A DNA stretch of 64,000 bases from the NCBI RefSeq assembly GCF_024228675.1, contig NZ_CP100461.1, forward strand, positions 3,593,398-3,657,397. The letters are read 5' to 3'. The notes beneath the pieces are model-generated. The model saw nothing but the letters and a program-made list of their open reading frames with translations. It was not told the DNA's origin and made no database searches. How positions within the stretch are numbered: the first letter of the stretch is position 1; each line of letters opens with the position of its first letter. The DNA comes from Salinigranum marinum (GTDB taxonomy: Archaea; Halobacteriota; Halobacteria; Halobacteriales; Haloferacaceae). This document shows positions 1 through 64,000 of this stretch, piece by piece. Both the position numbers and the translations under genes were made by a program.

Positions 1-182
1 ACGTGACCGCGTGGGCCGACGCGCCCGAGACGCCGCCGCTCTCCGACGAGGAGGTCCGCCGGGTGGAGGAACTGTCCCAGGAGAACTTCGGCGTCGACCG
101 CTTCGACGGGATGGACTCGCTCCGCTCGTCCGTGGGCGGAGCCGACCTCGAGGGCGTCGACAAGCAGGCGGCGGGTGACTGA
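1..182 (+). CDS. C-terminal end of an unidentified protein (5' partial)
   Basis: An open frame enters at the left edge (codons from base 3) and ends in TGA at 180-182. About 59 residues are visible. They are hydrophilic and acidic, include EELSQENFGVDRFDGMD, and have no membrane segment. I do not recognise the family from this fragment. The stop is 2 nt before the ATG of the next small gene, so the two are probably cotranscribed. The haloarchaeal codon use and acidic composition support real coding sequence. Confidence 0.6.
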   Translation, partial: VTAWADAPETPPLSDEEVRRVEELSQENFGVDRFDGMDSLRSSVGGADLEGVDKQAAGD

Positions 183-184
183 CG

Positions 185-400
185 ATGTCGAAAGCGAAAC
201 TGCTGAAGCTCACGCTTGCCGTCCACGCCGTGCTGGCGGCCGTCGTGGCCGTCGACGCGCGCCGCCACGGCCGCTGCGTCGGCAAGTGGGTGGCCGTCAC
301 GCTCCTGACCGGTCTCGTGGGCGTCGCCGCGTACGTCCTCTCGGGGGGTGACGACGACGTCCCGCTGGACGAACTCGTCGATCAGGTCGAGCTAGAGTAG
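185..400 (+). CDS. Small two-helix membrane protein, function unknown
   Basis: A 71-residue protein with an ATG start 2 nt after the preceding stop, which suggests translational coupling. Two hydrophobic segments lie at about residues 8-24 and 33-53, joined by a basic loop (DARRHGR). The acidic tail (GGDDDVPLDELVDQVELE) is typical of a haloarchaeal cytoplasmic end. There is no enzymatic motif and I do not recognise a family. The stop (398-400) overlaps by 9 bases the stop region of the histidine kinase on the opposite strand, so the pair is convergent and tightly packed. Confidence 0.6.
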   Translation: MSKAKLLKLTLAVHAVLAAVVAVDARRHGRCVGKWVAVTLLTGLVGVAAYVLSGGDDDVPLDELVDQVELE

Positions 401-2374
401 GAACTCGAACCGCGCCCCGCCCTCGCGTCCCTCCGTCAGCCGAACGTCCCAGCCGTGGGCGTCGGCGACCGCGCTGACGATGGCGAGCCCGAACCCGGTG
501 CCGTCGGCGTCGGTCGAGTAGCCGTGTTCGAAGACCGTCTCGCGCTCGTCCTCGGGGATCCCGGGGCCGTCGTCCTCGACGAAGAACCCGCGGCGGTCGA
601 CGTCGTCGCTCCCGCCGGCCCGGAGCGCGCCGATGCGGACCGTCGGCCCGGTGCCGTCGGCGTCGACGGTCCGCTGGCCCTCCGACGAGCCGTGTTCGAC
701 GGTGTCACCGGACTGCACGGCAGTCCGGTTGCTCGTGGAGCCGTGCTCCACGCTGTCCTCACGAGCCGGCGAGTGAGGGCTCGTGGAGCCGTGCTCCACG
801 CTGTTCTGCAGGAGGTTCTCGAGGAGTTCGCGCAGTCGGCTCCGGTCGGCTTCGACGGTCGGTTCGTCGTCCACGACGAGTTCGCCCGGTCCGAGTCCCG
901 CCCAGCACGTCCGCGCGAGCGCGCCGACGTCAACGGCCTCGGTGTCGCCCGCGCCGCGGCCCTGCCGGGCGAGGGTGAGCAGGTCCGCGACGAGTTCCTC
1001 CATGCGGTCGTGGCTCTCGGTCACGGCGTCGAGGTGCTCCGCGGCGGCGTCGCGGGACGGGGCGTCGCGGGCGAGTTCGAGCCGGCCCTGCGCGACGTTC
1101 AGCGGGTTGCGGAGGTCGTGGCTGACCACGGAGGCGAACTCGTCGAGCCGGCTGTTCCGCTCGCGGAGTTCGGCCTCCTGTCTGCGGAGCGTCTCCTCTC
1201 GCTCGGCCCGTTCGAGCGCGGCCTCGACGTTCGCACAGAGCACCTTCGCCAGCGAGACGTCCGTCTCGTCGAACTGGGCGGGGAGGGACGAGCCGGCGAG
1301 GAAGACGCCGCGGTCGCCGAGCGGGACGATGAGTTCGCTGCGGACCCGCGTCGTCGGATCCATCACGCCCCGCGCCTCGTTCACGCGGTCGTACACGCGG
1401 GTCTCGCCGGTCTCGAACGCCTCGAACGTGAGGCTCTCGCCGCGCTCGAACGCCGGGAGGTCACCCCGGTCGCCGAGGAACTCGCGCGTCCGGTCGCTCG
1501 CCGCGGCGGGGACGAGTGCGTCCCGGTCGGGGTCGTACAGGTGGACGCCGCAGATGTCGTGGCTCAGGACGTCCCGTGCGGTCGTGATCGCGACATCGGC
1601 CACCTCCGTCTCGGTCTCGGCGTTCATGAGGCTCCGCGTCGTCTCGTGGAGCCGCTCGAGACGCTCCTCGCGCTGGACCCGGTCGAGCGCCGCCTGGGCG
1701 TTCGTCGCCAGCAGGCCGACGACCTCGACGCTCCCCTCGAGCGTCCCGTCGGGCTCCGCCGCGGCGACCAGCAGTCCGTGGTCGCCGAGCGGGACGACGA
1801 GCAGGTCGAGCGCCGCCCAGAGGTCGTGCTCCGCGGCGGGAACGACTCGGCTCTCTCCGGCCCGGAACGCTGCCCAGACCGCCTCGGTGGCGGGCGTGAT
1901 CGTGGTCGTCGACAGGTCCGCGGCGGTCTCGTCGATCATCTCCGGGGTGAGCGATCCCGCGTCGTCGGGGGTGTAGACGCCGACCAGCTCGGGATCGAGC
2001 GTCTCGGCGGCCGTCTCGACGGCGACCGCACACACCTCCGCGGTGCTCGCCGCGCGGACCAGATCGGCCGTCGCCCGTTCGAGCACCGAGACGGTGTGTG
2101 ACCGTACCGGCTTGGCCGGCGGGACGAACACGACGAGGGTCGCTGGCTCGCCATCGTAGTCGATCCGGGCGAAACGGAGCGTCACGTCGAGCGGGTCGCG
2201 GTCGCGCCCGAGGAGCGTGACCCGGCGAACGGCTCTCTCGGCCCCGTCGCCGGCCCGTCCGCGGAGCGGTCCGCGGACCTCGTCGTGGTCGGCGGGCGCG
2301 ATCACGTCGAGCGGGTCGCGTCCGCGGAGCTCGTCGCGGCCGACGTTCACGAGGTCGGCAACGCACGGGTTCAC
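392..2374 (-). CDS. PAS-GAF-GAF sensor histidine kinase with VEHGST repeat expansion
   Basis: A soluble sensor kinase of 660 residues if started at the GTG at 2374. In order: the end of a PAS domain (1-70), two GAF-like domains (about 85-225 and 235-385), HisKA with the H-box SHDLRNPLNV near residue 415, and HATPase_c with the N-box ENLLQNSVEHG near 525, G1 EDDGPGIP near 600 and GTGFGLAIV near 626. Between N-box and G1 the VEHGS(T/S) segment occurs three times, widening this part by about 35 residues. The start is unresolved. PAS-like residues (YRTLAEDDAVG, DGAFVYVNP) continue upstream in frame as far as the preceding gene's stop without any ATG or GTG, so the gene may have lost its start by a frameshift or may use an unusual one. 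No response regulator is adjacent. Confidence 0.85.
   Translation of the reverse strand: MNPCVADLVNVGRDELRGRDPLDVIAPADHDEVRGPLRGRAGDGAERAVRRVTLLGRDRDPLDVTLRFARIDYDGEPATLVVFVPPAKPVRSHTVSVLERATADLVRAASTAEVCAVAVETAAETLDPELVGVYTPDDAGSLTPEMIDETAADLSTTTITPATEAVWAAFRAGESRVVPAAEHDLWAALDLLVVPLGDHGLLVAAAEPDGTLEGSVEVVGLLATNAQAALDRVQREERLERLHETTRSLMNAETETEVADVAITTARDVLSHDICGVHLYDPDRDALVPAAASDRTREFLGDRGDLPAFERGESLTFEAFETGETRVYDRVNEARGVMDPTTRVRSELIVPLGDRGVFLAGSSLPAQFDETDVSLAKVLCANVEAALERAEREETLRRQEAELRERNSRLDEFASVVSHDLRNPLNVAQGRLELARDAPSRDAAAEHLDAVTESHDRMEELVADLLTLARQGRGAGDTEAVDVGALARTCWAGLGPGELVVDDEPTVEADRSRLRELLENLLQNSVEHGSTSPHSPAREDSVEHGSTSNRTAVQSGDTVEHGSSEGQRTVDADGTGPTVRIGALRAGGSDDVDRRGFFVEDDGPGIPEDERETVFEHGYSTDADGTGFGLAIVSAVADAHGWDVRLTEGREGGARFEFLL
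680..804 (-). repeat. Three copies of a palindromic repeat encoding VEHGS(T/S)
   Basis: Two identical 26-bp copies lie at 731-756 and 779-804 (period 48 bp) and a diverged third at 680-705. Each exact copy holds the inverted repeat CGTGGAGC-CGT-GCTCCACG (8-bp arms, 3-nt loop) and reads VEHGST in the kinase frame. The spacers encode SPHSPARED and SNRTAVQSGD. The copies fall exactly at the N-box of the HATPase domain. They look like duplication or insertion of a palindromic element that keeps the reading frame. Confidence 0.85.
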
Positions 2375-2489
2375 GTAGACGAACGCCCCGTCGCGGACGA
2401 CACAGCGGCCGACGGCGTCGTCCTCGGCGAGCGTTCTGTACTCAGGGGTCGGCTCCGGGCGACAAAAATCGCCCGCCGCCTCCGTGATC

Positions 2490-4052
2490 TCAGGCCAAAA
2501 AGACGTGTCGTGGACGGTCGGCGAGGACGTCCCGGCCCCACTGGACCGTCTCGCGGAACTCCTCGGAGCGGAAGAAGCCCATCGCGTCCTCCTTCGAGCG
2601 CCACTGGCTGGAGATGAACATGTCGTTTTGGTCCTCGTGGTTGACCATCAGCGCGGTCTCGTGGTGGCCGTCCATCTCGTCGAGCAGCCCGCCGACGACG
2701 TCGAACTTCTCGACGAACTCCGCGCGGTACTCCGGCTTTACGGTGTAGAACATCCCCATCGTCCCGAAGCCGCTCTCCTCGCCGGCGCGGGAGACCACGC
2801 CCGGGAGCTCCGAGAGGAAGCCCGCGGCGGTCTCGGCCGCCGAGGCCGTCTCCCAGATGCTCACCACTGCGGTCCGGTCGACGGATTCGGCCTCGTACTC
2901 CGCCGTCTTGACGTGTGTGCCGTAGTGCTCGAAGCTCTCGCGCAGGCCCGCGACCTCCTCAAACAGGTCGTCGGGGGCGGCCTCCGAGTACAGCACGGTC
3001 GCGTAGACTTCCTCGCCGTGCGGTTTGCCGGCGTAGATGTTCAGGTCGTCCAGTTCGCCGCGGATCTCCTCCTCGGACGCGCCGCCGTGGTCCTCATCTC
3101 CGTCATCCTCGCCGTGGGCGTGAGCGTGGGTGTCGGCGTCGGCGTGCGCCCCCTGCTCGGCCCCGTGGGGATGGTCGCCCGCGCCGCCGTGGGCGTGGCC
3201 GGGTCCGTGTGGGTGGTCGCCCGCGGCGTCGTGTGCGTGGCCGTGGGGCTCGCCGTCCGCGTCGGCCGCGCCGGTCGGAACCGACTCACCCCGCAGGTAG
3301 GCACCGAGGTCACGCGGTGGGAACCGCCGGCCGACGTAGAACCGTCCGAACTCGCCGTAGCGCGCCGAAACCTCGTCGAACCGCATCTCGTAGACGATGT
3401 CCTTGATGTCCGTCGGGTCCGCCCCGAAGAGCGTCACGCCCCACTCGTAGTCGTCGAACCCCACCGAGGAGGAGATGATCTGCTTGATCCGGCCCGCGTA
3501 CTCGCGGCCGGTGTCGCCGTGTTCTGACATCAGCTCGCGGCGCTCGTCGAACGAGAGGCTGTACCAGTTGTCGTCGCCCGTTCGGCGCTTCGACATCGGG
3601 TAGAAGGAGACGTACTCGTCGTCGGGGAGATCGGGTTTCATCTTCCCCTCGATGTACCGTCGGAGCCCCTCGTCGATCTCGTCCTCGTCGCCGGTGAAGT
3701 AGTCGTCCGAGACGTAGCCCGACACCTCCGTGACCGAGACGTACGACGTCGACTGCTCGAGATAGCCCGCAAGCGCCGTCGTCTCGAACTGTCGTTCCGC
3801 ACGCGAGAGCGCGTCGAGCGACGGCCGGAGGTGTAACACGAGGAGGTCGGCCTTGTGGCCGACGACGCTGAAGACGGCGCTCGCGCCTTCCGAGGCGTCC
3901 TCGACGGCCTCGTGCGACATCAGATAGGCGACGCCCTCATCGACGGCGCGCGTCCGCTCTCGCTCCGGGGCGTCCCGCCAGGCGTCCCAGTCGACGGTTC
4001 TGAAGTCGTGGAGCACGAACCACCCTTCGTCGGTCGGTGGAGCCGCTGTCAT
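2490..4052 (-). CDS. pitA: PitA-type chlorite dismutase-like / ABM-domain fusion, haem-binding
   Basis: A 520-residue protein. The N-terminal part (about 1-250) is chlorite-dismutase/HemQ-like (MKPDLPDDEYVSFYPMSKRR; VGFDDYEWGVTLFGADP). A His/Asp/Gly-rich linker (about 256-326, repeats such as DHPHGPGHAHGGAG) follows. The C-terminal part (about 335-520) is ABM-like (FGTMGMFYTVKPEY, FISSQWRSKEDAMGFFRSEEF). This fusion is the haloarchaeal PitA architecture known from Haloferax. HemQ relatives decarboxylate coprohaem to haem b, so a role in haem metabolism is likely but inferred. The ATG at 4052 has a TATA-like box around 4073-4082 on the minus strand. The kinase gene follows directly downstream. 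The linker could bind divalent metal. Confidence 0.88.
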   Translation of the reverse strand: MTAAPPTDEGWFVLHDFRTVDWDAWRDAPERERTRAVDEGVAYLMSHEAVEDASEGASAVFSVVGHKADLLVLHLRPSLDALSRAERQFETTALAGYLEQSTSYVSVTEVSGYVSDDYFTGDEDEIDEGLRRYIEGKMKPDLPDDEYVSFYPMSKRRTGDDNWYSLSFDERRELMSEHGDTGREYAGRIKQIISSSVGFDDYEWGVTLFGADPTDIKDIVYEMRFDEVSARYGEFGRFYVGRRFPPRDLGAYLRGESVPTGAADADGEPHGHAHDAAGDHPHGPGHAHGGAGDHPHGAEQGAHADADTHAHAHGEDDGDEDHGGASEEEIRGELDDLNIYAGKPHGEEVYATVLYSEAAPDDLFEEVAGLRESFEHYGTHVKTAEYEAESVDRTAVVSIWETASAAETAAGFLSELPGVVSRAGEESGFGTMGMFYTVKPEYRAEFVEKFDVVGGLLDEMDGHHETALMVNHEDQNDMFISSQWRSKEDAMGFFRSEEFRETVQWGRDVLADRPRHVFLA

Positions 4053-4299
4053 ACGCCGACGTTAGGAGGGGAGGGGTATGGGACTTGCGTGTCGCTCCCG
4101 GACGGTGAGAACGAACCCGCGACGGGCCCGGGAGCGGCGGTCACACGGCGTCTCACTCGACCTCGCTGCCCTCCCCGACCTCCTCGCACTGTCGGCCGAC
4201 TGTCTCGACGCGCTGTCCGACGCGATCCCCGAGCGGTTCGACCGGTGAGGTGTCGTCCGGGGGTACCTTCATCCCGTCACCGGCTGTTCGTACGCGTGC
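4053..4299 (+). other. Intergenic region with a possible 47-codon ORF
   Basis: A gap between the divergent pitA and cupin genes. It holds a GTG-initiated frame at 4105-4248 whose second half (VSLDLAALPDLLALSADCLD) reads like haloarchaeal protein. There is no clear ribosome-binding site, and the basic first half does not look coding. It may be a gene remnant. A GTACCTT box near 4263-4270 could serve the cupin gene. Confidence 0.25.
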
Positions 4300-4683
4300 A
4301 TGCCCGCACACACCTCACTGGACGACCTCGACGCGGTTTCGGTCGACAGGTCCGACACCGATGCCTCGGTCGTCCCCGTCGGTTACGAACTCCGCCCCTC
4401 GAAGATGCGTCCGGCCGTCTGGAACCTCCCCGCCGGCGAGTCGACGCCGTACCACCGCCAGCGGGAGCAGGAGGAGCTGTACCTCGCGCTCTCCGGTCGA
4501 TTCGAGGTCCGGCTCGATCACGGCGATGGAGACGAGGAGACGTTCGAGTTCGGCCCCCGCGACGTGCTCGTGGTCGAACCCGACGTCGCCCGCCAGCTGA
4601 CGGCGCTCGAAGATGGCGAACTGTTCGTCGTCGGCGCGCCGAACGTCAAGGACGACGGCGTCGTCCTCGACGCCGACTCCTGA
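4300..4683 (+). CDS. Single-domain cupin protein
   Basis: A 127-residue protein with one cupin beta-barrel. Motif 1 is degenerate (STPYHRQREQEELYLALSGR, with Glu residues and one His) and motif 2 is FGPRDVLVVEPDVARQL. Such small cupins bind a metal or small ligand and may isomerise, oxygenate or sense sugars or other small molecules. Nothing here fixes a substrate. The reduced His content of motif 1 leaves metal binding uncertain. The ATG at 4300 is the first good start and is consistent with a leaderless transcript. Flanked by pitA (divergent) and a site-2 protease (convergent), with no operon partner. Confidence 0.8.
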   Translation: MPAHTSLDDLDAVSVDRSDTDASVVPVGYELRPSKMRPAVWNLPAGESTPYHRQREQEELYLALSGRFEVRLDHGDGDEETFEFGPRDVLVVEPDVARQLTALEDGELFVVGAPNVKDDGVVLDADS

Positions 4684-4724
4684 GGGGCAGCTCCGTTCTG
4701 CCCGCTCGCCCGTCAACTCCGGGC

Positions 4725-6515
4725 TCAGCTCAACAGCGTCGGCCCGAAGATGAGCAACACGAGCGACGCGAGCATCACGAGCCCGACGCTCGTCGTCACG
4801 GTGCGGACGAGCGCGTGCGGCCTGGAGACGGGCAACCGGGAGACGATGGCCTCGGTCCCGGTGCGGAGGATGCGACCGCCGTCGAGCGGGTAGCCCGGGA
4901 TACAGTTGAACAGCCCCAGCTGGAGGTTGATCCACGCCGTCCAGAACAGCAGGTTCGCGAGGATGAACACGCCGCTCCCGAGCGCCGCCAGTGGCCCCTC
5001 GACCACGTAGAAGTTCATCACCGCGGGGGTAAAGCCCGGGAAGTTGGGGATGCCGAGGATGACCGACGCGAGCGGGAGGATGAGCGAGACGTAGACCAGT
5101 CCGAGCGGTGAGTCCACGATGTTGATCGGGGCGCTCCCGCCGTCGCCGCCGAGCAGGGTCAGGTAGGTCCCCGCGGGGTACGACTGCGCGCCGAAGTCCG
5201 TCAGGAGGAGCCCGCTCGTCCCCGGGAAGATGTTCACGCCGAGGAAGCCGTTGCCGTCGCGGGGGTTCTCCCCGAGCGTGACGGTGTACGACTCCATCGA
5301 CCCGTCGCGCCAGGCGGTTATCGACACCTCACCGCCGGGGTTCGTCCCGTCGAGCGCGGCGTTGAGCTCCGAGGAGGACGTGACGCGCTCGCCGCCGAAC
5401 TCGGTGATGATGAGGCTCCCGTTCGTCGGCGCACCCCCCTCGTCGAGGGGGCCATCGTCGGCCACCTGTGTGATGTACGCGCCCACCGGGACCGTGACCG
5501 TCCCGCGGGAGGTCGACAGGCGGGCGAAGGTGGTGTCCGCGGTCGCCTCGCGGAGCCCCGCACGGGTGTACACCGGCGTGCCGTTGACCGCGGTGACCGC
5601 GATGGGCTCGTCGTCGCCCGACACGGTGAAGTTCGCCGGGTTCCCGCCCACGGAGCCGACGACGACGAGGCTCCGCTCCACCGCGACCGTCCGCGGCCCG
5701 TCGCCGCTGTCGATCCGGACGTCGACGGTTCGGGCGTCCGTCGACGACAGGACCGCGTCGAGTTCGGTCTCGGAGGAGACGCTCTGGTTCGCGACGCCCA
5801 GGATCCGGTCGCCGCTCTCTATCCCCGCGGCGGCGGCCGGTGCCCCCTCGAACGTCCCCTGGACGGCCATCCCGGGGGCGACGCCGATCGCGCCGATGAC
5901 GGGGCCAAAGAGGAGCGCGAAGGCGACGACGGTGATGGCGAAGTTGTTCGTGACGCCCGCGGCGAACATCCGGGTCCGGCCGCCGCGGTCGGCGGCGCGC
6001 TGGCTGTCCTCGTCGGGTTCGACGAACGCACCGACGGGGATGAGCGTGAGAAAGACAAGTCCCATCGACTCGATGTCGATGTCCTCGACGCGACAGAGGA
6101 GGCCGTGCCCGCCCTCGTGGACGACCAGCCCGACGAGCAGGCCGAAAACGATCTCCGGGGCGACCGAGAGCGGGAGGAAGTCGTTGACTCCCGGGATGAC
6201 GAGGAAGTTCTGCGGCTGGTTCACCTGCGTGGGGGCGGGCGGGTTCTGGAGGATTGTGAGGGCCTGGAACACGAGGAGGGCGAACGTGCCGACCATCACG
6301 ACGAGCGTAATGCCGACGCCGACGTTGCTCCACGCTCGCCAGAAGCGCTTCGGTCCGGCGAGCCAGTCGAGGAAGTCACGCCCGCGCTTCGTGTGGAGCG
6401 TGGTGAGCGGTCCCTGGACGCGGACGGAGGAGGGCAGGATGCCGCGCGACTTCAGGAAGAAGCCGATGAAAGAGTAGGCGAAGACGCCGACGAGCACCCA
6501 GATCAGCGTGTTCAT
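4725..6515 (-). CDS. Site-2 protease family (M50) membrane metalloprotease with two PDZ-like domains
   Basis: A 596-residue polytopic membrane protein. An N-terminal helix is followed by more helices and the zinc motif HEGGH near residue 135. A cytoplasmic-type loop with acidic residues, helices, and two PDZ-like modules (about 200-450; GIESGDRILGVANQSV and the LIITEFGGERVTSSSELNAA region) follow. The C-terminal helices carry the second metal-ligand motif YPLDGGR near residue 545. The family cleaves transmembrane segments in regulated intramembrane proteolysis; the substrate is unknown. The ATG at 6515 has a CTTTGA TATA-like box about 27 nt upstream on the minus strand. A second, shorter M50 protease lies at 14163-15296. 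Confidence 0.9.
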   Translation of the reverse strand: MNTLIWVLVGVFAYSFIGFFLKSRGILPSSVRVQGPLTTLHTKRGRDFLDWLAGPKRFWRAWSNVGVGITLVVMVGTFALLVFQALTILQNPPAPTQVNQPQNFLVIPGVNDFLPLSVAPEIVFGLLVGLVVHEGGHGLLCRVEDIDIESMGLVFLTLIPVGAFVEPDEDSQRAADRGGRTRMFAAGVTNNFAITVVAFALLFGPVIGAIGVAPGMAVQGTFEGAPAAAAGIESGDRILGVANQSVSSETELDAVLSSTDARTVDVRIDSGDGPRTVAVERSLVVVGSVGGNPANFTVSGDDEPIAVTAVNGTPVYTRAGLREATADTTFARLSTSRGTVTVPVGAYITQVADDGPLDEGGAPTNGSLIITEFGGERVTSSSELNAALDGTNPGGEVSITAWRDGSMESYTVTLGENPRDGNGFLGVNIFPGTSGLLLTDFGAQSYPAGTYLTLLGGDGGSAPINIVDSPLGLVYVSLILPLASVILGIPNFPGFTPAVMNFYVVEGPLAALGSGVFILANLLFWTAWINLQLGLFNCIPGYPLDGGRILRTGTEAIVSRLPVSRPHALVRTVTTSVGLVMLASLVLLIFGPTLLS

Positions 6516-6604
6516 CAGCGGAAGAAACGGGAGCCGCGCTCAAAGACGTTCGGATTGGAACGCGCCGAGCCGACCGACACCGGGCGGGGAAGAGACGGCT
6601 GACG

Positions 6605-6862
6605 CTACTCCGTGGACGCGGATTCGGACTCGGACTCCGTCGGTTCGAGTTCGATCTCGGTGAACTCCGCCTCTCGAGCGGCCCGCCGCCGCGAGCGGAG
6701 AGACAGGACCACGCCGACGGCGACCACGCCGACCAGCGCCACCACGAGCCAGCGCCGCCTCCCACCGCCGTTCCCGGTGGCGTCCGCGTTCGTCTCGGCC
6801 TCGGTCTCGGCCGACGGTCCGTCGTCCGCGTCCAGTCCACGTTTGCTGTCGAGAAGTCCCAT
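6605..6862 (-). CDS. Small single-pass membrane protein, function unknown
   Basis: An 85-residue protein with an acidic N-terminus (DADDGPSAETEAETNAD), Gly/Arg residues, one transmembrane helix (about 38-56, WLVVALVGVVAVGVVLSL), then a basic patch RSRRRAAR and an acidic Glu/Ser tail. The basic patch after the helix suggests the C-terminus is cytoplasmic. No family recognised. It lies 89 bp upstream of the site-2 protease on the same strand, so the two may be cotranscribed and it could be a substrate or accessory, which is speculation. Confidence 0.6.
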   Translation of the reverse strand: MGLLDSKRGLDADDGPSAETEAETNADATGNGGGRRRWLVVALVGVVAVGVVLSLRSRRRAAREAEFTEIELEPTESESESASTE

Positions 6863-7032
6863 GCTGTTATCGTGGGATGAACGTACGCAACCCTCTTGAG
6901 CGTGTCCCCTGCTCGGACGCAGTCGAAGCGATGACCGGCGGTTCGTCTCCTCTCACGAGCCCTCCGGGTGATTCCCACACCGCCGCGTCGTTCGACCGGT
7001 GGACCCACGGGCAACGACGCCAGGAGCTACGA

Positions 7033-7227
7033 TCACTCGTCCGCGTCCGGTGTTCGCACCGCGTCCGTGTAGCCACGGAGCACGAAGTTACCGATCCAGA
7101 GCAGTGCGACGACGACCCCGACGAGAACGATCAACGCCTGAGCGATTCCTTCGACGGTACTCGCGGCGGAGACAGTGATCGCGAGGACGACCACGATTCC
7201 TGCCGTGTCACGGAGAGACCAATCCAT
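7033..7227 (-). CDS. Small two-helix membrane protein, function unknown
   Basis: A 64-residue protein with two hydrophobic segments (about 8-23 and 27-49, including ALIVLVGVVVALLWIGNFVL) and a short acidic C-terminus (DAVRTPDADE). I do not recognise the family with certainty; many haloarchaea have small double-helix proteins of this type. A strong TATA-like box on the minus strand (7252-7259) is spaced for a leaderless start at the ATG at 7227, which supports a real expressed gene. Confidence 0.6.
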   Translation of the reverse strand: MDWSLRDTAGIVVVLAITVSAASTVEGIAQALIVLVGVVVALLWIGNFVLRGYTDAVRTPDADE

Positions 7228-7251
7228 CGCAGTCCGGCTTCTTCGCCGTCG

Positions 7252-7259
7252 CGTATATG
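7252..7259 (-). promoter_or_regulatory. TATA-like box for the 7033-7227 gene
   Basis: Read on the minus strand, GCATATAC is centred about 28 nt upstream of the ATG at 7227, the usual spacing for leaderless haloarchaeal promoters. Confidence 0.6.
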
Positions 7260-7427
7260 CTCTGTGTGTCCGGGAGCCGCGGCGAGAGTGGACCGTCGCC
7301 CGACTCGACCGGTCGGGCCGATACGTCTCGGCGACCGTCGACTAACCCGACTCGATAAGACGCGGTCCCGAGACGGCAATCACTATGCTACTCGAAACCA
7401 TACCACACTGTGGAAGAGCGAGATATC

Positions 7428-8210
7428 ATGAGCTCGTCGCTCGAAGACGTCGAATACCTCGTCCGGTCAGAGCACCGCGTAGCGGTGCTTGACGCGCTGG
7501 CTGACGGCCCGCAGAGCCGATCGGAGCTCCGGGCGCTGACCGGCGCGTCGGCGTCCACGATCAGTCGCATGCTCCGCGAGTTCGAGGCCCGACACTGGAT
7601 CGGAAAAGAGGGCCACCAGTTCGAGGCGACACCGCTGGGTGCGTTCGTCGTCGAGGGGCTGATGCGCCTGCTCGGACGGATGGAGACCGAGCAGACGCTC
7701 CGCGAGGTGATGCGGTGGTTCCCGACCGACGACGTGGAGTTCGACGTCGTTCGGTGTCTGCGTGACGCCGAGATCGTGTTCCCGACCGAGAGCGACCCGA
7801 TGGCACCGGTCAGGCGTGCAGGCCAGCAACTGCGCGCCGGAACACGGCTCCGCTTCCTCACGACTCAGGTCACCGTCCAGTACTTCGACGTCGTCAGAGA
7901 GCTGGTCTCTGACGAGGGGATGCACGTCGAAGGGGTGGTGACACCCGGCGTCTACGACACGCTCGTGAGCGATCCTGCGATGGCTGCGGTGTACGATGAC
8001 TTGCGCGATTCGGAGGACGTGCGGGTCCTGGTAACGGAGGGCGTCCCCCTCATATTGCAGATCGTCGACGACCGTGTGGGCGTCGGACTCGTCGACGAGG
8101 CGGCGACCCCCCGGGGGCTGATCTGTAGCGACGCCGACCGCGTCCACAGGTGGGCCGTCGACACGTTCGAGACCTACCGCGGCGAGGCGGAGCCGGTCTC
8201 CGAGCCGTAG
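7428..8210 (+). CDS. HTH transcriptional regulator, FilR1-like
   Basis: A 260-residue predicted regulator. The N-terminal winged helix-turn-helix (about 1-80: SEHRVAVLDALADGPQSR, then TGASASTISRMLREFEARHW) is followed by a middle and C-terminal region typical of the FilR1/DUF1724 group (about 120-250: QQLRAGTRLRFLTTQ, PLILQIVDDRVGVGLVDEAA), which probably binds a ligand. I chose the ATG at 7428 over the in-frame GTG at 7410 because a CGAAACCATACC element (7393-7404) sits about 27 nt upstream of it. A terminator-like hairpin follows at 8223-8237. The next genes downstream, on the same strand, are the DUF1326/DUF2182 pair, a plausible but unproven target. Confidence 0.85.
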   Translation: MSSSLEDVEYLVRSEHRVAVLDALADGPQSRSELRALTGASASTISRMLREFEARHWIGKEGHQFEATPLGAFVVEGLMRLLGRMETEQTLREVMRWFPTDDVEFDVVRCLRDAEIVFPTESDPMAPVRRAGQQLRAGTRLRFLTTQVTVQYFDVVRELVSDEGMHVEGVVTPGVYDTLVSDPAMAAVYDDLRDSEDVRVLVTEGVPLILQIVDDRVGVGLVDEAATPRGLICSDADRVHRWAVDTFETYRGEAEPVSEP

Positions 8211-8222
8211 TCACCTCGTCGT

Positions 8223-8237
8223 CCCGAGACGGGTTTT
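8223..8237 (+). terminator. Hairpin plus T-run behind the FilR1-like regulator
   Basis: CCCG-AGA-CGGG followed directly by TTTT, 13 bp after the regulator's stop codon. The stem is short, so this is a modest prediction. Confidence 0.4.
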
Positions 8238-8401
8238 CCGCAGCCGACAGTCGCGTCGTCACCCGCGCCGCTCGCCACGCTCCCGGTAGGACGATGGCGT
8301 CGAACGGTGCGGGCGTCGAACGGCGGGTCACTCGCTTGCGCGTAGTGGGCCGCGTGCACCGTCTGCAGGCCGGTCACGGGTCGGGCGAATCTCACTAGGC
8401 G

Positions 8402-8409
8402 CTTATATA
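8402..8409 (+). promoter_or_regulatory. TATA box for the DUF1326 gene
   Basis: CTTATATA gives a predicted transcript start near 8430, leaving a leader of about 20 nt that carries GGAGGGA (8439-8445), a Shine-Dalgarno sequence before the ATG at 8451. Confidence 0.65.
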
Positions 8410-8450
8410 CCCGTCCCGATCGAACCGGTTTGTGTCGCGGAGGGACAACG

Positions 8451-9065
8451 ATGGCAGTAGACAACCAGAACCGGTGGAACGTCAAAGGGGAGTTCGTCGA
8501 GGCCTGCAACTGCTCGGCACCGTGTCAGTGCCTGTGGAACGAAGCCCCCGACGACGACGAGTGTACCGCAGCCCTCTTCTGGCACATCGACGAGGGCGTG
8601 TACGAGGGAGCCGACCTGAGCGATCTCACGGTGGGCGTCCTCCTCTACGATCAGGGGCTCCTCTTCGATGGGGGGTGGGATCTGGTCGTCCTCATGGACG
8701 AGCAAGCGACCGACGAACAGGCGTCGGGGCTCGAAGAGATCTTCATGGGCCGAGCCGGCGGCGTCATGGGTGCCGTCGCCGAACTCGTCGAAGACGTGAC
8801 GGACACCGCAGTCGTGCCGATCTCCTACTCGAAGGAGAACGGCCACATCTCGGTCGTGGCGGGCGACGTCGTGGCGGTCGAGGCGGACGCCATCGACGGG
8901 ATCGAAGAGTTACCCGGGGAGGTGTCACCCCATCCGCTCACCTCGCCATCGATGACCGCGTCGACCGGTAAGTCCACGACGGCGACCGTTTCGTTCAACG
9001 ACGAGTTCTCCTGGGACGTGTCAGGCAACAACTCCTACTTCGGCGAGTTCGAGTACGGGGCGTAA
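8451..9065 (+). CDS. DUF1326 domain protein, Cys-rich
   Basis: A 204-residue soluble protein of the DUF1326 family, function unknown. The N-terminus carries the family's cysteine cluster EACNCSAPCQCLW (C-x-C-x3-C-x-C), which looks like a metal or iron-sulphur site, followed by FWHIDEGVYEGADL and VGVLLYD. The ATG at 8451 is preceded by GGAGGGA at good spacing and a TATA box at 8402-8409; the in-frame upstream GTG at 8430 lacks such support. The DUF2182 gene begins 28 nt downstream with its own Shine-Dalgarno, so the two form an operon. DUF1326 and DUF2182 are known to occur as neighbours in many bacteria and archaea. Confidence 0.88.
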   Translation: MAVDNQNRWNVKGEFVEACNCSAPCQCLWNEAPDDDECTAALFWHIDEGVYEGADLSDLTVGVLLYDQGLLFDGGWDLVVLMDEQATDEQASGLEEIFMGRAGGVMGAVAELVEDVTDTAVVPISYSKENGHISVVAGDVVAVEADAIDGIEELPGEVSPHPLTSPSMTASTGKSTTATVSFNDEFSWDVSGNNSYFGEFEYGA

Positions 9066-9093
9066 CCGGGTGCGCTCAGGAGGACCGTGCTTC

Positions 9094-9903
9094 ATGCACA
9101 CGAGAGACGGGTTACGAGAACGCATCGATCTCAGCCGAATCCCGTTCGTCGCGCTTGCCACGTACGTGGTCGCGCTGTTGGCGTGGGTCGCGCTCGCCGA
9201 GCGATGGCTTCCGATGCCGGGATCGGGAACGGCTGCGGGAACGCGGATGGCCGATCCGGGTGCGCCCGAGGCGATGGCGCTGGCGAACGGGCCGTCCGGT
9301 GTCGGACTGTACCTGCTCATGTGGGGTGTGATGATGCTCGCGATGATGTATCCCGCGACGGTGCCGCTGTTTCGGCTGTACAACGGGACGCTCCGGGGAA
9401 CGACCAAGCCCGAGCGGATAACGCGCCTCGGCGCGTTCATGGGGACGTACACGGTCGTGTGGGCACTCACGGGAGTCGTACCGCTCGCGGTGAACCGTGT
9501 CGTTCCGGTCGCCACCCTCGCCGCCGAGAGCGGCACGGTTCTTCTGGGCGCATCCCTGCTGGTGTTGTCCGCGTATCAGCTCTCCTCGTACAAGCACCGC
9601 TGTCTCGACTACTGCCGGTCGCCGCTCGGCTTCCTCACGGACCACTATCGCCCCGGGGTCCGCGGTGCGATACGGTTGAGCGGACGGTTCAGCGTGTTCT
9701 GTCTCGGGTGTTGCTGGGCGCTGATGGGGCTCATGGTCGTCGTCGGCTCGATGAACCTGCTGTGGATGGCCGGCATCACGATCGTCGTGTCGCTCGAACG
9801 GATGGTGTCGTGGGGCGACCGGCTGGCGACAGCCACCGGGCTCGTCTCCGGCGTCGTCGGACTCGGGCTCGTCGTGGCGGGTCAGCTCCCGCTCGTCGGC
9901 TGA
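9094..9903 (+). CDS. DUF2182 predicted metal-binding integral membrane protein
   Basis: A 269-residue membrane protein with about six helices. The family signature is MWGVMMLAMMYPATVPL, a Met-rich helix resembling copper-protein segments. Cys/His motifs sit in the loops and later helices (HRCLDYC, FCLGCCWALMGLM). I chose the ATG at 9094 because AGGAGG lies 9 nt upstream; the in-frame GTG at 9070 lacks this. The conserved pairing with DUF1326 suggests a joint role, possibly in metal binding or transfer across the membrane. That is inference from the cysteines and methionines; no function is established. It ends 60 bp from the convergent lysS gene. Confidence 0.88.
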   Translation: MHTRDGLRERIDLSRIPFVALATYVVALLAWVALAERWLPMPGSGTAAGTRMADPGAPEAMALANGPSGVGLYLLMWGVMMLAMMYPATVPLFRLYNGTLRGTTKPERITRLGAFMGTYTVVWALTGVVPLAVNRVVPVATLAAESGTVLLGASLLVLSAYQLSSYKHRCLDYCRSPLGFLTDHYRPGVRGAIRLSGRFSVFCLGCCWALMGLMVVVGSMNLLWMAGITIVVSLERMVSWGDRLATATGLVSGVVGLGLVVAGQLPLVG

Positions 9904-9962
9904 GACCGGGGGAACGCCCACACGACGGTAACACGTACCTGGGCCTCGATACCCGCCCGACG

Positions 9963-11651
9963 CTACTCCTCGCGCCGGAGCCGCCGCACCACGAACTCGC
10001 GGTCGAGTTCGCCGAGGAACTCCCCGAGTCGGGGACCGGAGTCGGCGTCGAAGAAGAGCCGGTAGCCGGCCCCGAAGAACTCGCCCGTCTCGATCCCGCA
10101 CTCCTCGGGGAGTTCGTACATCTGTCCCTGGATCTCCTCGCCCGTGTGTCCCGCCTCGACGAAGTCGGCGAGGGCATCGAGCGCTCTCACCGTCGACCGG
10201 TCGAAGTCGACCTCGGGCAACGCCGCCTGCAGGCGGTAGTTGTACTCGTTGTCCATGCGCTCGGCCCACGCGCGGGCTTGTTCGACCCGCGCGAGCGCCT
10301 CCTCGACCGCCCACTCGGGCGTGTCGTCGGTGATGTGGCCCTCGTTGCGGGCCATCCGCTCTCGCAACCCACGGTCGTCGGTCATCCCGAGCACGGCCGC
10401 GAACGTGTAGGGGATCCGGACCCGCTCTTCCCGCACCTCGTCGACGACGAAGGGGTACGCGCGGTCGGCGAGCGCGGCGACAGTCTCGTCTTCGACCTCG
10501 CCGAAGTAGACGCGCTCGAAGCGGTCGAACTCGTCGACGAGTTGGTCCAGCCGGGAGACGTCGAAGTCCTTCGCCTTCTTGGGGTTCCGAACGAAGAAGT
10601 ACCGCAACACCTCGGGTTCGAGGAGTTCGAGCACCTCGTCGACGGTGACGACGTTGCCCGAAGAAGAAGAAAGCGGCTCGCCGTTGAGCGTGAACCACTC
10701 GTACGTCATGGGGACGGGCGGATCGATCCCGAGGACGGTCTCGGCGATGTCCTCGCCGGAGGGCCACGACCCCTCGGCGTGGTCCTTGCCGAACGGTTCG
10801 AAGTCGACCCCGAGCACCTGCCACTGAGCGGGCCACTCGAACCGCCAGGGGAGTTTTCCCTCCCTGAACGAGGCGGTCCCCTCGTGGCCACAGCCGTCGA
10901 TCTGCTGGCCGCCGGCTTCGAGTCCGGAACAGACGTAGTCGACCGTTCCCGCGTCGAGATCCACCCGTCGAATATCTGTCGTCAGCTTCCCGCACTCGGC
11001 ACACTGCGCCATGAACGGGACGTACGAGCCGTCGACACCGTCCTGATACTCGCTCAGCACCTCGCGGGCGACATCGGCCTCGGCGAGGACGTGGCCGACG
11101 ACGTCGTCGAACTCGCCCGCCTCGTACATCGCGGTGTTCGACAGCATCTCGACCGGCACGCCGATCCGGTCGGCGCTCTCCTCCAAGAGGGCACTGAAGT
11201 GGTCGCCGTAGGAGTCGTGGTCGCAGTCGTCGAACGGGTCGGGGATCGACGTGTAGGGCACGCCGAGGTTTCGCCCGAGCGCGCCCGCGTCGACCTCTCC
11301 CAGGCCGACCAGGTTCCAGTCGGCGTCGGCGAGCGTTCTCGGAACCTTGCGGAGGGCGTCGCGGTCGTCGGAGGTGAACACCTGCCGGACCTCGTGGCCC
11401 CGCTCGCGGAGCACTTCGGCGACGTAGTAGCCGCGCATGATCTCGTTGAAGTGCCCCAGGTGGGGGATCCCCGACGGCGAGACGCCGCCCTTGATCACGA
11501 CGGGGTCAGTGGGGGATCGTGCCTCGATCGCGTCGGCGATCTCGTCGGCCCAGAAGGCGCGGTACTCGGCGTCGTCGCCGTCGTCATCGTCGGCACTCGA
11601 ACCGATGTCGCTCGCCCCCGCGTCAGCCGCCGGCGACTGCTCGTCCGTCAT
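9963..11651 (-). CDS. lysS: Lysyl-tRNA synthetase, class I
   Basis: A 562-residue class I LysRS, the form common in euryarchaea. It charges tRNA-Lys with lysine in the cytosol. Visible: the HIGH-type motif SGIPHLGHF near residue 60, the KMSKS-type motif LSSSSGN near residue 325, a Cys-containing zinc-binding insert (CAECGK) and an anticodon-binding helical C-terminus. The ATG at 11651 overlaps the stop of pyrH (ATGA), so the two are translationally coupled. A tRNA-Lys gene lies 36 kb away at 47218. Confidence 0.96.
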   Translation of the reverse strand: MTDEQSPAADAGASDIGSSADDDDGDDAEYRAFWADEIADAIEARSPTDPVVIKGGVSPSGIPHLGHFNEIMRGYYVAEVLRERGHEVRQVFTSDDRDALRKVPRTLADADWNLVGLGEVDAGALGRNLGVPYTSIPDPFDDCDHDSYGDHFSALLEESADRIGVPVEMLSNTAMYEAGEFDDVVGHVLAEADVAREVLSEYQDGVDGSYVPFMAQCAECGKLTTDIRRVDLDAGTVDYVCSGLEAGGQQIDGCGHEGTASFREGKLPWRFEWPAQWQVLGVDFEPFGKDHAEGSWPSGEDIAETVLGIDPPVPMTYEWFTLNGEPLSSSSGNVVTVDEVLELLEPEVLRYFFVRNPKKAKDFDVSRLDQLVDEFDRFERVYFGEVEDETVAALADRAYPFVVDEVREERVRIPYTFAAVLGMTDDRGLRERMARNEGHITDDTPEWAVEEALARVEQARAWAERMDNEYNYRLQAALPEVDFDRSTVRALDALADFVEAGHTGEEIQGQMYELPEECGIETGEFFGAGYRLFFDADSGPRLGEFLGELDREFVVRRLRREE

Positions 11652-12367
11652 CCCTGCGCCCAGTACGTCGGCGCTTCGTCGGTCCCCTCGGGAATGATGT
11701 CCGTCCCGGAGTGGTCCCCGCGGAGGGCGGCCGCCTCGATCCGCTCGGGGTCGGTGCCGTCGAGGACGATCGTCCGCATCTTCGACCGCTCGATGAGCTT
11801 CGCGGCCAGGAGATCGACGGGGGCGGACGCGCCCGCGTTCATCTCGATGTCGCCGATGACGTCCACGAGTTCGGACGCCGACAGCGCGTCGTACTTCTCG
11901 GCGGTCGACTCCACGTTCGGGTCGGTGCTGTAAACGCCGTCGACGCTCGTCGCGTAGATCAGGAGGTCGGCGTTGACGTACTCCGCGAGCGCCGCGGCGA
12001 CGGCGTCGGTCGTCTGCCCCGGCGAGACGCCGCCCATCACCGATACGTCTCCCCTCCTGATGGAGTCACCGGCGTCCTCGTACGTGTGGGCCGGCTTCGG
12101 GTCGACGCGCGGTCCGAGCGCCGCGATGAGCAGGCGCGCGTTGATCCGCGTCACGTCGATCCCGAGCTGGTCGAGCTGGACTTCGTTGGCCCCGAGGTCA
12201 CGCGCGGCTCCGATGTAGTCGCGGGCGACGCCCCCGCCGCCGACGACGATCCCGAGTTCGCATCCTTCGGCCGCGAGGGACTCGACGACGGCGGCGTGAC
12301 GCTCGACGCGTCTGGCGTCGAGCTGTGGCGCGAGCACACTCCCGCCGATAGAAACCACGACTCTCAT
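11648..12367 (-). CDS. pyrH: UMP kinase
   Basis: A 239-residue archaeal-type UMP kinase of the amino-acid-kinase fold, phosphorylating UMP to UDP in pyrimidine synthesis. Visible: N-terminal RVVVSIGGSVLAP, the glycine loop GIVVGGGGVARDY, GVSPGQTTDAVAA, and the nucleotide/UMP-site segment LIYATSVDGVYSTDP. Length is normal for the archaeal form. The ATG at 12367 is preferred over the in-frame GTG at 12373 because CTTAAG lies about 28 nt upstream, giving a leaderless transcript. The stop overlaps the lysS start by 4 nt, making a two-gene operon that joins nucleotide synthesis to lysyl-tRNA charging. Confidence 0.95.
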   Translation of the reverse strand: MRVVVSIGGSVLAPQLDARRVERHAAVVESLAAEGCELGIVVGGGGVARDYIGAARDLGANEVQLDQLGIDVTRINARLLIAALGPRVDPKPAHTYEDAGDSIRRGDVSVMGGVSPGQTTDAVAAALAEYVNADLLIYATSVDGVYSTDPNVESTAEKYDALSASELVDVIGDIEMNAGASAPVDLLAAKLIERSKMRTIVLDGTDPERIEAAALRGDHSGTDIIPEGTDEAPTYWAQG

Positions 12368-12392
12368 TGGCACCGGATTGCCGAGAGCGAGG

Positions 12393-12398
12393 CTTAAG
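12393..12398 (-). promoter_or_regulatory. TATA-like box for pyrH-lysS
   Basis: CTTAAG, read on the minus strand, is centred about 28 nt upstream of the pyrH ATG. It fits a leaderless operon promoter and decides the start codon. Confidence 0.55.
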
Positions 12399-12629
12399 AG
12401 TTATCAAGTCCGCGGGCACCCGACGGCGTCACGCCCGACTCACCGCCCAGCGGCGGTGATTTTCCCGCACCCGGCCCCGGAGACGCGCCACCCCGCCGCT
12501 CCGTCTCGCTCCGGCTGCCGGTGCTGGCTCCCCGTCCGGCGGCCGTCCGGTCCGGTCGCGAGCCTCATCGTTCGGGTGACGGAGGCCGAGCGGGAAACAC
12601 TAAAGCCGGTCGGTCACCGGGTTGGGAGT

Positions 12630-13400
12630 ATGCGAGTATTTGGCATCGCCGGGCCGGAGGCGGGGCGGCTGGCGGCGCGGCTCACGTCCCGGCTCGACGG
12701 GCCCGTCGCGGTCGTCGAGTCCGCCGACACGCTCGACCGCTCGGGGACCGCGGACACGTACCGGCTGACCGCCGGGGGGACCTGGGGGGCACGGGGGAGC
12801 GGGCGCTCGCTCGACGACCTCGTCGACGATCTCGCCCCCCGGTACGCACACGCGGTGTGTGTCGGTTTCGAGGGGATCGGGCTCCCGACGGTCGTCCTCG
12901 GCGACGCGGAGGCGTCCGACGTGCTCCTCCGGGCCACCGAGGCCGACGCGGTCGACATCGACCGACTGCTTGACGTCCTCGCGGGCGTCGAACCGCACGT
13001 CACGCTGGGATCGCTCGTCGAACGGGTCAAGGCGTCTCCCCGAGCCGACCGCGCGGGCGCTATCGCCACGTTCACCGGCCGCGTCCGGGCCAAGGACGCC
13101 GCCGACGACCCCCGAACCACGGCGCTGGAGTTCGAGAAGTACGAGGGCGTCGCAGAGGAACGCATGGCGACGATCTGCCGCGAACTGGAGGAACGCGACG
13201 GCGTCCTCGACGTCAGGATGCACCACCGGACGGGCGTCATCCCCGACGGCGACGACATCGTCTTCGTGGTCGTCCTCGCGGGCCACCGTGGGGAAGCGTT
13301 CCGGACCGTCGAGGACGGGATCAACCGTCTCAAAGACGAGGTTCCGCTGTTCAAGAAGGAGGTCACGGTCGAGGACACGTTCTGGCGGCACGAGCGGTAG
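12630..13400 (+). CDS. moaE: Molybdopterin synthase large subunit with MobB-like N-terminal domain
   Basis: A 256-residue protein. The C-terminal half (about 130-250) is MoaE: AGAIATFTGRVRAKD, LEFEKYEGVAEERM, HRTGVIPDGDDIVFVVV, VPLFKKEVT with the catalytic lysine region. It inserts sulphur into precursor Z to make molybdopterin with MoaD. The N-terminal half (about 1-115) resembles MobB (MRVFGIAGPEAGRLAARL) but lacks a proper P-loop: the Lys of GxxxxGK is Arg, and flanking residues are changed, so GTP binding is doubtful. The ATG at 12630 is supported by CACTAAAG (12598-12605) at leaderless spacing. No moaD lies nearby. The 262 bp upstream, back to pyrH, shows only the pyrH promoter. Confidence 0.9.
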   Translation: MRVFGIAGPEAGRLAARLTSRLDGPVAVVESADTLDRSGTADTYRLTAGGTWGARGSGRSLDDLVDDLAPRYAHAVCVGFEGIGLPTVVLGDAEASDVLLRATEADAVDIDRLLDVLAGVEPHVTLGSLVERVKASPRADRAGAIATFTGRVRAKDAADDPRTTALEFEKYEGVAEERMATICRELEERDGVLDVRMHHRTGVIPDGDDIVFVVVLAGHRGEAFRTVEDGINRLKDEVPLFKKEVTVEDTFWRHER

Positions 13401-13529
13401 GTCACTGGTGTTCGACACCGCGACTCGCCGCGCGCTGGACCTCTCGCCGCGGGCGCGCTCACGCCGTCGACCGGGTGCGTCTCACGCCTCCGGCCGCCAG
13501 AAACAAGAAAAAATTGCCGTAGTATGCCG

Positions 13530-13546
13530 CCCGTCAGACGGGTTTT
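13530..13546 (+). terminator. Hairpin plus T-run downstream of moaE
   Basis: CCCGT-CAG-ACGGG (perfect 5-bp stem) followed by TTTT, 130 bp after the moaE stop. Confidence 0.45.
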
Positions 13547-13615
13547 CGGACCGTTCACGCCGCTTCCGATTCACAATATATAGAAGTGAATTAAATTCTC
13601 AGATCGGCGTGTAAA

Positions 13616-13744
13616 ATGTCTAAAAGAATTTGGAAGCGTTCTGAACCGTTCGTAAAACGTCGATTCGGGCTGAAAGCATCCGAACTGCTCCTAACGTTCC
13701 TCCCTTTATATACCCACTCAGGACAAGCCGAGAGACGAGGTTGA
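13616..13744 (+). CDS. Possible 42-residue basic ORF in an AT-rich leader (doubtful)
   Basis: An ATG frame at 13616 runs to TGA at 13742-13744, 5 nt before the next gene's ATG. It encodes a basic peptide (SKRIWKRSEPFVKRRFG at the start), unlike the acidic proteins around it. An AATATATAG element at about 13575-13583 lies 37 nt upstream. The region 13560-13720 is far more AT-rich than the rest of the window, and the ORF spans the strong TATA box of the next gene. It may be a leader ORF or chance. I would not call it a gene without transcript data. Confidence 0.2.
   Translation: MSKRIWKRSEPFVKRRFGLKASELLLTFLPLYTHSGQAERRG
13705..13712 (+). promoter_or_regulatory. Strong TATA box for the 13750-14010 gene
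   Basis: TTTATATA predicts a transcript start near 13735-13740, 10-15 nt before the ATG at 13750. A second TATA-like element lies upstream at about 13575-13583. Confidence 0.65.
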
Positions 13745-13749
13745 ACGAA

Positions 13750-14010
13750 ATGAGCGCAACCATCTCCCCCTCCACCGACAACGGCTCGAAAGAAGAACGC
13801 CTGAAGCAGTATCTCGTCGAGAAGGCGCAGGACGGCGAGATGTACTTCAAGAGCAAGTTCATCGCCGACGACGTCGGCCTCTCCCCCAAAGAGATCGGTG
13901 CCCTGATGGTCAAACTCCGCGACTCGGCGGCCGAGCTCGAGATTGAGAAGTGGTCGTACACGTCCGCGACCACGTGGCGCATCGAGCGGAAGGACGCCGT
14001 GCCTGCCTGA
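13750..14010 (+). CDS. Small conserved haloarchaeal protein, DUF7123-like
   Basis: An 86-residue basic/acidic protein with the conserved core GEMYFKSKFIADDVGLSPKE (about residues 31-50), then LRDSAAELEIEKWSYTSAT. It looks like a small winged-helix or HTH fold and matches what I remember of the haloarchaeal DUF7123 family; the family name is from memory. No function is established. I chose the ATG at 13750 over the TTG at 13741 because of the strong TATA box at 13705-13712. It stands alone, flanked by moaE and a site-2 protease. The strong promoter suggests high expression. Confidence 0.8.
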   Translation: MSATISPSTDNGSKEERLKQYLVEKAQDGEMYFKSKFIADDVGLSPKEIGALMVKLRDSAAELEIEKWSYTSATTWRIERKDAVPA

Positions 14011-14132
14011 ACCCCGCATCGCAGCAACAGTCGTCCGAGCGCGGTCCCCGCCGTTCGACCGACTCGGCGTTCCCCCCGCTTCTTGCGGTTGCTTTTCGTG
14101 TACGATCAGCGCCGTCGCTGGGCGACACGGGA

Positions 14133-14139
14133 TTTATAC
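14133..14139 (+). promoter_or_regulatory. TATA box for the second site-2 protease
   Basis: TTTATAC is centred 27 nt upstream of the ATG at 14163, leaderless spacing. Confidence 0.6.
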
Positions 14140-14162
14140 TGGTGTCTCTCCTACCACGGGTG

Positions 14163-15296
14163 ATGGATTCGGCCGAGTCGGACGCGCCCAGAGAGGCGCT
14201 CCAGTCCGTCTTCCACCTCCGCGAGACGCATCACGACGGCGACCGGGTGCTCTTTTACGGCGAGGCGCTCGCCTCGCGCGGGACGGTCATCGAGGAGGTG
14301 TGGCCGGCGTTCCGTGAGGCGGGCTACGAGGCCCGCCTGGCGACGACGCGCTCGGGCGCGGAGGACGTCGTCATCGCCGAACCGGTCTCGCACGGCCCGG
14401 ACGGAGTGCCGTGGAAGAACCTGGGGCTGTTCGTCGCGACGGTGTTGTCGACGCTGTTCGTCGGCAGCGTCGCGTGGTACTACGTTCCGCTCGAAGGGAT
14501 CCAGCGGAACCCGCTTCTCGTCCTGCAGGCGTGGCCGTTTACCGCCGCGGTCCTGGGCGTGCTCTCTGCGCACGAACTCGGTCACTACGTCGTCGGCCGC
14601 TACCACGGCGTCGATGTCTCGCTCCCGTATCTCATCCCGTTCATCTTCCCGTTCGGCACCCTCGGGGCGATCATCCGCATGCGTGGACAGATGCCCGACC
14701 GGCGAGCCCTGTTCGACATCGGCGTTGCCGGCCCGCTGGCGGGACTCGCCGCCACGATCGTCGTCACGGTCGTCGGCCTCTCGCTGGCCCCGATGACGAT
14801 CCCCGCCCGGGTACTCCAACAGAGCGGCGAGGTCATCGTGTTCAACAACCCACCCCTGCTCGACCTCATCGCGGCCGCCATCGGCCAACCGACCAGCTAC
14901 ACCGACCCGACGAAGACGGTCCATCCGGTCATCATCGGCGGCTGGGTCGGGATGTTCTTCACCGTGCTCAACCTCCTCCCCGTCGGGCAACTCGACGGGG
15001 GCCACATGCTCCGCGCGATGCTCGGCGAGCGACAGGAGACCGTCGCCGCGCTGGTGCCACTCGGTTTGTTCGGCCTCGCGGCGTACCTCCACTACGGTCG
15101 CGGGCTCGGGCTCAACGAATCCGTCGGCCTCTGGGCCTTCTGGGGCCTGTTCGCGACGGTCATCGCCTACAACGGCCCGGCGGACCCGATCGACGAGACG
15201 CCGTTGGACACGCGGCGGCAGGCGATCGGGCTGCTCACGTTCGCCCTCGGCGCGCTCTGTTTCCTCCTCGTCCCCATCCGGATCATGGGCGTGTAA
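14163..15296 (+). CDS. Site-2 protease family (M50) membrane metalloprotease without PDZ
   Basis: A 377-residue membrane protein. A soluble N-terminal domain (about 1-75; FHLRETHHDGDRVLFYGE) precedes about eight helices. The zinc motif HELGHYVVGRYHG is near residue 140 and the second motif LLPVGQLDGGHMLRA near 277. Between them, FIFPFGTLGAIIRMRGQMP resembles the membrane-reentrant segment of archaeal S2P enzymes. It differs from the 596-residue protease at 4725-6515 in lacking PDZ modules and in the HELGH rather than HEGGH motif. The ATG at 14163 fits the TATA box at 14133. Substrate unknown. Confidence 0.9.
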   Translation: MDSAESDAPREALQSVFHLRETHHDGDRVLFYGEALASRGTVIEEVWPAFREAGYEARLATTRSGAEDVVIAEPVSHGPDGVPWKNLGLFVATVLSTLFVGSVAWYYVPLEGIQRNPLLVLQAWPFTAAVLGVLSAHELGHYVVGRYHGVDVSLPYLIPFIFPFGTLGAIIRMRGQMPDRRALFDIGVAGPLAGLAATIVVTVVGLSLAPMTIPARVLQQSGEVIVFNNPPLLDLIAAAIGQPTSYTDPTKTVHPVIIGGWVGMFFTVLNLLPVGQLDGGHMLRAMLGERQETVAALVPLGLFGLAAYLHYGRGLGLNESVGLWAFWGLFATVIAYNGPADPIDETPLDTRRQAIGLLTFALGALCFLLVPIRIMGV

Positions 15297-15374
15297 CCCG
15301 GCGGAGGATCCCGGTGGGCTCCCCGGAGAGACGGTCGTTAACGGGATATTAATCGCCGGCTCGACGGCCGCTCG

Positions 15375-16271
15375 CTACTCCTGGCCGTGGGTGTAGCCGC
15401 GGTCCGAGAGTGAGTCGCCGTCGACCGTGATCCCCTCGTCGGCGTCGACGACTCGCCCTACGACCGACAAGGGGGTGCCGACCGCGTTGAGCGCGACGCT
15501 CGCCCCGTCGACGGCCCCCGACGGGAGCGTACAGACGAGTTCGAAGTCCTCGCCGAACTGCGCCGCCAGGTCCCACACCTCGTCGGCCTCGGCGTACGAC
15601 CGGAGGGCGTCGTGGACGGGCACCTGCGCCGAGTCGACGGCGAAGCCGCAGTCCGACGCCTCGGCCAGCTGGTGGAGCGACCGGGCGAGGCCGTCACTGG
15701 AATCCATCATCGCGGTCGCGTCCGCGGCGAGCCGTTCGCCCTCGTGGATCCGGGGCGAAAACCGAAACAGGTCGTTGCCGCGGTCGGTGTCGCCGCGCTC
15801 GAATGCGCGGAGGCCCGCGGCGCTGCGGCCCAGACTCCCGGTGACGCAGACGACCTCGCCGGGGGACGCCCCCGACCGACGGACCGGCTCGGCGTCGCCG
15901 GCGCGACCGATCGCGGTCGTCGCGACGGTGAACTCCTCGTGGTGGTCCAGGTCGCCCCCGACGTACGCGGCGTCGACGCGGTCGGAGACGTCGCGGGCGC
16001 CGTCGAGGAACGCGGCCAGTTCGGTCTCGTCGAACCGCGGGGCGGCGTAGGCGGCGACCGCGGCGAGGGCGGGAACGCCCATCGCCGCCACGTCGGACAG
16101 CGAGGCGCCGACGGCCCGCCACCCGGCAGTGTACCGCGTCGTCCCGGGCGGGAAGTCCGTCGTCTCGTGGAGCATGTCCGTGGTCACCACCAGGTCGTCG
16201 ACGACGGCCGCGTCGTCCCCGGCGGCCGGGAGCGTGTCGGCGAGCACCCGCAGGGCGGTCCGCTCGTCCAT
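15375..16271 (-). CDS. thiL: Thiamine-monophosphate kinase
   Basis: A 298-residue PurM-fold kinase making thiamine diphosphate from thiamine monophosphate and ATP. Visible: the nucleotide/metal motif AGDDAAVV near residue 17, TTDMLHETTDFPPG, the GWRAVGASLSDVAAMGVP segment, VGGDLDHHEEFTVATTAIG, the MMDSSDGLARSL motif near 192, and GEDFELVCTLP. It is somewhat shorter than bacterial ThiL but all motifs are present. The ATG at 16271 begins right where homology starts; the in-frame extension upstream is not protein-like. The divergent flippase-like gene starts 176 bp away. Confidence 0.94.
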   Translation of the reverse strand: MDERTALRVLADTLPAAGDDAAVVDDLVVTTDMLHETTDFPPGTTRYTAGWRAVGASLSDVAAMGVPALAAVAAYAAPRFDETELAAFLDGARDVSDRVDAAYVGGDLDHHEEFTVATTAIGRAGDAEPVRRSGASPGEVVCVTGSLGRSAAGLRAFERGDTDRGNDLFRFSPRIHEGERLAADATAMMDSSDGLARSLHQLAEASDCGFAVDSAQVPVHDALRSYAEADEVWDLAAQFGEDFELVCTLPSGAVDGASVALNAVGTPLSVVGRVVDADEGITVDGDSLSDRGYTHGQE

Positions 16272-16446
16272 GCGGCCAGGGGTCGTCGCCCCCCGTAGAA
16301 AAGCTTCCCTTCCGTCCGTGGTCGCGGTCGCCACGCACCCGCGCCGGCCGACATGGTGGTGGCGTCCGCCGCCGAGCGGACGGCCCGAAGCGGACGCGCA
16401 CGGACGGTTCCGGAGGCTTAATGCACGCGCTCCGCCACGCGCCGGT

Positions 16447-17472
16447 ATGGCCCGCGAGAACCTTCGCGCGACTCTCATCGGGTTCGCGGCGACCCTCGCG
16501 GTGTTCGCCGTGTTGCTCTACACCGCGGGCATCGACGACCTCGTCACGCAGCTCACGACGGCCGATCCCCGGTACACGGGGCTCGTCTTCCTCGCGACGC
16601 TCGCGTGGCTGGCCGCGTGGGGCGGGGCGTTGCGGACCGTCCTCGGCGTCCTTGGCGTCGAACTCTCCCGGATCCGCTCGTTCTTGGTGTTCTGCGGCGC
16701 GATGTTCTCGAACAACATCACGCCGTTCGGGCAGGCCGGCGGCGAACCCGTCACGGCCCTCCTGATCAACCGCGCGACCGACACCGAGTACGAGACCGGC
16801 CTGGCCGCCATCGCGAGCGTCGACACGCTCAACTTCGTCCCCTCGATCACGATCGCGCTCATCGGCGCGGGCTACTACGCCACCGAGGTGACGCTCGGTC
16901 GGCGCTTGGAGTTCGCGCTCGGCGCGGTCGGCGTGCTCGCGCTTCTCGTCCCGTCGCTCGTGTACGTCGGCTGGACCCGTCGGTACGAACTCGAACACCG
17001 GGTCATCGACGCGCTCATCCCGGCGATCCGTGCGGTCGCCCGAGTCGTCCCGCGCGTGTCGGTCCCGACGGCTGACGGGCTCGAAAGCCGGATCACCGGC
17101 TTCTTTCGCGCCATCGAGCGGGTCGCGGCGAACCCCCGCGGGCTGGCGTTCGCGCTCGCGCTCTCCTCGCTCGGCTGGGGCCTCCAGATGGCCGCGCTCT
17201 GGTTCGCCTTCGCCGCGATCGGCGAACCAATCGCCTTCTCGATCGCGCTGTTCGTGGTCCCGATCGGTGCCATCGCGGGCGTCACCCCACTGCCGGGCGG
17301 GGCCGGCGGCATCGAGTGGACGCTCGCCATCCTCATCGCCGCCGCCTCGCCCGCCGTCGGGTTCAAGATCGCGACCGCCGGCGTGGTCCTCTTTCGGGGC
17401 TTCGTCTACTGGACGCCGGTCGTCCTCGGCGGCGCCGTCGTCGGCACGACCGGGGCCGGGAGCCGCGTCTAA
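16447..17472 (+). CDS. Flippase-like (LPG synthase TM region, UPF0104/DUF2156-N type) membrane protein
   Basis: A 341-residue membrane protein with about eight helices, of the lysylphosphatidylglycerol-synthase transmembrane/AglD-type family. Hallmarks are FCGAMFSNNITPFGQAGGEP near residues 80-99 and PLPGGAGGIEW near 282. In haloarchaea relatives act in dolichol-linked glycan transfer or lipid flipping, but this copy lacks a glycosyltransferase domain, so it is probably a lipid or glycolipid translocase; this is inference. ATG at 16447. It runs into rps19e 126 bp later, which has its own promoter. Confidence 0.85.
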   Translation: MARENLRATLIGFAATLAVFAVLLYTAGIDDLVTQLTTADPRYTGLVFLATLAWLAAWGGALRTVLGVLGVELSRIRSFLVFCGAMFSNNITPFGQAGGEPVTALLINRATDTEYETGLAAIASVDTLNFVPSITIALIGAGYYATEVTLGRRLEFALGAVGVLALLVPSLVYVGWTRRYELEHRVIDALIPAIRAVARVVPRVSVPTADGLESRITGFFRAIERVAANPRGLAFALALSSLGWGLQMAALWFAFAAIGEPIAFSIALFVVPIGAIAGVTPLPGGAGGIEWTLAILIAAASPAVGFKIATAGVVLFRGFVYWTPVVLGGAVVGTTGAGSRV

Positions 17473-17567
17473 GGCGGCCCGGGGAGACACTACTCCAGGC
17501 CGTGACGCGCCCCCGACGCCGTCCAGAGCGTGTGAGACGCCCGCACGCTGCCGCCGTGATACGATGG

Positions 17568-17575
17568 GTTTAAAC
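17568..17575 (+). promoter_or_regulatory. TATA-like box for rps19e
   Basis: GTTTAAAC is centred about 28 nt upstream of the ATG at 17599, leaderless spacing. Confidence 0.6.
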
Positions 17576-17598
17576 GCCGTCCTCGGGAAGAAACGGCC

Positions 17599-18054
17599 AT
17601 GGTAACCCTCTATGACGTCCCGGCGGACGACCTCATCGAGGCGGTCGCCGCGGAACTCGAAGACCGGATCGAACAACCGGACTGGGCGAGTTTCACGAAG
17701 ACCGGCTCCGACCGGGAACTCCCGCCACAGCAGGACGACTTCTGGTACGTCCGCGCCGCGTCACTGCTCCGCAAGCTCGCGATCGACGGCCCGCGCGGCA
17801 TCGACCGCCTCGCGACCGAGTACGGCGGCAAGAAGCGCGGGTCGAACCGCTACCGCGTCGCGAAGGCCAGCCAGTCGGACGGCTCGAAGAAGATCATCCG
17901 CGTCATCCTCCAGCAGCTCGAAGACGAGGGGATGGTGACGACGGTTAGAGGCGAGGGCCGCCGCATCACCCCCGAGGGCCAGAGCTTCCTCGACTCCGTC
18001 GCCGGCGACGTGCTCGAGTCGCTGGATCGTCCCGATCTGGAACGGTACGCCTGA
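17599..18054 (+). CDS. rps19e: 30S ribosomal protein S19e
   Basis: A 151-residue archaeal/eukaryotic-type small-subunit protein with a winged-helix fold. Visible: VTLYDVPADDLIEAVAAEL at the N-terminus, WASFTKTGSDRELPPQQDDF, the signature WYVRAASLLRKLAIDGPRGI (about 53-72), LATEYGGKKRGSNRYRVAKA, and ILQQLEDEGMV. S19e takes part in small-subunit maturation. The PDCD5-family gene 84 bp downstream is a conserved archaeal neighbour but has its own promoter. Confidence 0.97.
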   Translation: MVTLYDVPADDLIEAVAAELEDRIEQPDWASFTKTGSDRELPPQQDDFWYVRAASLLRKLAIDGPRGIDRLATEYGGKKRGSNRYRVAKASQSDGSKKIIRVILQQLEDEGMVTTVRGEGRRITPEGQSFLDSVAGDVLESLDRPDLERYA

Positions 18055-18108
18055 GCGCCGCTTCCGCCGGTTCTCGGCGAAGATCCCCGGGCTGAGGGGT
18101 CCGTAACC

Positions 18109-18115
18109 GTTTTTT
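18109..18115 (+). promoter_or_regulatory. TATA-like box for the PDCD5-PP-loop operon
   Basis: The GTTTTTT run is centred about 27 nt upstream of the ATG at 18139. Confidence 0.5.
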
Positions 18116-18138
18116 GTCGCAACCGCGAAGACGTCTGT

Positions 18139-18507
18139 ATGAGCGGCAGCCCAGACGACGACCGGCTCGAAGAACTCCGCGAGAAGAAGATGCAGGAACT
18201 CCGCGAGCAACAGCAAGGACAGGGGCAGGGACAAGGAGCCGTCGACGAGGAGGCACAACAGGCCGCCCAGGAGCAGGCCGAGGCCCAGAAACAGGCGCTT
18301 CTCAAGCAGCACCTCACCGACGGGGCGCGACAGCGGCTCAACGCGGTCCAGATGTCCAAGCCCGACTTCGCCGACCAGGTCGAGCGCCAGCTCGTCGCGC
18401 TCGCCCAGAGCGGGCGACTCCAACAGCGCATCGACGAGGAGCAGATGAAGAGCCTGCTGAAGGAGATGCAGCCCGACTCGAAGAGCTTCAACATCCGACG
18501 CCGGTGA
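18139..18507 (+). CDS. DNA-binding protein of the PDCD5/TFAR19 family
   Basis: A 122-residue protein. A charged helical N-terminus ([18 protein letters not shown]) leads into a Gln-rich stretch (about 25-60, QGQGQGQG and [14 protein letters not shown]), then the conserved three-helix core with [40 protein letters not shown] and LLKEMQP. Archaeal members bind nucleic acid in vitro; the cellular role is unclear. The stop overlaps the next ATG (TGATG), so the PP-loop ATPase is translationally coupled. The pairing with rps19e upstream is conserved in archaea. Confidence 0.95.
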
Positions 18508-19097
18508 TGGAGCTGGCCCTGTTGTACAGCGGCGGCAAGGACTCCACGCTGGCTGCACTCCTGCTCGACTCGTTTTACGACGTGACGCTCGTGACCGCGT
18601 GTTTCGGCGTCACCGACGACTGGCGGCACGCCCGCGAGGCCGCCGGTGAACTCGGCTACGGCTTCGAGCGCGTCGAACTCGACCGCGCGGTCGCCCGCGA
18701 GGCGGTCGACCGGATGTACGACGACGGCTACCCCCGAAACGGGATCCAGCGGGTCCACACCCACGCGCTCGAACGGGTCGCGGAACTGGACGTCACCGCG
18801 GTCGCCGACGGCACCCGCCGGGACGACCGCGTCCCGACTGTCTCCCGCGCACAGGCGCAGTCGCTCGAGGACCGCCACGACGTCGACTACCTCTCCCCGC
18901 TGTCGGGGTTCGGCCGTCGCGCGATCGACCGGCTCGTCGAGCGCACGCTCGACGTCGAATCCGGACCCAGCGCGGAGGTCCCCAAGGCCGACTACGAGTC
19001 CGAACTCCGCGCGCTCCTCGCCGACGCCCACGGAGCCGACGCCGTCGGCGAGGTGTTCCCCGACCACGTCCAGACGCGCGTTCGTGGACTGAAATGA
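18507..19097 (+). CDS. PP-loop ATP pyrophosphatase family protein
   Basis: A 196-residue protein beginning with a classic PP-loop, LLYSGGKDSTLAALLL (residues 5-20). The fold adenylates a substrate with ATP, as in tRNA thiolases, diphthamide synthetase and asparagine synthetase. Other visible segments are VTACFGVTDDW, RVHTHALERVAELDV, AVADGTRRDDRVPT and SPLSGFGRRAI. There is no Cys pair of the CxxC thiolase type and no RNA-binding domain, so I cannot name a substrate. Overlap with the PDCD5 gene (TGATG) links the two, and rps19e upstream suggests a translation-related RNA or protein modification; this is inference. Confidence 0.85.
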   Translation: MELALLYSGGKDSTLAALLLDSFYDVTLVTACFGVTDDWRHAREAAGELGYGFERVELDRAVAREAVDRMYDDGYPRNGIQRVHTHALERVAELDVTAVADGTRRDDRVPTVSRAQAQSLEDRHDVDYLSPLSGFGRRAIDRLVERTLDVESGPSAEVPKADYESELRALLADAHGADAVGEVFPDHVQTRVRGLK

Positions 19098-19511
19098 CGC
19101 GTCTCGGGTCGGGCCCGTTTCCGTGTGGTGGCACGCGGCGTCGCGCGGTTCCTCCGCGTTCCCGTGAGGAGAGCGAACGGGAGCGAGCGAAACCGCGGGT
19201 CTCGTCGGGCGATCCGCGGCGGGGTCTTCGGGAGTGACCGACCCGAACGGTCGAACGGCTCGGAGCGACTCTGTCACTCCGGTGGACGAGCACCACAGCG
19301 CCGACGGCGCGAGGAGCGCAGTCGGCTGGTGCGGACGTGCGGGAACCGCGCTGGCGGTTTCGTCCGTCCCGTTTCTGTCCACCCTGTACTGTCCGAGTTC
19401 TCCGTCTTCGGAGTCCCCGTCACGCTCCGCCCGACCGGTCCGTCGCGTACTCGACCCCGACCGAGCACGGAATCCGAACGCCTTTGGGTTCCTGTGGGCC
19501 ACGCACCAGTA
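19098..19511 (+). other. 414-bp intergenic region, no gene recognised
   Basis: GC-rich spacer between the PP-loop gene and the DMT transporter. It holds short purine-rich repeats (GAGCGAACGGGAGCGAGCG at about 19162-19180). Open frames cross it but their translations are rich in Arg/Ser/Pro and lack haloarchaeal character. I see no RNA gene or mobile element. The end (about 19480-19490, GCCTTTGGG) could hold the transporter's promoter. Confidence 0.5.
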
Positions 19512-20393
19512 ATGGTCCCCCTCTCGCCCGGTGTCGGCTTCTCACTCGCGGCCGCGGTCGTCTGGGGGACGTACATCTTCGTCCTGAAGCGCTTCTTCTC
19601 GCGATATCCGGGGACGGTGTTGACCGTCGTCATCAACGCCGTCGCCGTCGCGTGGTACCTCCCGGTCGCGGTGACACGTGTGCGAGCGGCAGGCCTGCCC
19701 GACGCCACCGCCGTCGGCGCGAGCCAACTCGCCGTCGTCGTCGGCACGGTCGTGACGAGCGCGGTCGCCTTCCTCGTGTTCCTCCGGGCGCTGGACGCCG
19801 GCGAAGTGTCGTACGTCGCCCCGATCAGCAAGATCGTCCCCGTCTTCGTCCTCCCTATCGAGGTGCTGCTGTTGCACCAGCGGCTGACCCCGCTCCAGGT
19901 CGTGGGCGTCGTCGTCGCCACGCTCGCGGTGTACGTCGCGAACTACCGCACGGGGAGCCTGCTCGATCCCCTCCGGAAGGCCGCGACCGCCCGCCCCGCG
20001 CAGTTGGCGCTGTTGAGCGCCGTGTGTTACGCCATTAGCGACGTGGGCAAGCGCCTCGCACTGCAGGAACTGGGGATCCAGCCCGAACTGTGGGTCCCGA
20101 CGCTCCTCCTCGGCGTGCTCGTCGTCGTGCTCCCGCTCGCCGCCCGTGAGTGGGTGTCGGTGCGCGCGGATCTGCCGAAGTTCGTCGCCGCCGGCGGCGG
20201 GGTGGCGCTCGGCGAACACGTCACCGCGCTCGCGTTCCAACAGGTTCCCGCGAGCATCGCCTCGCCGATCATCAACACCCAGGCGATCGTCGCGGTCGTC
20301 CTGGGAGGGGTGGTCCTCCGCGAGCGCGCCTTCGCCACCAGGCTCGTCGCCGCCGGACTGGCCGTCTGCGGGGTCGGCCTCATCGCGCTCTGA
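19512..20393 (+). CDS. EamA/DMT-family transporter
   Basis: A 293-residue membrane protein with ten predicted helices in two EamA repeats (about 8-137 and 160-292). The first repeat includes AAAVVWGTYIFVLKRFFSR, FLRALDAGEVSYVAPISKIV and VLLLHQRLTPLQ; the second ends with ASPIINTQAIVAVVLGG and LRERAFATRL. The family exports or imports small metabolites; the substrate is unknown. ATG at 19512. hisS follows 65 bp downstream. A second DMT protein lies at 41507-42457, with low resemblance beyond the fold. Confidence 0.88.
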   Translation: MVPLSPGVGFSLAAAVVWGTYIFVLKRFFSRYPGTVLTVVINAVAVAWYLPVAVTRVRAAGLPDATAVGASQLAVVVGTVVTSAVAFLVFLRALDAGEVSYVAPISKIVPVFVLPIEVLLLHQRLTPLQVVGVVVATLAVYVANYRTGSLLDPLRKAATARPAQLALLSAVCYAISDVGKRLALQELGIQPELWVPTLLLGVLVVVLPLAAREWVSVRADLPKFVAAGGGVALGEHVTALAFQQVPASIASPIINTQAIVAVVLGGVVLRERAFATRLVAAGLAVCGVGLIAL

Positions 20394-20458
20394 TCGGCGT
20401 GCACCACATCGGACCTGGCTTCAACAGCTTCAAGCGCCCGAGTCGCAAACCGGCGGCC

Positions 20459-21757
20459 ATGTACGACCGACTGAAGGGGTTTCGGGACTTCTACCCCGGC
20501 GAGATGGCCGCCCGGCGGGAGGTCCTCGACACCGTCGGGGCCACGGCCGCGCGCTACGGCTTCCGCGAGGTGGGGACGCCGGCGCTGGAGCGGACGCAGA
20601 TGTACGTCGACAAGAGCGGCGAGGAGATCGTCGACGAACTGTACACGTTCACGGACAAGGGCGGTCGGGACGTCGCCCTGACGCCGGAGCTCACCCCGAC
20701 GGTGGCGCGGATGGTCGTCGCCCGCGGTCAGGAACTGTCGAAGCCGATCAAGTGGGTGTCGACGCGGCCCTTCTGGCGGTACGAACAGGTCCAGCAGGGA
20801 CGGTTCCGCGAGTTCTACCAGACGAACGTCGACGTGTTCGGCTCCTCGGAACCCGACGCCGACGCCGAGATCCTCGCCTTCGCCGCCGACGCCCTGACCG
20901 ACCTGGGACTCTCAGCCGACGAGTTCGAGTTCCGCGTCTCCCACCGCGACATCCTCGGCGGGCTGCTCGAATCCATGGGCGGTGACGTCGACGTCCGCGA
21001 GGCGATCCGCGCGGTCGACAAGAGCGCGAAGGTCGAGCGCAACGAGTACTACGACCTCCTGCACGACGCGGGCCTCTCGTACGACCAGGCCCGCGAGTTC
21101 GACGACCTCCTTTCCGACCAAGACCTCGACGCGCTCGTCGAGTTCGCCGGCACCGCCCGGGTCGAAGAGGCGGTCGAGAACCTCCGGGCCGTCCTCGACG
21201 CGACCGCGGACCTCGGCGTCCGCGAGTTCTGTACCCTCTCTTTGGAGACCGCCCGCGGGCTCGACTACTACACCGGCGTCGTCTTCGAGTGTTTCGACAC
21301 GACGGGGTCGGTCTCGCGGGCCGTCTTCGGCGGCGGCCGCTACGACGACCTCATCGAGTCGTTCGGCGGTCAGCCGACGCCCGCGGTCGGCGTCGCCCTC
21401 GGCGACGCGACGCTCCAACTGCTGTGTGAGCGGGCCGACGCCTGGCCGGCCGAGGAGCTCGCGACGGACTACTACGTCCTCACGGTGGGCGACACCCGGC
21501 CCGTCGCCGCTCGGATCGCCCGCGACCTCCGGTCGCGCGGACACGTCGTCGAGACGGACCTCACCGACCGGGGCTTCGGCTCACAGCTGTCGTACGCCGA
21601 CTCGATCAACGCCCGGACGGTCGTCGTCGTGGGCGAACAGGACCTCGCGAACGACGAAGTCACGCTGAAGGAGATGGAGACGGGCGAGCAGACGACCGCG
21701 CCGGTCGACGAGTTCCCGGGCGACCACGCGGCACCGACGTACGACGACTTCGCCTGA
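20459..21757 (+). CDS. hisS: Histidyl-tRNA synthetase
   Basis: A 432-residue class II HisRS charging tRNA-His. Visible: RLKGFRDFYPGEM at the N-terminus, class II motif 1 around GTPALE, motif 2 TRPFWRYEQVQQGRFREFYQ, the HisA motif ARGLDYYTGVVFE near 265 and motif 3 GGGRYDDLI / PAVGVALG near 300-320, then the anticodon-binding domain (VLTVGDTRPVAARIA onward). The ATG at 20459 starts right at homology. No operon partner; a UspA gene follows after 87 bp with its own promoter. Confidence 0.97.
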   Translation: MYDRLKGFRDFYPGEMAARREVLDTVGATAARYGFREVGTPALERTQMYVDKSGEEIVDELYTFTDKGGRDVALTPELTPTVARMVVARGQELSKPIKWVSTRPFWRYEQVQQGRFREFYQTNVDVFGSSEPDADAEILAFAADALTDLGLSADEFEFRVSHRDILGGLLESMGGDVDVREAIRAVDKSAKVERNEYYDLLHDAGLSYDQAREFDDLLSDQDLDALVEFAGTARVEEAVENLRAVLDATADLGVREFCTLSLETARGLDYYTGVVFECFDTTGSVSRAVFGGGRYDDLIESFGGQPTPAVGVALGDATLQLLCERADAWPAEELATDYYVLTVGDTRPVAARIARDLRSRGHVVETDLTDRGFGSQLSYADSINARTVVVVGEQDLANDEVTLKEMETGEQTTAPVDEFPGDHAAPTYDDFA

Positions 21758-21813
21758 CTCTCTCGGCGTCCCCGACGCCGGTCGGCTTTCACCGGTGGGG
21801 GACCGGCGCGTGT

Positions 21814-21820
21814 GTTTAAC
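21814..21820 (+). promoter_or_regulatory. TATA-like box for the 21845 UspA gene
   Basis: GTTTAAC is centred about 28 nt upstream of the ATG at 21845. Confidence 0.6.
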
Positions 21821-21844
21821 ATCCCCGCGGCCGTCTCCCCTCAC

Positions 21845-22318
21845 ATGTACGACACGATACTCCTGCCGACGGACGGAAGCGCCCCGAGCGACGCGGCACG
21901 CGACCACGCGGTCGGGCTCGCGGCGGCGTACGACGCGACGCTCCACGCGGTGTACGTCATCGACGACGCGGCCCTCCGTGCGGCGCGGATCGACTCCGAC
22001 GTCGTGCTCGCCGGGTTCGAGACGGAAGGGGAACAGATCCTCGACGACGTGGTGGCGGCGGCGTCGGATGTGGGGGTCACCTGCGAGACGGCCGTCCTCC
22101 ACGGTCACACACACGAGGCCATCACCGACTACACCGACGAACACGGCGTCGACCTTGTCGTGATGGGGACCCACGGCCGTCACGGGATCCAGCGGTTCCT
22201 CCTCGGGAGCGTCACCGAGCGGGTCGTCCGGAGCAGTCCGGTTCCCGTCCTCACCGTTCGCGGCGAGGAGGCGGACGTCGAAGCCGAGGGCTCCGAACCC
22301 ACGGACGCCGCCGACTAG
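21845..22318 (+). CDS. Universal stress protein (UspA family), single domain
   Basis: A 157-residue Usp-fold protein: YDTILLPTDGSAPSD at the N-terminus, AVYVIDDAALR, and the ATP-binding signature VVMGTHGRHGIQRFLLGSVT (G-2x-G-9x-G-S/T type) near 110-130, so it is expected to bind ATP. The acidic C-terminal tail (EEADVEAEGSEPTDAAD) is an add-on. Role in stress survival is by family only. The leaderless ATG at 21845 fits the TATA box. A double-domain relative is at 58780-59598. Confidence 0.93.
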   Translation: MYDTILLPTDGSAPSDAARDHAVGLAAAYDATLHAVYVIDDAALRAARIDSDVVLAGFETEGEQILDDVVAAASDVGVTCETAVLHGHTHEAITDYTDEHGVDLVVMGTHGRHGIQRFLLGSVTERVVRSSPVPVLTVRGEEADVEAEGSEPTDAAD

Positions 22319-22361
22319 CGGCCTCGGGAGACTCAAGTACCGACCCCGTCAACGCCCGACG

Positions 22362-22412
22362 ATGGACGACGACGGCCCGCGACCGGCGACCGCCGCGCGG
22401 CGACACGAATGA
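22362..22412 (+). other. Possible 16-codon upstream ORF overlapping the truA start
   Basis: An ATG at 22362 opens a frame (MDDDGPRPATAARRHE) that stops at TGA 22410-22412, overlapping the truA ATG (22409-22411) as ATGA. CTCAAGTACC (22332-22341) is upstream at roughly leaderless spacing. It could be a leader ORF coupling translation into truA, or chance. Confidence 0.3.
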
Positions 22413-23269
22413 CCCGGGAGGCAGGGGACGACGGGCGGCTGCGTGCCTTCCGCGTCGCCTACGACGGACGGCCCTTCTACGGCTTTCAGCGCCAGCCGAC
22501 CGTCCCGACCGTCGAGGACACACTCTTGAACGCGCTCGTCGCGCTCGGGCTCGCCCCCGACGACGGCCCCCCGCCGGAGTACGCCGCGGCCGGCCGGACC
22601 GACGCCGGCGTCTCGGCGCTCGCCCAGACGGTCGGGTTCCGGTGTCCCGCGTGGTGCTCGCCGGGGGCGCTGAACAGCGAACTCCCCGGTTCGGTGCGCG
22701 CGTGGGCCAGCGCCGACGTGGACGACGGGTTCCACGCGACCCACGACGCCGCGCGCCGCGAGTACACCTACTACCTGTACGCGCCCGACGCCGCGGTCGG
22801 TCGCGCGGCGGCCGCGCTCGCGACGCTCTGTGGTGACCACGATTTCGCCAACCTCACGCCCGACGCGCGGGGCACCGTCCGCGACCTCCGTGGGTCGGTC
22901 GTCCGCGACGGCGACTTCCTCGTCGTCACGCTCGCCGCCGGGGGGTTCGCCCGCCAGCTCGTCCGGCGGGTCGTCTCGCTCGTCCACCTCGTGGGGGAGG
23001 GGGCGCCGCTGGCGACTGTCGAGCGCGCCCTCGTCCCGGCGCCGCTTCCGGGTCACGAGGGGATCCCGCCAGCGCCCGCCGAACCGCTCGTGCTCACTGC
23101 CGTCGACTATCCGGGGCTCTCGTTCACCGTCGACGCGGACGCGGCGGCGACCGCCCGCGAACTGTTCGCCGAGCGAGCCGTCGACGGGCTGGTTCGAGCG
23201 CGCGTGGCCGGCCGTGTCCGCGACGGCGTTGGCGCGGACGGCGCCCCCGGGGACCGCGGCGACCGATAG
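22409..23269 (+). CDS. truA: tRNA pseudouridine synthase A
   Basis: A 286-residue TruA/Pus3-family enzyme isomerising uridines in the anticodon stem-loop (38-40 in bacteria). Visible: FRVAYDGRPFYGFQRQP near residues 13-29, the catalytic AGRTDAGVSALAQTV with the active Asp near residue 66, FHATHDAARREYTYYLY near 110, and FLVVTLAAGGFARQLVRRVV near 170. The ATG at 22409 sits directly before homology. A 16-codon frame overlaps the start. Confidence 0.95.
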   Translation: MTREAGDDGRLRAFRVAYDGRPFYGFQRQPTVPTVEDTLLNALVALGLAPDDGPPPEYAAAGRTDAGVSALAQTVGFRCPAWCSPGALNSELPGSVRAWASADVDDGFHATHDAARREYTYYLYAPDAAVGRAAAALATLCGDHDFANLTPDARGTVRDLRGSVVRDGDFLVVTLAAGGFARQLVRRVVSLVHLVGEGAPLATVERALVPAPLPGHEGIPPAPAEPLVLTAVDYPGLSFTVDADAAATARELFAERAVDGLVRARVAGRVRDGVGADGAPGDRGDR

Positions 23270-23381
23270 CGCCACCGCCGGCACCGCGAAGAGGGCCGTC
23301 GGCTCACTCCCCAGGACCGCGGCCGACGGCGCGTCGGTCCGGGCGCAACGCTCAAACTGGTCGCCGTGTTACTGGACGGGG

Positions 23382-24488
23382 ATGGCGGCACACGCCGGAG
23401 ATCCGATGCAGGAGCGAGTGACTGAGTTGACCGCCGAGCTCGTCACACACCGGACGACGGCGAGCGAACCCGCCGAGATCGAGGCGTGCATGGACCGGGT
23501 CGCGGCGTTCTTCACCGAGGCGGGCGTCCCCGTCGAGCGGTACCGACACGACGGCGTCCCGTCGCTCGTGGCGTCGTTCACCGAGTCGAAGGAGCCGGAG
23601 ATCATGCTCCACGGACACCTCGACGTCGTCCCCGCGCCCGGCCGGCTGTTCACGCCCCGGATCGACGACGGACTCCTGTACGGCCGCGGGACCGCGGACA
23701 TGAAGGGCGGGCTCGCGGCGATGATGCACGTGCTCGGCGACGTCGCGGCCGACGGTCGGACACCGTCGCTCGCGATGATGGTCGTCGCCGACGAGGAGCG
23801 CGGCGGCCGCCACGGCGCGCAGTACCTCCTCGACGAGGTGGGCTACCGTCCGGAGTTCTGTATCACCGGGGAGCCGAACAACCTCGACGGCTACATGGAC
23901 ATCGTCACACAGCAGAAAGGGGTCGTCCAGGTGGAGCTCACGGCGCGGGGGGAGCTGGCGCACGCGGCGACGCCCGCTGAGGGCGAGAACGCGATCGCGA
24001 AACTGCTCGGGGCGTATCCGGCGATCGAATCGGTCTTCGCCGACGCGGACGACGAGTGGGGCGCGACGGTGAACTTCGGGCGGATCCGCGGCGGCGAGGC
24101 GCTCAACCAGGTCCCCGACGCGGCGACGCTGGAACTCGACATCCGCTACCCCGACGAGACCGACCGCGACGAGGTCCTGACGCGGCTGCGCCGGATCCCG
24201 GAGATCGAGGTGCACAGCCTCGGCCACGGGAACCCGGTGAACACCGACCCGGCCGACCCGCACGTTCGGGGACTACGCGGGCACGCCGAACGGGTTATGG
24301 GGGATGTCGGCCTCGCACGGAAGCCCCACACGAGCGACCTGCGTCACTTCGCCCGCCACGGGGTTCCCGGCGTGGCGTTCGGCCCGGAGGGGTACGGCTC
24401 ACACGAGCAGTTCGAGCATCTGGTGCTCGGAAGCCTCGAGGAGTACCAGCGGACGCTCTACGAGTTCGTCACGGGCGGGCCCTACTAG
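23382..24488 (+). CDS. M20-family metallopeptidase (ArgE/DapE type)
   Basis: A 368-residue di-zinc hydrolase. Visible: MLHGHLDVVPAPG near residue 75 (metal His and Asp), YGRGTADMKGGLAAMM near 105 (bridging Asp), ADEERGGRHGAQYLL near 136 (catalytic Glu and metal Glu), the dimerisation/lid domain (about 185-295, KGVVQVELTARGELAHAATP), and PGVAFGPEGYGSHEQFEHL with the last metal His. Substrates in the family are N-acyl amino acids or peptides; not assigned here. The ATG at 23382 fits CTCAAAC about 28 nt upstream; an in-frame ATG at 23406 is an alternative. Its TAG stop is shared antiparallel with the GNAT gene's stop. Confidence 0.9.
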   Translation: MAAHAGDPMQERVTELTAELVTHRTTASEPAEIEACMDRVAAFFTEAGVPVERYRHDGVPSLVASFTESKEPEIMLHGHLDVVPAPGRLFTPRIDDGLLYGRGTADMKGGLAAMMHVLGDVAADGRTPSLAMMVVADEERGGRHGAQYLLDEVGYRPEFCITGEPNNLDGYMDIVTQQKGVVQVELTARGELAHAATPAEGENAIAKLLGAYPAIESVFADADDEWGATVNFGRIRGGEALNQVPDAATLELDIRYPDETDRDEVLTRLRRIPEIEVHSLGHGNPVNTDPADPHVRGLRGHAERVMGDVGLARKPHTSDLRHFARHGVPGVAFGPEGYGSHEQFEHLVLGSLEEYQRTLYEFVTGGPY

Positions 24489-25543
24489 ATCTCCAGCGTC
24501 CAGTACCGGTCGTGACTCTCGAGGACGCGGTAGTCGATTCCCAGTACCTCGATGAGCGCCTTCACGTCGGCGACGACGTCGATCCGGGTCGGTTCGTCGT
24601 GCGGGGGGTGCTGGAAGACGAACGCGTCGCGCTTCTCGCCGTCGCGCGTCAGCCAGTCGGGGATGAAGCCGGCCGGGGAGAAGCCGTCAGCCTCCAGCGC
24701 GTCGTACAGCGACGCCAGCGCGGGCGTGTTCGCGTCGATCGGTACCATCAGGTGGGTGTCGTCGCGCCGGATCGCGGCCGTGAGTTCGGCCTCGGTCTCC
24801 ACCCACGCGTCGGTGCCCGACGCCGTCACCTCCCAGAGGAACTCGCGGTTGTGCTCGATCCCCGTCCGCAGGCAGTCGACGTCGAGCGTCGGGAACGCCA
24901 CGTCCTCGGTCAGCACGAGCCGCCGGCCGAGCAGGTCGAGCGACACCTGTGCCAGCGTCCGTTCGACGACGTGCCGGTAGCGCTCGGGGACGTACACCGA
25001 GCGCTCGGCGTACTCGATGCTGTCGGTGTAGAGCATGATGATCTCGCTCTCGTTCCCCGGACCGAAGTAGCCGCCCTGGAAGTTCTTGTGGAACGAAAAC
25101 GGCGCGAACCCCCGAGAGACCAGGTTGTGCTGTGAGGCCGGATGGGCGGTGACGGCGGCCACGTACACCAGTCCCGAGAACGACTCGTCGGTGGCCAGCA
25201 CGTTCAGCCGGTGTTTCAACAGGACGCGCCCGAGCCCCTTGCCGCGGTGTGCCCGCTTGACCGCCAGTTTGCAGATCTGCGCGTTCCCCTCGTCGAGCGA
25301 GTCGTACTCGATGGCGGCCGCGGCGACCAGTTCGCCGTCGGTCTCGACGACGAACGGCCGGACGCTCGCATCGTCGACGAGGTCCCGCCGAACCCGACGC
25401 TCCGACACCAGTGGGTACTCCGTGCCCGCCGGGTAGGCGTCGGCGTACACGCCCGCCACCCCCGCCGCGTCCGCCCTCTCGGCCTCGCGGACGACGTACC
25501 CGTCCGGGAGGTCGAGAGCGAACGGCGGCCGCCGCCCATCCAT
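24485..25543 (-). CDS. GNAT-family N-acetyltransferase with long C-terminal domain
   Basis: A 352-residue protein. The GNAT domain (about 12-165) has the acetyl-CoA site QICKLAVKRAHRGKGLGRVL (R-x-x-G-x-G/A type). The remaining 185 residues (LWEVTASGTDAWVETEAELT, HLMVPIDANTPALASLYDAL, DGFSPAGFIPDWL) form a second domain of a type I only loosely recognise; it might be a degenerate second GNAT. Substrate unknown. The ATG at 25543 is preferred; a GTG at 25552 is possible. The stop codon (24485-24487) overlaps the M20 peptidase stop antiparallel on CTAG. Confidence 0.85.
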   Translation of the reverse strand: MDGRRPPFALDLPDGYVVREAERADAAGVAGVYADAYPAGTEYPLVSERRVRRDLVDDASVRPFVVETDGELVAAAAIEYDSLDEGNAQICKLAVKRAHRGKGLGRVLLKHRLNVLATDESFSGLVYVAAVTAHPASQHNLVSRGFAPFSFHKNFQGGYFGPGNESEIIMLYTDSIEYAERSVYVPERYRHVVERTLAQVSLDLLGRRLVLTEDVAFPTLDVDCLRTGIEHNREFLWEVTASGTDAWVETEAELTAAIRRDDTHLMVPIDANTPALASLYDALEADGFSPAGFIPDWLTRDGEKRDAFVFQHPPHDEPTRIDVVADVKALIEVLGIDYRVLESHDRYWTLEI

Positions 25544-25774
25544 GGCACTCACTACCGCGTCACCTGATCACAGGGACCACGCGAACGCATTTAGCTGTGT
25601 CGTCGGGGCGGACGCGAGCGAGCCTCGGGAAGACACCTGCCCGGACGCGGGGGCCTCCGTGTGGGCCAGGACACCGTCGACTGGCACGGCTGAGCCGTGC
25701 CCGGTCTGTCACCCGGCAGACGAGCGTCTGACGTCCCCGACACGCTTTTCGCTCGGCCACGGGAACGACGGTGC

Positions 25775-26653
25775 ATGGGAGACGACCCCGCCGCGACGAA
25801 CGGCGAGGAGACGGACGCCGAGGCCGGATTCCACGGGAACGAGGGGCACGGAGAGCCGAGCCGTGACGGCGTGGAGGCAACCGCCGACACGACCGGGTCC
25901 GACCACGGCACCGACACGACCACCGTGGACGACCCGACCGATGGTGCAGGCGACGCGGACGGCGTGGACGACCCGACCGACGGTGCAGGCGACGCGGACG
26001 GCGTGGACGACCCGACCGGCGGTGCAGGCGACGCGGACGGCGTGGACGACCCGACCGGCGGTGCAGGCGACGCGGACGGCGTGGACGACCCGACCGGCGG
26101 TGCAGGCGACGCGGACGGCGTGGACGCACCGTCCGACGCCGACCGGCCGCCCGAAGACGTCCGCAAGTACGAACGGTTCAAGAAGGTCGACGGCGCGCAG
26201 TACGACCGCGTCAACGACTTCCTCCGCGAGCGGACGTACATCACCGCCCGCGAGTGGGCCATCGCCCGCCTCTGTGCCGACTTCCGAACCGAAACGGGAG
26301 TGGAGATGACGAAGATCGGCGACAACCTCCCGTATCTCGTTCCCTTCATGACCGACACGTACTCGCCGCAGGCGGTCAACCAGGCCCGCCACGCCTTCCG
26401 TGAGAAGGTCCGCAAGTCCGGAGCGACGTTCCTCTACGGCGCGATGTGCGGCTTCTTCACCGCCGAAGAACTCGACGAACTGATGTACGAGGTGTCGGAG
26501 ATCGCGAAGTTCCTCCTCGAGGTCGAGGGCGTCGACCTCGCCGTCGCCGAGGAACTCGACGCCGAGGAGCGCATCTCCAGCGTGATGCGGGAGGTCCGCG
26601 AGGCGAGTTCCGAACTCCGCGCGGAGGACCTCGCCGAGGCGTCGGACGACTAG
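25775..26653 (+). CDS. DUF5806-like haloarchaeal protein with tandem-repeat linker
   Basis: A 292-residue protein. The N-terminus (1-125) is a disordered acidic region. Five near-identical 13-residue units of VDDPT(D/G)GAGDADG occupy about 51-115. The conserved domain (about 125-290) begins PPEDVRKYERFKKVDGAQYD and contains FLRERTYITAREWAIARLCA, then AVNQARHAFREKVRKSGA and FLLEVEGVDLAVAEELDAEE; it is helical and soluble and matches what I recall of the DUF5806 family. Function unknown. ATG at 25775. Repeat number would be expected to vary among strains. Confidence 0.85.
   Translation: MGDDPAATNGEETDAEAGFHGNEGHGEPSRDGVEATADTTGSDHGTDTTTVDDPTDGAGDADGVDDPTDGAGDADGVDDPTGGAGDADGVDDPTGGAGDADGVDDPTGGAGDADGVDAPSDADRPPEDVRKYERFKKVDGAQYDRVNDFLRERTYITAREWAIARLCADFRTETGVEMTKIGDNLPYLVPFMTDTYSPQAVNQARHAFREKVRKSGATFLYGAMCGFFTAEELDELMYEVSEIAKFLLEVEGVDLAVAEELDAEERISSVMREVREASSELRAEDLAEASDD
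25925..26119 (+). repeat. Five 39-bp in-frame tandem repeats
   Basis: Units at 25925-25963, 25964-26002, 26003-26041, 26042-26080 and 26081-26119, each starting GTGGACGACCCGACCG. Units differ only at one or two bases (GAT, GAC or GGC at the sixth codon). Frame is kept, adding 13 residues per copy. The near identity of the units points to recent expansion by slippage or unequal crossover. Confidence 0.95.
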
Positions 26654-26805
26654 TCCATCCCCTGGCCGAGGTGTCGACCGTCGTCGGCGTTTTGCGTCGT
26701 CCCTCGAACGCGCCGCTGCCGTGGCGGGCCGCCCCCGGTACGGTACGATCCCACCCGTACAGTGAAGCCGCTGTGGACGGTAGCCATCCGGAGAGGTCAC
26801 GCGCG

Positions 26806-27426
26806 GTGAGCCACGGAGACAGGGACGACCCACGCTGTCCGGCGTGCGGCGAGCCGATCGGGATGACGGCCGCGTACTGCATGTACTGCTCGGTGGATCT
26901 CACGGACGAAAAGGAGCGTGCGGACGCGAACGACGACGGGTTCTGGGACGACGCCAGTCCCGCCGGGGACACGCCGTCGACGGACGGCCTTCGATCGGCA
27001 GCCAACACCGCGACCGACGACGGTGGCCTGCTCGCCCCAGACGGCGTCGTCGACAACACCCTGACGGCGGTGGTCGGTCTCGTCGGCGGACTCGTCGTCG
27101 GGTTCGTCGCGACGACCGTCGTCCTGGTCCTGACCAGCAGTAGTTGGGGGGTCTGGGTCGGGATCGTGGCGTGGCTGGCCGCGACGGCGCATCTCGCTCG
27201 CCGGCGCACCGTCCGTGACGCCGTCACCCGGACCGCCTACGCCGTCTCGTTCGTGTTGCTTCTCGTCCCGTTCGTCGCGTTCGGCCCGTCGAGCGAGACG
27301 ACCGAACTGGGCACCCGGATCGTGGTGTTCGCGGCGATGCTCGCTGGGCTCGCCGTCCCGGCGGCGATCGCAGCCGGCTTCGGCTTCGCCGTCTCGCGGC
27401 TCCGGCTCGGTTCCGAAGCGGAGTGA
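26806..27426 (+). CDS. Zinc-ribbon membrane protein, function unknown
   Basis: A 206-residue protein. An N-terminal zinc ribbon has two CxxC pairs (CPAC at about 11-14, CMYC at about 25-28). An acidic disordered linker (about 35-80) is followed by four hydrophobic segments (about 83-105, 109-127, 140-160, 172-197). This matches a common haloarchaeal double-zinc-ribbon membrane type, but I cannot name a family. The start is a GTG at 26806, chosen because the zinc ribbon begins within ten residues; no closer ATG exists. The 150 bp before it, from the DUF5806-like gene, shows no other gene. Confidence 0.7.
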   Translation: MSHGDRDDPRCPACGEPIGMTAAYCMYCSVDLTDEKERADANDDGFWDDASPAGDTPSTDGLRSAANTATDDGGLLAPDGVVDNTLTAVVGLVGGLVVGFVATTVVLVLTSSSWGVWVGIVAWLAATAHLARRRTVRDAVTRTAYAVSFVLLLVPFVAFGPSSETTELGTRIVVFAAMLAGLAVPAAIAAGFGFAVSRLRLGSEAE

Positions 27427-27469
27427 GCCGCCGGGGCGGTCCGCCACTACCGCTCCGCCGCCGGAGTCG

Positions 27470-28000
27470 TCACTCCCCGGCTGTCTCCGGCAGGAGGAGC
27501 TGCGGTTCGGTCTGACTGAACACCACCCGACGGTCGTCGGCGAGCGGCCGGACGAACAGGTCGAGCCGGCCGCGGTCGAGCGCGCGGCGCGCCATCTGGC
27601 TCGCGTCGGCGGCCCGGTAGTAGAGGGGAACGAGCACCACCAGCTCGGCCGCCGTCGACTCGATCGCCGCGACGGCGAAGACGACGCTCCCGACCTGCGC
27701 CCGGTAGGCGTCGTAGCTGTCGAACGCCGTTCCGTCCGCCTGGGTTTCGACCGTCTCGAACTCGTTGTCCGGGACCAGCACGTCGAGACCCACACGGTCG
27801 TCGTCGAGCGCGTCGCCGCCGCGAGCGGGAGGGAGTGGCGTCACGTCGCCGGGATGGAGTTCGACGGCCGTCCAGCCGGCCTCGCGGTAGTCGGCCGCCG
27901 TCGCCTCCATGTCGTCGATGACCGCCTCCCAGCGGTCGACGGTGCCGGCGAGCGGGTGGTCGTCGCCGCCACCCACGTCCGCCGCGCCAGGTTCGTCCAT
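27470..28000 (-). CDS. Conserved haloarchaeal protein, function unknown
   Basis: A 176-residue acidic soluble protein with an N-terminal tail (DEPGAADVGGGDDHP) then DRWEAVIDDMEATAADYREA, AVELHPGDVTPLPPA, FETVETQADGTAFDSYDAYR and QMARRALDRGRLDLFVRPL. No membrane segment and no catalytic motif. I recall similar short haloarchaeal proteins but cannot give a function. ATG at 28000. Convergent with the zinc-ribbon gene (43 bp between stops) and divergent from the ABC operon. Confidence 0.75.
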   Translation of the reverse strand: MDEPGAADVGGGDDHPLAGTVDRWEAVIDDMEATAADYREAGWTAVELHPGDVTPLPPARGGDALDDDRVGLDVLVPDNEFETVETQADGTAFDSYDAYRAQVGSVVFAVAAIESTAAELVVLVPLYYRAADASQMARRALDRGRLDLFVRPLADDRRVVFSQTEPQLLLPETAGE

Positions 28001-28148
28001 GCGCTCGGGTTCGGTCTTTCGCGGGAAAAACGCGTCCGTTTCGTCCGACCCACGGGGCGCGCTGACTCGGGGTGGCCGAACGCGGCGTGAGAGCGTCGAA
28101 CCCGATCGGCTCGTCCCCCTCTCGGGACGACGGCACGAAGAGTCACAA

Positions 28149-28155
28149 ACTATTT
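28149..28155 (+). promoter_or_regulatory. TATA-like box for the peptide ABC transporter ATPase gene
   Basis: ACTATTT is centred about 30 nt upstream of the ATG at 28182, consistent with a leaderless or near-leaderless start. Confidence 0.5.
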
Positions 28156-28181
28156 CGGTCACAGGTATCGACATGTGAGGC

Positions 28182-30656
28182 ATGCCCCCCGTGCTCTCAC
28201 TGTCCGACCTACAGACGCAGTTCTCGACGGAACGGGGCCAGGTCAAGGCAGTCGACGGCGTCTCACTCGACATCGACGAAGGCGAAACCGTGGGACTCGT
28301 CGGCGAGTCAGGCAGCGGCAAGAGCGTGACTGCGCTGTCGGCGATGGGACTCGTCGACGACCCCGGCCGGGTCGTCGGCGGCGAGGTGACCCTTCGCTCG
28401 TCGGCGCTCGCCGACACGTTCCGCGACAGCTACTCGAACCCGACGTTCGTCGACGGCGACCGCATCGACCTCACCACCGCCCCCGAAGAGGCGCTTCGGT
28501 CGGTCCGCGGGGGGGAGATGAGCATGATCTTCCAGGACCCGATGACCTCGCTCAACCCGGCGCTCACCGTCGGCGAGCAGGTCGCCGAGTCGCTCCGTCT
28601 CCACCAGTACGGCGGCCGGAAGAAGGACACCTGGCTCAACGCCGTCCGCGAGATCCTCCCCAAACTCGGGTCGGACCTCGACGACGAGATCGTCGACCGC
28701 ACGATCGAGGTGCTCTCCGAAGTGGGGATCCCCGAACCCACCTCCCGGATCGACGAGTATCCCCACGAGTTCTCCGGGGGGATGCGACAGCGCGTCCTCA
28801 TCGCCATCGCCCTCGCCTGCCGACCGAACATCCTCGTCGCCGACGAACCGACGACGGCACTCGACGTCACTATCCAGGCGCAGATCCTCGACCTCATCAA
28901 CGATCTCCAGGCGGAGCTGGGGATGTCGGTCCTCTTCATCACGCACGACCTCGGGGTCGTCGCCGAGACGTGTGACAGAGTAGCCGTGATGTACGCCGGC
29001 GAGATCGTCGAGGAAGGCCCCGTCGAGGAGATCTTCGCCAACCCGTCTCACCCCTACACGTACGCCCTCCTGCAGTCGGTCCCGACCGAGGACCGCGATC
29101 GGCTCACTCCCATCGAGGGGAACGTGCCCGACCTCATCGACATGCCCGATGGCTGCCACTTCGCACCGCGCTGTCCGTGGGCCACGGAGACGTGCCGGAA
29201 CGGGGAGATCCCGAACCTCCAGCACGGACCCGACGACGTCGACCACCGGGCGAAGTGCGTCCTGGAGTCGTTCGACGAGGGCGAGTACGGCACCGCGGGC
29301 GATCTCGGCTCCGAGCGGACCCGACAGGTGGGCGAGCCGATGCTCGAAGTCGACGGGCTGAAGAAATACTTCTCGCGGGCGGAGGGGCTCCTCGACGAGT
29401 TCCTTGGGTTCGATCGCAAGAGCGTCAAGGCCGTCGACGGCGTCGACCTCACCGTCTACGAGGGGGAGACGCTGGGACTCGTCGGCGAGTCCGGCTGTGG
29501 GAAGTCGACGACCGGACGGACGATCCTCCGGCTCCTCGACGCCACCGAGGGCCGGGTGCTGTTCGCGGGTGAGGACCTGACCTCCCTGTCGAAGGCGGAC
29601 CTCCGCGAGCGGCGGCGGGACCTCCAGATGATCTTCCAGGACCCCATGTCATCGCTCGACCCGCGGATGACCGTCGAGAAGATCGTCGCCGAACCCCTCG
29701 TCGTTCACGACCTGGGCGACGACTCCGAGGGCTCTCGGCGGAGCCAGCGCCGCCGTCGCGTCACCGAACTGCTCGAAGCTGTGGGTCTCGACCCCGACCA
29801 GCGCGACCGCTACCCGCACGAACTCTCCGGCGGCCAGCGACAGCGCGTCGGGATCGCTCGCGCGCTCGCCGTCGATCCGGACTTCATCGTCTGCGACGAA
29901 CCCGTCTCCGCGCTCGACGTGAGCGTCCAGGCGCAGATCCTCAACCTCCTCGAGGACCTCCAGGAGGAGTTCGGCCTCACGTTTCTCTTCATCGCCCACG
30001 ATCTCTCGGTCGTCCGGCACATCTGCGACCGCATCGCGGTGATGTATCTCGGCGAAGTGGTCGAGACGGCCCCGACCGGCGACCTGTTCGCGGAGCCGAA
30101 ACACCCCTACACGCGGGCGCTCCTCTCAGCAATCCCCGTCCCCGACCCGACCGCCGAGACCGACCGCGTCATCCTCGAAGGCGACGTCCCCTCGCCCATC
30201 GATCCGCCGTCGGGCTGTCACTTCCGGACCCGCTGTCCCGAGATCATCCCGCCCGACGACGTCGAGATCGAACAGGCGGCGTACCGCGACGTGATGACGC
30301 TCCGCGAGCGCGTCGCCGACGAGGCGATCGACGTCGACGCGATCCGCGACGAGGTGGCCGAGCGGGATGCGACGGACGAGGCGCTCGTCGACCTCCTCCG
30401 CGAGCGGTACGTCGACGCACCCCTCGCCGGGGAGAACCGCCGGGTCGTCGACACGGCGCTCGAAGCGGTCGTCGCGGGGGAGTTCGAGACCGCCGGCGAC
30501 CGACTCCGTGCCCGGTTCGAGAGCGTCTGTGAACGCCGTTCGCCCGCGCTCGGCGACGCCGACCACCCCGCCGCGTGTCACCTCTACGCCGACGACGGGA
30601 CGGCCGAGCGGACGGATGAGGGAACCGAACCGCTCCCGACGTCGAACGCCGAGTAG
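28182..30656 (+). CDS. Dipeptide/oligopeptide ABC transporter, fused double ATPase (DppD-DppF type)
   Basis: An 824-residue fusion of two ATPases. Half 1: Walker A GESGSGKS near 42, signature FSGGMRQRV near 197, Walker [13 protein letters not shown] near 217, C-terminal motif [15 protein letters not shown] near 325. Half 2 (from about 390): Walker A GESGCGKS near 435, signature LSGGQRQRV near 548, Walker [13 protein letters not shown] near 568, then [11 protein letters not shown] near 680. Here the usual Cys-rich oligopeptide C-terminal motif is interrupted by about 100 helical residues before SVCERRSP and HPAACHLY. Half 1 has an insert of roughly 30 residues before its Q-loop. It energises peptide uptake with the permeases at 32560 and 33603. 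Confidence 0.93.
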
Positions 30657-30729
30657 GCCGGTCCGGCCGCCGGACGGACCCGGCGGTGTGGACGATTCGG
30701 TGAAACAGTTCGCTGACGTATCGCAAAGC

Positions 30730-30736
30730 TTTACTT
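30730..30736 (+). promoter_or_regulatory. TATA-like box for the substrate-binding protein
   Basis: TTTACTT is centred about 25 nt before the ATG at 30758, in a T-rich stretch absent from nearby sequence. This gives the lipoprotein its own leaderless promoter. Confidence 0.55.
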
Positions 30737-30757
30737 GAAACTCTTTTTGTTACGACT

Positions 30758-32509
30758 ATGTCCCGCAACGTAGACCGACGTACCTTCCTCAAGACGGCCG
30801 GCAGCGCCGCGGCCGCGGCGACGCTGGCGGGTTGTTCCAGCAGTGACTCCGGTGGCGACGGCGGCGACGGTGGCGATGGTGGCGACGGCAGCGACGGCGG
30901 CTCCACCGCCACGGAGATGGAGACCGACTCGGGCGGCGGCGGAAGCGACATGAGCGGGACGCTCGTGTACGCTCGCGGCGACCACCCCGAGAACTACGAC
31001 CCCCAGCAGACCACGAGCGGCGAGGTGGCGAAGATCACGAACCAGATCTTCGACCAGCTGGTCGGTTTCAACCCCGGTAGCGGCGGACAGCTCCGTGACG
31101 GGCTGGCGACCGAGTACTCCCTCGAGGGGACGACGGCGACCCTGACGCTCCGCCAGGGCATCTCCTTCCACAACGGTTCGGAGCTGACCGCCTCGGACGT
31201 CCGGGCGACGATCCGCCGGTTCACCGATTCGGACTACGAGTACTACCTCGGCGACGAGAACCGCTCGGGCTACGGGCCGTTCACCTTCGGCAACTGGGTC
31301 GAGAGCGTCGACGACTCCAGCGACTACGAGGTGACGATCGAACTCACCCAGCAGTACGCGCCGTTCCTGCGGAACCTGGCGATGTTCGCGGCCGCGATCC
31401 TCTCTCAGGAGCAGATCGAGTCGCTCGACGACCAGGTCGCGCTCGGTACCGAGCCACAGGGGACGGGCGCGTTCCAGTTCGAGCAACTCGACAACGGGAA
31501 CCAGCGAGTGCTGCTCTCGGGCAACGGCGACTACTGGGGCGACGGGCCGAACGTCGAACAGGTCGTCTTCAAGACCATCGGGCAGAACTCCACGCGCGTC
31601 CAGGACGTGATCAACGGCAACTCTCACATCACCGACAACCTGGACTCGCAGTCCTCCCAGCAGCTCGAAAACGCGGGCTCGGCGCGGCTCGCCTCGAAGA
31701 ACGGGATCAACGTCGGCTACATGGCGATGAACCAGTCCCGTCGGGAGGAGTTCCGCGACAGGCGGGTCCGACGGGCCATCTCGTACGCCGTGAACACGCA
31801 GGCCATCGTCGACAGCATCTACCAGGGCTTTGCGACCGTCGCCGACCAGCCGCTCCCGCCGGACGTCCTCGGCCACAACGAGGAGCTCGAACCGTACCCG
31901 ACCGACCAGGAGGAAGCACAACGACTCCTCGAAGAGGCCGGCTACGGCGACGGCTTCGAGTTCGAGCTCGCGACGTTCTCGAACCCGCGCGGCTACAACC
32001 CCAGCCCCGTCGAGACGGCCAACCAGGTTCGTTCGGACCTCGAAGCCATCGGGCTCACGGTGAACATCAACCAGTTCTCGACGTTCTCGTCGTACCTCGA
32101 CTACACCGACCAGGGCAACCACGACGCCTGTTTCCTCGGCTGGTACACCGACAACGCCGACCCGGACAACTTCCTGTACGTCCTGCTCGATCCGAAGGTC
32201 GAGATGAGCGCGGTTCCCGAGGGCCAAGACTGGGTCAGCTTCGACACGGAGGGGTACAGCACCCTCAACGTCGCCGCGTGGGCCAACAGCGAGTTCATGT
32301 CGCGGGTCCGCGAAGCGCAGCAGACGTACGACGACGCCGCCCGCGAGCAGCTCTACATGGAGGCGAATCAGATCGCCAACGAGGAGGCCCCCTGGGTGTT
32401 CATCGACTACGCGCAGACGCTGCGCGGCGTCAACCAGGCCGTCGTCTCCGACAGCTACACCGTCAGCTCCGTCGGCGGACCGTTCCTGAACACGGTCCAG
32501 CTGCAGTGA
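30758..32509 (+). CDS. Peptide ABC transporter substrate-binding lipoprotein (SBP_bac_5), Tat-exported
   Basis: A 583-residue protein with a twin-arginine signal (NVDRRTFLKTAGSAA) and lipobox LAGC at about 24-27, so Tat export and lipid anchoring, as is usual in haloarchaea. A Gly/Asp/Ser-rich linker (about 29-70) tethers the binding domain. SBP_bac_5 features are ENYDPQQTTSGEVAKITNQI, SFHNGSELTASDVRATIRRF, DPDNFLYVLLDPK and EEAPWVFIDYAQTLRG. It captures peptides or related ligands outside the cell for the permeases downstream. Own TATA box plus high copy need explain its separate promoter. Confidence 0.95.
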   Translation: MSRNVDRRTFLKTAGSAAAAATLAGCSSSDSGGDGGDGGDGGDGSDGGSTATEMETDSGGGGSDMSGTLVYARGDHPENYDPQQTTSGEVAKITNQIFDQLVGFNPGSGGQLRDGLATEYSLEGTTATLTLRQGISFHNGSELTASDVRATIRRFTDSDYEYYLGDENRSGYGPFTFGNWVESVDDSSDYEVTIELTQQYAPFLRNLAMFAAAILSQEQIESLDDQVALGTEPQGTGAFQFEQLDNGNQRVLLSGNGDYWGDGPNVEQVVFKTIGQNSTRVQDVINGNSHITDNLDSQSSQQLENAGSARLASKNGINVGYMAMNQSRREEFRDRRVRRAISYAVNTQAIVDSIYQGFATVADQPLPPDVLGHNEELEPYPTDQEEAQRLLEEAGYGDGFEFELATFSNPRGYNPSPVETANQVRSDLEAIGLTVNINQFSTFSSYLDYTDQGNHDACFLGWYTDNADPDNFLYVLLDPKVEMSAVPEGQDWVSFDTEGYSTLNVAAWANSEFMSRVREAQQTYDDAAREQLYMEANQIANEEAPWVFIDYAQTLRGVNQAVVSDSYTVSSVGGPFLNTVQLQ

Positions 32510-32559
32510 CGACGCGAAAGAACTAATTCGGGTCTCCACACACCACCTCTCGCACAGTC

Positions 32560-33603
32560 ATGGTCTCGAAACGATTTCTCGTCAAGCGGGTTCTACTTCT
32601 CGTTCCGGTGCTGTTCGGCGTGGCGACGCTCGTCTTCGCCATCCTCCAGCTCGCGCCGGGCGACCCCGCGCGCGTCATCGTCGGCCAGCGCGCCTCCGCC
32701 GAGCAGGTCGCACAGGTCCGCACCGAACTCGGCCTGAACGATCCCATCTGGATCCAGTACCTCCGGTTCCTCGGTGACGCCGCCGGCTTCGACTTCGGCC
32801 AATCGTACAAGATCTCGCAGGGGACACCTGTCCGGGAGGTACTCGTCGATCGGCTGCCGGTCACGCTCGAACTCGCGATCTTCGGACAGATCGCCGGCAT
32901 CCTCCTCGGCATCCCGCTCGGCGTCATCTCGGCGGTCAAGCAGGACTCGCTGACCGACCACCTCACCCGGGTCGGTGCGCTCACCGGTATCTCCGTCCCG
33001 ATCTTCTGGTCCGGGCCGCTGTTGATCCTGCTGTTCTCGACGTATCTCGGTATCCTGCCGACGAGCGGCCGCATCGGCTCGACGATCTTCCTTGACGAAC
33101 ACTGGACACTGTTCGGAACCCAGCTCCCGCTGACGGGGATGGTGACGGTCGACACGATCCTCCTCGGCAACGTCGAGGCGTTCGTCTCCGCCGTCCGGCA
33201 CCTGTTCCTCCCGATCGTCGTGCTGGGGGTGTACCAGATGGCGCTGCTCTCGCGGATGATGCGCTCGTCGATGCTCGAGGTGGTCAGACAGGACTACATC
33301 CGAACCGCCCGCGCGAAGGGGCAGGGCGCGAAGATCACGATCATGAAACACGGCTTCCAGAACGCGCTGATCCCCGTCGTCACCGTCATTGGTATCCAGT
33401 TCGGGACGCTCCTGGGCGGGGCGGTCCTCACCGAGACCATCTTCGGGATCGGCGGGATCGGGACGATGCTCGTCAACGCCATCGGAGCCTCCGACTACCC
33501 ACTGGTGCAGGGAACGGTCCTCACGTTCGCGCTGCTGTTCACGCTGGTTAACTTCGGCGTCGACATCACGTACAGCTACCTCGACCCGCGGATCGATCAA
33601 TAA
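32560..33603 (+). CDS. Peptide ABC transporter permease, DppB type
   Basis: A 347-residue inner-membrane permease with about six helices. Features: N-terminal FLVKRVLLLVPVLFGVATLV, ARVIVGQRASAEQVAQVRTE, GIPLGVISAVKQDSLTDHL, the EAA loop TARAKGQGAKITIMKHGFQN near 248-267, and GAVLTETIFGIGGIGTM. It pairs with the DppC-type permease, whose ATG overlaps its stop (TAATG), and with the fused ATPase. 50 bp separate it from the binding-protein stop, so they are likely cotranscribed. Confidence 0.95.
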   Translation: MVSKRFLVKRVLLLVPVLFGVATLVFAILQLAPGDPARVIVGQRASAEQVAQVRTELGLNDPIWIQYLRFLGDAAGFDFGQSYKISQGTPVREVLVDRLPVTLELAIFGQIAGILLGIPLGVISAVKQDSLTDHLTRVGALTGISVPIFWSGPLLILLFSTYLGILPTSGRIGSTIFLDEHWTLFGTQLPLTGMVTVDTILLGNVEAFVSAVRHLFLPIVVLGVYQMALLSRMMRSSMLEVVRQDYIRTARAKGQGAKITIMKHGFQNALIPVVTVIGIQFGTLLGGAVLTETIFGIGGIGTMLVNAIGASDYPLVQGTVLTFALLFTLVNFGVDITYSYLDPRIDQ

Positions 33604-34544
33604 TGAGCACGGAAACCCAGACACCCACGGACGACGACACGCGCGGCTTTCTGGATCGACTGCTGGCGTCGCCGTTCGTCTCGAACCTGCTGTCGAACCG
33701 GCTCGCCGTCGTCGGCCTGAGCATCATCTTCGGGATGCTCCTGATCGCCGTGGTCGCTCGGTTCACGCTCGACCTGAACGCGCTGACCACCTCGCGGCTC
33801 GGAACGGGGATCCCTGACCGCCACCCGCCGGGGTGGGCCGGCCCCGCGGCGTGGAACGAGTACCTCTTCGGCACCGACGTGGCCGCCCGCGACATCTTCA
33901 GACGGACGCTGTACGGCTCTTGGCTGGCGCTGAAGTTCGGCACCATCGCCGTCGGGGCGTCGACGGCGCTCGGCGTGGGGCTCGGGATCGTCGCCGCGTA
34001 CTACGGCGACGTGACGGACAACGTCATCATGCGAACGATGGACATGCTGCTGGCGTTCCCCTCGCTGCTCCTCGCGCTGGCGCTCGTCGCCATCTTCGGC
34101 GCGGGCCTATGGAAGGCCGTGCTGGCGCTCACCCTCGTGTACACGCCGCGGTTCGCCCGCGTCGTCCGCGGGGCCGCACTCAAGGTGCTCGAAGACGAGT
34201 ACGTCGACGCCACCGTCGCGCTGGGGGCGAAAGACCCCCGCGTCCTCCTCCGGCACGTGTTCCCGAACTGCGTCGCGCCCATCACCGTCCAGTCGACGCT
34301 CAACTTCGGGCTCGCGATCATCGACCTCGCGGCGCTGTCGTTCCTCGGCTTCGGCGCACAGGCCGGCGCGCCCTCGTGGGGGCTGATGCTCTCCCGCGGC
34401 GTCGAGAACGGTCTCCTCACCGGCAAGTGGTGGATGTCGTTCTTCCCGGGGCTGTTCCTTGCGATCACTGTCCTCGGGTTCAACCTGCTGGGCGACGGGA
34501 TGCGCGACGCGCTCGACCCGCGGATGCGCGAGGCCGTCGACTGA
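33603..34544 (+). CDS. Peptide ABC transporter permease, DppC type
   Basis: A 313-residue membrane permease. The OppC-type N-terminal segment (LLSNRLAVVGLSIIFGML), WNEYLFGTDVAARDIFRRTL (the DppC FGTDxxGRD motif) near 84-103, LAFPSLLLALALVAIFGAG, the EAA loop region (DATVALGAKDPRVLLRHVFP) near 205, and FLGFGAQAGAPSWGLML are all present. It ends in a short cytoplasmic tail. Stop of DppB and start of this gene share bases, so they are translated together. Operon ends here; the next gene 12 bp on is an unrelated small membrane protein. Confidence 0.95.
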   Translation: MSTETQTPTDDDTRGFLDRLLASPFVSNLLSNRLAVVGLSIIFGMLLIAVVARFTLDLNALTTSRLGTGIPDRHPPGWAGPAAWNEYLFGTDVAARDIFRRTLYGSWLALKFGTIAVGASTALGVGLGIVAAYYGDVTDNVIMRTMDMLLAFPSLLLALALVAIFGAGLWKAVLALTLVYTPRFARVVRGAALKVLEDEYVDATVALGAKDPRVLLRHVFPNCVAPITVQSTLNFGLAIIDLAALSFLGFGAQAGAPSWGLMLSRGVENGLLTGKWWMSFFPGLFLAITVLGFNLLGDGMRDALDPRMREAVD

Positions 34545-34556
34545 CGGCGTCGTCGC

Positions 34557-34955
34557 ATGCCCCCTTCGCCACCCCGGTCGACGTCGGTCCCGTCCGGCGG
34601 CCACGAGACCCGGCCGCCGTCGCTCGCGGCGCGGGCCCGGCTCGTCGTCGGCGCGCTCCTCGCTGGTCTCGGCGTCGGCGTCGTCGGCGTCGGTGTCGGA
34701 ACCGTCGCCGTCGGCCTGGCGTCCGCGGCGGACACGGGGTTTCTGCTCGGCACGCTCGCGTTCGGGTTCGGCCTGCTCGGGTGGGCTGGCTCTGTCGTCG
34801 CCGGCCCCGGCTTCGAGGCGATGCAGTCGTATCTCGACGGGGCGAGCGGCTGGACAGAGGCCGGGTCGCGGCGGGCGATGGCCCGCATCGGCGGCTTCGG
34901 CGCGGGCGTGATGCTCGCCGCCGTGGCGGTCGGGACGGCGCTGGGATACGGGTAA
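34557..34955 (+). CDS. Small membrane protein, function unknown
   Basis: A 132-residue protein with a Pro/Ser-rich N-terminus and three hydrophobic segments (about 28-50, 57-80, 111-131) rich in Gly and Val (GVGVVGVGVGTVAVG). The loop before the last helix (GFEAMQSYLDGASGWTEAG) is polar. I do not recognise a family; similar small haloarchaeal membrane proteins exist. ATG at 34557, 12 nt after the permease stop, so possibly cotranscribed with the transporter but not an obvious part of it. Confidence 0.6.
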   Translation: MPPSPPRSTSVPSGGHETRPPSLAARARLVVGALLAGLGVGVVGVGVGTVAVGLASAADTGFLLGTLAFGFGLLGWAGSVVAGPGFEAMQSYLDGASGWTEAGSRRAMARIGGFGAGVMLAAVAVGTALGYG

Positions 34956-35042
34956 CGACTGAACACCCACGCCGGCAGGGCCGTTGTTCGTTCGACTCCG
35001 ACTACGCTCGCGCCGTGGGCGTGGACGCTGGCGGTCGCCCCG

Positions 35043-35780
35043 TCACGTCTCCGTGCCGTCCCCCGTGGCGGTCGCGAGCGCGTCGACCGACACTACTCGC
35101 ACGCGCGGGTCGGACTCGTCGCCGACGAAGGCGCGTTCGAGCGCCCGACAGATCGGGTCAGGATCGCGCGGCCCCCCCGCGTCCGCGACGGTGCCCACCG
35201 ACTCGGAGTCGAACGGCACGTCCAGTGCTCCGTACACCCGCGAGAGGACGTCGACGAGCGCGTCCCGGTCGTCGACGAGGACGCAGCCGGCGACGAGCGC
35301 CGCCCCCGACTGGACGCGCTGGGCGATGCCCGCGACCTTGCCCGCGCGCCCGTCCACCGTGACCTGCACCGAGTGATCGCCGGGGCAGAACGACGCTGCC
35401 GGCTCCCCCGGACGGGCGTCGACGCCGAGTTCACGGAGGGCGACGACGACGCCGTCGACGCCCGCCTCGTACCGGTCGGTCAGCCCCCGGCGGGGGTCGT
35501 CGAGCGGGAGCGCGTGGGCGAACGCGACGGTCCTCCCCGTGTAGGCGACCGCCCGTCCGCCGACGCTCCGTTCGACCGTGACGTAGTCGCGCTCGCGTGC
35601 CGCCCGGCACGCCGCCTCGTACCCCGGCTCGTGCGCGTCGCGCCGGCCGAACGCCACCTGCCGGTGGGGTGTCCACGCCCGGAACGCCTCCTCGCCCGTC
35701 TCCCCCGCACGGGCGAGCATCGTCGCTGTCGCGGCACGGTCGTCGCGTGGCGTCGCCGCGCGTCCTCGGACCAGTCGCAT
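35043..35780 (-). CDS. Lipoate-protein ligase A family protein
   Basis: A 245-residue protein of the LplA/LipM/BirA fold. Motifs: ERSVGGRAVAYTGRTVAFAH (substrate pocket) near 69-88, and DGRAGKVAGIAQRVQSGAAL with the conserved Lys near 145, then VAGCVLVDDRD. It should transfer lipoyl or octanoyl groups to the E2 or GcvH subunit; which reaction cannot be told here. The FCPGDHSVQV segment before the lysine loop contains a Cys, as in LipM/LipL-type acyl transferases, so octanoyl transfer is possible. ATG at 35780; the divergent M23-like gene starts 92 bp away. Confidence 0.82.
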   Translation of the reverse strand: MRLVRGRAATPRDDRAATATMLARAGETGEEAFRAWTPHRQVAFGRRDAHEPGYEAACRAARERDYVTVERSVGGRAVAYTGRTVAFAHALPLDDPRRGLTDRYEAGVDGVVVALRELGVDARPGEPAASFCPGDHSVQVTVDGRAGKVAGIAQRVQSGAALVAGCVLVDDRDALVDVLSRVYGALDVPFDSESVGTVADAGGPRDPDPICRALERAFVGDESDPRVRVVSVDALATATGDGTET

Positions 35781-35872
35781 GTGGCTGGGGAGGGGACCGG
35801 GGAACCTAACGGTGTCTCTCCCCGTCCCGCACGGGTCGACGCACTCATACCGACATCGGCCCTGGAACGGGT

Positions 35873-36835
35873 ATGCGCGACAGACCGGAACGGACGGGCG
35901 ACGACGACACCCCGCGGGTCACGCTCCCACCGGCGTCGCTCGCCCCGTTCCGTCGGCTCTCGCTGTACAACTCGCCGTACCCCGCCCACGACGCCGGGCA
36001 CGCGATCGACCTCTACCCCGACACGAACGAGGGATTCTCCCCCGTGGCCGGCGAGGTGCTGGCGACGCGGACCGTCCGCACGCCAACGAAGCCGTACGCC
36101 GCCGCACACGACCACCTGATCCTCGTCGCCCCCGACGACGACTGGTGTGTCGCGGCGGGCGTCGAGGGCGTCGTCGCTCGCGTGCTCCATGTCGACCCCG
36201 CGGTCGAGGCGGGCGACCGCGTCGCCGTCGGCGACTCCCTCGGGGAGATGGTCCGATCGGGATTTTTCGCCCCCTGGGTCGACAACCACGTCCACCTCGG
36301 GTTTCGGACCCCGGATCAGAACCTCGTCCGGGCGTCGGGGTCGCTCCCGGTGTCGCTTCCGGCCCCGCCGACGCCGCTCGCGTGGGACGGGGAGGGTACC
36401 GTCGTCGAGACCGGCGAGACGTACGTCGTCCTTGACTCGCCCGCCCACCCCGGTCGGGACGCGGGCTGGTGCGGGATCGTCGTCGGCGACCCGGACGCCG
36501 AGAGCGCCCGGGGCGCACACGCGGGCGTCCTCGACGGTGGACTCCCACACTACGACGGCGGCGGGGTGCTCGACGCGACAGCGATCGGGGGCGGGACCGA
36601 GACCGGAACCGAACGCGTCGGTCCCGTCTCGCTGCTCGGTCGGGTCGTCGGCGACCGCCACGGCCGCACGGTCACCTGGCGCGACGTGGTCGTCGAGGCG
36701 AACGGCCGGCCCGCGGTGGGGCTGTCGCTCTTTCTCGCCCGCGCGGGGCCCGCGGGTGCGAAAGTCGTCTGTCCCGGCCACGAGTTCGAGCCGGGACAAC
36801 GGGTCACGGTTCGGATCGTTGAGCGGTCGACGTGA
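35873..36835 (+). CDS. M23/LytM-like peptidase-fold protein (possibly inactive)
   Basis: A 320-residue protein. Its middle resembles the LytM fold: DAGHAIDLYPDTNEGFSPVA (about 42-61) is like the first M23 motif and DNHVHLGFRTPDQNL (about 137-151) gives the HxH motif. Yet the first motif is H-x2-D rather than H-x3-D, so zinc binding is uncertain. Archaea lack murein, so the substrate, if any, is unknown. No signal peptide; the N-terminus is acidic and polar, thus cytoplasmic. The C-terminal half (about 170-320, VVGDRHGRTVTWRDVVVEA) is another beta-rich domain. Start ATG at 35873. Confidence 0.6.
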   Translation: MRDRPERTGDDDTPRVTLPPASLAPFRRLSLYNSPYPAHDAGHAIDLYPDTNEGFSPVAGEVLATRTVRTPTKPYAAAHDHLILVAPDDDWCVAAGVEGVVARVLHVDPAVEAGDRVAVGDSLGEMVRSGFFAPWVDNHVHLGFRTPDQNLVRASGSLPVSLPAPPTPLAWDGEGTVVETGETYVVLDSPAHPGRDAGWCGIVVGDPDAESARGAHAGVLDGGLPHYDGGGVLDATAIGGGTETGTERVGPVSLLGRVVGDRHGRTVTWRDVVVEANGRPAVGLSLFLARAGPAGAKVVCPGHEFEPGQRVTVRIVERST

Positions 36836-36878
36836 GCACACCGACGGGTACAAACCGCCCCGCTGCGGACGGACGGGC

Positions 36879-37367
36879 GTGACGACGGACGCGTTCCCCC
36901 CGGCGGTCGCACGGCTGTTCGAGGAGTACATCGAGGACCGTCACGGCTACCTCTCGTGGCTCGGGACGCAGGTCGACGAGGTCGACTACGGGCGCGTCGT
37001 GCTCTCCATCCCGTTCGACGAGAAACTGACGAACGGGGGCCCCGACGCCCGGTCGTCGCCGCAGGTCCACGGCGGGGTCGCGGCGACGCTCGTCGACACG
37101 GCCGGTGCGGTCGCCCAGCGGACCCGCTACGAGGATCCGCTCGCCGGCGGCATCGCGACGGTGAACCTGAACGTGAACTACCTCCGGCCCGCGGCGGGCG
37201 ATCTGACGGCGACGGCGGAGGTGGTCCGCGCGGGCGGCACGATCGGTGTCTCGACGGTGACGGTCGAAGGGCCCGCCCCCGACGGCGAGGGCCGACAGCC
37301 GGTCGCGACCGGACAGGTCGCCTACCGGCTGTTTCGCTCGGCGGACGGCTCCGCCCTCGACGGCTGA
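36879..37367 (+). CDS. PaaI-family hotdog thioesterase
   Basis: A 162-residue hotdog-fold protein. The core motif PQVHGGVAATLVDTAGAVA (about 63-81) matches the PaaI HGG..tLaDt signature; then ATVNLNVNYLRPAAGDLTAT. It probably hydrolyses acyl-CoA, with substrate unknown. The GTG at 36879 is supported by a TACAAAC box (36849-36855) about 27 nt upstream for a leaderless transcript; no ATG exists nearby. It may be cotranscribed with no neighbour: the M23-like gene ends 43 bp earlier. Confidence 0.88.
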   Translation: MTTDAFPPAVARLFEEYIEDRHGYLSWLGTQVDEVDYGRVVLSIPFDEKLTNGGPDARSSPQVHGGVAATLVDTAGAVAQRTRYEDPLAGGIATVNLNVNYLRPAAGDLTATAEVVRAGGTIGVSTVTVEGPAPDGEGRQPVATGQVAYRLFRSADGSALDG

Positions 37368-37436
37368 GCTCTCAGTATCAGGATCGATACCCGGACCCGC
37401 ATCCCTTTTTTGGGTGACATCCAACTACGCGTACCT

Positions 37437-39529
37437 GTGTCCGCTCTCGCGCTTCCGCTGGTCGCGTTCATCGGCGCGACCGTCCTCGGCGCCGTGGTCG
37501 CGGTCTCGCTGGGTGTCCTCGCTTGGCGACGACGGCCCCGCCCCGGCGCGACGGAGTTCGCCGTGCTCTCGCTGGTCGCCGCCGGCTGGCTCGCCGCACA
37601 CGGGGGGATGCTCCTTGCGCCCGCCCCCGACGCCGCACGCACGTGGTTCCTCCTCAGCCAGGCGTTCCTCAACTATCTCCCTGTGCCGTGGCTCCTCTTC
37701 ACGCTCGCGTACGCCGACGTGGGCCCGACGATCCGGCGTCGACTCGCGGTCGTGTCGTCGGTTTCGCGACTCTCGGGACGGCCTCCATCCTCTCTCACCC
37801 CTGGCTCGGCCTGGGCTGGGACACCCTCACAGTCGTCGAGGCCAGCGGCCTCCGCTACGTCGTCGCCAGCTACGCCGGCGTCGGCTGGTTCCTCGCCGCC
37901 GGTGCCTTCCTGACCGTCGGGGCCGGCTTCGGCGTCCTCGCGCGGCTGTTCGTCGCCTCCGGGCGATACCACCGCCGCCAGGTCGGCCTCGTGGCGGTCG
38001 CGGCGTCGTTCCCGACCGTCGCCACCGCGGTCCGGATCCTCGGCGCCGGACCCGTCCCCGGCTTCGACTTCTCGCCGTACGCCTTCGTCGTCGAGGCAGT
38101 CGTCCTCTTCTGGGCGCTCTTCGGCTTCGACCTGCTGGACCTGCCGCCGGTGGGGCGGGCGGCGCTCTTCGAACAGCTCTCGGACCCCGTGTTCGTCCTC
38201 GACGCCACCGACCGTCTCGTCGACGGCAACGGCGCAGCCAGAGCCGTCATCGGCGACGGTATCGTGGGCCGCCGCCTCACGACGGTGGCACCGGCGGTTG
38301 CCGACGCAGTCGACACCGCGGCGGGGCCGGGCGACGCCGACGGCCGGACGAGCGCGGAGATCGTTCTCGAAGTCGACGGTGTCGACCGACACTACGACCT
38401 GCGCGTCGAGCCGCTGTCGGCCGGCTACGGCCGCGCCGGGCGGCTCTGTCTCCTGAACGACGTGACCGAGCGCATCGCCCGCGAGCGGACGCTCGCGGAA
38501 CTCGCCTCGGGGACCCGCCGGCTGGTCGACGCGGGCGACCCCGCTGCCGTCTGGCGCGCGGCGGTCGAGGTGGCACGCGAGACGGCCAACGTCACCTTCG
38601 TCGGGGGGTGGGTTCGAACCGACGACCTGGACGACGGCGGCTTCGATCACGTCGCCGGCGAAGACGCCCTCTCGCCGGCGGACCTCGACGTGGGGTCGGT
38701 GGCGGCCGACGGGGGGCACTGCGCACCCGTCGTGATCGACGGCCGGGACGCGCCGGCCGATCTCGACGCCGTCTTGCTCGCTCCGGTCGGCGACCGGGGA
38801 CTGCTCGTCATCGGCGACGAGGGCCGTGGGCTCGACAACGCGGCCGTCCGCGTGGCCGACATCCTCGCGACGAACCTCGACGTCTCGCTGGCCCGCGTGA
38901 CGCGCGAGCGGGAACTCGCCCGGCAGAACGCTCGGCTCGAGGAGTTCAGCGCCGTCCTCAGCCACGACCTCCGCAATCCGCTGTCGGTGGCGACCGGCTA
39001 CGTCGAGGCGCTCCGGAGCCGCGAGGGTGTCGCGGCCGAGCGGGAACTCGACCACGTCGCCGGCGCGCTCGACCGGATCGAGACCATCATCGGCGGCGTC
39101 CTCACGCTGGTGGGCGACGCCGACCTCGACCGGCGGCCGATGGCGCTCCGCGCGGTCGCCGCGTCGGCGTGGGAGACGACCCGGACCGACGACGCGACGA
39201 TAGAGTACGTCGGTGACGACGTGGTCATCGAGGCCGACCGCGACTGGCTCCGGCAGGCGCTGGAGAACCTCTTCCGGAACGCCGTCGAACACGGCGAGGC
39301 GGACGTCGTCCGCGTCGGCGCGACCGACGCGGGCTTCTTCGTCGAGGACGACGGCGTCGGGCTGCCGACAGCCGTCGAGGACGACCTCTTCGAACAGGGC
39401 GTCTCCGGGGCCGGCGGGACCGGCATCGGGATGGCGGTCGTCAGGCGCGTCGCGGACGTCCACGGCTGGGAGGTCGCGGCCGCCGATCCGACGCCGGACC
39501 GCGGGGCCCGGTTCGTCTTCGAGACGTGA
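37437..39529 (+). pseudogene. Membrane sensor histidine kinase disrupted by a single frameshift
   Basis: Two frames together make one kinase of about 695 residues. Frame A (GTG 37437 to about 37755) encodes the first three helices of a 7TM-type N-terminus, ending TLAYADVGPTIRRRLAVV. Frame B picks up at about 37757 with VGFATLGTASILSHPWLGLG and continues through the remaining helices, PAS (SDPVFVLDATDRLVDGNG), a GAF-like domain, HisKA (LSHDLRNPLSVATGY near 507) and HATPase (NLFRNAVEHG, EDDGVGLP, GIGMAVVRRVADVHGW). One missing base near GTCGTGTCGTCGG (37751-37763) would explain it. It may be a sequencing error, a phase-variation-like state or a true mutation. CTTTTTTG (37404-37411) is a candidate TATA box. 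Confidence 0.85.
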
Positions 39530-39533
39530 CCGC

Positions 39534-40121
39534 TCAGTCGAACCGCACGTCGTCGCGCGTCGTCGTCTCGCCGAACAGCCAGTCCGCGTGGTCGACGGCG
39601 TACTCCTTGTGGTCCGCCTCGATGTAGCCGAGCGCGTCGGTCACGAGCACCGGCTTGAAGTCCCTGAGCCCGGCGCTCCCGGCCGTGTGGAGGACGCAGA
39701 CGTTCGCGAGCGTTCCGCAGAGCAACAGGTCGTCGACGCCGCGGGCGCGGAGCCACCCCTCCAGTTGGGTCCGGTAGAACGCGTCGTAGGTGTGCTTCTC
39801 GACCACGAGATCCCCGTCGCGAACGTCGAGTTCGTCGACCAGCTCCGCCTCCCAGGTCCCCTCGACGACGTGTTCGCCCCAGCGCTCGAACTCGTCGTAG
39901 TAGTGGGCGTCGTCGAACTGCTCCGGCGGGTGGACGTCGCGCGTGTAGACGATCCGCGCCCCGGCGTCGCGCGCCCGCGAGACGAGGCCGGTCACGGGGC
40001 GGACCGCCTCCTCGCTCGGCGGCGCGTAGAGGCTCCCGTCCGGGTGACAGAAGCCGTTCTGCACGTCGACCACGACCACGGCGGTCCGCGTCGGATCGTA
40101 CGTCGTCGGTGTCTCGGCCAT
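39534..40121 (-). CDS. Isochorismatase/nicotinamidase-family cysteine hydrolase
   Basis: A 195-residue cysteine hydrolase. Catalytic triad: Asp in VVVVDVQNGFCHPDGSL near residue 19, Lys in VVEKHTYDAFYRTQLEG near 108, Cys in LLCGTLANVCVLHTAGSA near 141. Family members hydrolyse nicotinamide, isochorismate or related amides; the sequence resembles nicotinamidase relatives, but assigning pncA would be a guess. ATG at 40121 on the minus strand. Stop is 5 nt from the kinase stop (convergent), with an aldo/keto reductase divergent 92 bp away. Confidence 0.88.
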   Translation of the reverse strand: MAETPTTYDPTRTAVVVVDVQNGFCHPDGSLYAPPSEEAVRPVTGLVSRARDAGARIVYTRDVHPPEQFDDAHYYDEFERWGEHVVEGTWEAELVDELDVRDGDLVVEKHTYDAFYRTQLEGWLRARGVDDLLLCGTLANVCVLHTAGSAGLRDFKPVLVTDALGYIEADHKEYAVDHADWLFGETTTRDDVRFD

Positions 40122-40212
40122 ACGTCCCCGTAGGGGGCTCGGGAGTAAAGGTCCGGTGGCGTCCCGCTCGACGCGCCCAACAGCTATCCCCGCGAGGGTC
40201 GTACCGCGCCGC

Positions 40213-41058
40213 ATGGCAATCACGAACGAGAGCGACACGTTCGAGATCGGCGGCGACCGCACGGTGCACCGGCTCGGCTTCGGGGCGATGCGCATCACGG
40301 GCGAGGGGATCATCGGCGAACCCGACGACGTCGACGCCGCGAAAGGCGTGCTCGAACGGGCGGTCGAACTCGGGGTCGACTTCGTCGATACCGCGGACTC
40401 GTACGGCCCGGGCGTGAGCGAGCGGCTCATCCGCGAGGCGCTCCACCCGTACGACGACGTGGTGGTCGCCACGAAGGGCGGACTCTTACGGAACCGCGAG
40501 GGCAACTGGATCCGCCACGCCGACCCCGATTACCTCCGCAACGCCCACCTGTGTAGCCTCGACCGCCTCGGCGTCGACAGCATCGACCTCTACCAGCTAC
40601 ACCGCCCGGACCCCGACGTTCCCCTGGAGGCGTCGGTCGAAGCGCTCGCGGAGCTGAAAGACGACGGCGTCGTCGAGCACGTCGGGCTGTCGAACGTCTC
40701 GGTCGACCAGCTGGAGCGCGCACGGGAGACCGTCGAGATCGCGACGGTGCAGAACCGCTACAGCGTCGTCGACCGCGACAGCGAGGACGTCTTGCGGGCG
40801 TGTGAGGAGCACGGGATCGGTTTCATCCCGTGGTTCCCGTTCGGGGGCGGCGACCTCGGCGCGAAGGGACGCGTCCTCGACGAGGTCGCGGCGGCACACG
40901 ACGCCTCCCGCTTCCAGGTCGCGCTCGCGTGGCTCCTCGCGCGTTCGCCGGTCATGCTCCCGATCCCCGGCACGTCGAGCCTCGACCACCTCGCGGAGAA
41001 CGTGGCGGCGTCGGCGCTCGAGCTCACCGACGACGAACTGGCGCGGCTCGCGGACTGA
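40213..41058 (+). CDS. Aldo/keto reductase
   Basis: A 281-residue TIM-barrel NADP(H) oxidoreductase. Catalytic residues: Asp in DFVDTADSYGPGVSERLI near 57, Tyr in ADSYG near 62, Lys in VVATKGG near 88, His in DLYQLHRPDPD near 120; nucleotide segment LPIPGTSSLDHLAENVAASA near 255. The N-terminus RTVHRLGFGAMRITGEG is typical of the AKR family that includes oxidoreductases of unknown substrate. Start ATG at 40213. A small conserved gene follows at 41111. Confidence 0.93.
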   Translation: MAITNESDTFEIGGDRTVHRLGFGAMRITGEGIIGEPDDVDAAKGVLERAVELGVDFVDTADSYGPGVSERLIREALHPYDDVVVATKGGLLRNREGNWIRHADPDYLRNAHLCSLDRLGVDSIDLYQLHRPDPDVPLEASVEALAELKDDGVVEHVGLSNVSVDQLERARETVEIATVQNRYSVVDRDSEDVLRACEEHGIGFIPWFPFGGGDLGAKGRVLDEVAAAHDASRFQVALAWLLARSPVMLPIPGTSSLDHLAENVAASALELTDDELARLAD

Positions 41059-41110
41059 GCGACATCCGCGCCACCGTGAAGTCCTTGGTAACACGGAACG
41101 TACTGTGGGT

Positions 41111-41500
41111 ATGGACGACGCGTTCGACGGCCTGACCGACGACGAGCGGGCGGCACTGCACGAACTCCAGCTCGGGGTCGAAGGAGTCCACCGCGCGTAC
41201 GGACACCTCCTGGCGTTCCACCACGCCATCGGCCGGTCGATGGACCACTTCGCGTCCGCCGAGCCGGAGCTCCGAGCCGCCGGGCACGAGGCGCACGCCG
41301 ACGCCATCCGCGACTGCCACCTCCCCGCGGGCGTCATCGACGACCGCTGGTCGTACGAGCTGGTCGAGGCGTTCGAGACGGGCTTTCTCGCGGACGTCAC
41401 CGCGTTCGACGCGGCCGTCCGCGCCGACCTCGCGAGCGGGCAGTCACACGTCACGGAGCGCGCTCAGCAACGCGCCTGGCGCGAGCGGGCACAGGACTGA
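41111..41500 (+). CDS. Small conserved helical protein, function unknown
   Basis: A 129-residue acidic helical protein, ALHELQLGVEGVHRAYGHLL then FHHAIGRSMDHFASAEPELR, and DCHLPAGVIDDRWSYELVEA. His-rich helices (HLLAFHHAIGRSMDHF) and C-terminal HVTERAQQ hint at a metal or haem site, but I cannot name a family. ATG at 41111 with a GGTAAC element about 27 nt upstream. Convergent with the DMT transporter (6 bp between stops). Confidence 0.7.
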   Translation: MDDAFDGLTDDERAALHELQLGVEGVHRAYGHLLAFHHAIGRSMDHFASAEPELRAAGHEAHADAIRDCHLPAGVIDDRWSYELVEAFETGFLADVTAFDAAVRADLASGQSHVTERAQQRAWRERAQD

Positions 41501-41506
41501 GACGGC

Positions 41507-42457
41507 TCAGTCGTTGGCCGACTCGAACGGGTAGCCCGACGCGCCCTCGGTGGCTCGGCGGCGGCGACGGCTGAGTTCGGTCGCGAGTGTCCGGCGCTGG
41601 ACGACGAGGAAGCCGGCGAAGACGACGAGAAAGCCGAGCACCGTCGTCGGGGCGACCCGTTCGCCGAGGACCGCCCAGCCGGTGAGCGCGGCCACGACCG
41701 GCATCGCGTACGCCGTGAGGTTCGCCCGGACCGGCCCGACCGCGTCGATGAGCGCGAAGTACGCGGGGTACGCCGCGGCCGTCCCGAAGAGGCCGACGTA
41801 CAGCACCGCGGCGACGGCTGCCGGCGTCCACGCGAGGCCCGCGGCCGACTCGCCGAGGCCGAGGCTGACGAGGTGGACCGCGGGCGCGGCGAGCGCCATC
41901 GACCACCCGGTCAGCGCCAGCGTCGGCATCGACGGCCCGACGCGACGCAGGAGGACGCTCCCGAGCGCGACACAGAGGGCCGCCACGGCGACGAGCCCCT
42001 GTCCCGTGCTCCCGAGGAGGTCCGCGGGGTCGGGCTGGACGATGACGACGACACCCGCGAGCCCGAGGCCGAGTCCGAGCGCGTCGACCGCCGACACCCG
42101 CTCGTCGCGGAGCAAGAAGACCGCGAAGGCCGGGGCGGCGATGGGCATCAGCCCGTAGACGACCGCACCGGCGTTGCCCGACGTGGTCGTCTGGCCGACG
42201 AACAGCAACACGTTGTTCGCCAGCACGACGAGGACGGCGCTGACGGCGACGCCGACGCGGTCCGCGCGGGTCGTCGGCAGCCACGCCCCACGGTAGCGGA
42301 GCCAGGCGTAGCCGAGGAGGACGACGGCGGCGATGTCGACGCGGAACGCCGCGAACAACACGGGTGGAAGCGACGCGAGGCCGGCTTCGATCCCGACGAA
42401 CGAGGTGCCGAGGAGGAGCGTCGCGGCGACGAACAGTCCACTCGACCGACGGCTCAC
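41507..42457 (-). CDS. EamA/DMT-family transporter
   Basis: A 316-residue membrane protein with ten helices in two EamA repeats (about 10-140 and 152-290): FVAATLLLGTSFVGIEAGLA, the GNAGAVVYGLMPIAAPAFAV motif and VRANLTAYAMPVVAALTGWA. Substrate unknown. The start is a GTG at 42457 because GGAGGTG lies 6 nt upstream on that strand. The in-frame ATG at 42601 would add 48 residues of Ser/Pro/Arg-rich sequence with no homology. A TATA-like element near 42612-42620 fits a transcript with a leader of about 130 nt. The tail RRRRRATEG is cytoplasmic. Confidence 0.88.
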   Translation of the reverse strand: MSRRSSGLFVAATLLLGTSFVGIEAGLASLPPVLFAAFRVDIAAVVLLGYAWLRYRGAWLPTTRADRVGVAVSAVLVVLANNVLLFVGQTTTSGNAGAVVYGLMPIAAPAFAVFLLRDERVSAVDALGLGLGLAGVVVIVQPDPADLLGSTGQGLVAVAALCVALGSVLLRRVGPSMPTLALTGWSMALAAPAVHLVSLGLGESAAGLAWTPAAVAAVLYVGLFGTAAAYPAYFALIDAVGPVRANLTAYAMPVVAALTGWAVLGERVAPTTVLGFLVVFAGFLVVQRRTLATELSRRRRRATEGASGYPFESAND

Positions 42458-42697
42458 GCCCGCACCTCCCGCGCGACGACTCGCTCGTGTGTCGCGGCGC
42501 GGGAGACGGGGCGTTCTGAGCCGATACGGCGCTGGAGGTGAGCTCTCGGATGCACTGTCGTTTCTCACGCTAAGGAGGGGTTCGTCGCGTGAAGTAACCA
42601 TCGATATGATTCAAAAGTATACGAACGTTTGCCACATCTCTCGTTCACTCACGACATGGGAACTACTCGCATGCGGCTCCGACGGGCCGCTCGCCGG

Positions 42698-42979
42698 TCA
42701 CTCCTCGGCAGCTTCGACCCGGGCGGCGTACGCTTGTAACTCCCCGGCGAGTTCCCGCGCCTGCGCGGCCGAGAGCGTCACCCGATCGGCGTGGGCCGGT
42801 AGCGTCTCCAGTTGCGTGTTGTCCAGTTCGAGTTCGAGCGTCACGTGGTCGGGCTCTCTCCGCGGGGCCGTGACGTTGAGCACGGCGAACGCCTCCTCGT
42901 CGAAGCCGTGGCCCTGCGCCGAGCCGTCGAGCATGTCGAAGGTCGTGTAGGCGTTGATCTTCAGCAGTCGGTCGGGCAT
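42698..42979 (-). CDS. Small conserved haloarchaeal protein (DUF6360-like)
   Basis: A 93-residue protein, PDRLLKINAYTTFDMLDGSA then FDEEAFAVLNVTAPRREP and HADRVTLSAAQARELAGELQ. It looks like a conserved haloarchaeal protein with an alpha/beta fold; the DUF6360 name is from memory. Function unknown. The ATG at 42979 is preferred over the in-frame ATG at 43006 because the conserved-looking part begins there. It is followed by a 96-bp AT-rich gap up to the DMT transporter's promoter region. Confidence 0.7.
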   Translation of the reverse strand: MPDRLLKINAYTTFDMLDGSAQGHGFDEEAFAVLNVTAPRREPDHVTLELELDNTQLETLPAHADRVTLSAAQARELAGELQAYAARVEAAEE

Positions 42980-43039
42980 AGCTGGCTCTGTGGGGCCGGC
43001 CGGCAAAGGCGTGTCGTGTCCGGTTCGAGCCCGATAGTG

Positions 43040-43552
43040 TCAGTCCTCGCCGACCCCGTTGCCGCCGGCGTGCTCTGCCGATCCGTCCGTCGTTCGCTCG
43101 CTCGGTCGGTCCGCGGACTCGCCCGACTCCTCGCTCACGTAGCTCAGGGGGACGATGCCGGTGAGCAGGACGGAGGCGTACGCGAGCAGCAGCAGTCCGC
43201 CGAGTGTCGACCCGGTCGCCGTCGCCATGTCGGGAAAAACGGTCCCGAACGCCGACACGACGACCGCGTCGAGCACCATCCCGGGGAGGACGAGCAGCGT
43301 CGCGGCGGTGAGCCGGCGCTCCGGGGCGACGTCGAGCAGCGAGTAGACGGCGAACGCGACCATCGCCATCAGCGGGACCGTGGCGACGAAGACGAACGCG
43401 ACGCGCCCCGGGTCGTCGGGCGGGAGCAGAAACTGCCCGGCGACCCGGAGGCCGACGGTCGCGAGGAGCCAGACCCCGATCCCGACGCCGACGAGCGACG
43501 CGGCCTGTGTGCGCGAGCCGATCACCGCCTCGCGCGTGAGAAGGGGAGCCAT
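43040..43552 (-). CDS. Membrane protein, DUF5367-like
   Basis: A 170-residue protein with four hydrophobic segments (about 17-39, 47-67, 78-103, 110-130), including ASLVGVGIGVWLLATVGLRV, VFVATVPLMAMVAFAVYSLL and LPGMVLDAVVVSAFGTVFPD, and an acidic cytoplasmic tail. I recall such proteins as DUF5367-like; no function known. The ATG at 43552 is preferred over in-frame starts up to 43582. 60 bp upstream of the DUF6360-like gene on the same strand. Confidence 0.7.
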   Translation of the reverse strand: MAPLLTREAVIGSRTQAASLVGVGIGVWLLATVGLRVAGQFLLPPDDPGRVAFVFVATVPLMAMVAFAVYSLLDVAPERRLTAATLLVLPGMVLDAVVVSAFGTVFPDMATATGSTLGGLLLLAYASVLLTGIVPLSYVSEESGESADRPSERTTDGSAEHAGGNGVGED

Positions 43553-43631
43553 ACGTAACCTCAGGACGTGGCGGAACGTCAACGTGCCGACGTGCGAACT
43601 CCAAAAGGAGCCGGCGGACGCCGCGACGCGC

Positions 43632-45416
43632 TCAGTCGTCGGCCGGGAGCGGTTCGCCGTCGCGGTCGGTCGGTGCCGGCGAGGCGTCCAGATCGTCCTC
43701 GGCGGCGTACGGATACCAGGTCATCTTCGTGTTGTGCATCATCGGATCGTCGTAATCGGTCTCTTCGGGTTCGACGAGCGAGGCGAGGTACTCCTCGTCG
43801 TCCTCGTGGCGCTCGACGAACTCGCGGAACGTCTCGCCTTCGTTCCTGTTTGCCTCGAAGTTCGCCAGCAGGCTCCGGATCGCGCCGGGGACCTCGTCGA
43901 CCGGGACGCGCTGTTTGACCCACTGGGTGAAACGCGGGTTCTCGCCGAGGCCACCGCCGAGCCCGACGTCGAGCGCCTCGACCGCCTCGCCGTCCTTCCG
44001 CGTCTTCATCCCCCGCAGGGAGACGTCGGCGATCTGCGGCTGGGCACACGACGCGGTACAGCCCGACAGGTGAACGTGGAAGTCTTCGACGCCCGCGGGG
44101 AGGTCGACGTTCTCCTTCAGCCAGCGCGCGTAGCGCACCTGGCGGTTCTTCGTCTCGACGATCGAGAGCGAGCAGAACTCGGTGCCCGTGCAGGCGATCG
44201 AGCCGCGCATGAACGGGTTCGGGTCGGGCGAGTAAGTGTCGAGGAGCGGCTCTTCGAGGAGCGCGTCGAGCTCGGACTCGGGAACGTCGGTGATGATGAC
44301 GTTCTGTCGCTGCGTGACGCGCACCTCACCGGAGCCGTACTCCTCGGCGACGCGGGCCAACTCGCGCGTGTCCGGGGTGGCCATGCGGCCGACGAGCACG
44401 TTCAGGCCGACGTAGTAGTTCCCGTCACGCTGTTCGTGGACACCGACGTGGTCGGAGTGACCGCCCGTCGCGTGGCCGGCGTTGTACGAGTAGCTCTCGC
44501 GGAGGTCTTCGCCCGCCGTGCGGAGCTCGAAGTCGACGTACTCCTCCTGGAGCGTCTCGCGGATCTCCTCGGCCCCCATCTCGTCGACGAGGAACTTCAT
44601 CCGGGCGCTGTAGCGGTCCTCGCGGTTGCCGTAGTCGCGGAACAGCGCCGAGATCGCGCCGCCGACCTCGACGGCCTCCTCGGGCGTGACGAACGCGTCT
44701 AGCTCCCGCGCGAGTCGTGGCTCGTTCCGGGCCAGGCCGCCGCCGACGTTGACGTTGAACCCACGCACCCGCTCGTCGTCGATCTCCTTCGTCGCCGGCT
44801 CGAACGCCAGATCGTTGATGTCGCCCTGGCCACAGCCCTCGCGGCAGCCCGTCACGGCGACCTTCCACTTCCGCGGGAGGTTCGAGTGCTCGTCGTGGCC
44901 CTTGTACGTCTCGTGCAGCCCCTCGGCGACGGGCAGGGCGTCGACGTGTTCGTGTTTGTCCTTGCCGGCGACCGGACAGCCGACGATGTTCCGCCAGGAG
45001 TCGCCGCAGGCCTGTTGTGTCGACAGCCCCACGGATTCGAGCTTCTCGAAGATCTCGGGGACGTCCTCGAGTTTGATCCAGTGGAGCTGGATCGACTGCC
45101 GCGTCGTCCAGTCGACCCAGCCGTTGCCGAAGATCGGGTTCTCCGCGGGACCTTCCGCGTACTCGTCGGCGATCTCGGCGACCACTTCCGTCTGGCCCGG
45201 CTTCAGGACGCCGTTGGGCGTCCCGATGCGCATCATGAAAAACGACTCCTGGCCGTTGCGCTGGTGGTACAGCCCCCACCACTTGAAGCGCTCGAACCAC
45301 GCGTCGTGTTCGTCCTCGGGGATCGCGCCCCACCCCTCCTCGGCGAAGCGGAAGAGGTGCTCCCTGATCTCGTTGCCGTAAACCTCGGATTTCCAGTTTT
45401 CGACGTCCGTCGGCAT
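43632..45416 (-). CDS. nirA: Ferredoxin-dependent assimilatory nitrite (or sulfite) reductase
   Basis: A 594-residue sirohaem/4Fe-4S reductase made of two ferrodoxin-like plus two catalytic halves. The cofactor cysteines are in ACTGTEFCSLSIVETK (C-x5-C) near 411 and HLSGCTASCAQPQIAD (C-x3-C) near 450. The N-terminal half has NGQESFFMMRIGTPNGVL and VTGCREGCGQGDINDLAF. Reduction of nitrite to ammonia by six electrons from ferredoxin is the likely reaction; haloarchaeal nirA relatives work this way, but sulfite reductases of the same fold exist and a motif alone cannot separate them. ATG at 45416. No nasA or nitrate transporter is nearby. Confidence 0.9.
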   Translation of the reverse strand: MPTDVENWKSEVYGNEIREHLFRFAEEGWGAIPEDEHDAWFERFKWWGLYHQRNGQESFFMMRIGTPNGVLKPGQTEVVAEIADEYAEGPAENPIFGNGWVDWTTRQSIQLHWIKLEDVPEIFEKLESVGLSTQQACGDSWRNIVGCPVAGKDKHEHVDALPVAEGLHETYKGHDEHSNLPRKWKVAVTGCREGCGQGDINDLAFEPATKEIDDERVRGFNVNVGGGLARNEPRLARELDAFVTPEEAVEVGGAISALFRDYGNREDRYSARMKFLVDEMGAEEIRETLQEEYVDFELRTAGEDLRESYSYNAGHATGGHSDHVGVHEQRDGNYYVGLNVLVGRMATPDTRELARVAEEYGSGEVRVTQRQNVIITDVPESELDALLEEPLLDTYSPDPNPFMRGSIACTGTEFCSLSIVETKNRQVRYARWLKENVDLPAGVEDFHVHLSGCTASCAQPQIADVSLRGMKTRKDGEAVEALDVGLGGGLGENPRFTQWVKQRVPVDEVPGAIRSLLANFEANRNEGETFREFVERHEDDEEYLASLVEPEETDYDDPMMHNTKMTWYPYAAEDDLDASPAPTDRDGEPLPADD

Positions 45417-45508
45417 TCGTAGCGATCCCTACTCCCTCCACACGTAAGCCCGCCCGTATGCCGTCAACCCTTCCCGGTGCTTCGGGTAATCGGATATTGT
45501 TGCCTGTT

Positions 45509-45838
45509 TCAGATGCGGTCGGACACACACGGCACGCGCGTCCGTCGCAGGACGCTCTCGCGGTCGAGATCGTGGTACGCGCCGTCGACGATGCGGCCGA
45601 CGGGGAGCCACGACGTCTCGCCTTTCGTTCCGCACTCGATGCACTGCCCGTAGACCCGCGCTTCGACGGTGCGGCCGTCGACGCCGACCTGCTGGAAGTT
45701 CTCGACGACGAGATCCGGGAGCGCACAGCCGCAGAAGTCGAGGTCGTCGAACCGCCAGAGTTCGCTCACGCTCACGCGGCGGTCGTCGTTCACCGAGACC
45801 CATGCCCCATCGTCGAGGATGCGAAGCGCGACGCTCAT
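45509..45838 (-). CDS. Small Cys-motif protein, function unknown
   Basis: A 109-residue protein with RDDLDFCGCALPDLVVENFQ-like text (actual: LWRFDDLDFCGCALPDLVVE) and GQCIECGTKGETSWLPVGR. CxC plus CxxC, about 29 residues apart, suggests a zinc site. It matches small haloarchaeal proteins of unknown role. ATG at 45838 is preferred over the in-frame start at 45862 because homology-like sequence begins there. It lies upstream of nirA on the same strand with 92 bp between, so cotranscription is possible. Confidence 0.7.
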   Translation of the reverse strand: MSVALRILDDGAWVSVNDDRRVSVSELWRFDDLDFCGCALPDLVVENFQQVGVDGRTVEARVYGQCIECGTKGETSWLPVGRIVDGAYHDLDRESVLRRTRVPCVSDRI

Positions 45839-46023
45839 GCCTCCGTTTGGCCCCCCGGACACGAGTACAACCCGGCCGGCGCAATCCCTGACGAGTCTGG
45901 TGACGCCCCGCTCGACGGGAACCGCACCACTGCGCCTATTTTTCCGCCGAGATGTGTGTCAAAGATAGAGGCAGCGGTCTCCGCTATCCGGGAGTGCTGG
46001 CATCGATTACTGGCTGAGGCGGC

Positions 46024-46030
46024 CTTATTC
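46024..46030 (+). promoter_or_regulatory. TATA-like box for the tiny two-ORF operon
   Basis: CTTATTC is centred about 28 nt upstream of the ATG at 46055, leaderless spacing. Confidence 0.5.
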
Positions 46031-46054
46031 CACTCCGCCCCATGGACCCAGACG

Positions 46055-46144
46055 ATGAGTGAGTATCTCCGGTATCGTTCTCGACAACACGCGCCGGCCG
46101 ACGTCGCGCCGGAACTGTACGACGCAGAGGATGAGGGCCGATGA
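46055..46144 (+). CDS. Tiny 29-residue ORF, first of a coupled pair
   Basis: Encodes MSEYLRYRSRQHAPADVA and an acidic tail (PELYDAEDEGR). The ATG at 46055 sits 28 nt after a TATA-like box. The stop TGA (46142-46144) overlaps the next ORF's ATG at 46141 (ATGA), the mark of translational coupling in this genome. No family recognised. It is too short to judge by composition alone; the promoter and coupling are the reasons to keep it. Confidence 0.5.
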   Translation: MSEYLRYRSRQHAPADVAPELYDAEDEGR

Positions 46145-46287
46145 GTGAGGACGAAGCCGCCGCTACGGGGACGACCGATGACAACGCGGCCGACACCGAC
46201 CATCTCGACGAGCTACAGGCGGGTGCGGGCTGTACCGAGATCTGGGAGCATCTCTCCGAGCACCGCGAGCGTGCGGGCTCGGACTGA
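46141..46287 (+). CDS. Small 48-residue acidic ORF, second of a coupled pair
   Basis: Encodes an acidic N-terminus (MSEDEAAATGTTDDNAAD) followed by DHLDELQAGAGCTEIWEHLS and EHRERAGSD. The C-terminal part is helix-like with one Cys and a Trp, which looks like a conserved core rather than chance. Start overlaps the preceding stop by 4 nt (ATGA). Function unknown. The HTH gene at 46360 starts 72 bp later with its own TATA-like box. Confidence 0.55.
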   Translation: MSEDEAAATGTTDDNAADTDHLDELQAGAGCTEIWEHLSEHRERAGSD

Positions 46288-46359
46288 CCACACCGCTCTG
46301 TCGGCGGTCACACACGGCAACAGGACGCTTTTGACGCCGAAGCCCGATCCACGAACGAA

Positions 46360-47037
46360 ATGACCGACCGAAACCCCGGTCGCGAGTGGACGCATCCGGC
46401 CGATCGTGAGGAACCCGTGGGTGAACCGGTCGTCCGCGCCGACCCGTCGGTCACCGGCGAGCGTGCCCGCGAGGCGGTCGGGTTCGATCCCGACGACCCC
46501 GAGAGCGTCCAACTCGCCGCCGAGACGGTACGGGCGTTCTCGGAGAACACGGTCGGTGCCGAAGACAACGTGTACATGCTTCGCGGAGCGGCCGCCTGCG
46601 CCGCGCTGGTCCGCGGCGTCGGCTCGTACAAACGCGCCGCCGAGCGCGCCGGCGGCGACGTCTCGGTCTCGTTCATCCGGAAGTGGGCCCGCGTGCACGA
46701 CCTCCCGCAGGCGATCCGCCGGCACGTCGCTCGCGGCGACATCGCCCCGACGGCCGCGAAACACATCGCGCGTGTCTCGGGTGACGCGCGGTTCGCCCTC
46801 GCGTGGGCGACGCTCGACGGCGACCTCACCGTACGCGAGGTTCGACGGATCGCCAGCGCGGTCAACGCCGGAACCTCCGCGGCCGAAGCGCTGGCGGACC
46901 ACGGCGCCACGCTCGGCGAACTCACCGTCCGGCTGCCGCCGGAGCTGTATCTCGAACTCCGGCGACGCGCCTCGCTGGAGAACGTCCCCCCCGAAGACGT
47001 CCTCGCGGACGCCCTGACGGGGTATTTCGAGGGCTGA
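46360..47037 (+). CDS. Haloarchaeal HTH protein with ParB-like core (DUF7119-like)
   Basis: A 225-residue protein with a disordered N-terminus, then RAREAVGFDPDDPESVQLAA, DNVYMLRGAAACAALVRGVG, SYKRAAERAGGDVSVSFIRK and WARVHDLPQAIRRHVARGD followed by APTAAKHIARVSG (ParB/KorB-type HTH, about 110-150), and a C-terminal AELTVRLPPELYLELRRRA-like segment (here ELTVRLPPELYLELRRRASL) resembling a ribbon-helix-helix. Predicted to bind DNA; the DUF7119 name is from memory. The ATG at 46360 has CTTTTGAC about 27 nt upstream. No ParA neighbour, so a segregation role is not supported. Confidence 0.8.
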   Translation: MTDRNPGREWTHPADREEPVGEPVVRADPSVTGERAREAVGFDPDDPESVQLAAETVRAFSENTVGAEDNVYMLRGAAACAALVRGVGSYKRAAERAGGDVSVSFIRKWARVHDLPQAIRRHVARGDIAPTAAKHIARVSGDARFALAWATLDGDLTVREVRRIASAVNAGTSAAEALADHGATLGELTVRLPPELYLELRRRASLENVPPEDVLADALTGYFEG

Positions 47038-47185
47038 TCTGAAGGCGAACAGGCGGCACGCTCGCTCACGAGGCGGCGTGCCGCGCGAACGCAGTCCGCC
47101 CCGCAGTGACGCTCACAGCAGGTGACGGGTTGGAGGCGTCCTCGTATTTGAATCCGCCCACGGGGGCGGCTCTCGACAGTAAACG

Positions 47186-47191
47186 CTTATC
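47186..47191 (+). promoter_or_regulatory. TATA-like box for tRNA-Lys
   Basis: CTTATC preceded by AAACG lies about 29 nt upstream of the first tRNA base at 47218. Confidence 0.5.
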
Positions 47192-47217
47192 AACACACCG
47201 CGGCTACGTGGAGGTGA

Positions 47218-47291
<74 letters not shown>

Positions 47292-47394
47292 TGAGAGATC
47301 CGCGAGCCACAGCGAGCGGGCTGGAACGACCTGTGGGGGCTCGAACCCGGGGAGGCGCACGCAGCGAATACGGTGAGAGAGCACGTCTCCACTC

Positions 47395-47416
47395 GGTTCG
47401 ACTCCCTCTCGGCCCG
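47395..47416 (+). repeat. Partial copy of a tRNA 3' end (T-arm plus acceptor)
   Basis: GGTTCGACTCCCTCTCGGCC followed by CG matches the last 22 nt of tRNA-Lys (47270-47291) at 19 of 22 positions, 125 bp downstream. On the minus strand at about 47334-47352 there is another T-arm-like segment (GGGTTCGAGCCCC). No other cloverleaf part is present. It may be a scar of integration at the tRNA gene or a decayed tRNA gene. The rest of 47292-47491 shows no gene. Confidence 0.55.
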
Positions 47417-47491
47417 CTCCTGCGAGGAATGAGCGTGACGAGCGAAGCCGAAACTGCGTTCAAACGAGCCTGACCCCGCACAGTGAAACGC

Positions 47492-47968
47492 TCACTCCGT
47501 CCGCTCGCCCTGGTAGCTCCCCTCGTACGTCCCGTCGTGGTCCGCCTCGGCGAGCACTAGCTGTGCCACCCGTGCGCCGCGTTCGAGTTCGACGTAGTGG
47601 TGGACCTCCAGCAGGCCCTCGCCCTTACCCTCGTACCCCGCGTCCCACACCGCAGTGTTGAGCATACAGGAGTTCCGCATGAGCGACGAGCGCGGGTAAA
47701 TAAAGCCGACGTGTCCCTCGGGGATGTGGACGGTCTCGGCGTACTGGAGCACGTAGCCGCCGCGGCCGAGAGACGCCCACTTGCGCCCCTCGATGGACTC
47801 GAACGGGATCTCGCGGCGATCGCCGATCCGCTTGCCGTCGCGACTGATCCGCCCCCTAGAGGTCTGTTCGTGGACCGACGCGAGCGTCAGGTCGACCCCG
47901 TTCGGCTGCACCTGCGAGTCGTCTGCGGGCTCGACGTGGTCGGCGACGAACCGTCCGGACCGGAACAT
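47492..47968 (-). CDS. dUTPase / dCTP deaminase family protein
   Basis: A 158-residue trimeric-type dUTPase/Dcd fold protein. Visible: VQPNGVDLTLASVHEQ near 22, the phosphate-binding motif YPRSSLMRNSCMLNTAVWD near 92, DAGYEGKGEGLLEVHHYVEL near 110 and GARVAQLVLAEADHDG near 133. Haloarchaeal relatives are annotated as dUTP diphosphatase, which keeps uracil out of DNA and gives dUMP; deaminase activity cannot be excluded from sequence. The ATG at 47968 has CCCTTTTGT (minus strand, 47991-47999) at leaderless spacing. Confidence 0.88.
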   Translation of the reverse strand: MFRSGRFVADHVEPADDSQVQPNGVDLTLASVHEQTSRGRISRDGKRIGDRREIPFESIEGRKWASLGRGGYVLQYAETVHIPEGHVGFIYPRSSLMRNSCMLNTAVWDAGYEGKGEGLLEVHHYVELERGARVAQLVLAEADHDGTYEGSYQGERTE

Positions 47969-47991
47969 ACCCCCCGTGCTGGGAGGGGTCA

Positions 47992-47999
47992 CAAAAGGG
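47992..47999 (-). promoter_or_regulatory. TATA-like box for the dUTPase gene
   Basis: CCTTTTGT on the minus strand is centred about 27 nt upstream of the ATG at 47968. Confidence 0.5.
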
Positions 48000-48124
48000 T
48001 TTTGATGCGTCCATCGGCGGAGCCGACGGCATATTTACTCGCGGTCGAACGAATCTAAAACTTGCCGCGAAAATTGCCGGACAGCGATCGATTCGTCCCG
48101 GACTTTCACACACGACAGGGAGGA

Positions 48125-48132
48125 TTTATATC
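48125..48132 (+). promoter_or_regulatory. TATA box for aconitase
   Basis: TTTATATC predicts a transcript start near 48153, a few bases before the ATG at 48158. Confidence 0.6.
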
Positions 48133-48157
48133 TATCCGCCATCCACGGGCAAACGTT

Positions 48158-50131
48158 ATGGGACTGACGTTGACAGAGAAGATCCTTGACGACCATCTCG
48201 TCGAGGGTGAACTCGAACCTGGCGAAGAGATCGGAATCGAGATCGACCAGGTGCTCACGCAGGACACGACAGGAACGATGGTCTGGCTACAGTTCGAGGC
48301 GCTCGAACTCGACGAGGTCCAGACCGAACTGGCGGCGCAGTACTGCGACCACCAGACGTACCAGTTCGACTTCAAGAACACCGACGACCACCGCTTCCTC
48401 CGCTCCGCAGCGGGGACGTACGGCGCGTACTTCTCCCGCCCGGGCAACGGCATCTGCCACAACGTCCACAAGGAGAACTTCGCCGCACCCGGCAAGACGC
48501 TCCTCGGCTCGGACAGCCACACGCCGACTCCTGGGGGATTGGGCCAACTGGCGATCGGCGCCGGCGGCCTCGACATCTCCGTCGCGATGGGCGGCGGTGC
48601 CTACTACGTCGAGATGCCCGAGATCGTCAACGTCCGGCTCGAAGGTGAACTCCCCGAGTGGGCCACCGCGAAGGACGTCATCCTCGAGATGCTCCGACGC
48701 CTCTCGGTGAAAGGTGGCGTCGGCAAGGTGTTCGAGTACACCGGCCCCGGTGTCGAGTCGCTCACGGTGCCAGAGCGCACGACGATCACGAACATGGGGA
48801 CGGAACTCGGCGCGACCTCCTCGATCTTCCCGACGGACGAGCACACGCGCGACTACCTCGCCCGGCAGGGCCGCGAGGAGGAGCACGTCGAACTCGCGCC
48901 CGACGAGGACGCCGAGTACGCCGACGAGATCACGGTCGATCTCTCGGAGCTGGAGCCGCTCATCGCCACGCCGTCGATGCCCGACAACGTCGTTCCCGTC
49001 CGCGAAGTGGCCGGGGAGAGCGTCGAGCAGGTCATCGTCGGCTCCTGTACGAACGGCGGGTACGAGGATATCCTCCCGGCCGCGAAGATGCTCGAGGGGC
49101 GGCAGATCAACCGCAAGACGGACATGATCATCGCCCCCGGCTCGAAGCAGGCGTCGGAGATCCTCGCCCGCGACGGCTGGACCGCCGAACTGATGGCCGC
49201 CGGCGTCAACTTCTCCGAGGCGACGTGTGGTGCCTGTATCGGCATCGGCCACGTTCCCGCCTCCGACTCCGTCTCGCTGCGGACGTTCAACCGCAACTTC
49301 GAGGGCCGGTCGGGCATCGAGGACGACAACGTCTACCTCTGCTCGCCCGAGGTCGCCACCGCCGCCGCGCTCAAGGGCGAGATCGTCGACCCGCGCGACC
49401 TCGCCGACGAACTCGGCGACCTCGAAGCGCCCGGTGTCGAACTCCCCGACCAGTACGACGGCTCGAAGACGGACATCATCACGCCCGAGGGGGCCGTCGA
49501 CGACTCGCTCGTCAAGGGCCCGAACATCGGGAACGCGCCGATCGGCGAGCCGCTCGACGCCGACGTCGCGGGCGAGGTGCTCCTGAAGATGGACGACAAC
49601 ATCACGACGGACCACATCATCCCCGCCACGTCGGACATCCTGATGTACCGGTCGAACATCGAGAAGCTCTCGGAGTACACGCTTTCCCGTGTGGACGAGA
49701 CGTTCGCCCAGCGCGCGATGGACGCCGACGGCGGCGTCCTCGTCGCCGGCGAGAACTACGGCCAGGGCTCCTCCCGGGAGCACGCCGCGATGTGCCCGCT
49801 GTACCTCGGCGTCGAGGCAGTCCTCGCCGAGTCGTTCGCGCGCATCCACCGCGCCAACCTGTTCAACTTCGGCATTCTCCCCCTGACGATCGACGCCGAC
49901 ACCTACGAGCAACTCGAGCAGGGCGACGACGTCGAGATCGTCACCGACGTCGCGGCGGCCGTCGAGAGCGGTGAGGAGGAGTTCACCGTTCGCGTCAACG
50001 ACGACTGGGAAGCCACGGCGACGATGAAGGCCTCCGAGCGCGAGCGCCGCATCCTCGCCGCTGGCGGCAAGCTCCGTCTCACGAAGGAGCAGTACGACGC
50101 CGACAGTGGCGCGGCACCCGCCGACGACTGA
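48158..50131 (+). CDS. acn: Aconitate hydratase
   Basis: A 657-residue monofunctional-type aconitase converting citrate to isocitrate in the TCA cycle. Domains 1-3 (about 1-420) hold SDSHTPTPGGLGQLAIGAGG near 115 and the [4Fe-4S] ligands in IVGSCTNGGYED near 294 and ATCGACIGIGH near 358. The swivel domain (about 500-640) begins DDNITTDHIIPATSDILMYR and contains ENYGQGSSREHAA. This matches the haloarchaeal mitochondrial-like aconitase group. The ATG at 48158 is supported by the TATA box; upstream in-frame sequence is not protein-like. It stands alone, followed by rimI with its own promoter. Confidence 0.96.
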   Translation: MGLTLTEKILDDHLVEGELEPGEEIGIEIDQVLTQDTTGTMVWLQFEALELDEVQTELAAQYCDHQTYQFDFKNTDDHRFLRSAAGTYGAYFSRPGNGICHNVHKENFAAPGKTLLGSDSHTPTPGGLGQLAIGAGGLDISVAMGGGAYYVEMPEIVNVRLEGELPEWATAKDVILEMLRRLSVKGGVGKVFEYTGPGVESLTVPERTTITNMGTELGATSSIFPTDEHTRDYLARQGREEEHVELAPDEDAEYADEITVDLSELEPLIATPSMPDNVVPVREVAGESVEQVIVGSCTNGGYEDILPAAKMLEGRQINRKTDMIIAPGSKQASEILARDGWTAELMAAGVNFSEATCGACIGIGHVPASDSVSLRTFNRNFEGRSGIEDDNVYLCSPEVATAAALKGEIVDPRDLADELGDLEAPGVELPDQYDGSKTDIITPEGAVDDSLVKGPNIGNAPIGEPLDADVAGEVLLKMDDNITTDHIIPATSDILMYRSNIEKLSEYTLSRVDETFAQRAMDADGGVLVAGENYGQGSSREHAAMCPLYLGVEAVLAESFARIHRANLFNFGILPLTIDADTYEQLEQGDDVEIVTDVAAAVESGEEEFTVRVNDDWEATATMKASERERRILAAGGKLRLTKEQYDADSGAAPADD

Positions 50132-50221
50132 ACTACTCCCACTTCCACCCCTTCTCCGTTCTTTCACGCGGTCAGCGGCGGCGCTGCAAGGGGGGTCGCG
50201 ACGCACGGAACCGGCCGCCGT

Positions 50222-50228
50222 GTTTTTG
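50222..50228 (+). promoter_or_regulatory. TATA-like box for rimI
   Basis: GTTTTTG is centred about 29 nt upstream of the GTG at 50254. Confidence 0.5.
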
Positions 50229-50253
50229 CGCGGGGCTCTCGTAACGGAGCAAT

Positions 50254-50871
50254 GTGTCCCCCGCGAACGGACCGGACGACATCCGCGAGACCCTCCACGA
50301 CGGCGCAGTCGTGATCCGGCAGGCCGAACAGGCCGACCTGCTCGATGTCTACCGCCTCGAGCGGTCGACCTTCCCCCAGCCGTGGCCGTTCTCGGCGTTC
50401 GAGTCGTTCGTCGGTGAGCGCGGCTTCCTCGTGGCGACGCCCCAGGACGCGCCGTCGGTCGTCGGCTACGTCGTGAGCGACACGACCCCGAACTACGGAC
50501 GCGACATCGGCCACGTAAAAGACCTCGCGATCCACCCCGACGCGCGACGACAGGGGCTCGGCCGCGACCTGCTTCGCCGCGCGCTGGGGGCTCTCTCGGC
50601 GGCGGGTGCGGCGCTCGTCAAACTGGAGGTCCGCGCGAGCAACGACGCCGCGCTGTCGCTGTACCGAAGCGAGGGGTTCGAGCCGCTCCGGCGGATCCCC
50701 CGCTACTACGAGGACGGCGAGGACGCCTACGTGATGGTGCTGGACCTCGCGGAGTGGAGCGCGGACGCCGGCGGCGACGCCGACGCTGACGACGCCGCGT
50801 CGGGGATCGACCCCACGCCGTCGCAGGCCGCCGAGCGCCCCGACGTCGTGGCCGACGAGGACGAGCGCTAA
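50254..50871 (+). CDS. rimI: Ribosomal protein S18-alanine N-acetyltransferase type GNAT (RimI/Ard1)
   Basis: A 205-residue acetyltransferase. The GNAT core (about 20-165) has VIRQAEQADLLDVYRLERST, FPQPWPFSAFESFVGERGFL, the acetyl-CoA motif AIHPDARRQGLGRDLLRRAL near 91, and LVKLEVRASNDAALSLYRSE (family signature of RimI). Archaeal relatives acetylate protein N-termini co-translationally rather than only S18, so the symbol follows the family. An acidic tail (about 170-205) is added. The start GTG at 50254 lies at leaderless spacing from GTTTTTG; an ATG two bases earlier is out of frame. Confidence 0.9.
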   Translation: MSPANGPDDIRETLHDGAVVIRQAEQADLLDVYRLERSTFPQPWPFSAFESFVGERGFLVATPQDAPSVVGYVVSDTTPNYGRDIGHVKDLAIHPDARRQGLGRDLLRRALGALSAAGAALVKLEVRASNDAALSLYRSEGFEPLRRIPRYYEDGEDAYVMVLDLAEWSADAGGDADADDAASGIDPTPSQAAERPDVVADEDER

Positions 50872-50909
50872 TCCGGCCGCTTAACCCCGTGGCTCGCCTT
50901 CGCTCCGCC

Positions 50910-51368
50910 ATGGGCTACGCCTGTCCGGTCTGTGAAGAACCACAGCAGGACGCCGAACACCTCGCGAACCACCTCGCGTTCCAGGCGATGACACACGGCG
51001 ACGACCACGAGACGTGGCTCGACGAGCACGCCCCCGACTGGGCGAGCGGCGGGCCGGCGGAGCTCGCGCCACTGGTCGCCGCCCACGCCCCCGACGCGGC
51101 GTACGAGACCGCGTTCGAAGACACGACCGACGGGGAGACCGACGGAAAACAGTACGATCCCGACCTGCAGGGGGAGGTGGGACCGCACGCGCACGACCAC
51201 GGCCACAACCACGGCTACGAACGGGGAGAGCCCCTCTTCGGGGGGTCGATGGGCGACCTCGACCCCGAGACGCGCGACGTCGTCGAGGACGCGCGGGAAC
51301 TCACGCGGGAGATGCTGGCCGACGACGGTGACGACGACGCCGGGGACGAGGCCGAGAGCCGCGACTGA
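50910..51368 (+). CDS. Zinc-finger-like haloarchaeal protein (DUF5810-like)
   Basis: A 152-residue protein with a single N-terminal finger, YACPVCEEPQQDAEHLANHL (C-x2-C ... H-x3-H, about 3-22), then HGDDHETWLDEHAPDW. A His-rich segment (GPHAHDHGHNHGYERGE, about 100-116) and acidic C-terminus follow. I recall this as DUF5810, known only in haloarchaea; function unknown. ATG at 50910, with CTTAACC about 28 nt upstream. Together with the DUF5809-like gene at 51961 it forms a conserved haloarchaeal neighbourhood, split here by a membrane protein on the other strand. Confidence 0.82.
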   Translation: MGYACPVCEEPQQDAEHLANHLAFQAMTHGDDHETWLDEHAPDWASGGPAELAPLVAAHAPDAAYETAFEDTTDGETDGKQYDPDLQGEVGPHAHDHGHNHGYERGEPLFGGSMGDLDPETRDVVEDARELTREMLADDGDDDAGDEAESRD

Positions 51369-51383
51369 GCGCCCGCCGTGGCG

Positions 51384-51872
51384 TCACTCCTCCCGGAGGC
51401 CGCCGCGGAGGGCCGCCGTACCGACGGCGACGGCGTACAGGCCGACGGTGGCGACGCCGGTGAGGGCGAACAGCCGGACGAGCGCGCCGCGGGGGGAGGT
51501 GAACAGTCCGGGGAGGCCGAGTCCCTGCCAGAGGCTTTCGAGCACCGCCACGAGGTGAGCGGCAACGAACCACCCGGCGGCGGGGAGCGCCGCCCGGACG
51601 TTTTCGCGGAGCACCACGGCGAGGTCCGAGAGCACGGGCGCGGAGACTCGCCGGGAGAGCCCGACGCCGCGGACGACGACGTAAAACGCGACCATCACCA
51701 GTCCAGCGGTGCGGAGCACGTCGTCGACGCCGGGGATGGTCGGCCACGAGAGAACCGACCAGAAGAGTAACACGCCCACGACGGGGAGGCTCTCTCGGAA
51801 CACCGTTCGCGCCGTCAGCGGTGGGTCGTCGTGGCGGGTCGCGAGGAACGCGGGAACGAACTGAGACCACAT
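51384..51872 (-). CDS. Membrane protein, function unknown
   Basis: A 162-residue membrane protein with four hydrophobic segments (about 31-48, 55-73, 95-112, 130-155), such as LPVVGVLLFWSVLSWPTIPG and AGLVMVAFYVVVRGVGLSRR, joined by short polar loops. The ATG at 51872 is preferred because GAAATAAAT (51894-51902) gives leaderless spacing; in-frame sequence further upstream runs across the neighbour on the other strand and is not protein-like. No family recognised. Divergent promoters at 51894 and 51927 sit only about 30 bp apart and serve this gene and the DUF5809-like gene. Confidence 0.75.
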   Translation of the reverse strand: MWSQFVPAFLATRHDDPPLTARTVFRESLPVVGVLLFWSVLSWPTIPGVDDVLRTAGLVMVAFYVVVRGVGLSRRVSAPVLSDLAVVLRENVRAALPAAGWFVAAHLVAVLESLWQGLGLPGLFTSPRGALVRLFALTGVATVGLYAVAVGTAALRGGLREE

Positions 51873-51893
51873 CACTCGCCGTTCGTCGACCGT

Positions 51894-51902
51894 GAAATAA
51901 AT
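51894..51902 (-). promoter_or_regulatory. TATA-like box for the 51384-51872 gene
   Basis: Minus-strand ATTTATTTC is centred about 27 nt upstream of the ATG at 51872. Confidence 0.6.
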
Positions 51903-51926
51903 CCCGGCGGTCGAGAGAGCGGTAGA

Positions 51927-51934
51927 CGTATACC
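51927..51934 (+). promoter_or_regulatory. TATA box for the DUF5809-Nudix operon
   Basis: CGTATACC is centred about 30 nt upstream of the ATG at 51961, back to back with the minus-strand box at 51894. Confidence 0.6.
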
Positions 51935-51960
51935 GTCGCCACCACCAGTGCCGAACCGAG

Positions 51961-52479
51961 ATGGAATCGGAGGGCACGCTGTCACCCGAGACGAGCGAGG
52001 AAGCACGCGAGGCGTTCGAGGCCGCCGGCCCGGTCGCGCAGACGGTCGTCCGCGAAACGGCGCGCGCGATGGGGTTCGACCCCGAGGAGTACCGCGAGCG
52101 GGTCACGGCCGACGTCGTCTCGACGGCGCGTGACGTCCTCTTCGCCGCGCGGCTTCGGGTCCACAGCGGCGACCGCGCGGCGTTCGACGCGTGGTGTGCC
52201 GACCACGAGGAGTACGAGGTCGTCGAGGTCGGCAGCCCCAACGTCGAACGGGTCGTCTGGCACGCCGCCCCCTTCGCCGACACGGTCGTGGCGGCCACCT
52301 ACCAGGACGAACGCGACGCCGCCGTCGAGATCCTGCGGCGACAGGCGCTCGGCCGGATCTACCGCGTCGAACTCGAGGGGATGGAGGGCGCGGCAGCGAC
52401 GGACACCGTCGACGACGCCGGCGCTGGCGACGCCAGCGAGACGGAAGTCGGCGGCAGAGACGGCGGGAGGCAGTCGTGA
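51961..52479 (+). CDS. Conserved haloarchaeal protein (DUF5809-like)
   Basis: A 172-residue soluble acidic protein. The core is SEEAREAFEAAGPVAQTVVR then ETARAMGFDPEEYRERVTAD, VVSTARDVLFAARLRVHSGD and NVERVVWHAAPFADTVVAAT. The tail (about 140-172) is acidic and disordered. The DUF5809 name is from memory; no function known. Its stop overlaps the Nudix GTG start (GTGA), so the two are coupled. The DUF5810-like gene lies 590 bp upstream. Confidence 0.82.
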   Translation: MESEGTLSPETSEEAREAFEAAGPVAQTVVRETARAMGFDPEEYRERVTADVVSTARDVLFAARLRVHSGDRAAFDAWCADHEEYEVVEVGSPNVERVVWHAAPFADTVVAATYQDERDAAVEILRRQALGRIYRVELEGMEGAAATDTVDDAGAGDASETEVGGRDGGRQS

Positions 52480-53045
52480 CGCTCCCCGACGACGGCCGTC
52501 GCCACGAGTCGCTTCCGGAGCCGGAGTGGCCCGTCGTCGACTCCGAAGTCGAGTACGAGACGGGCTGGTACACGGGCGGGTACGACCTGGTCGAACAGCC
52601 CGACGGGAGCACGAAACGCTACTACTGGGCGGAGCTGGCGACTGCCGTCGTCGTCGTCGCCGTCACCGACGATGCGGTCGTGATGGTCGAGCAGTACCGG
52701 CCGACGATCCGTGAGACGCAGGTCGAACTCCCCGCGGGCATCGTCGAGGCGGGCGAGTCCTTCACCGCGGCGGCCGCTCGCGAACTCCGCGAGGAGACGG
52801 GCTTCGAGGCGTCGTCGACCAGCCTCCTCCAGGACGTGTGGTGTACGACCGGGATGCTCCGGCACCGCCGCGGCTTCGTCTTCGCCGAGGGGCTCTCGCC
52901 CGTCGGCCAGGAACTCGACGACAACGAGTTCCTCGAGGTCCGCGCCGTTCCGGTCGACGAGGCCGTCGACGTGGCCCGCGCCGCTCCGACCAACGACGCG
53001 ACCGTCGAGGGACTGCTCGTCGCTCACGACGAGGGGCTCCTCTGA
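52476..53045 (+). CDS. Nudix hydrolase (ADP-ribose pyrophosphatase type)
   Basis: A 189-residue Nudix protein. The Nudix box GIVEAGESFTAAAARELREE then TGF (residues about 89-111) matches G-x5-E-x7-R-E-U-x-E-E-x-G-U exactly. N-terminal YETGWYTGGYDLVEQPDGST and VVVVAVTDDAVVMVEQYRPT are like ADP-ribose pyrophosphatases, which hydrolyse ADP-ribose or related nucleotides. The start is a GTG (52476) overlapping the previous stop; GGAGG (52466-52470) gives a ribosome-binding site 5 nt upstream. No promoter of its own is needed. Confidence 0.92.
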   Translation: MTLPDDGRRHESLPEPEWPVVDSEVEYETGWYTGGYDLVEQPDGSTKRYYWAELATAVVVVAVTDDAVVMVEQYRPTIRETQVELPAGIVEAGESFTAAAARELREETGFEASSTSLLQDVWCTTGMLRHRRGFVFAEGLSPVGQELDDNEFLEVRAVPVDEAVDVARAAPTNDATVEGLLVAHDEGLL

Positions 53046-53125
53046 GGCGGGCCGGCCGCCGCGTCCGCGGCGCGAGCGGCGCGCTCCGACGGGACTGAGC
53101 GCCGCCCCCGACGATCGGCGGGGGA

Positions 53126-53133
53126 CTTATACC
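53126..53133 (+). promoter_or_regulatory. TATA box for the rhodanese gene
   Basis: CTTATACC is centred 26-27 nt upstream of the ATG at 53156. Confidence 0.65.
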
Positions 53134-53155
53134 GCCGTACCCGTTCTGGACGCAC

Positions 53156-53518
53156 ATGGACGGCGAGATCTCCACCGACGAGGTGGCCGAACTCCTGAAC
53201 ACCGAGGAGCCGCCGCGCGTCGTCGACATCCGATCGCCGGCGGCGTTCGCCCGCGGACACATCCCGGGCAGCGAGAACGTCCCGCTCGGCGAACTCCCCG
53301 AGCGCATCGAGTCACTGGCGGGCTCCGACCGCATCGTCACCGTCTGTCCCCACGGCAAGGCGAGCGTCCAGGCCGCCCGGCTCATCACGTCGTACGAGGG
53401 CACGGCCGACGCGCGCGTCGAGAGCATGGCCGGTGGCCTCGAAGACTGGGACGGCCCGCTGGAGGCCGACGCCGCCACCGAGACGGCGGCGGAATCGGAG
53501 CCCGACGCGCCCTTCTAG
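53156..53518 (+). CDS. Rhodanese-like single-domain protein
   Basis: A 120-residue rhodanese domain: STDEVAELLNTEEPPRVVDI at the start, AFARGHIPGSENVPLGELPE, and the active-site loop VTVCPHGKASVQAARLI with the catalytic Cys near residue 64. The loop size suits a sulphur transferase. The acidic tail (about 100-120) is disordered. Substrate unknown; small rhodaneses often pass sulphur in cofactor or tRNA thiolation. Leaderless ATG at 53156. Confidence 0.92.
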   Translation: MDGEISTDEVAELLNTEEPPRVVDIRSPAAFARGHIPGSENVPLGELPERIESLAGSDRIVTVCPHGKASVQAARLITSYEGTADARVESMAGGLEDWDGPLEADAATETAAESEPDAPF

Positions 53519-53687
53519 CCCGTCCGACTCTCTCAGCTCCGGGCGGTGGCGACTTCGCCGCCGTAGAGCACTCCGGCGACGCTCGAGCCGCCGACACGCC
53601 GCTCGTGGCGACCACGACGGCTGGCGCTCGCGGCGTAACCGGAAAGAAACGAAACGATTCGACTCGACGTGGGCCGTGGTTAGAGGG

Positions 53688-53981
53688 TCACGCGACGTTG
53701 AAGCCCTTCTCGCGGAGGAAGTCCTCCACGCGGCCGGTGTGGTTCCCCTGGAGTTCGATGGAGCCGTCCTCGACGGTACCTCCACAGGCGAACTTCGACT
53801 TCAGGTCGGACGACAGGCTGTCCATGTCGACGTCCCGCGGGTCGAACCCCTCGATGACCGTTACCTCCTTGCCGTAGCGTCGCTCGTCGATGTGGATGTT
53901 GATCTCCTGGGACTCTCGCGCCACGTCTTCACAGACGCAGAGTTCCTCAGGCAGGCCACACGTCGAGCATACCTCTGACAT
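53688..53981 (-). CDS. Translation initiation factor eIF1 (SUI1)
   Basis: A 97-residue SUI1-domain protein. N-terminal Cys pairs ([13 protein letters not shown], residues 5-17) suit a zinc site. The core is [40 protein letters not shown], then [20 protein letters not shown] and EDFLREKGF. eIF1/SUI1 helps select the start codon by fidelity checking on the small subunit. The ATG at 53981 has ATACAAAAC-type TATA signal (minus strand, 54004-54013) at leaderless spacing. It faces the transglutaminase-like gene's end (115 bp apart). Confidence 0.96.
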
Positions 53982-54003
53982 TCCAACCTGACTTCTGAGA
54001 GCG

Positions 54004-54013
54004 AGATACAAAA
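54004..54013 (-). promoter_or_regulatory. TATA-like box for eIF1
   Basis: Minus-strand GTTTTGTATC is centred about 27 nt upstream of the ATG at 53981. Confidence 0.6.
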
Positions 54014-54096
54014 CAGTATCGGGAAGGTGCACGGCCCGACCGACCGCGCCGACCGAGCAACCCGCACGAACCGCCGTTTCCACTCCAGCGACGGGT

Positions 54097-56367
54097 TCAG
54101 GCGGCGGCTCCGGACTGCGACTCGCGCTCGCCGCGACGGACGACGAGGTCGCCGACCACGGGCGTCGCCTCCCACACCAGTTCGTCGACGAGTTCGACAA
54201 CCGTTTCGGCCTCGGCCGCCGAGACGCCGGAGCCGTACCGTGAGCGTTCGTAGCTGGTGGCGACGCGCTCGACGCGGTCGTCGAGTCCGTGTCCCCTGCC
54301 GATCGCCGCGAGGTACGATCGGGGGGTCTCGGTCGGTCGACGCGGCCGGTAGCGCCGTTCGAGGAGCCGCTCAAGCCGGCCGAACGCCCGTTCGACGTCC
54401 GCCGCCGGGTCGCCCGTCGATCGCTGGTAGCGCAGGCGGAGTTCGCGGGACAGCACCGCAGTGAAGCCGACCCGTCGAGCGGCGGCAGCGAGGCCGACGA
54501 CCGCGACGAGGCCGACGCCGAGCGTCTCGCGGGACGGCAACTCGGGCAGGCTGACGCCGCCGCTCCCCTCGTCACCGCCGGCGCCGGGGTCGATCGCGGC
54601 CGGGTCCGGCGTCGTCTCCGGCGCGGGGGCGTTCCCTTCGAGGTTCCCGCGGAGCGACTCGTTCTGCGAGGTGTTGTTCAACGAGCCGTTGGTGGCCTCG
54701 AACGGGGTGACGTCAGGTGCGCCGCCGGCCGCGGGCTGCGTCGCGTTCGTGTCGACGCCCGTCTCGCCGTTCTGTCTCGCGTCGGTGAGCCGGGTGCGCT
54801 CGGCGGTCTCGCGCGGGGTCGCCGGCGTCGGGTCGAAGCGGACCCAGCCGACGTCGGGGAAGTACACCTCGACCCACGCGTGGGAGTTGAGCCCGCGGAC
54901 GACGTACTCGTTCTCGCCGACCTGCTCGCCGGGCGTGTAGCCGACGGCGAGCCGTGCTGGCACGCCCTGCGTCCGCAGGAGCGTCACCATCGTGGTCGCG
55001 TAGTACGTACAGTAGCCCGCATCCATCTCGAAGAGGAACGCCTCGGCGATGTCGCCCTCGGGGCGTTCGACCGTGAGGGAGTAGCGCTTGTTCTCCTCAA
55101 GCCACCGTTCGATGGCGACCGCCTTGTCGTAAGCGTTGTCCTCGCCGCCGGCGATCTCCGCGGCTCGCTCGCGCACCCGCGTCGAGGTGCTCCCGGGCAG
55201 TTGGAGGTACGACGCTCGGATCTCCTCGGGGTAGTCGGTGCCGGCACGGCGCAACTGTTCGGAGGTGTACTGCGGGACGCGGCTCTCGACGGTGTACTCC
55301 TCGCCGGCCTGGAGGCTCGTCGCCGGACGCAGGAAGCCCTGCTGGGTGATCTGCACCCGCGCGGCGTCGGCCCCCGACACCGACACGGGCTTCCACGCGG
55401 TCGGCATGGCCGAGACCGTCGACTCCGCCCGCACGGTCTGGGTGAGCCGGCGCGAGGAGCCGGGCGGGCCCTGGAGCCGCCCCTGGTAGGGGTCGGTGTT
55501 GCCCGTCCGCACCCACCCGCTGCCGGTGTAGCGATCGTACGACGCCGTCTGCCAGTACTGGCCCTCCTCCGCCTCGATCGTGTAGCGCACCTTCGGCGAG
55601 AGCCGGATCGAGCCGAGCACCTCGATCCGCTCCGAGGAGTCGACGACGCTGGCCTCCACGGTGGGGGAGCCGCGGTCGGGCAAGAGCGGCTGGGCAGCCC
55701 CGCCCGGGACCACCGAGAGCGTCGCCGCGAGGACGACCATCGCCGCCAGCACCGCGACGAGCGTGTCGAGTTGCGCGACGGTGCCGCCGTACCGATCGAG
55801 CGTGCCGAGACCGATCGCCGCGCCCGCCCCGAGGACGCCGACGAGCGTCGTCGTCGTGCCGGCGTCGCCCGTCAGGACGAACAGGCCGAGGGCGGTCCCA
55901 CCGACGGTGACGCTCCAGACGTACCGCTCGCGCATCGCGAGATACCACGAGAGGAACACCGGTCCGGGGGCGATGCCGAGCGCCCACACGTCCGCCGCGG
56001 TCAGCCGGAGCACGGAGAGCCCGGTGAGGAGCGCGACGGTGTCCGAGAGGATGCGCTCGGGCGACAACAGCGACAGCTGACTCGCCGGGATCGCGAGGAA
56101 GTACGTGAGCGTCCCGCCGACGAGCAACACGGCGGTGAAGAAGATCGCGGTGCGGATCCGGAGGAAGTGCCCGAGCGCCGTCGCCAGCAGGAACGTCCCC
56201 ACGACGAGGGGGACGAAGACCCGGCTGCCGCCGACCACGTTCGTAACGTGCGCGAGCACGCTGAGGTACGAGCCGGTGAGGACGAGGACGCCGACGAGCG
56301 CGGGGCCGCGGAAGCCGGTCCGTTCGGACAGCGGCCCCGCCGACAGCGACCAGCCCTGCCGGCTCAC
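54097..56367 (-). CDS. Transglutaminase-like membrane protein (DUF3488-TgpA-DUF4129 type)
   Basis: A 756-residue membrane protein. The N-terminal region (about 15-215) has six or seven helices. The large extracellular part (about 220-630) holds a transglutaminase-core domain with a Cys-His-Asp triad: Cys in [12 protein letters not shown] near 452, His in [16 protein letters not shown] near 494, Asp in FDPTPATP near 510. A last helix (about 650-668) and a C-terminal DUF4129-like domain (670-745) complete it. The role may be processing of surface proteins, but this is inferred. It starts with a GTG (56367) overlapping the DUF58 stop. MoxR/DUF58/transglutaminase clusters are known in many prokaryotes. 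Confidence 0.9.
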
Positions 56368-57410
56368 GCCGTCACCCCCTGGGTCCCGTCGTCGCCGGCC
56401 GCGTGCGCGGGATCTCCCTCATCGGTCGCCCCGCCCGCGGAGTCGACGCGTTCCGGTCGTCCCTCGATCAGGTTCTCGACGGGGACGGCCGTCCTACCGA
56501 GGTGGACCACCGTCCCGCCGCGCGCGGCCCGTACCGCGGCGGCGGGGTCGCTCTCTGTCGCCGGGTCGCCGTGGCCGACGCGGGCCAGCGCCGTGAGGAC
56601 CCGCTCGCGGTCGCCGGGGGTGACCGAGTGCTCCCCGTCCGGCGTGACGAGCGTCACGGGCACGCCCGCGCGCAGGAGCGCCAGAACGACGGTCGCGCCC
56701 GCCTCGGCCATCTCGTCGGCCCGCCCCCGGTCGGCCGACAGCGACACCGAGAGCGCCTGACTGCGGTTGTCGGCCGCGAACTCCTTGACGACGAGGTCCT
56801 CCCGTTTGGCCGACGACTTCCAGTGGATGTCGCGGAGCGAGTCGCCGCGGACGTACTGGCGGAGGCGGTCGAACTCGTCGCGGTCGTGGCTCTCGCCCGT
56901 GTCGTGGAGGGCGACGAGGTCGCGGCGGGCCCGGCTGGAGAGGTCGTACACCCGCGGGTAGACGAGCAACTCGTCGGTCGTGGCGGTCGCGACGCGGCGC
57001 GTCGCCAGGCCGAGGACGTCCCGCGCCACGAACGACGCCGGACCGATCGTGTGTCTCCCTCGGCGGCGGTAGGTCACCTCGTACGAGACGGCTTCGCGGC
57101 CGACGGTCGTCTCGGCGCGCGGATCGCCGGCGACGCCCGGTGGGAGCGCGTCCCGAACCGAGGCGGTGAACGGCGAGTCGGTGTCGAACCGGAGGGTGAC
57201 CGTCCCGGATTCGCCCGGGAACCCCCGCTTCGGGAGCGTCCGGTCGACCGCCGGCGGATCGATCCGGCGGAGCTGGACGACTGCGGCGACGAGCGCGACG
57301 ACGCAGGGGAAGACGACGGCGTTGAGTGCACGCGCCCCGAACGCCGCGGCCATCGCGGTCCCGAGGACACCGACGCCGACGACCGTCCAGCCGCGGCGCG
57401 TCAGCTTCAT
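56364..57410 (-). CDS. DUF58 domain protein
   Basis: A 348-residue protein. Two N-terminal helices (about 8-26 and 30-46) anchor it, a linker beta domain follows (about 50-150), and the DUF58 signature YVRGDSLRDIHWKSSAKR sits near 190-207, followed by a vWA-like domain. DUF58 proteins are usually partners of MoxR AAA ATPases in chaperone-like complexes. The ATG at 57410 overlaps the MoxR stop (ATGA), and its own stop overlaps the transglutaminase GTG (GTGA), so the three genes are translationally chained. Confidence 0.9.
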   Translation of the reverse strand: MKLTRRGWTVVGVGVLGTAMAAAFGARALNAVVFPCVVALVAAVVQLRRIDPPAVDRTLPKRGFPGESGTVTLRFDTDSPFTASVRDALPPGVAGDPRAETTVGREAVSYEVTYRRRGRHTIGPASFVARDVLGLATRRVATATTDELLVYPRVYDLSSRARRDLVALHDTGESHDRDEFDRLRQYVRGDSLRDIHWKSSAKREDLVVKEFAADNRSQALSVSLSADRGRADEMAEAGATVVLALLRAGVPVTLVTPDGEHSVTPGDRERVLTALARVGHGDPATESDPAAAVRAARGGTVVHLGRTAVPVENLIEGRPERVDSAGGATDEGDPAHAAGDDGTQGVTA

Positions 57411-58393
57411 TCGACGGGGACGGTGTCGAGCGCTCGCTCGACGACCGCGACGCCGTCTCCGTCGCCCCCACTAGGGCGGATCCGGTGGCTCCACACGGTG
57501 GGGAGCTCCGCTTGGACGTCGTCGGGGACGACGTAGTCCCGCCCCTCGAACACCGCCCGGGCCTGCGCCGCCCGGACGAGGGCGATGCTCCCGCGGGGGG
57601 AGACGCCCAGCTGTGCGTGGTCGCGGGTGAACGACGCCAGTTCGGTGATGTACGACCGGACCGGCTCGCGGACGTCGACGGCGACGACCGTCCGCCGGGC
57701 GCGCTGGACCTCCGGCACCGAGGCGACGGGGTCGAGCGACTCGATGGGGTGGTCGCCGGCGACCCGACCCAGGAGTTCGGTCTCGTCGTCCTCGCTGGGG
57801 TAGCCCAGCCGGAGCTTCTTCATGAACCGGTCGATCTCGGCCATCGGCAGTTCGTACGTCCGGTTGGGTTCGACGTCGTTCTGCGTCGCGATGACGGTAA
57901 AGGGGGAGGGGAGCCGGTGCGTGTCGCCGTCGACGGTCACCTGCTCTTCTTCCATCGCCTCCAACAGCGCCGCCTGCGTCTTCGGCGGCGCGCGGTTGAT
58001 CTCGTCGCCGAGGACGATGTTCGCGAACACCGGGCCGGGCTGGAACTCGAACTCGCGGTTCTTCTGGTTGAAGACGTTCACGCCGGTGACGTCCGACGGG
58101 AGGAGGTCGGGCGTGAACTGGACGCGCTTGAACGTGCAGTCAATCGACGTGGCGATCGACCGGGCGAGCATCGTCTTTCCCACCCCGGGCACGTCCTCCA
58201 ACAGGAGGTGTCCGCGGGCGAAGAAGGCGACGAGGATATGTTCGATGGCGTCGTGCTGGCCGACGATGACCCGCTCGACGTTCTCGGTGATGCGGTCGGC
58301 GAGGGCGGCGGCGGCGTCGAGGGAGAGCGGCTCGAACTCCTCGTCGGGAGAGACGACGGCGGCGTCGGCGTCCGGCCGGCTCACGTCGGTCAC
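57407..58393 (-). CDS. MoxR-family AAA ATPase
   Basis: A 328-residue AAA+ ATPase: Walker A DVPGVGKTMLARS, Walker B IVLGDEINRAPPKTQAALLE, sensor segment FTVIATQNDVEPNRTYELPM, and the C-terminal lid (SPRGSIALVRAAQARAVFEG). MoxR proteins act as chaperones in complex with vWA/DUF58 partners. I chose the GTG at 58393 as the start because GGAGG lies about 6 nt upstream and homology begins near there; the in-frame GTG at 58570 would add 59 residues of Pro/Ala/Arg-rich low-complexity sequence. A TATA-like AGTAACGG near 58548-58560 fits a leader of about 130 nt. First gene of the three-gene operon. Confidence 0.88.
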   Translation of the reverse strand: MTDVSRPDADAAVVSPDEEFEPLSLDAAAALADRITENVERVIVGQHDAIEHILVAFFARGHLLLEDVPGVGKTMLARSIATSIDCTFKRVQFTPDLLPSDVTGVNVFNQKNREFEFQPGPVFANIVLGDEINRAPPKTQAALLEAMEEEQVTVDGDTHRLPSPFTVIATQNDVEPNRTYELPMAEIDRFMKKLRLGYPSEDDETELLGRVAGDHPIESLDPVASVPEVQRARRTVVAVDVREPVRSYITELASFTRDHAQLGVSPRGSIALVRAAQARAVFEGRDYVVPDDVQAELPTVWSHRIRPSGGDGDGVAVVERALDTVPVE

Positions 58394-58744
58394 GCGCGGC
58401 CTCCCGTCCGCGGCTGGCCCCGCCGTCGTCCCCCACGTGACCGCACCGCCGGGGGACGGTGTGGCCGAGGCATCGACCGTGGCGGCACGTGCCGGGACCA
58501 CGACACGGGGCTGGGGAGCTTCGGGTAGCTCTTCGTCCTCACGGTTACCGTTACTTCTTGCCGGAGTCACCTAACTCTGCTGGGTGTGCCCAGGTCACAT
58601 CCCGGACCGTCGGCGACCCGCCTCACTCCGGCGTCGCTGCGCGGCGCGTGCCCGGCTCGACCCCGGCTCCCTCCGCCGACGACCGGTCGGCGCGTCGACC
58701 GCCCCTCGGCTGCTCGACTTCTCGGTCGGCTCGACCGTAGACTA

Positions 58745-58751
58745 GTTATAT
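58745..58751 (+). promoter_or_regulatory. TATA box for the double-UspA gene
   Basis: GTTATAT predicts transcription starting at about 58774-58778, just before the ATG at 58780. It therefore excludes the in-frame ATG at 58750, which would lie inside the TATA box. Confidence 0.6.
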
Positions 58752-58779
58752 GAGTGACAAGATGCAACGTACGGTCGCG

Positions 58780-59598
58780 ATGTACAACGTGCTCGTGGCA
58801 GTCGATCGGGAGACGGATCGGGCGGCCCGGCAGGCGAGATACGTCGAGCGCCTCGCGAGCGACGGTGCGGAGATCACGGCGACGGTCCTCTACGTGGTCT
58901 CTCCGGAGACGTTCGGCCGGGCCGAGGACGTGGCGTTCTCGGAGGTCGACGCGGCGGTCGACGCCGCCCGCTCCCTCGAGGAGGCGGGGGTTCCGGTGGA
59001 CCGGATCGTCGGCGACGGCGGCGTTCCGCAACAGATCGTCCGCACCGCCGAGGAACTCGACGTCGACGAGATCGTGATGGGCGGCCACAAGCGAACGGGC
59101 GTGACGCAGGTCCTCCTCGGGAGCGTCGTCCACGACGTCGTGCTCTCGGCCGAGCGACCGGTCACGGTCGCCGGGGGAAGCGTCTCGTTCGGCAGGGACC
59201 GGCGGACGGTGCTCGTCCCGGTCGACCGCGACGCCGACCGCGCGCTGGATCAGGCGTCGTACGTGGCGAACCTGCCGAACGCCGGGGAGCGCGTCGACGC
59301 GGTCGTGCTGTACGTGTTCCCCCACCAGGACTACGCGGGTGCCCCGCCGCACGAGTTCGGGGAAGTCGAAGCGGCGGTCGCAGTGGCCGACTACCTCGAC
59401 GGACGGGGAGTGTCCGTCGATCGACTGGCGCCCGGCGGCGAGGTCGTCCGGACGATCCTCGACACCGCCGAGGAGCACGACGTCGACGGGATCGTAATGG
59501 GCGGCCGGAAGCGATCCGGTGTCCAGAAGGTGATCCTGGGGAGCACGTCGCTGGACGCCATGCTCTCGGCCGAACGCCCGGTGACGATCGTCGGCTAG
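58780..59598 (+). CDS. Tandem universal stress protein (two UspA domains)
   Basis: A 272-residue fusion of two Usp domains. Domain 1 (about 1-138) has YNVLVAVDRETDRAARQARY and EIVMGGHKRTGVTQVLLGSV; domain 2 (about 140-272) has TVLVPVDRDADRALDQASYV and GIVMGGRKRSGVQKVILGST. Both keep the G-2x-G-9x-G-S/T ATP-type signature. The start at ATG 58780 is set by the TATA box at 58745-58751; ATGs at 58750 and 58762 are in frame but would sit in or before the box. Role in stress is by family. Divergent from the MoxR operon; mutS follows after 123 bp. Confidence 0.92.
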   Translation: MYNVLVAVDRETDRAARQARYVERLASDGAEITATVLYVVSPETFGRAEDVAFSEVDAAVDAARSLEEAGVPVDRIVGDGGVPQQIVRTAEELDVDEIVMGGHKRTGVTQVLLGSVVHDVVLSAERPVTVAGGSVSFGRDRRTVLVPVDRDADRALDQASYVANLPNAGERVDAVVLYVFPHQDYAGAPPHEFGEVEAAVAVADYLDGRGVSVDRLAPGGEVVRTILDTAEEHDVDGIVMGGRKRSGVQKVILGSTSLDAMLSAERPVTIVG

Positions 59599-59689
59599 CG
59601 CGGTCGCGTGCGTCGTCGTCCGACGCCCCGGACCCAGCCACGCGGGCCCAGCACCGTCGCGCGTCACGCGCTCGCCGGTCGACCCGACG

Positions 59690-59696
59690 CTTTTTA
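59690..59696 (+). promoter_or_regulatory. TATA-like box for mutS-mutL
   Basis: CTTTTTA is centred about 29 nt upstream of the ATG at 59722. Confidence 0.55.
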
Positions 59697-59721
59697 CCGC
59701 TCCGTCGCCGGCTATCCCCAC

Positions 59722-62649
59722 ATGAACGGAGGCGGGGACGCCGAGCGCGACGCGGGAGCGAGCGACACCACCGGCGGTGAGCGTCGGGACGGCCACGAGG
59801 GGAGCGCCGATCCCGGCGACGCGGCCGACGCGGACCCGGCACTCGGTGCCCCCGCCGCGATGCTCGACGTTCGCGAGGACCTGACGCCGATGATGGCGCA
59901 GTACACCGATCTCTGCGAGGCCCACGACGACGCGCTCGTGTTGTTCCAGGTCGGCGACTTCTACGAGGCCTTCTGTCAGGCCGCCGAGACCGTCGCGCGG
60001 GTCTGTGAGGTGACGCTCACGAAGCGCGAGGATTCGACCGGGCGCTATCCGATGGCGGGCGTCCCGATCGACAACGCCGCCTCGTACGTCGACCGACTGC
60101 TCGACGCCGGCTACCGCGTCGCGCTCGCCGACCAGATCGAACCGGCCGAGGAGGCCTCGGGGCTCGTCGACCGCGCCGTCACGCAGGTGATCACTCCGGG
60201 GACGCTCGTCGACGACGAACTCCTGGCGGGGAGCACCGCGAACTACCTCGGGGCGGTCGTCCGCGGGGGCGGCGACGGCGACGGAGCGAACGCGGCCACG
60301 GCGACGTACGGCTTCGCGGTCGTCGACGTCTCGACCGGCGAGTGTCTGGTGACGAGCGGTGACCGGGCAACGGTCCGCGAAGAGATCGAACGGCTCGCCC
60401 CCGCGGAACTGCTCACCGCGCCCGAGGTCGACCTCGACGCGACGCCGGTCGCGGGCGAGGCGATGCGGACGTCGTTCGATCCGAGGGCGTTCAGCCTCGA
60501 CGCCGCCCGCGACCGACTGGCGGCGTACGCCCGCCCGGACGCGGTGCTCGACGGCGACGCGGAGATCCGCGCGGCCGGGGCGGCGCTCGCGTACGCCGAG
60601 TACACCCAGGGTGGCGACCGGCTCGACTACGTCTCGCGGGTGACGCGGTTCGACCCCCGCGAATCCATGCGGCTGGACGCCACGGCCCTTCGGAGTCTCG
60701 AACTGTTCGACTCTCGGTCGCTGTCGGGCCGGACGCTGATGGGGACGCTCGACGACACCGCGTGCGCGCTCGGTCGCCGCCGCCTGGAGACGTGGCTCCG
60801 GCGACCGAGCGTCGACCACGCCGAGTGTGAGGCCCGGCTCGACGCGGTCGAGGCGCTCTCGACGGAGGGGGTCGATCGCGAGACGCTCCGGGAGCGCCTC
60901 CGGGAGGTGTACGACCTCGAACGGCTCGTCGGACGCGTCTCGCGCGAGCGGGCCAACGCCCGCGACCTCCGCGCCCTCGCGACGACGCTCGCGGTCGTCC
61001 CCGACGTGCGCGAGGCGCTCGCGTCGGTCGCCGCCGCCCACGACGCGACCCGACTCCGAACCCTCCAAGAGCGCCTCGACGACTGCGCGGACGTCCGCGC
61101 GCTCGTCGAGGAGGCGATCGTCGCCGACCCGCCCCAGGAGATCACCGAGGGCGGCGTCGTCCGCGAGGGATTCGATTCCGAGTTGGACGATCTCCGAGCG
61201 ACCGAACGCGAGGGGCGCGAGTGGGTGTCGAAGCTCGAAGCGCGCGAACGCGAGCGGACGGGGATCGACTCGCTCGACGTCGGCTACACGCAGGTCCACG
61301 GCTACTACATCGAGGTGACGAACCCGAACCTCGACCGCGTCCCCGACGAGTATACGCGGCGGCAGACGTTGAAGAACTCCGAGCGCTTCTATACGCCCGA
61401 ACTGAAGCGCCGCGAGGACGAGATCATCTCGGCCTCGGAACGGGCCGATTCCCTCGAATACGAGGTGTTCTGCGAGGTCCGCTCGTCGGTCGCCGCGGAG
61501 ACCGAACGACTCCAAGAGCTCGCGGACGTGCTCGCGACGCTCGACGTGCTGGCGACGTTCGCCGCCTGTGCGGTCGAACACGACTACGCACGGCCGACGT
61601 TCGGGACCGACGCCATCGAGATCGAGGGCGGTCGGCACCCAGTCGTCGAACGGACGACGGAGTTCGTCCCGAACGACGTCGACTTTTCCACTGGACGGAT
61701 CGCGCTCGTCACCGGCCCGAACATGTCGGGCAAGTCGACGTACATGCGGCAGATCGCACTCACCTGTCTCATGGCACAGGCGGGGAGTTTCGTCCCCGCC
61801 TCCCGGGCGCGACTCCGCGTGGTCGACCGCGTCTTCACCCGCGTCGGGGCGTCGGACGACATCGCCGGCGGCCAGTCGACGTTCATGCGCGAGATGGCCG
61901 AACTCACCGAGGTGCTCCACGGGGCGACGGAGCGGTCGCTCGTCCTCCTCGACGAGGTGGGGCGGGGGACCTCGACGACCGACGGCCTCGCGATCGCCCG
62001 TGCGACGACCGAGTTCCTCCACGACGAGGTCGGCGCGACGACGCTCTTCGCGACGCACTACCACGAACTCACGGACCTCGCCGAGGACCACGAGGGCGTG
62101 TTCACCCTCCACTTCACCGCGGACCGCGACGGCGACGACGTGACGTTCCTCCACCGCGTCGCCGCAGGGCCGTCGTCGTCGTCGTACGGTATCGAGGTGG
62201 CCCGGCTCGCGGGCGTCCCCGACCGGGTGGTCGAACGCGCCCGGGCGCTGGTTGAGCGCGCCGAGGCCGCCGAAGAACAGACGAAATCCGCGCCGGTCGA
62301 GACGCCGCCGCGGGACGCCCCGGCGGCGACCGACGCGCGGCCAGGGGGAGCACAGGCCGGGACGACGAACGGGCAGGATCGGCGACGCGAACGGACGGCG
62401 ACGGCCCAGGAGGGGATCGACCCAGCCGAAAAGGCCTTTGGGGGTCCTTCCCAACAGGGCGATGGCCGCGCGAAGTCAGCGCCACTGCCCGACCCGTCGC
62501 GAGAGCCGGGCGACGACTCGAACCACGTCGTCAACGAGGTTCTCGCCGATGTCCGAGCCGTCGACGTCGCGCGCACGACGCCGATGGACGCGCTCGCCCT
62601 CCTCCACGAACTCCAGCGGAGACTCGATGACGCGAATCAGGAGACTTGA
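59722..62649 (+). CDS. mutS: DNA mismatch repair protein MutS
   Basis: A 975-residue MutS. A disordered acidic N-terminus (about 1-45) precedes the mismatch-binding domain with [17 protein letters not shown] near 80 (the F-Y-E mismatch clamp). The lever and clamp domains (about 270-620) carry [20 protein letters not shown]. The ATPase has Walker [18 protein letters not shown] near 664, [20 protein letters not shown] and Walker [22 protein letters not shown] long low-complexity linker (about 850-935) precedes a short C-terminal helix-turn-helix. It recognises mispairs and loads MutL. The stop overlaps the mutL ATG by 23 nt. Confidence 0.97.
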
Positions 62650-64000
62650 GACCGAAACCAGACGGAAGATCGCCGCCGGCGAGGTCGTCACTCGCCCGTC
62701 GTCAGTGGTACGAGAACTCGTCGAGAACAGCCTCGACGCCGACGCCTCACGGGTGTCGGTCGCCGTCGAGGGCGACGGGACCGAGCGAATCTGGGTCCGC
62801 GACGACGGCCACGGGATGGACAGCGACGACGCCGCGCTCGCGGTCGAGCGTCACACCACGTCGAAGCTCTCCGGCCCGGCCGACGTCGAGCGCGTTTCGA
62901 CGCTCGGCTTCCGCGGCGAGGCCTTACCCAGTATCGTCGCCGTCGCCAGCCTCGAGTTGACGACGAACGACGGCGGGCCGCGGGGGACGCGCGTCCGCGT
63001 CTCCGACGACGGGATCGAGACCGCTCCCGCCGGCCGCGCGCGGGGGACGACTGTCCAGGTCGCCGACCTCTTTTACAACCGGCCCGCCCGTCGGAAACAC
63101 CTCGGCTCCGCGAAGGCCGAGTTCGCGCGCGTCTCGAAGCTGCTCTCGCGGTACGCGCTCTGTCACCCCGACGTCGGGTTCTCGCTGTCGCACGACGGCC
63201 GCGAGACGTTCTCGACGCCTGGCACCGGCTGGACAGACGCGCTCCTCGGGGTGTACGACCGGACGGTCGCCGGCCAGTGCACGCACTTTTCGTTCGCCGC
63301 CGGCTCGGCCGACGGGACAGAGACGGGCGTCGAGGGCGTCCTCTGTTACCCGTCGGTCACCCGCGCCACGCGCGATCACGTCCACGTCGCGGTCAACGGC
63401 CGCCCGCTCGCGGACGAGTCGCTCCGGCGGGCCGTCGTCGCGGGCTACGGTTCGCTCCTCCCCTCGAACCGGGCACCGATCGCCGTCGTGTCGATCACCG
63501 TCCCGCCCGACGCGGTTGACCACAACGTCCACCCCGCGAAGGCCGCGGTGGCGTTCCGCGACGAGGGCGTGGCCGATCGGGTCGAACGCGCCGTCGCCGA
63601 CGCGCTCTCGACGGCCGACCTCCGCCGGAGCGGCGAGGTGGCGATGGACCTCGACGCGACGCTGGAACCGGTCGAGGGTGAGTCGCGGCTCGCCGACGCG
63701 TCGGTCATCGGCGGCTTCCGCGACCTGTACCTGCTCTGTGCCGCCGGCGACGAACTGCTCGTCGTCGACCAGCACGCGGCCCACGAGCGCGTCAACTACG
63801 AGCGGCTCCGGGCCGCCGTGGGCTCGGTCCCGTCGCAGGCCGTCGACCCGCCGGCGACGCTGTCGGTCACGCCCGCGGAGGCGGCGCTGGTCGAGTCACG
63901 CGGGGACGAACTCCGGGCGCTCGGGTACGACGCATCGCCGTTCGGCGGCGGGACGATCCGCGTCAGCGCCGTCCCGGCCCCGCTCGGGCGGACCGCCGCA
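62627..64000 (+). CDS. mutL: DNA mismatch repair protein MutL (3' partial)
   Basis: 458 codons are visible; the gene runs off the right edge. The start ATG at 62627 lies inside mutS, and [20 protein letters not shown] begins normal MutL homology. GHKL ATPase motifs: [13 protein letters not shown] with the catalytic Glu near 36, DDGHGMD near 63, [12 protein letters not shown] near 92, and [20 protein letters not shown] near 142-161. The C-terminal domain begins at about 360 with [18 protein letters not shown]. Whether the endonuclease motif (DQHA-x2-E-x4-E) is intact is consistent with [12 protein letters not shown] here. Overlap with mutS means translational coupling. Confidence 0.96.

Follow-up and report, generated by a model that had tools for sequence, protein, structure and literature searches.

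The archaeal DUF1326 and DUF2182 genes described here belong to a pair that is near-obligatory across bacteria and archaea. We hold, with modest confidence, that the two proteins make up a system for a soft metal, most likely Cu(I), in which a cytosolic DUF1326 protein would feed a DUF2182 copper chaperone in the membrane, and which in the host genus would be under the control of a FilR1-type regulator. The three genes form a unit on the (+) strand of a window of 64,000 nt, the whole stretch of DNA analysed, from a salt-loving archaeon (coordinates are positions in the window). The FilR1-type transcriptional regulator (260 aa, 7428..8210) is followed by the DUF1326 protein (204 aa, 8451..9065), predicted to be a cytosolic metal-binding protein with five cysteines and an acetoacetate-decarboxylase fold, and by the DUF2182/PpoB2 family membrane protein (269 aa, 9094..9903), a predicted copper chaperone or translocator with intramembrane Met and Cys residues.

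The initial annotation had proposed these three reading frames, their families and the position of the regulator just upstream of the pair on the same strand, and all of this is borne out. The regulator, which ends before the DUF1326 start at 8451, combines a winged HTH domain, HVO_A0261_N (94 bits, E 4e-27), with the ligand domain FilR1_middle (74 bits, E 1.5e-20), both above the Pfam cut-off. DUF1326 matches PF07040 from end to end (157 bits against a cut-off of 25; profile positions 1-177 of 177), and DUF2182 matches PF09948 nearly so (183.3 bits against 28.7; positions 1-186 of 188). The pair had also been called conserved but uncharacterised. The conservation stands, and a literature search for DUF1326, within one library, found no paper. 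DUF2182 is no longer uncharacterised, because PF09948 (formerly DUF2182) is now named in Pfam "PpoB2, Copper chaperone", after a protein with a published copper role. PpoB2 of Marinomonas mediterranea has been described as a membrane-spanning, metal-binding protein from which the tyrosinase PpoB1 receives copper, and as the first COG5486 member to be given a role (PMC2855505). The window protein shares its Pfam family (183 bits) but differs in having no tyrosinase gene beside it, in being paired with DUF1326 and, in the genus, in the addition of the FilR1-type regulator.

PF07040 is present in 46 of the 392 genomes of the order, in 45 of them above the cut-off, and DUF2182 adjoins DUF1326 at every one of the 44 genuine haloarchaeal loci retrieved in addition to that of the window. 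DUF2182 of the paired, high-scoring kind is likewise present in 46 of the order's genomes, and DUF1326 is there in 45 of these; the sole exception is a 61% complete assembly in 500 contigs. A scan with one genome per species gave a set of the 80 best relatives of DUF2182, of which 78 had DUF1326 adjacent; one of the two exceptions lies at a contig end. Unpaired DUF2182s are under-sampled in this set, because it consists of the top matches to a paired query. These 80 come from Pseudomonadota, Actinobacteria, Acidobacteria, Verrucomicrobia, Gemmatimonadetes, Cyanobacteria, Bacteroidetes, Chloroflexi and an uncultured archaeon. No further partner recurs beside the pair, either in the haloarchaeal loci or in the 80 best-relative loci. 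Haloarchaea have a further DUF2182 subfamily that lacks DUF1326 and lies on plasmids (L089 5971-6789, L090 5890-6675), where its neighbours are genes for cbb3-type oxidase subunit I, a permease and heavy-metal-associated domain proteins.

The cysteine and methionine motifs noticed at the outset are present: DUF1326 carries C19-x-C21-x3-C25-x-C27 plus C38, and DUF2182 carries MMLAMMYP (M80-P87), C170-x3-C174 and C203-x2-C206-C207. All 45 haloarchaeal sequences of DUF1326 and all 79 diverse ones keep the five Cys. In DUF2182, C170, C174, C203, C206, C207, M85 and P87 are kept in all 80 relatives and M84 in 79. Metal handling by the pair, probably of copper, which the initial annotation had suggested, is supported by invariant Cys and Met in 79-80 relatives, by the PpoB2 precedent and by the copper genes that adjoin some of the bacterial copies; the Cys/Met sets also fit soft metals other than copper. 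Conservation of His is narrower. H161 of DUF1326 is invariant within haloarchaea only, and position 199 of DUF2182, four residues before C203, is His in 74 of the 80 diverse relatives but Phe in the window protein (9688-9690), as in many haloarchaea; the archaeal membrane site may therefore be different. The DUF2182 of one genome, G267 (L064 5086-5973, - strand), has a long His-rich insert with HDHST repeats in a predicted external loop, which is suggestive of extra metal binding.

AlphaFold models of good quality were obtained for DUF1326 (pLDDT 93, pTM 0.90) and DUF2182 (pLDDT 87, pTM 0.82). The DUF2182 model is a 7-TM protein with the Met and Cys residues within the membrane; compared with the PDB it gave no match above noise, and no solved relative was found among the structures searched. 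In 79 relatives, basic residues (K+R) outnumber acidic ones (D+E) in loop 2 (2.3/0.6) and loop 4 (4.4/1.2), and acidic residues exceed basic ones in loops 1 and 3. By the positive-inside rule these charges argue for a cytosolic N-terminus and a cytosolic C170/C174 loop. That loop would then lie on the same side as DUF1326, which has no signal peptide.

The path that we envisage begins with the five invariant Cys of DUF1326, which would hold the metal where the first two barrel strands join (the cluster lies between strand 1, 9-19, and strand 2, 37-51, of the model). DUF1326 would dock with DUF2182 and pass the metal to C170xxxC174 in the cytosolic loop. The putative intramembrane site, made of M80/M84/M85 of helix 2 and C203/C206/C207 of helix 5, would move it into the membrane or through it. 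The recipient may be a cupro-enzyme encoded elsewhere, as with PpoB2 and its tyrosinase. In the host genus, the regulator that co-moves with the pair would control it through a near-palindrome at 8354-8367.

The fold of DUF1326 brings up a different reading, namely that it is an enzyme of the acetoacetate decarboxylase superfamily whose Cys are structural or redox-active. As modelled, DUF1326 has an acetoacetate-decarboxylase fold: the match to the superfamily has a Foldseek E of 8e-5 and a VIA Z of 10.9 over 157-164 residues (rmsd 4.6, 157 aligned), and the first 12 VIA rows all belong to it. The enzymes of this superfamily have a Schiff-base lysine, whereas no Lys is conserved in at least 80% of 79 DUF1326 homologues (judged by conservation alone), and catalysis of this type is therefore unlikely. 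With the fold in common with, for example, 3c8w and MppR (4jmd), and with an invariant Cys5 cluster in place of the conserved Lys, DUF1326 is very improbable as such an enzyme. The cysteines might instead serve a thiol-redox system in which Cys pairs of DUF2182 relay electrons or disulfides with DUF1326 as the partner. Both proteins do have Cys pairs, and one DUF2182 gene has a DsbB family gene immediately before it, but the invariant Met of helix 2 and the CxCx3CxC cluster suit soft-metal ligands better and no thioredoxin-like neighbour is consistent, which makes this reading improbable too.

The remaining alternative keeps the metal and drops the client enzyme: DUF1326 would sequester a soft metal (Cu, Ag, Hg or Zn) and DUF2182 would export it, in detoxification. 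It fits the absence of a client gene nearby, the patchy and mobile distribution of the pair in the order (about 12% of genomes, plasmids included, as in Haloferax mediterranei, where the pair is on the plasmid pHME505) and a DUF2182 that stands beside CueR and a P-type ATPase. Against it, PpoB2 is described as a copper donor to an enzyme (PMC2855505), and the pair often lies beside ordinary metabolic genes, such as those of DMSP catabolism, and not beside resistance genes. We regard detoxification as unlikely, though worth keeping in view, and prefer delivery of Cu(I) by the pair.

Bacterial neighbourhoods are varied. In Sulfitobacter, genes for a heavy-metal P-type ATPase, CueR and DUF305 are near DUF2182, and in Mycobacterium gallinarum CopC and a metal-sensitive regulator are beside DUF1326. 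Marinovum and Antarctobacter have the pair inside DMSP gene clusters; the roseobacter pair, with its gene order reversed, precedes dmdA there (L088 6209-12851, L096 5190-8742). In Marinovum, both pair genes are annotated as DMSP breakdown and a gene for SBP56, of the copper-dependent methanethiol oxidase family (PMC5739008), follows a few genes later. SBP56 was considered as the client and rejected. It occurs in 34 of 45 pair genomes against 104 of 347 others (Fisher p 6e-9), a co-occurrence that is a clade effect, since there is no consistent association within genera: genomes with and without the pair are mostly positive in genera g28, g35, g78 and g85, both groups are negative in g54, and g40 is reversed, with SBP56 in 0/3 pair genomes and in most listed genomes without the pair. 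It is also absent from 11 of the 45 pair genomes. No tyrosinase gene adjoins the pair in the window or appears among the listed neighbour families, and in haloarchaea no cupro-enzyme gene adjoins it. On pHG1 of Cupriavidus a GDCCVxC (seleno)protein gene lies directly 3' of the pair (L091 6679-6906). Elsewhere in the window, 2490-4052 (-) encodes a single chlorite dismutase plus ABM domain protein, with a long His/Asp-rich linker between the two parts.

Within the genus, the regulator and the pair travel together. The trio sits in a stretch (6917..9967, borders approximate) that three congeners lack in their orthologous lysS-M50 interval, where none of them has the trio. Their site is not a clean empty one, as about 0.6-0.7 kb of unrelated sequence stands in place of the trio. 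Two congeners (G394 and G393) have regulator, DUF1326 and DUF2182 in the same order and orientation at other, unrelated genomic sites, with identities to the window trio of 70 and 77% for the regulator, 84% for DUF1326, and 82 and 78% for DUF2182. The trio therefore moves as a unit within the genus. In the third congener the pair is more distant in sequence (42 and 57%) and stands without the regulator. Thus the expectation that the regulator would be conserved beside the pair holds for the genus, where two congeners have the same trio, and fails elsewhere: a FilR1-type gene is the immediate neighbour in 4 of 44 haloarchaeal pairs, and most haloarchaea with DUF1326-DUF2182 have the pair alone. 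Four is more than chance would give (about 0.2-0.4 expected, P 8e-5 to 1e-3), and the host genome has 12 FilR1_middle copies. The four neighbours come in three orientations (same strand, divergent, convergent), and a plasmid of Natrinema sp. SYSU A 869 has a further divergent FilR1-type gene with the pair. In a tree, the pair-adjacent regulators fall into two clades; the association therefore arose more than once, or genes were replaced.

A metal-sensing regulator, as first suggested, is not supported. An alignment of the three trio regulators keeps two His and one Cys (C111, alignment numbering), and with a single conserved Cys, sensing of a metal through cysteines is unlikely; the match to the NCBIfam model HTH_metalloreg is below cut-off. 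The ligand is probably not a Cys-bound metal. FilR1 of Methanosaeta harundinacea has the FilR1 middle domain and an N-terminal HTH in common with the window regulator, but acts in a two-component system (PMC3991700), whereas the window regulator is a single gene with an N-terminal domain of the HVO_A0261_N family.

The candidate operator is GTGCACCGTCTGCA (8354..8367, +), a conserved near-palindrome whose first base is 97 bp upstream of the DUF1326 start codon. In an upstream alignment it is exact to GTGCAYCGTCYGCA at -97 in 3/3 trio genomes, which are three related genomes, and the other 44 pair promoters each differ from GTGCAYCGTCYGCA at three or more positions. The host genome has one GTGCAYCGTCYGCA site. 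Being absent from those 44 promoters and present once in the host genome, this footprint fits an operator of the trio's regulator; in congeners GTGCAYCGTCYGCA occurs at two further places, with no gene of the trio within 1.5 kb of either. A second palindrome, AACCGGTT (8423..8430, +), near the expected transcription start, is a weak candidate, exact in the window and G394 and degenerate in G393.

The TATA box ascribed to the pair is present (TTATATA, 8403..8409, +), and its position is kept in congeners. Just 5' of it lies the element TCACTAG (8392..8398, +), kept in the trio genomes and found exactly in 12/45 pair promoters as against 1/516 other upstream regions, an enrichment partly due to shared descent; among 14 divergent representatives three have it (p 6e-5). 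The promoters with TCACTAG, upstream of DUF1326 in the window and in loci L042, L058, L060, L069, L072, L076, L078, L079, L080, L082 and L084, are mostly without an adjacent FilR1 gene. A TCACTAG regulon was considered and rejected: in the host genome the TATA-spaced form occurs at the pair only, and 12 other genomes are near or below the reversed control. The two Shine-Dalgarno sites, GGAGGG of DUF1326 (8439..8444, +) and GGAGGA of DUF2182 (9079..9084, +), were rightly described as good and as unusual for this DNA, because the window is poor in SD-like sites (at most 9 of the 51 genes called have one, as do 4.4% of all ATGs on the + strand). They are not conserved, however: a 5-nt match is found in 7 of 44 DUF1326 and 2 of 44 DUF2182 orthologues of the order.

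The role proposed for the pair, Cys-based copper delivery to a cupro-enzyme, is like that of the SCO1/SenC copper chaperones, one of which is encoded beside mtoX (PMC5739008); the families are different, and family searches gave no sequence relation. In the published inventory of copper proteins of Haloferax mediterranei (PMC9240420) the metallochaperones are SCO proteins, CutA and a P-type ATPase, and no DUF2182 protein is included, although the species has the pair on its plasmid. We put forward, only tentatively, the broader view that the pair is a widespread and overlooked route of Cu(I) delivery, in which a Cys5 metallochaperone of acetoacetate-decarboxylase fold loads a 7-TM Met/Cys translocator, and to which archaea add a dedicated, ligand-responsive FilR1-type regulator. 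If this is true, a pair present in many bacterial phyla and in archaea, half of it without an assigned function, would be a copper delivery route. It would also be one built from a fold that, to our knowledge, is not otherwise known for metal chaperones.
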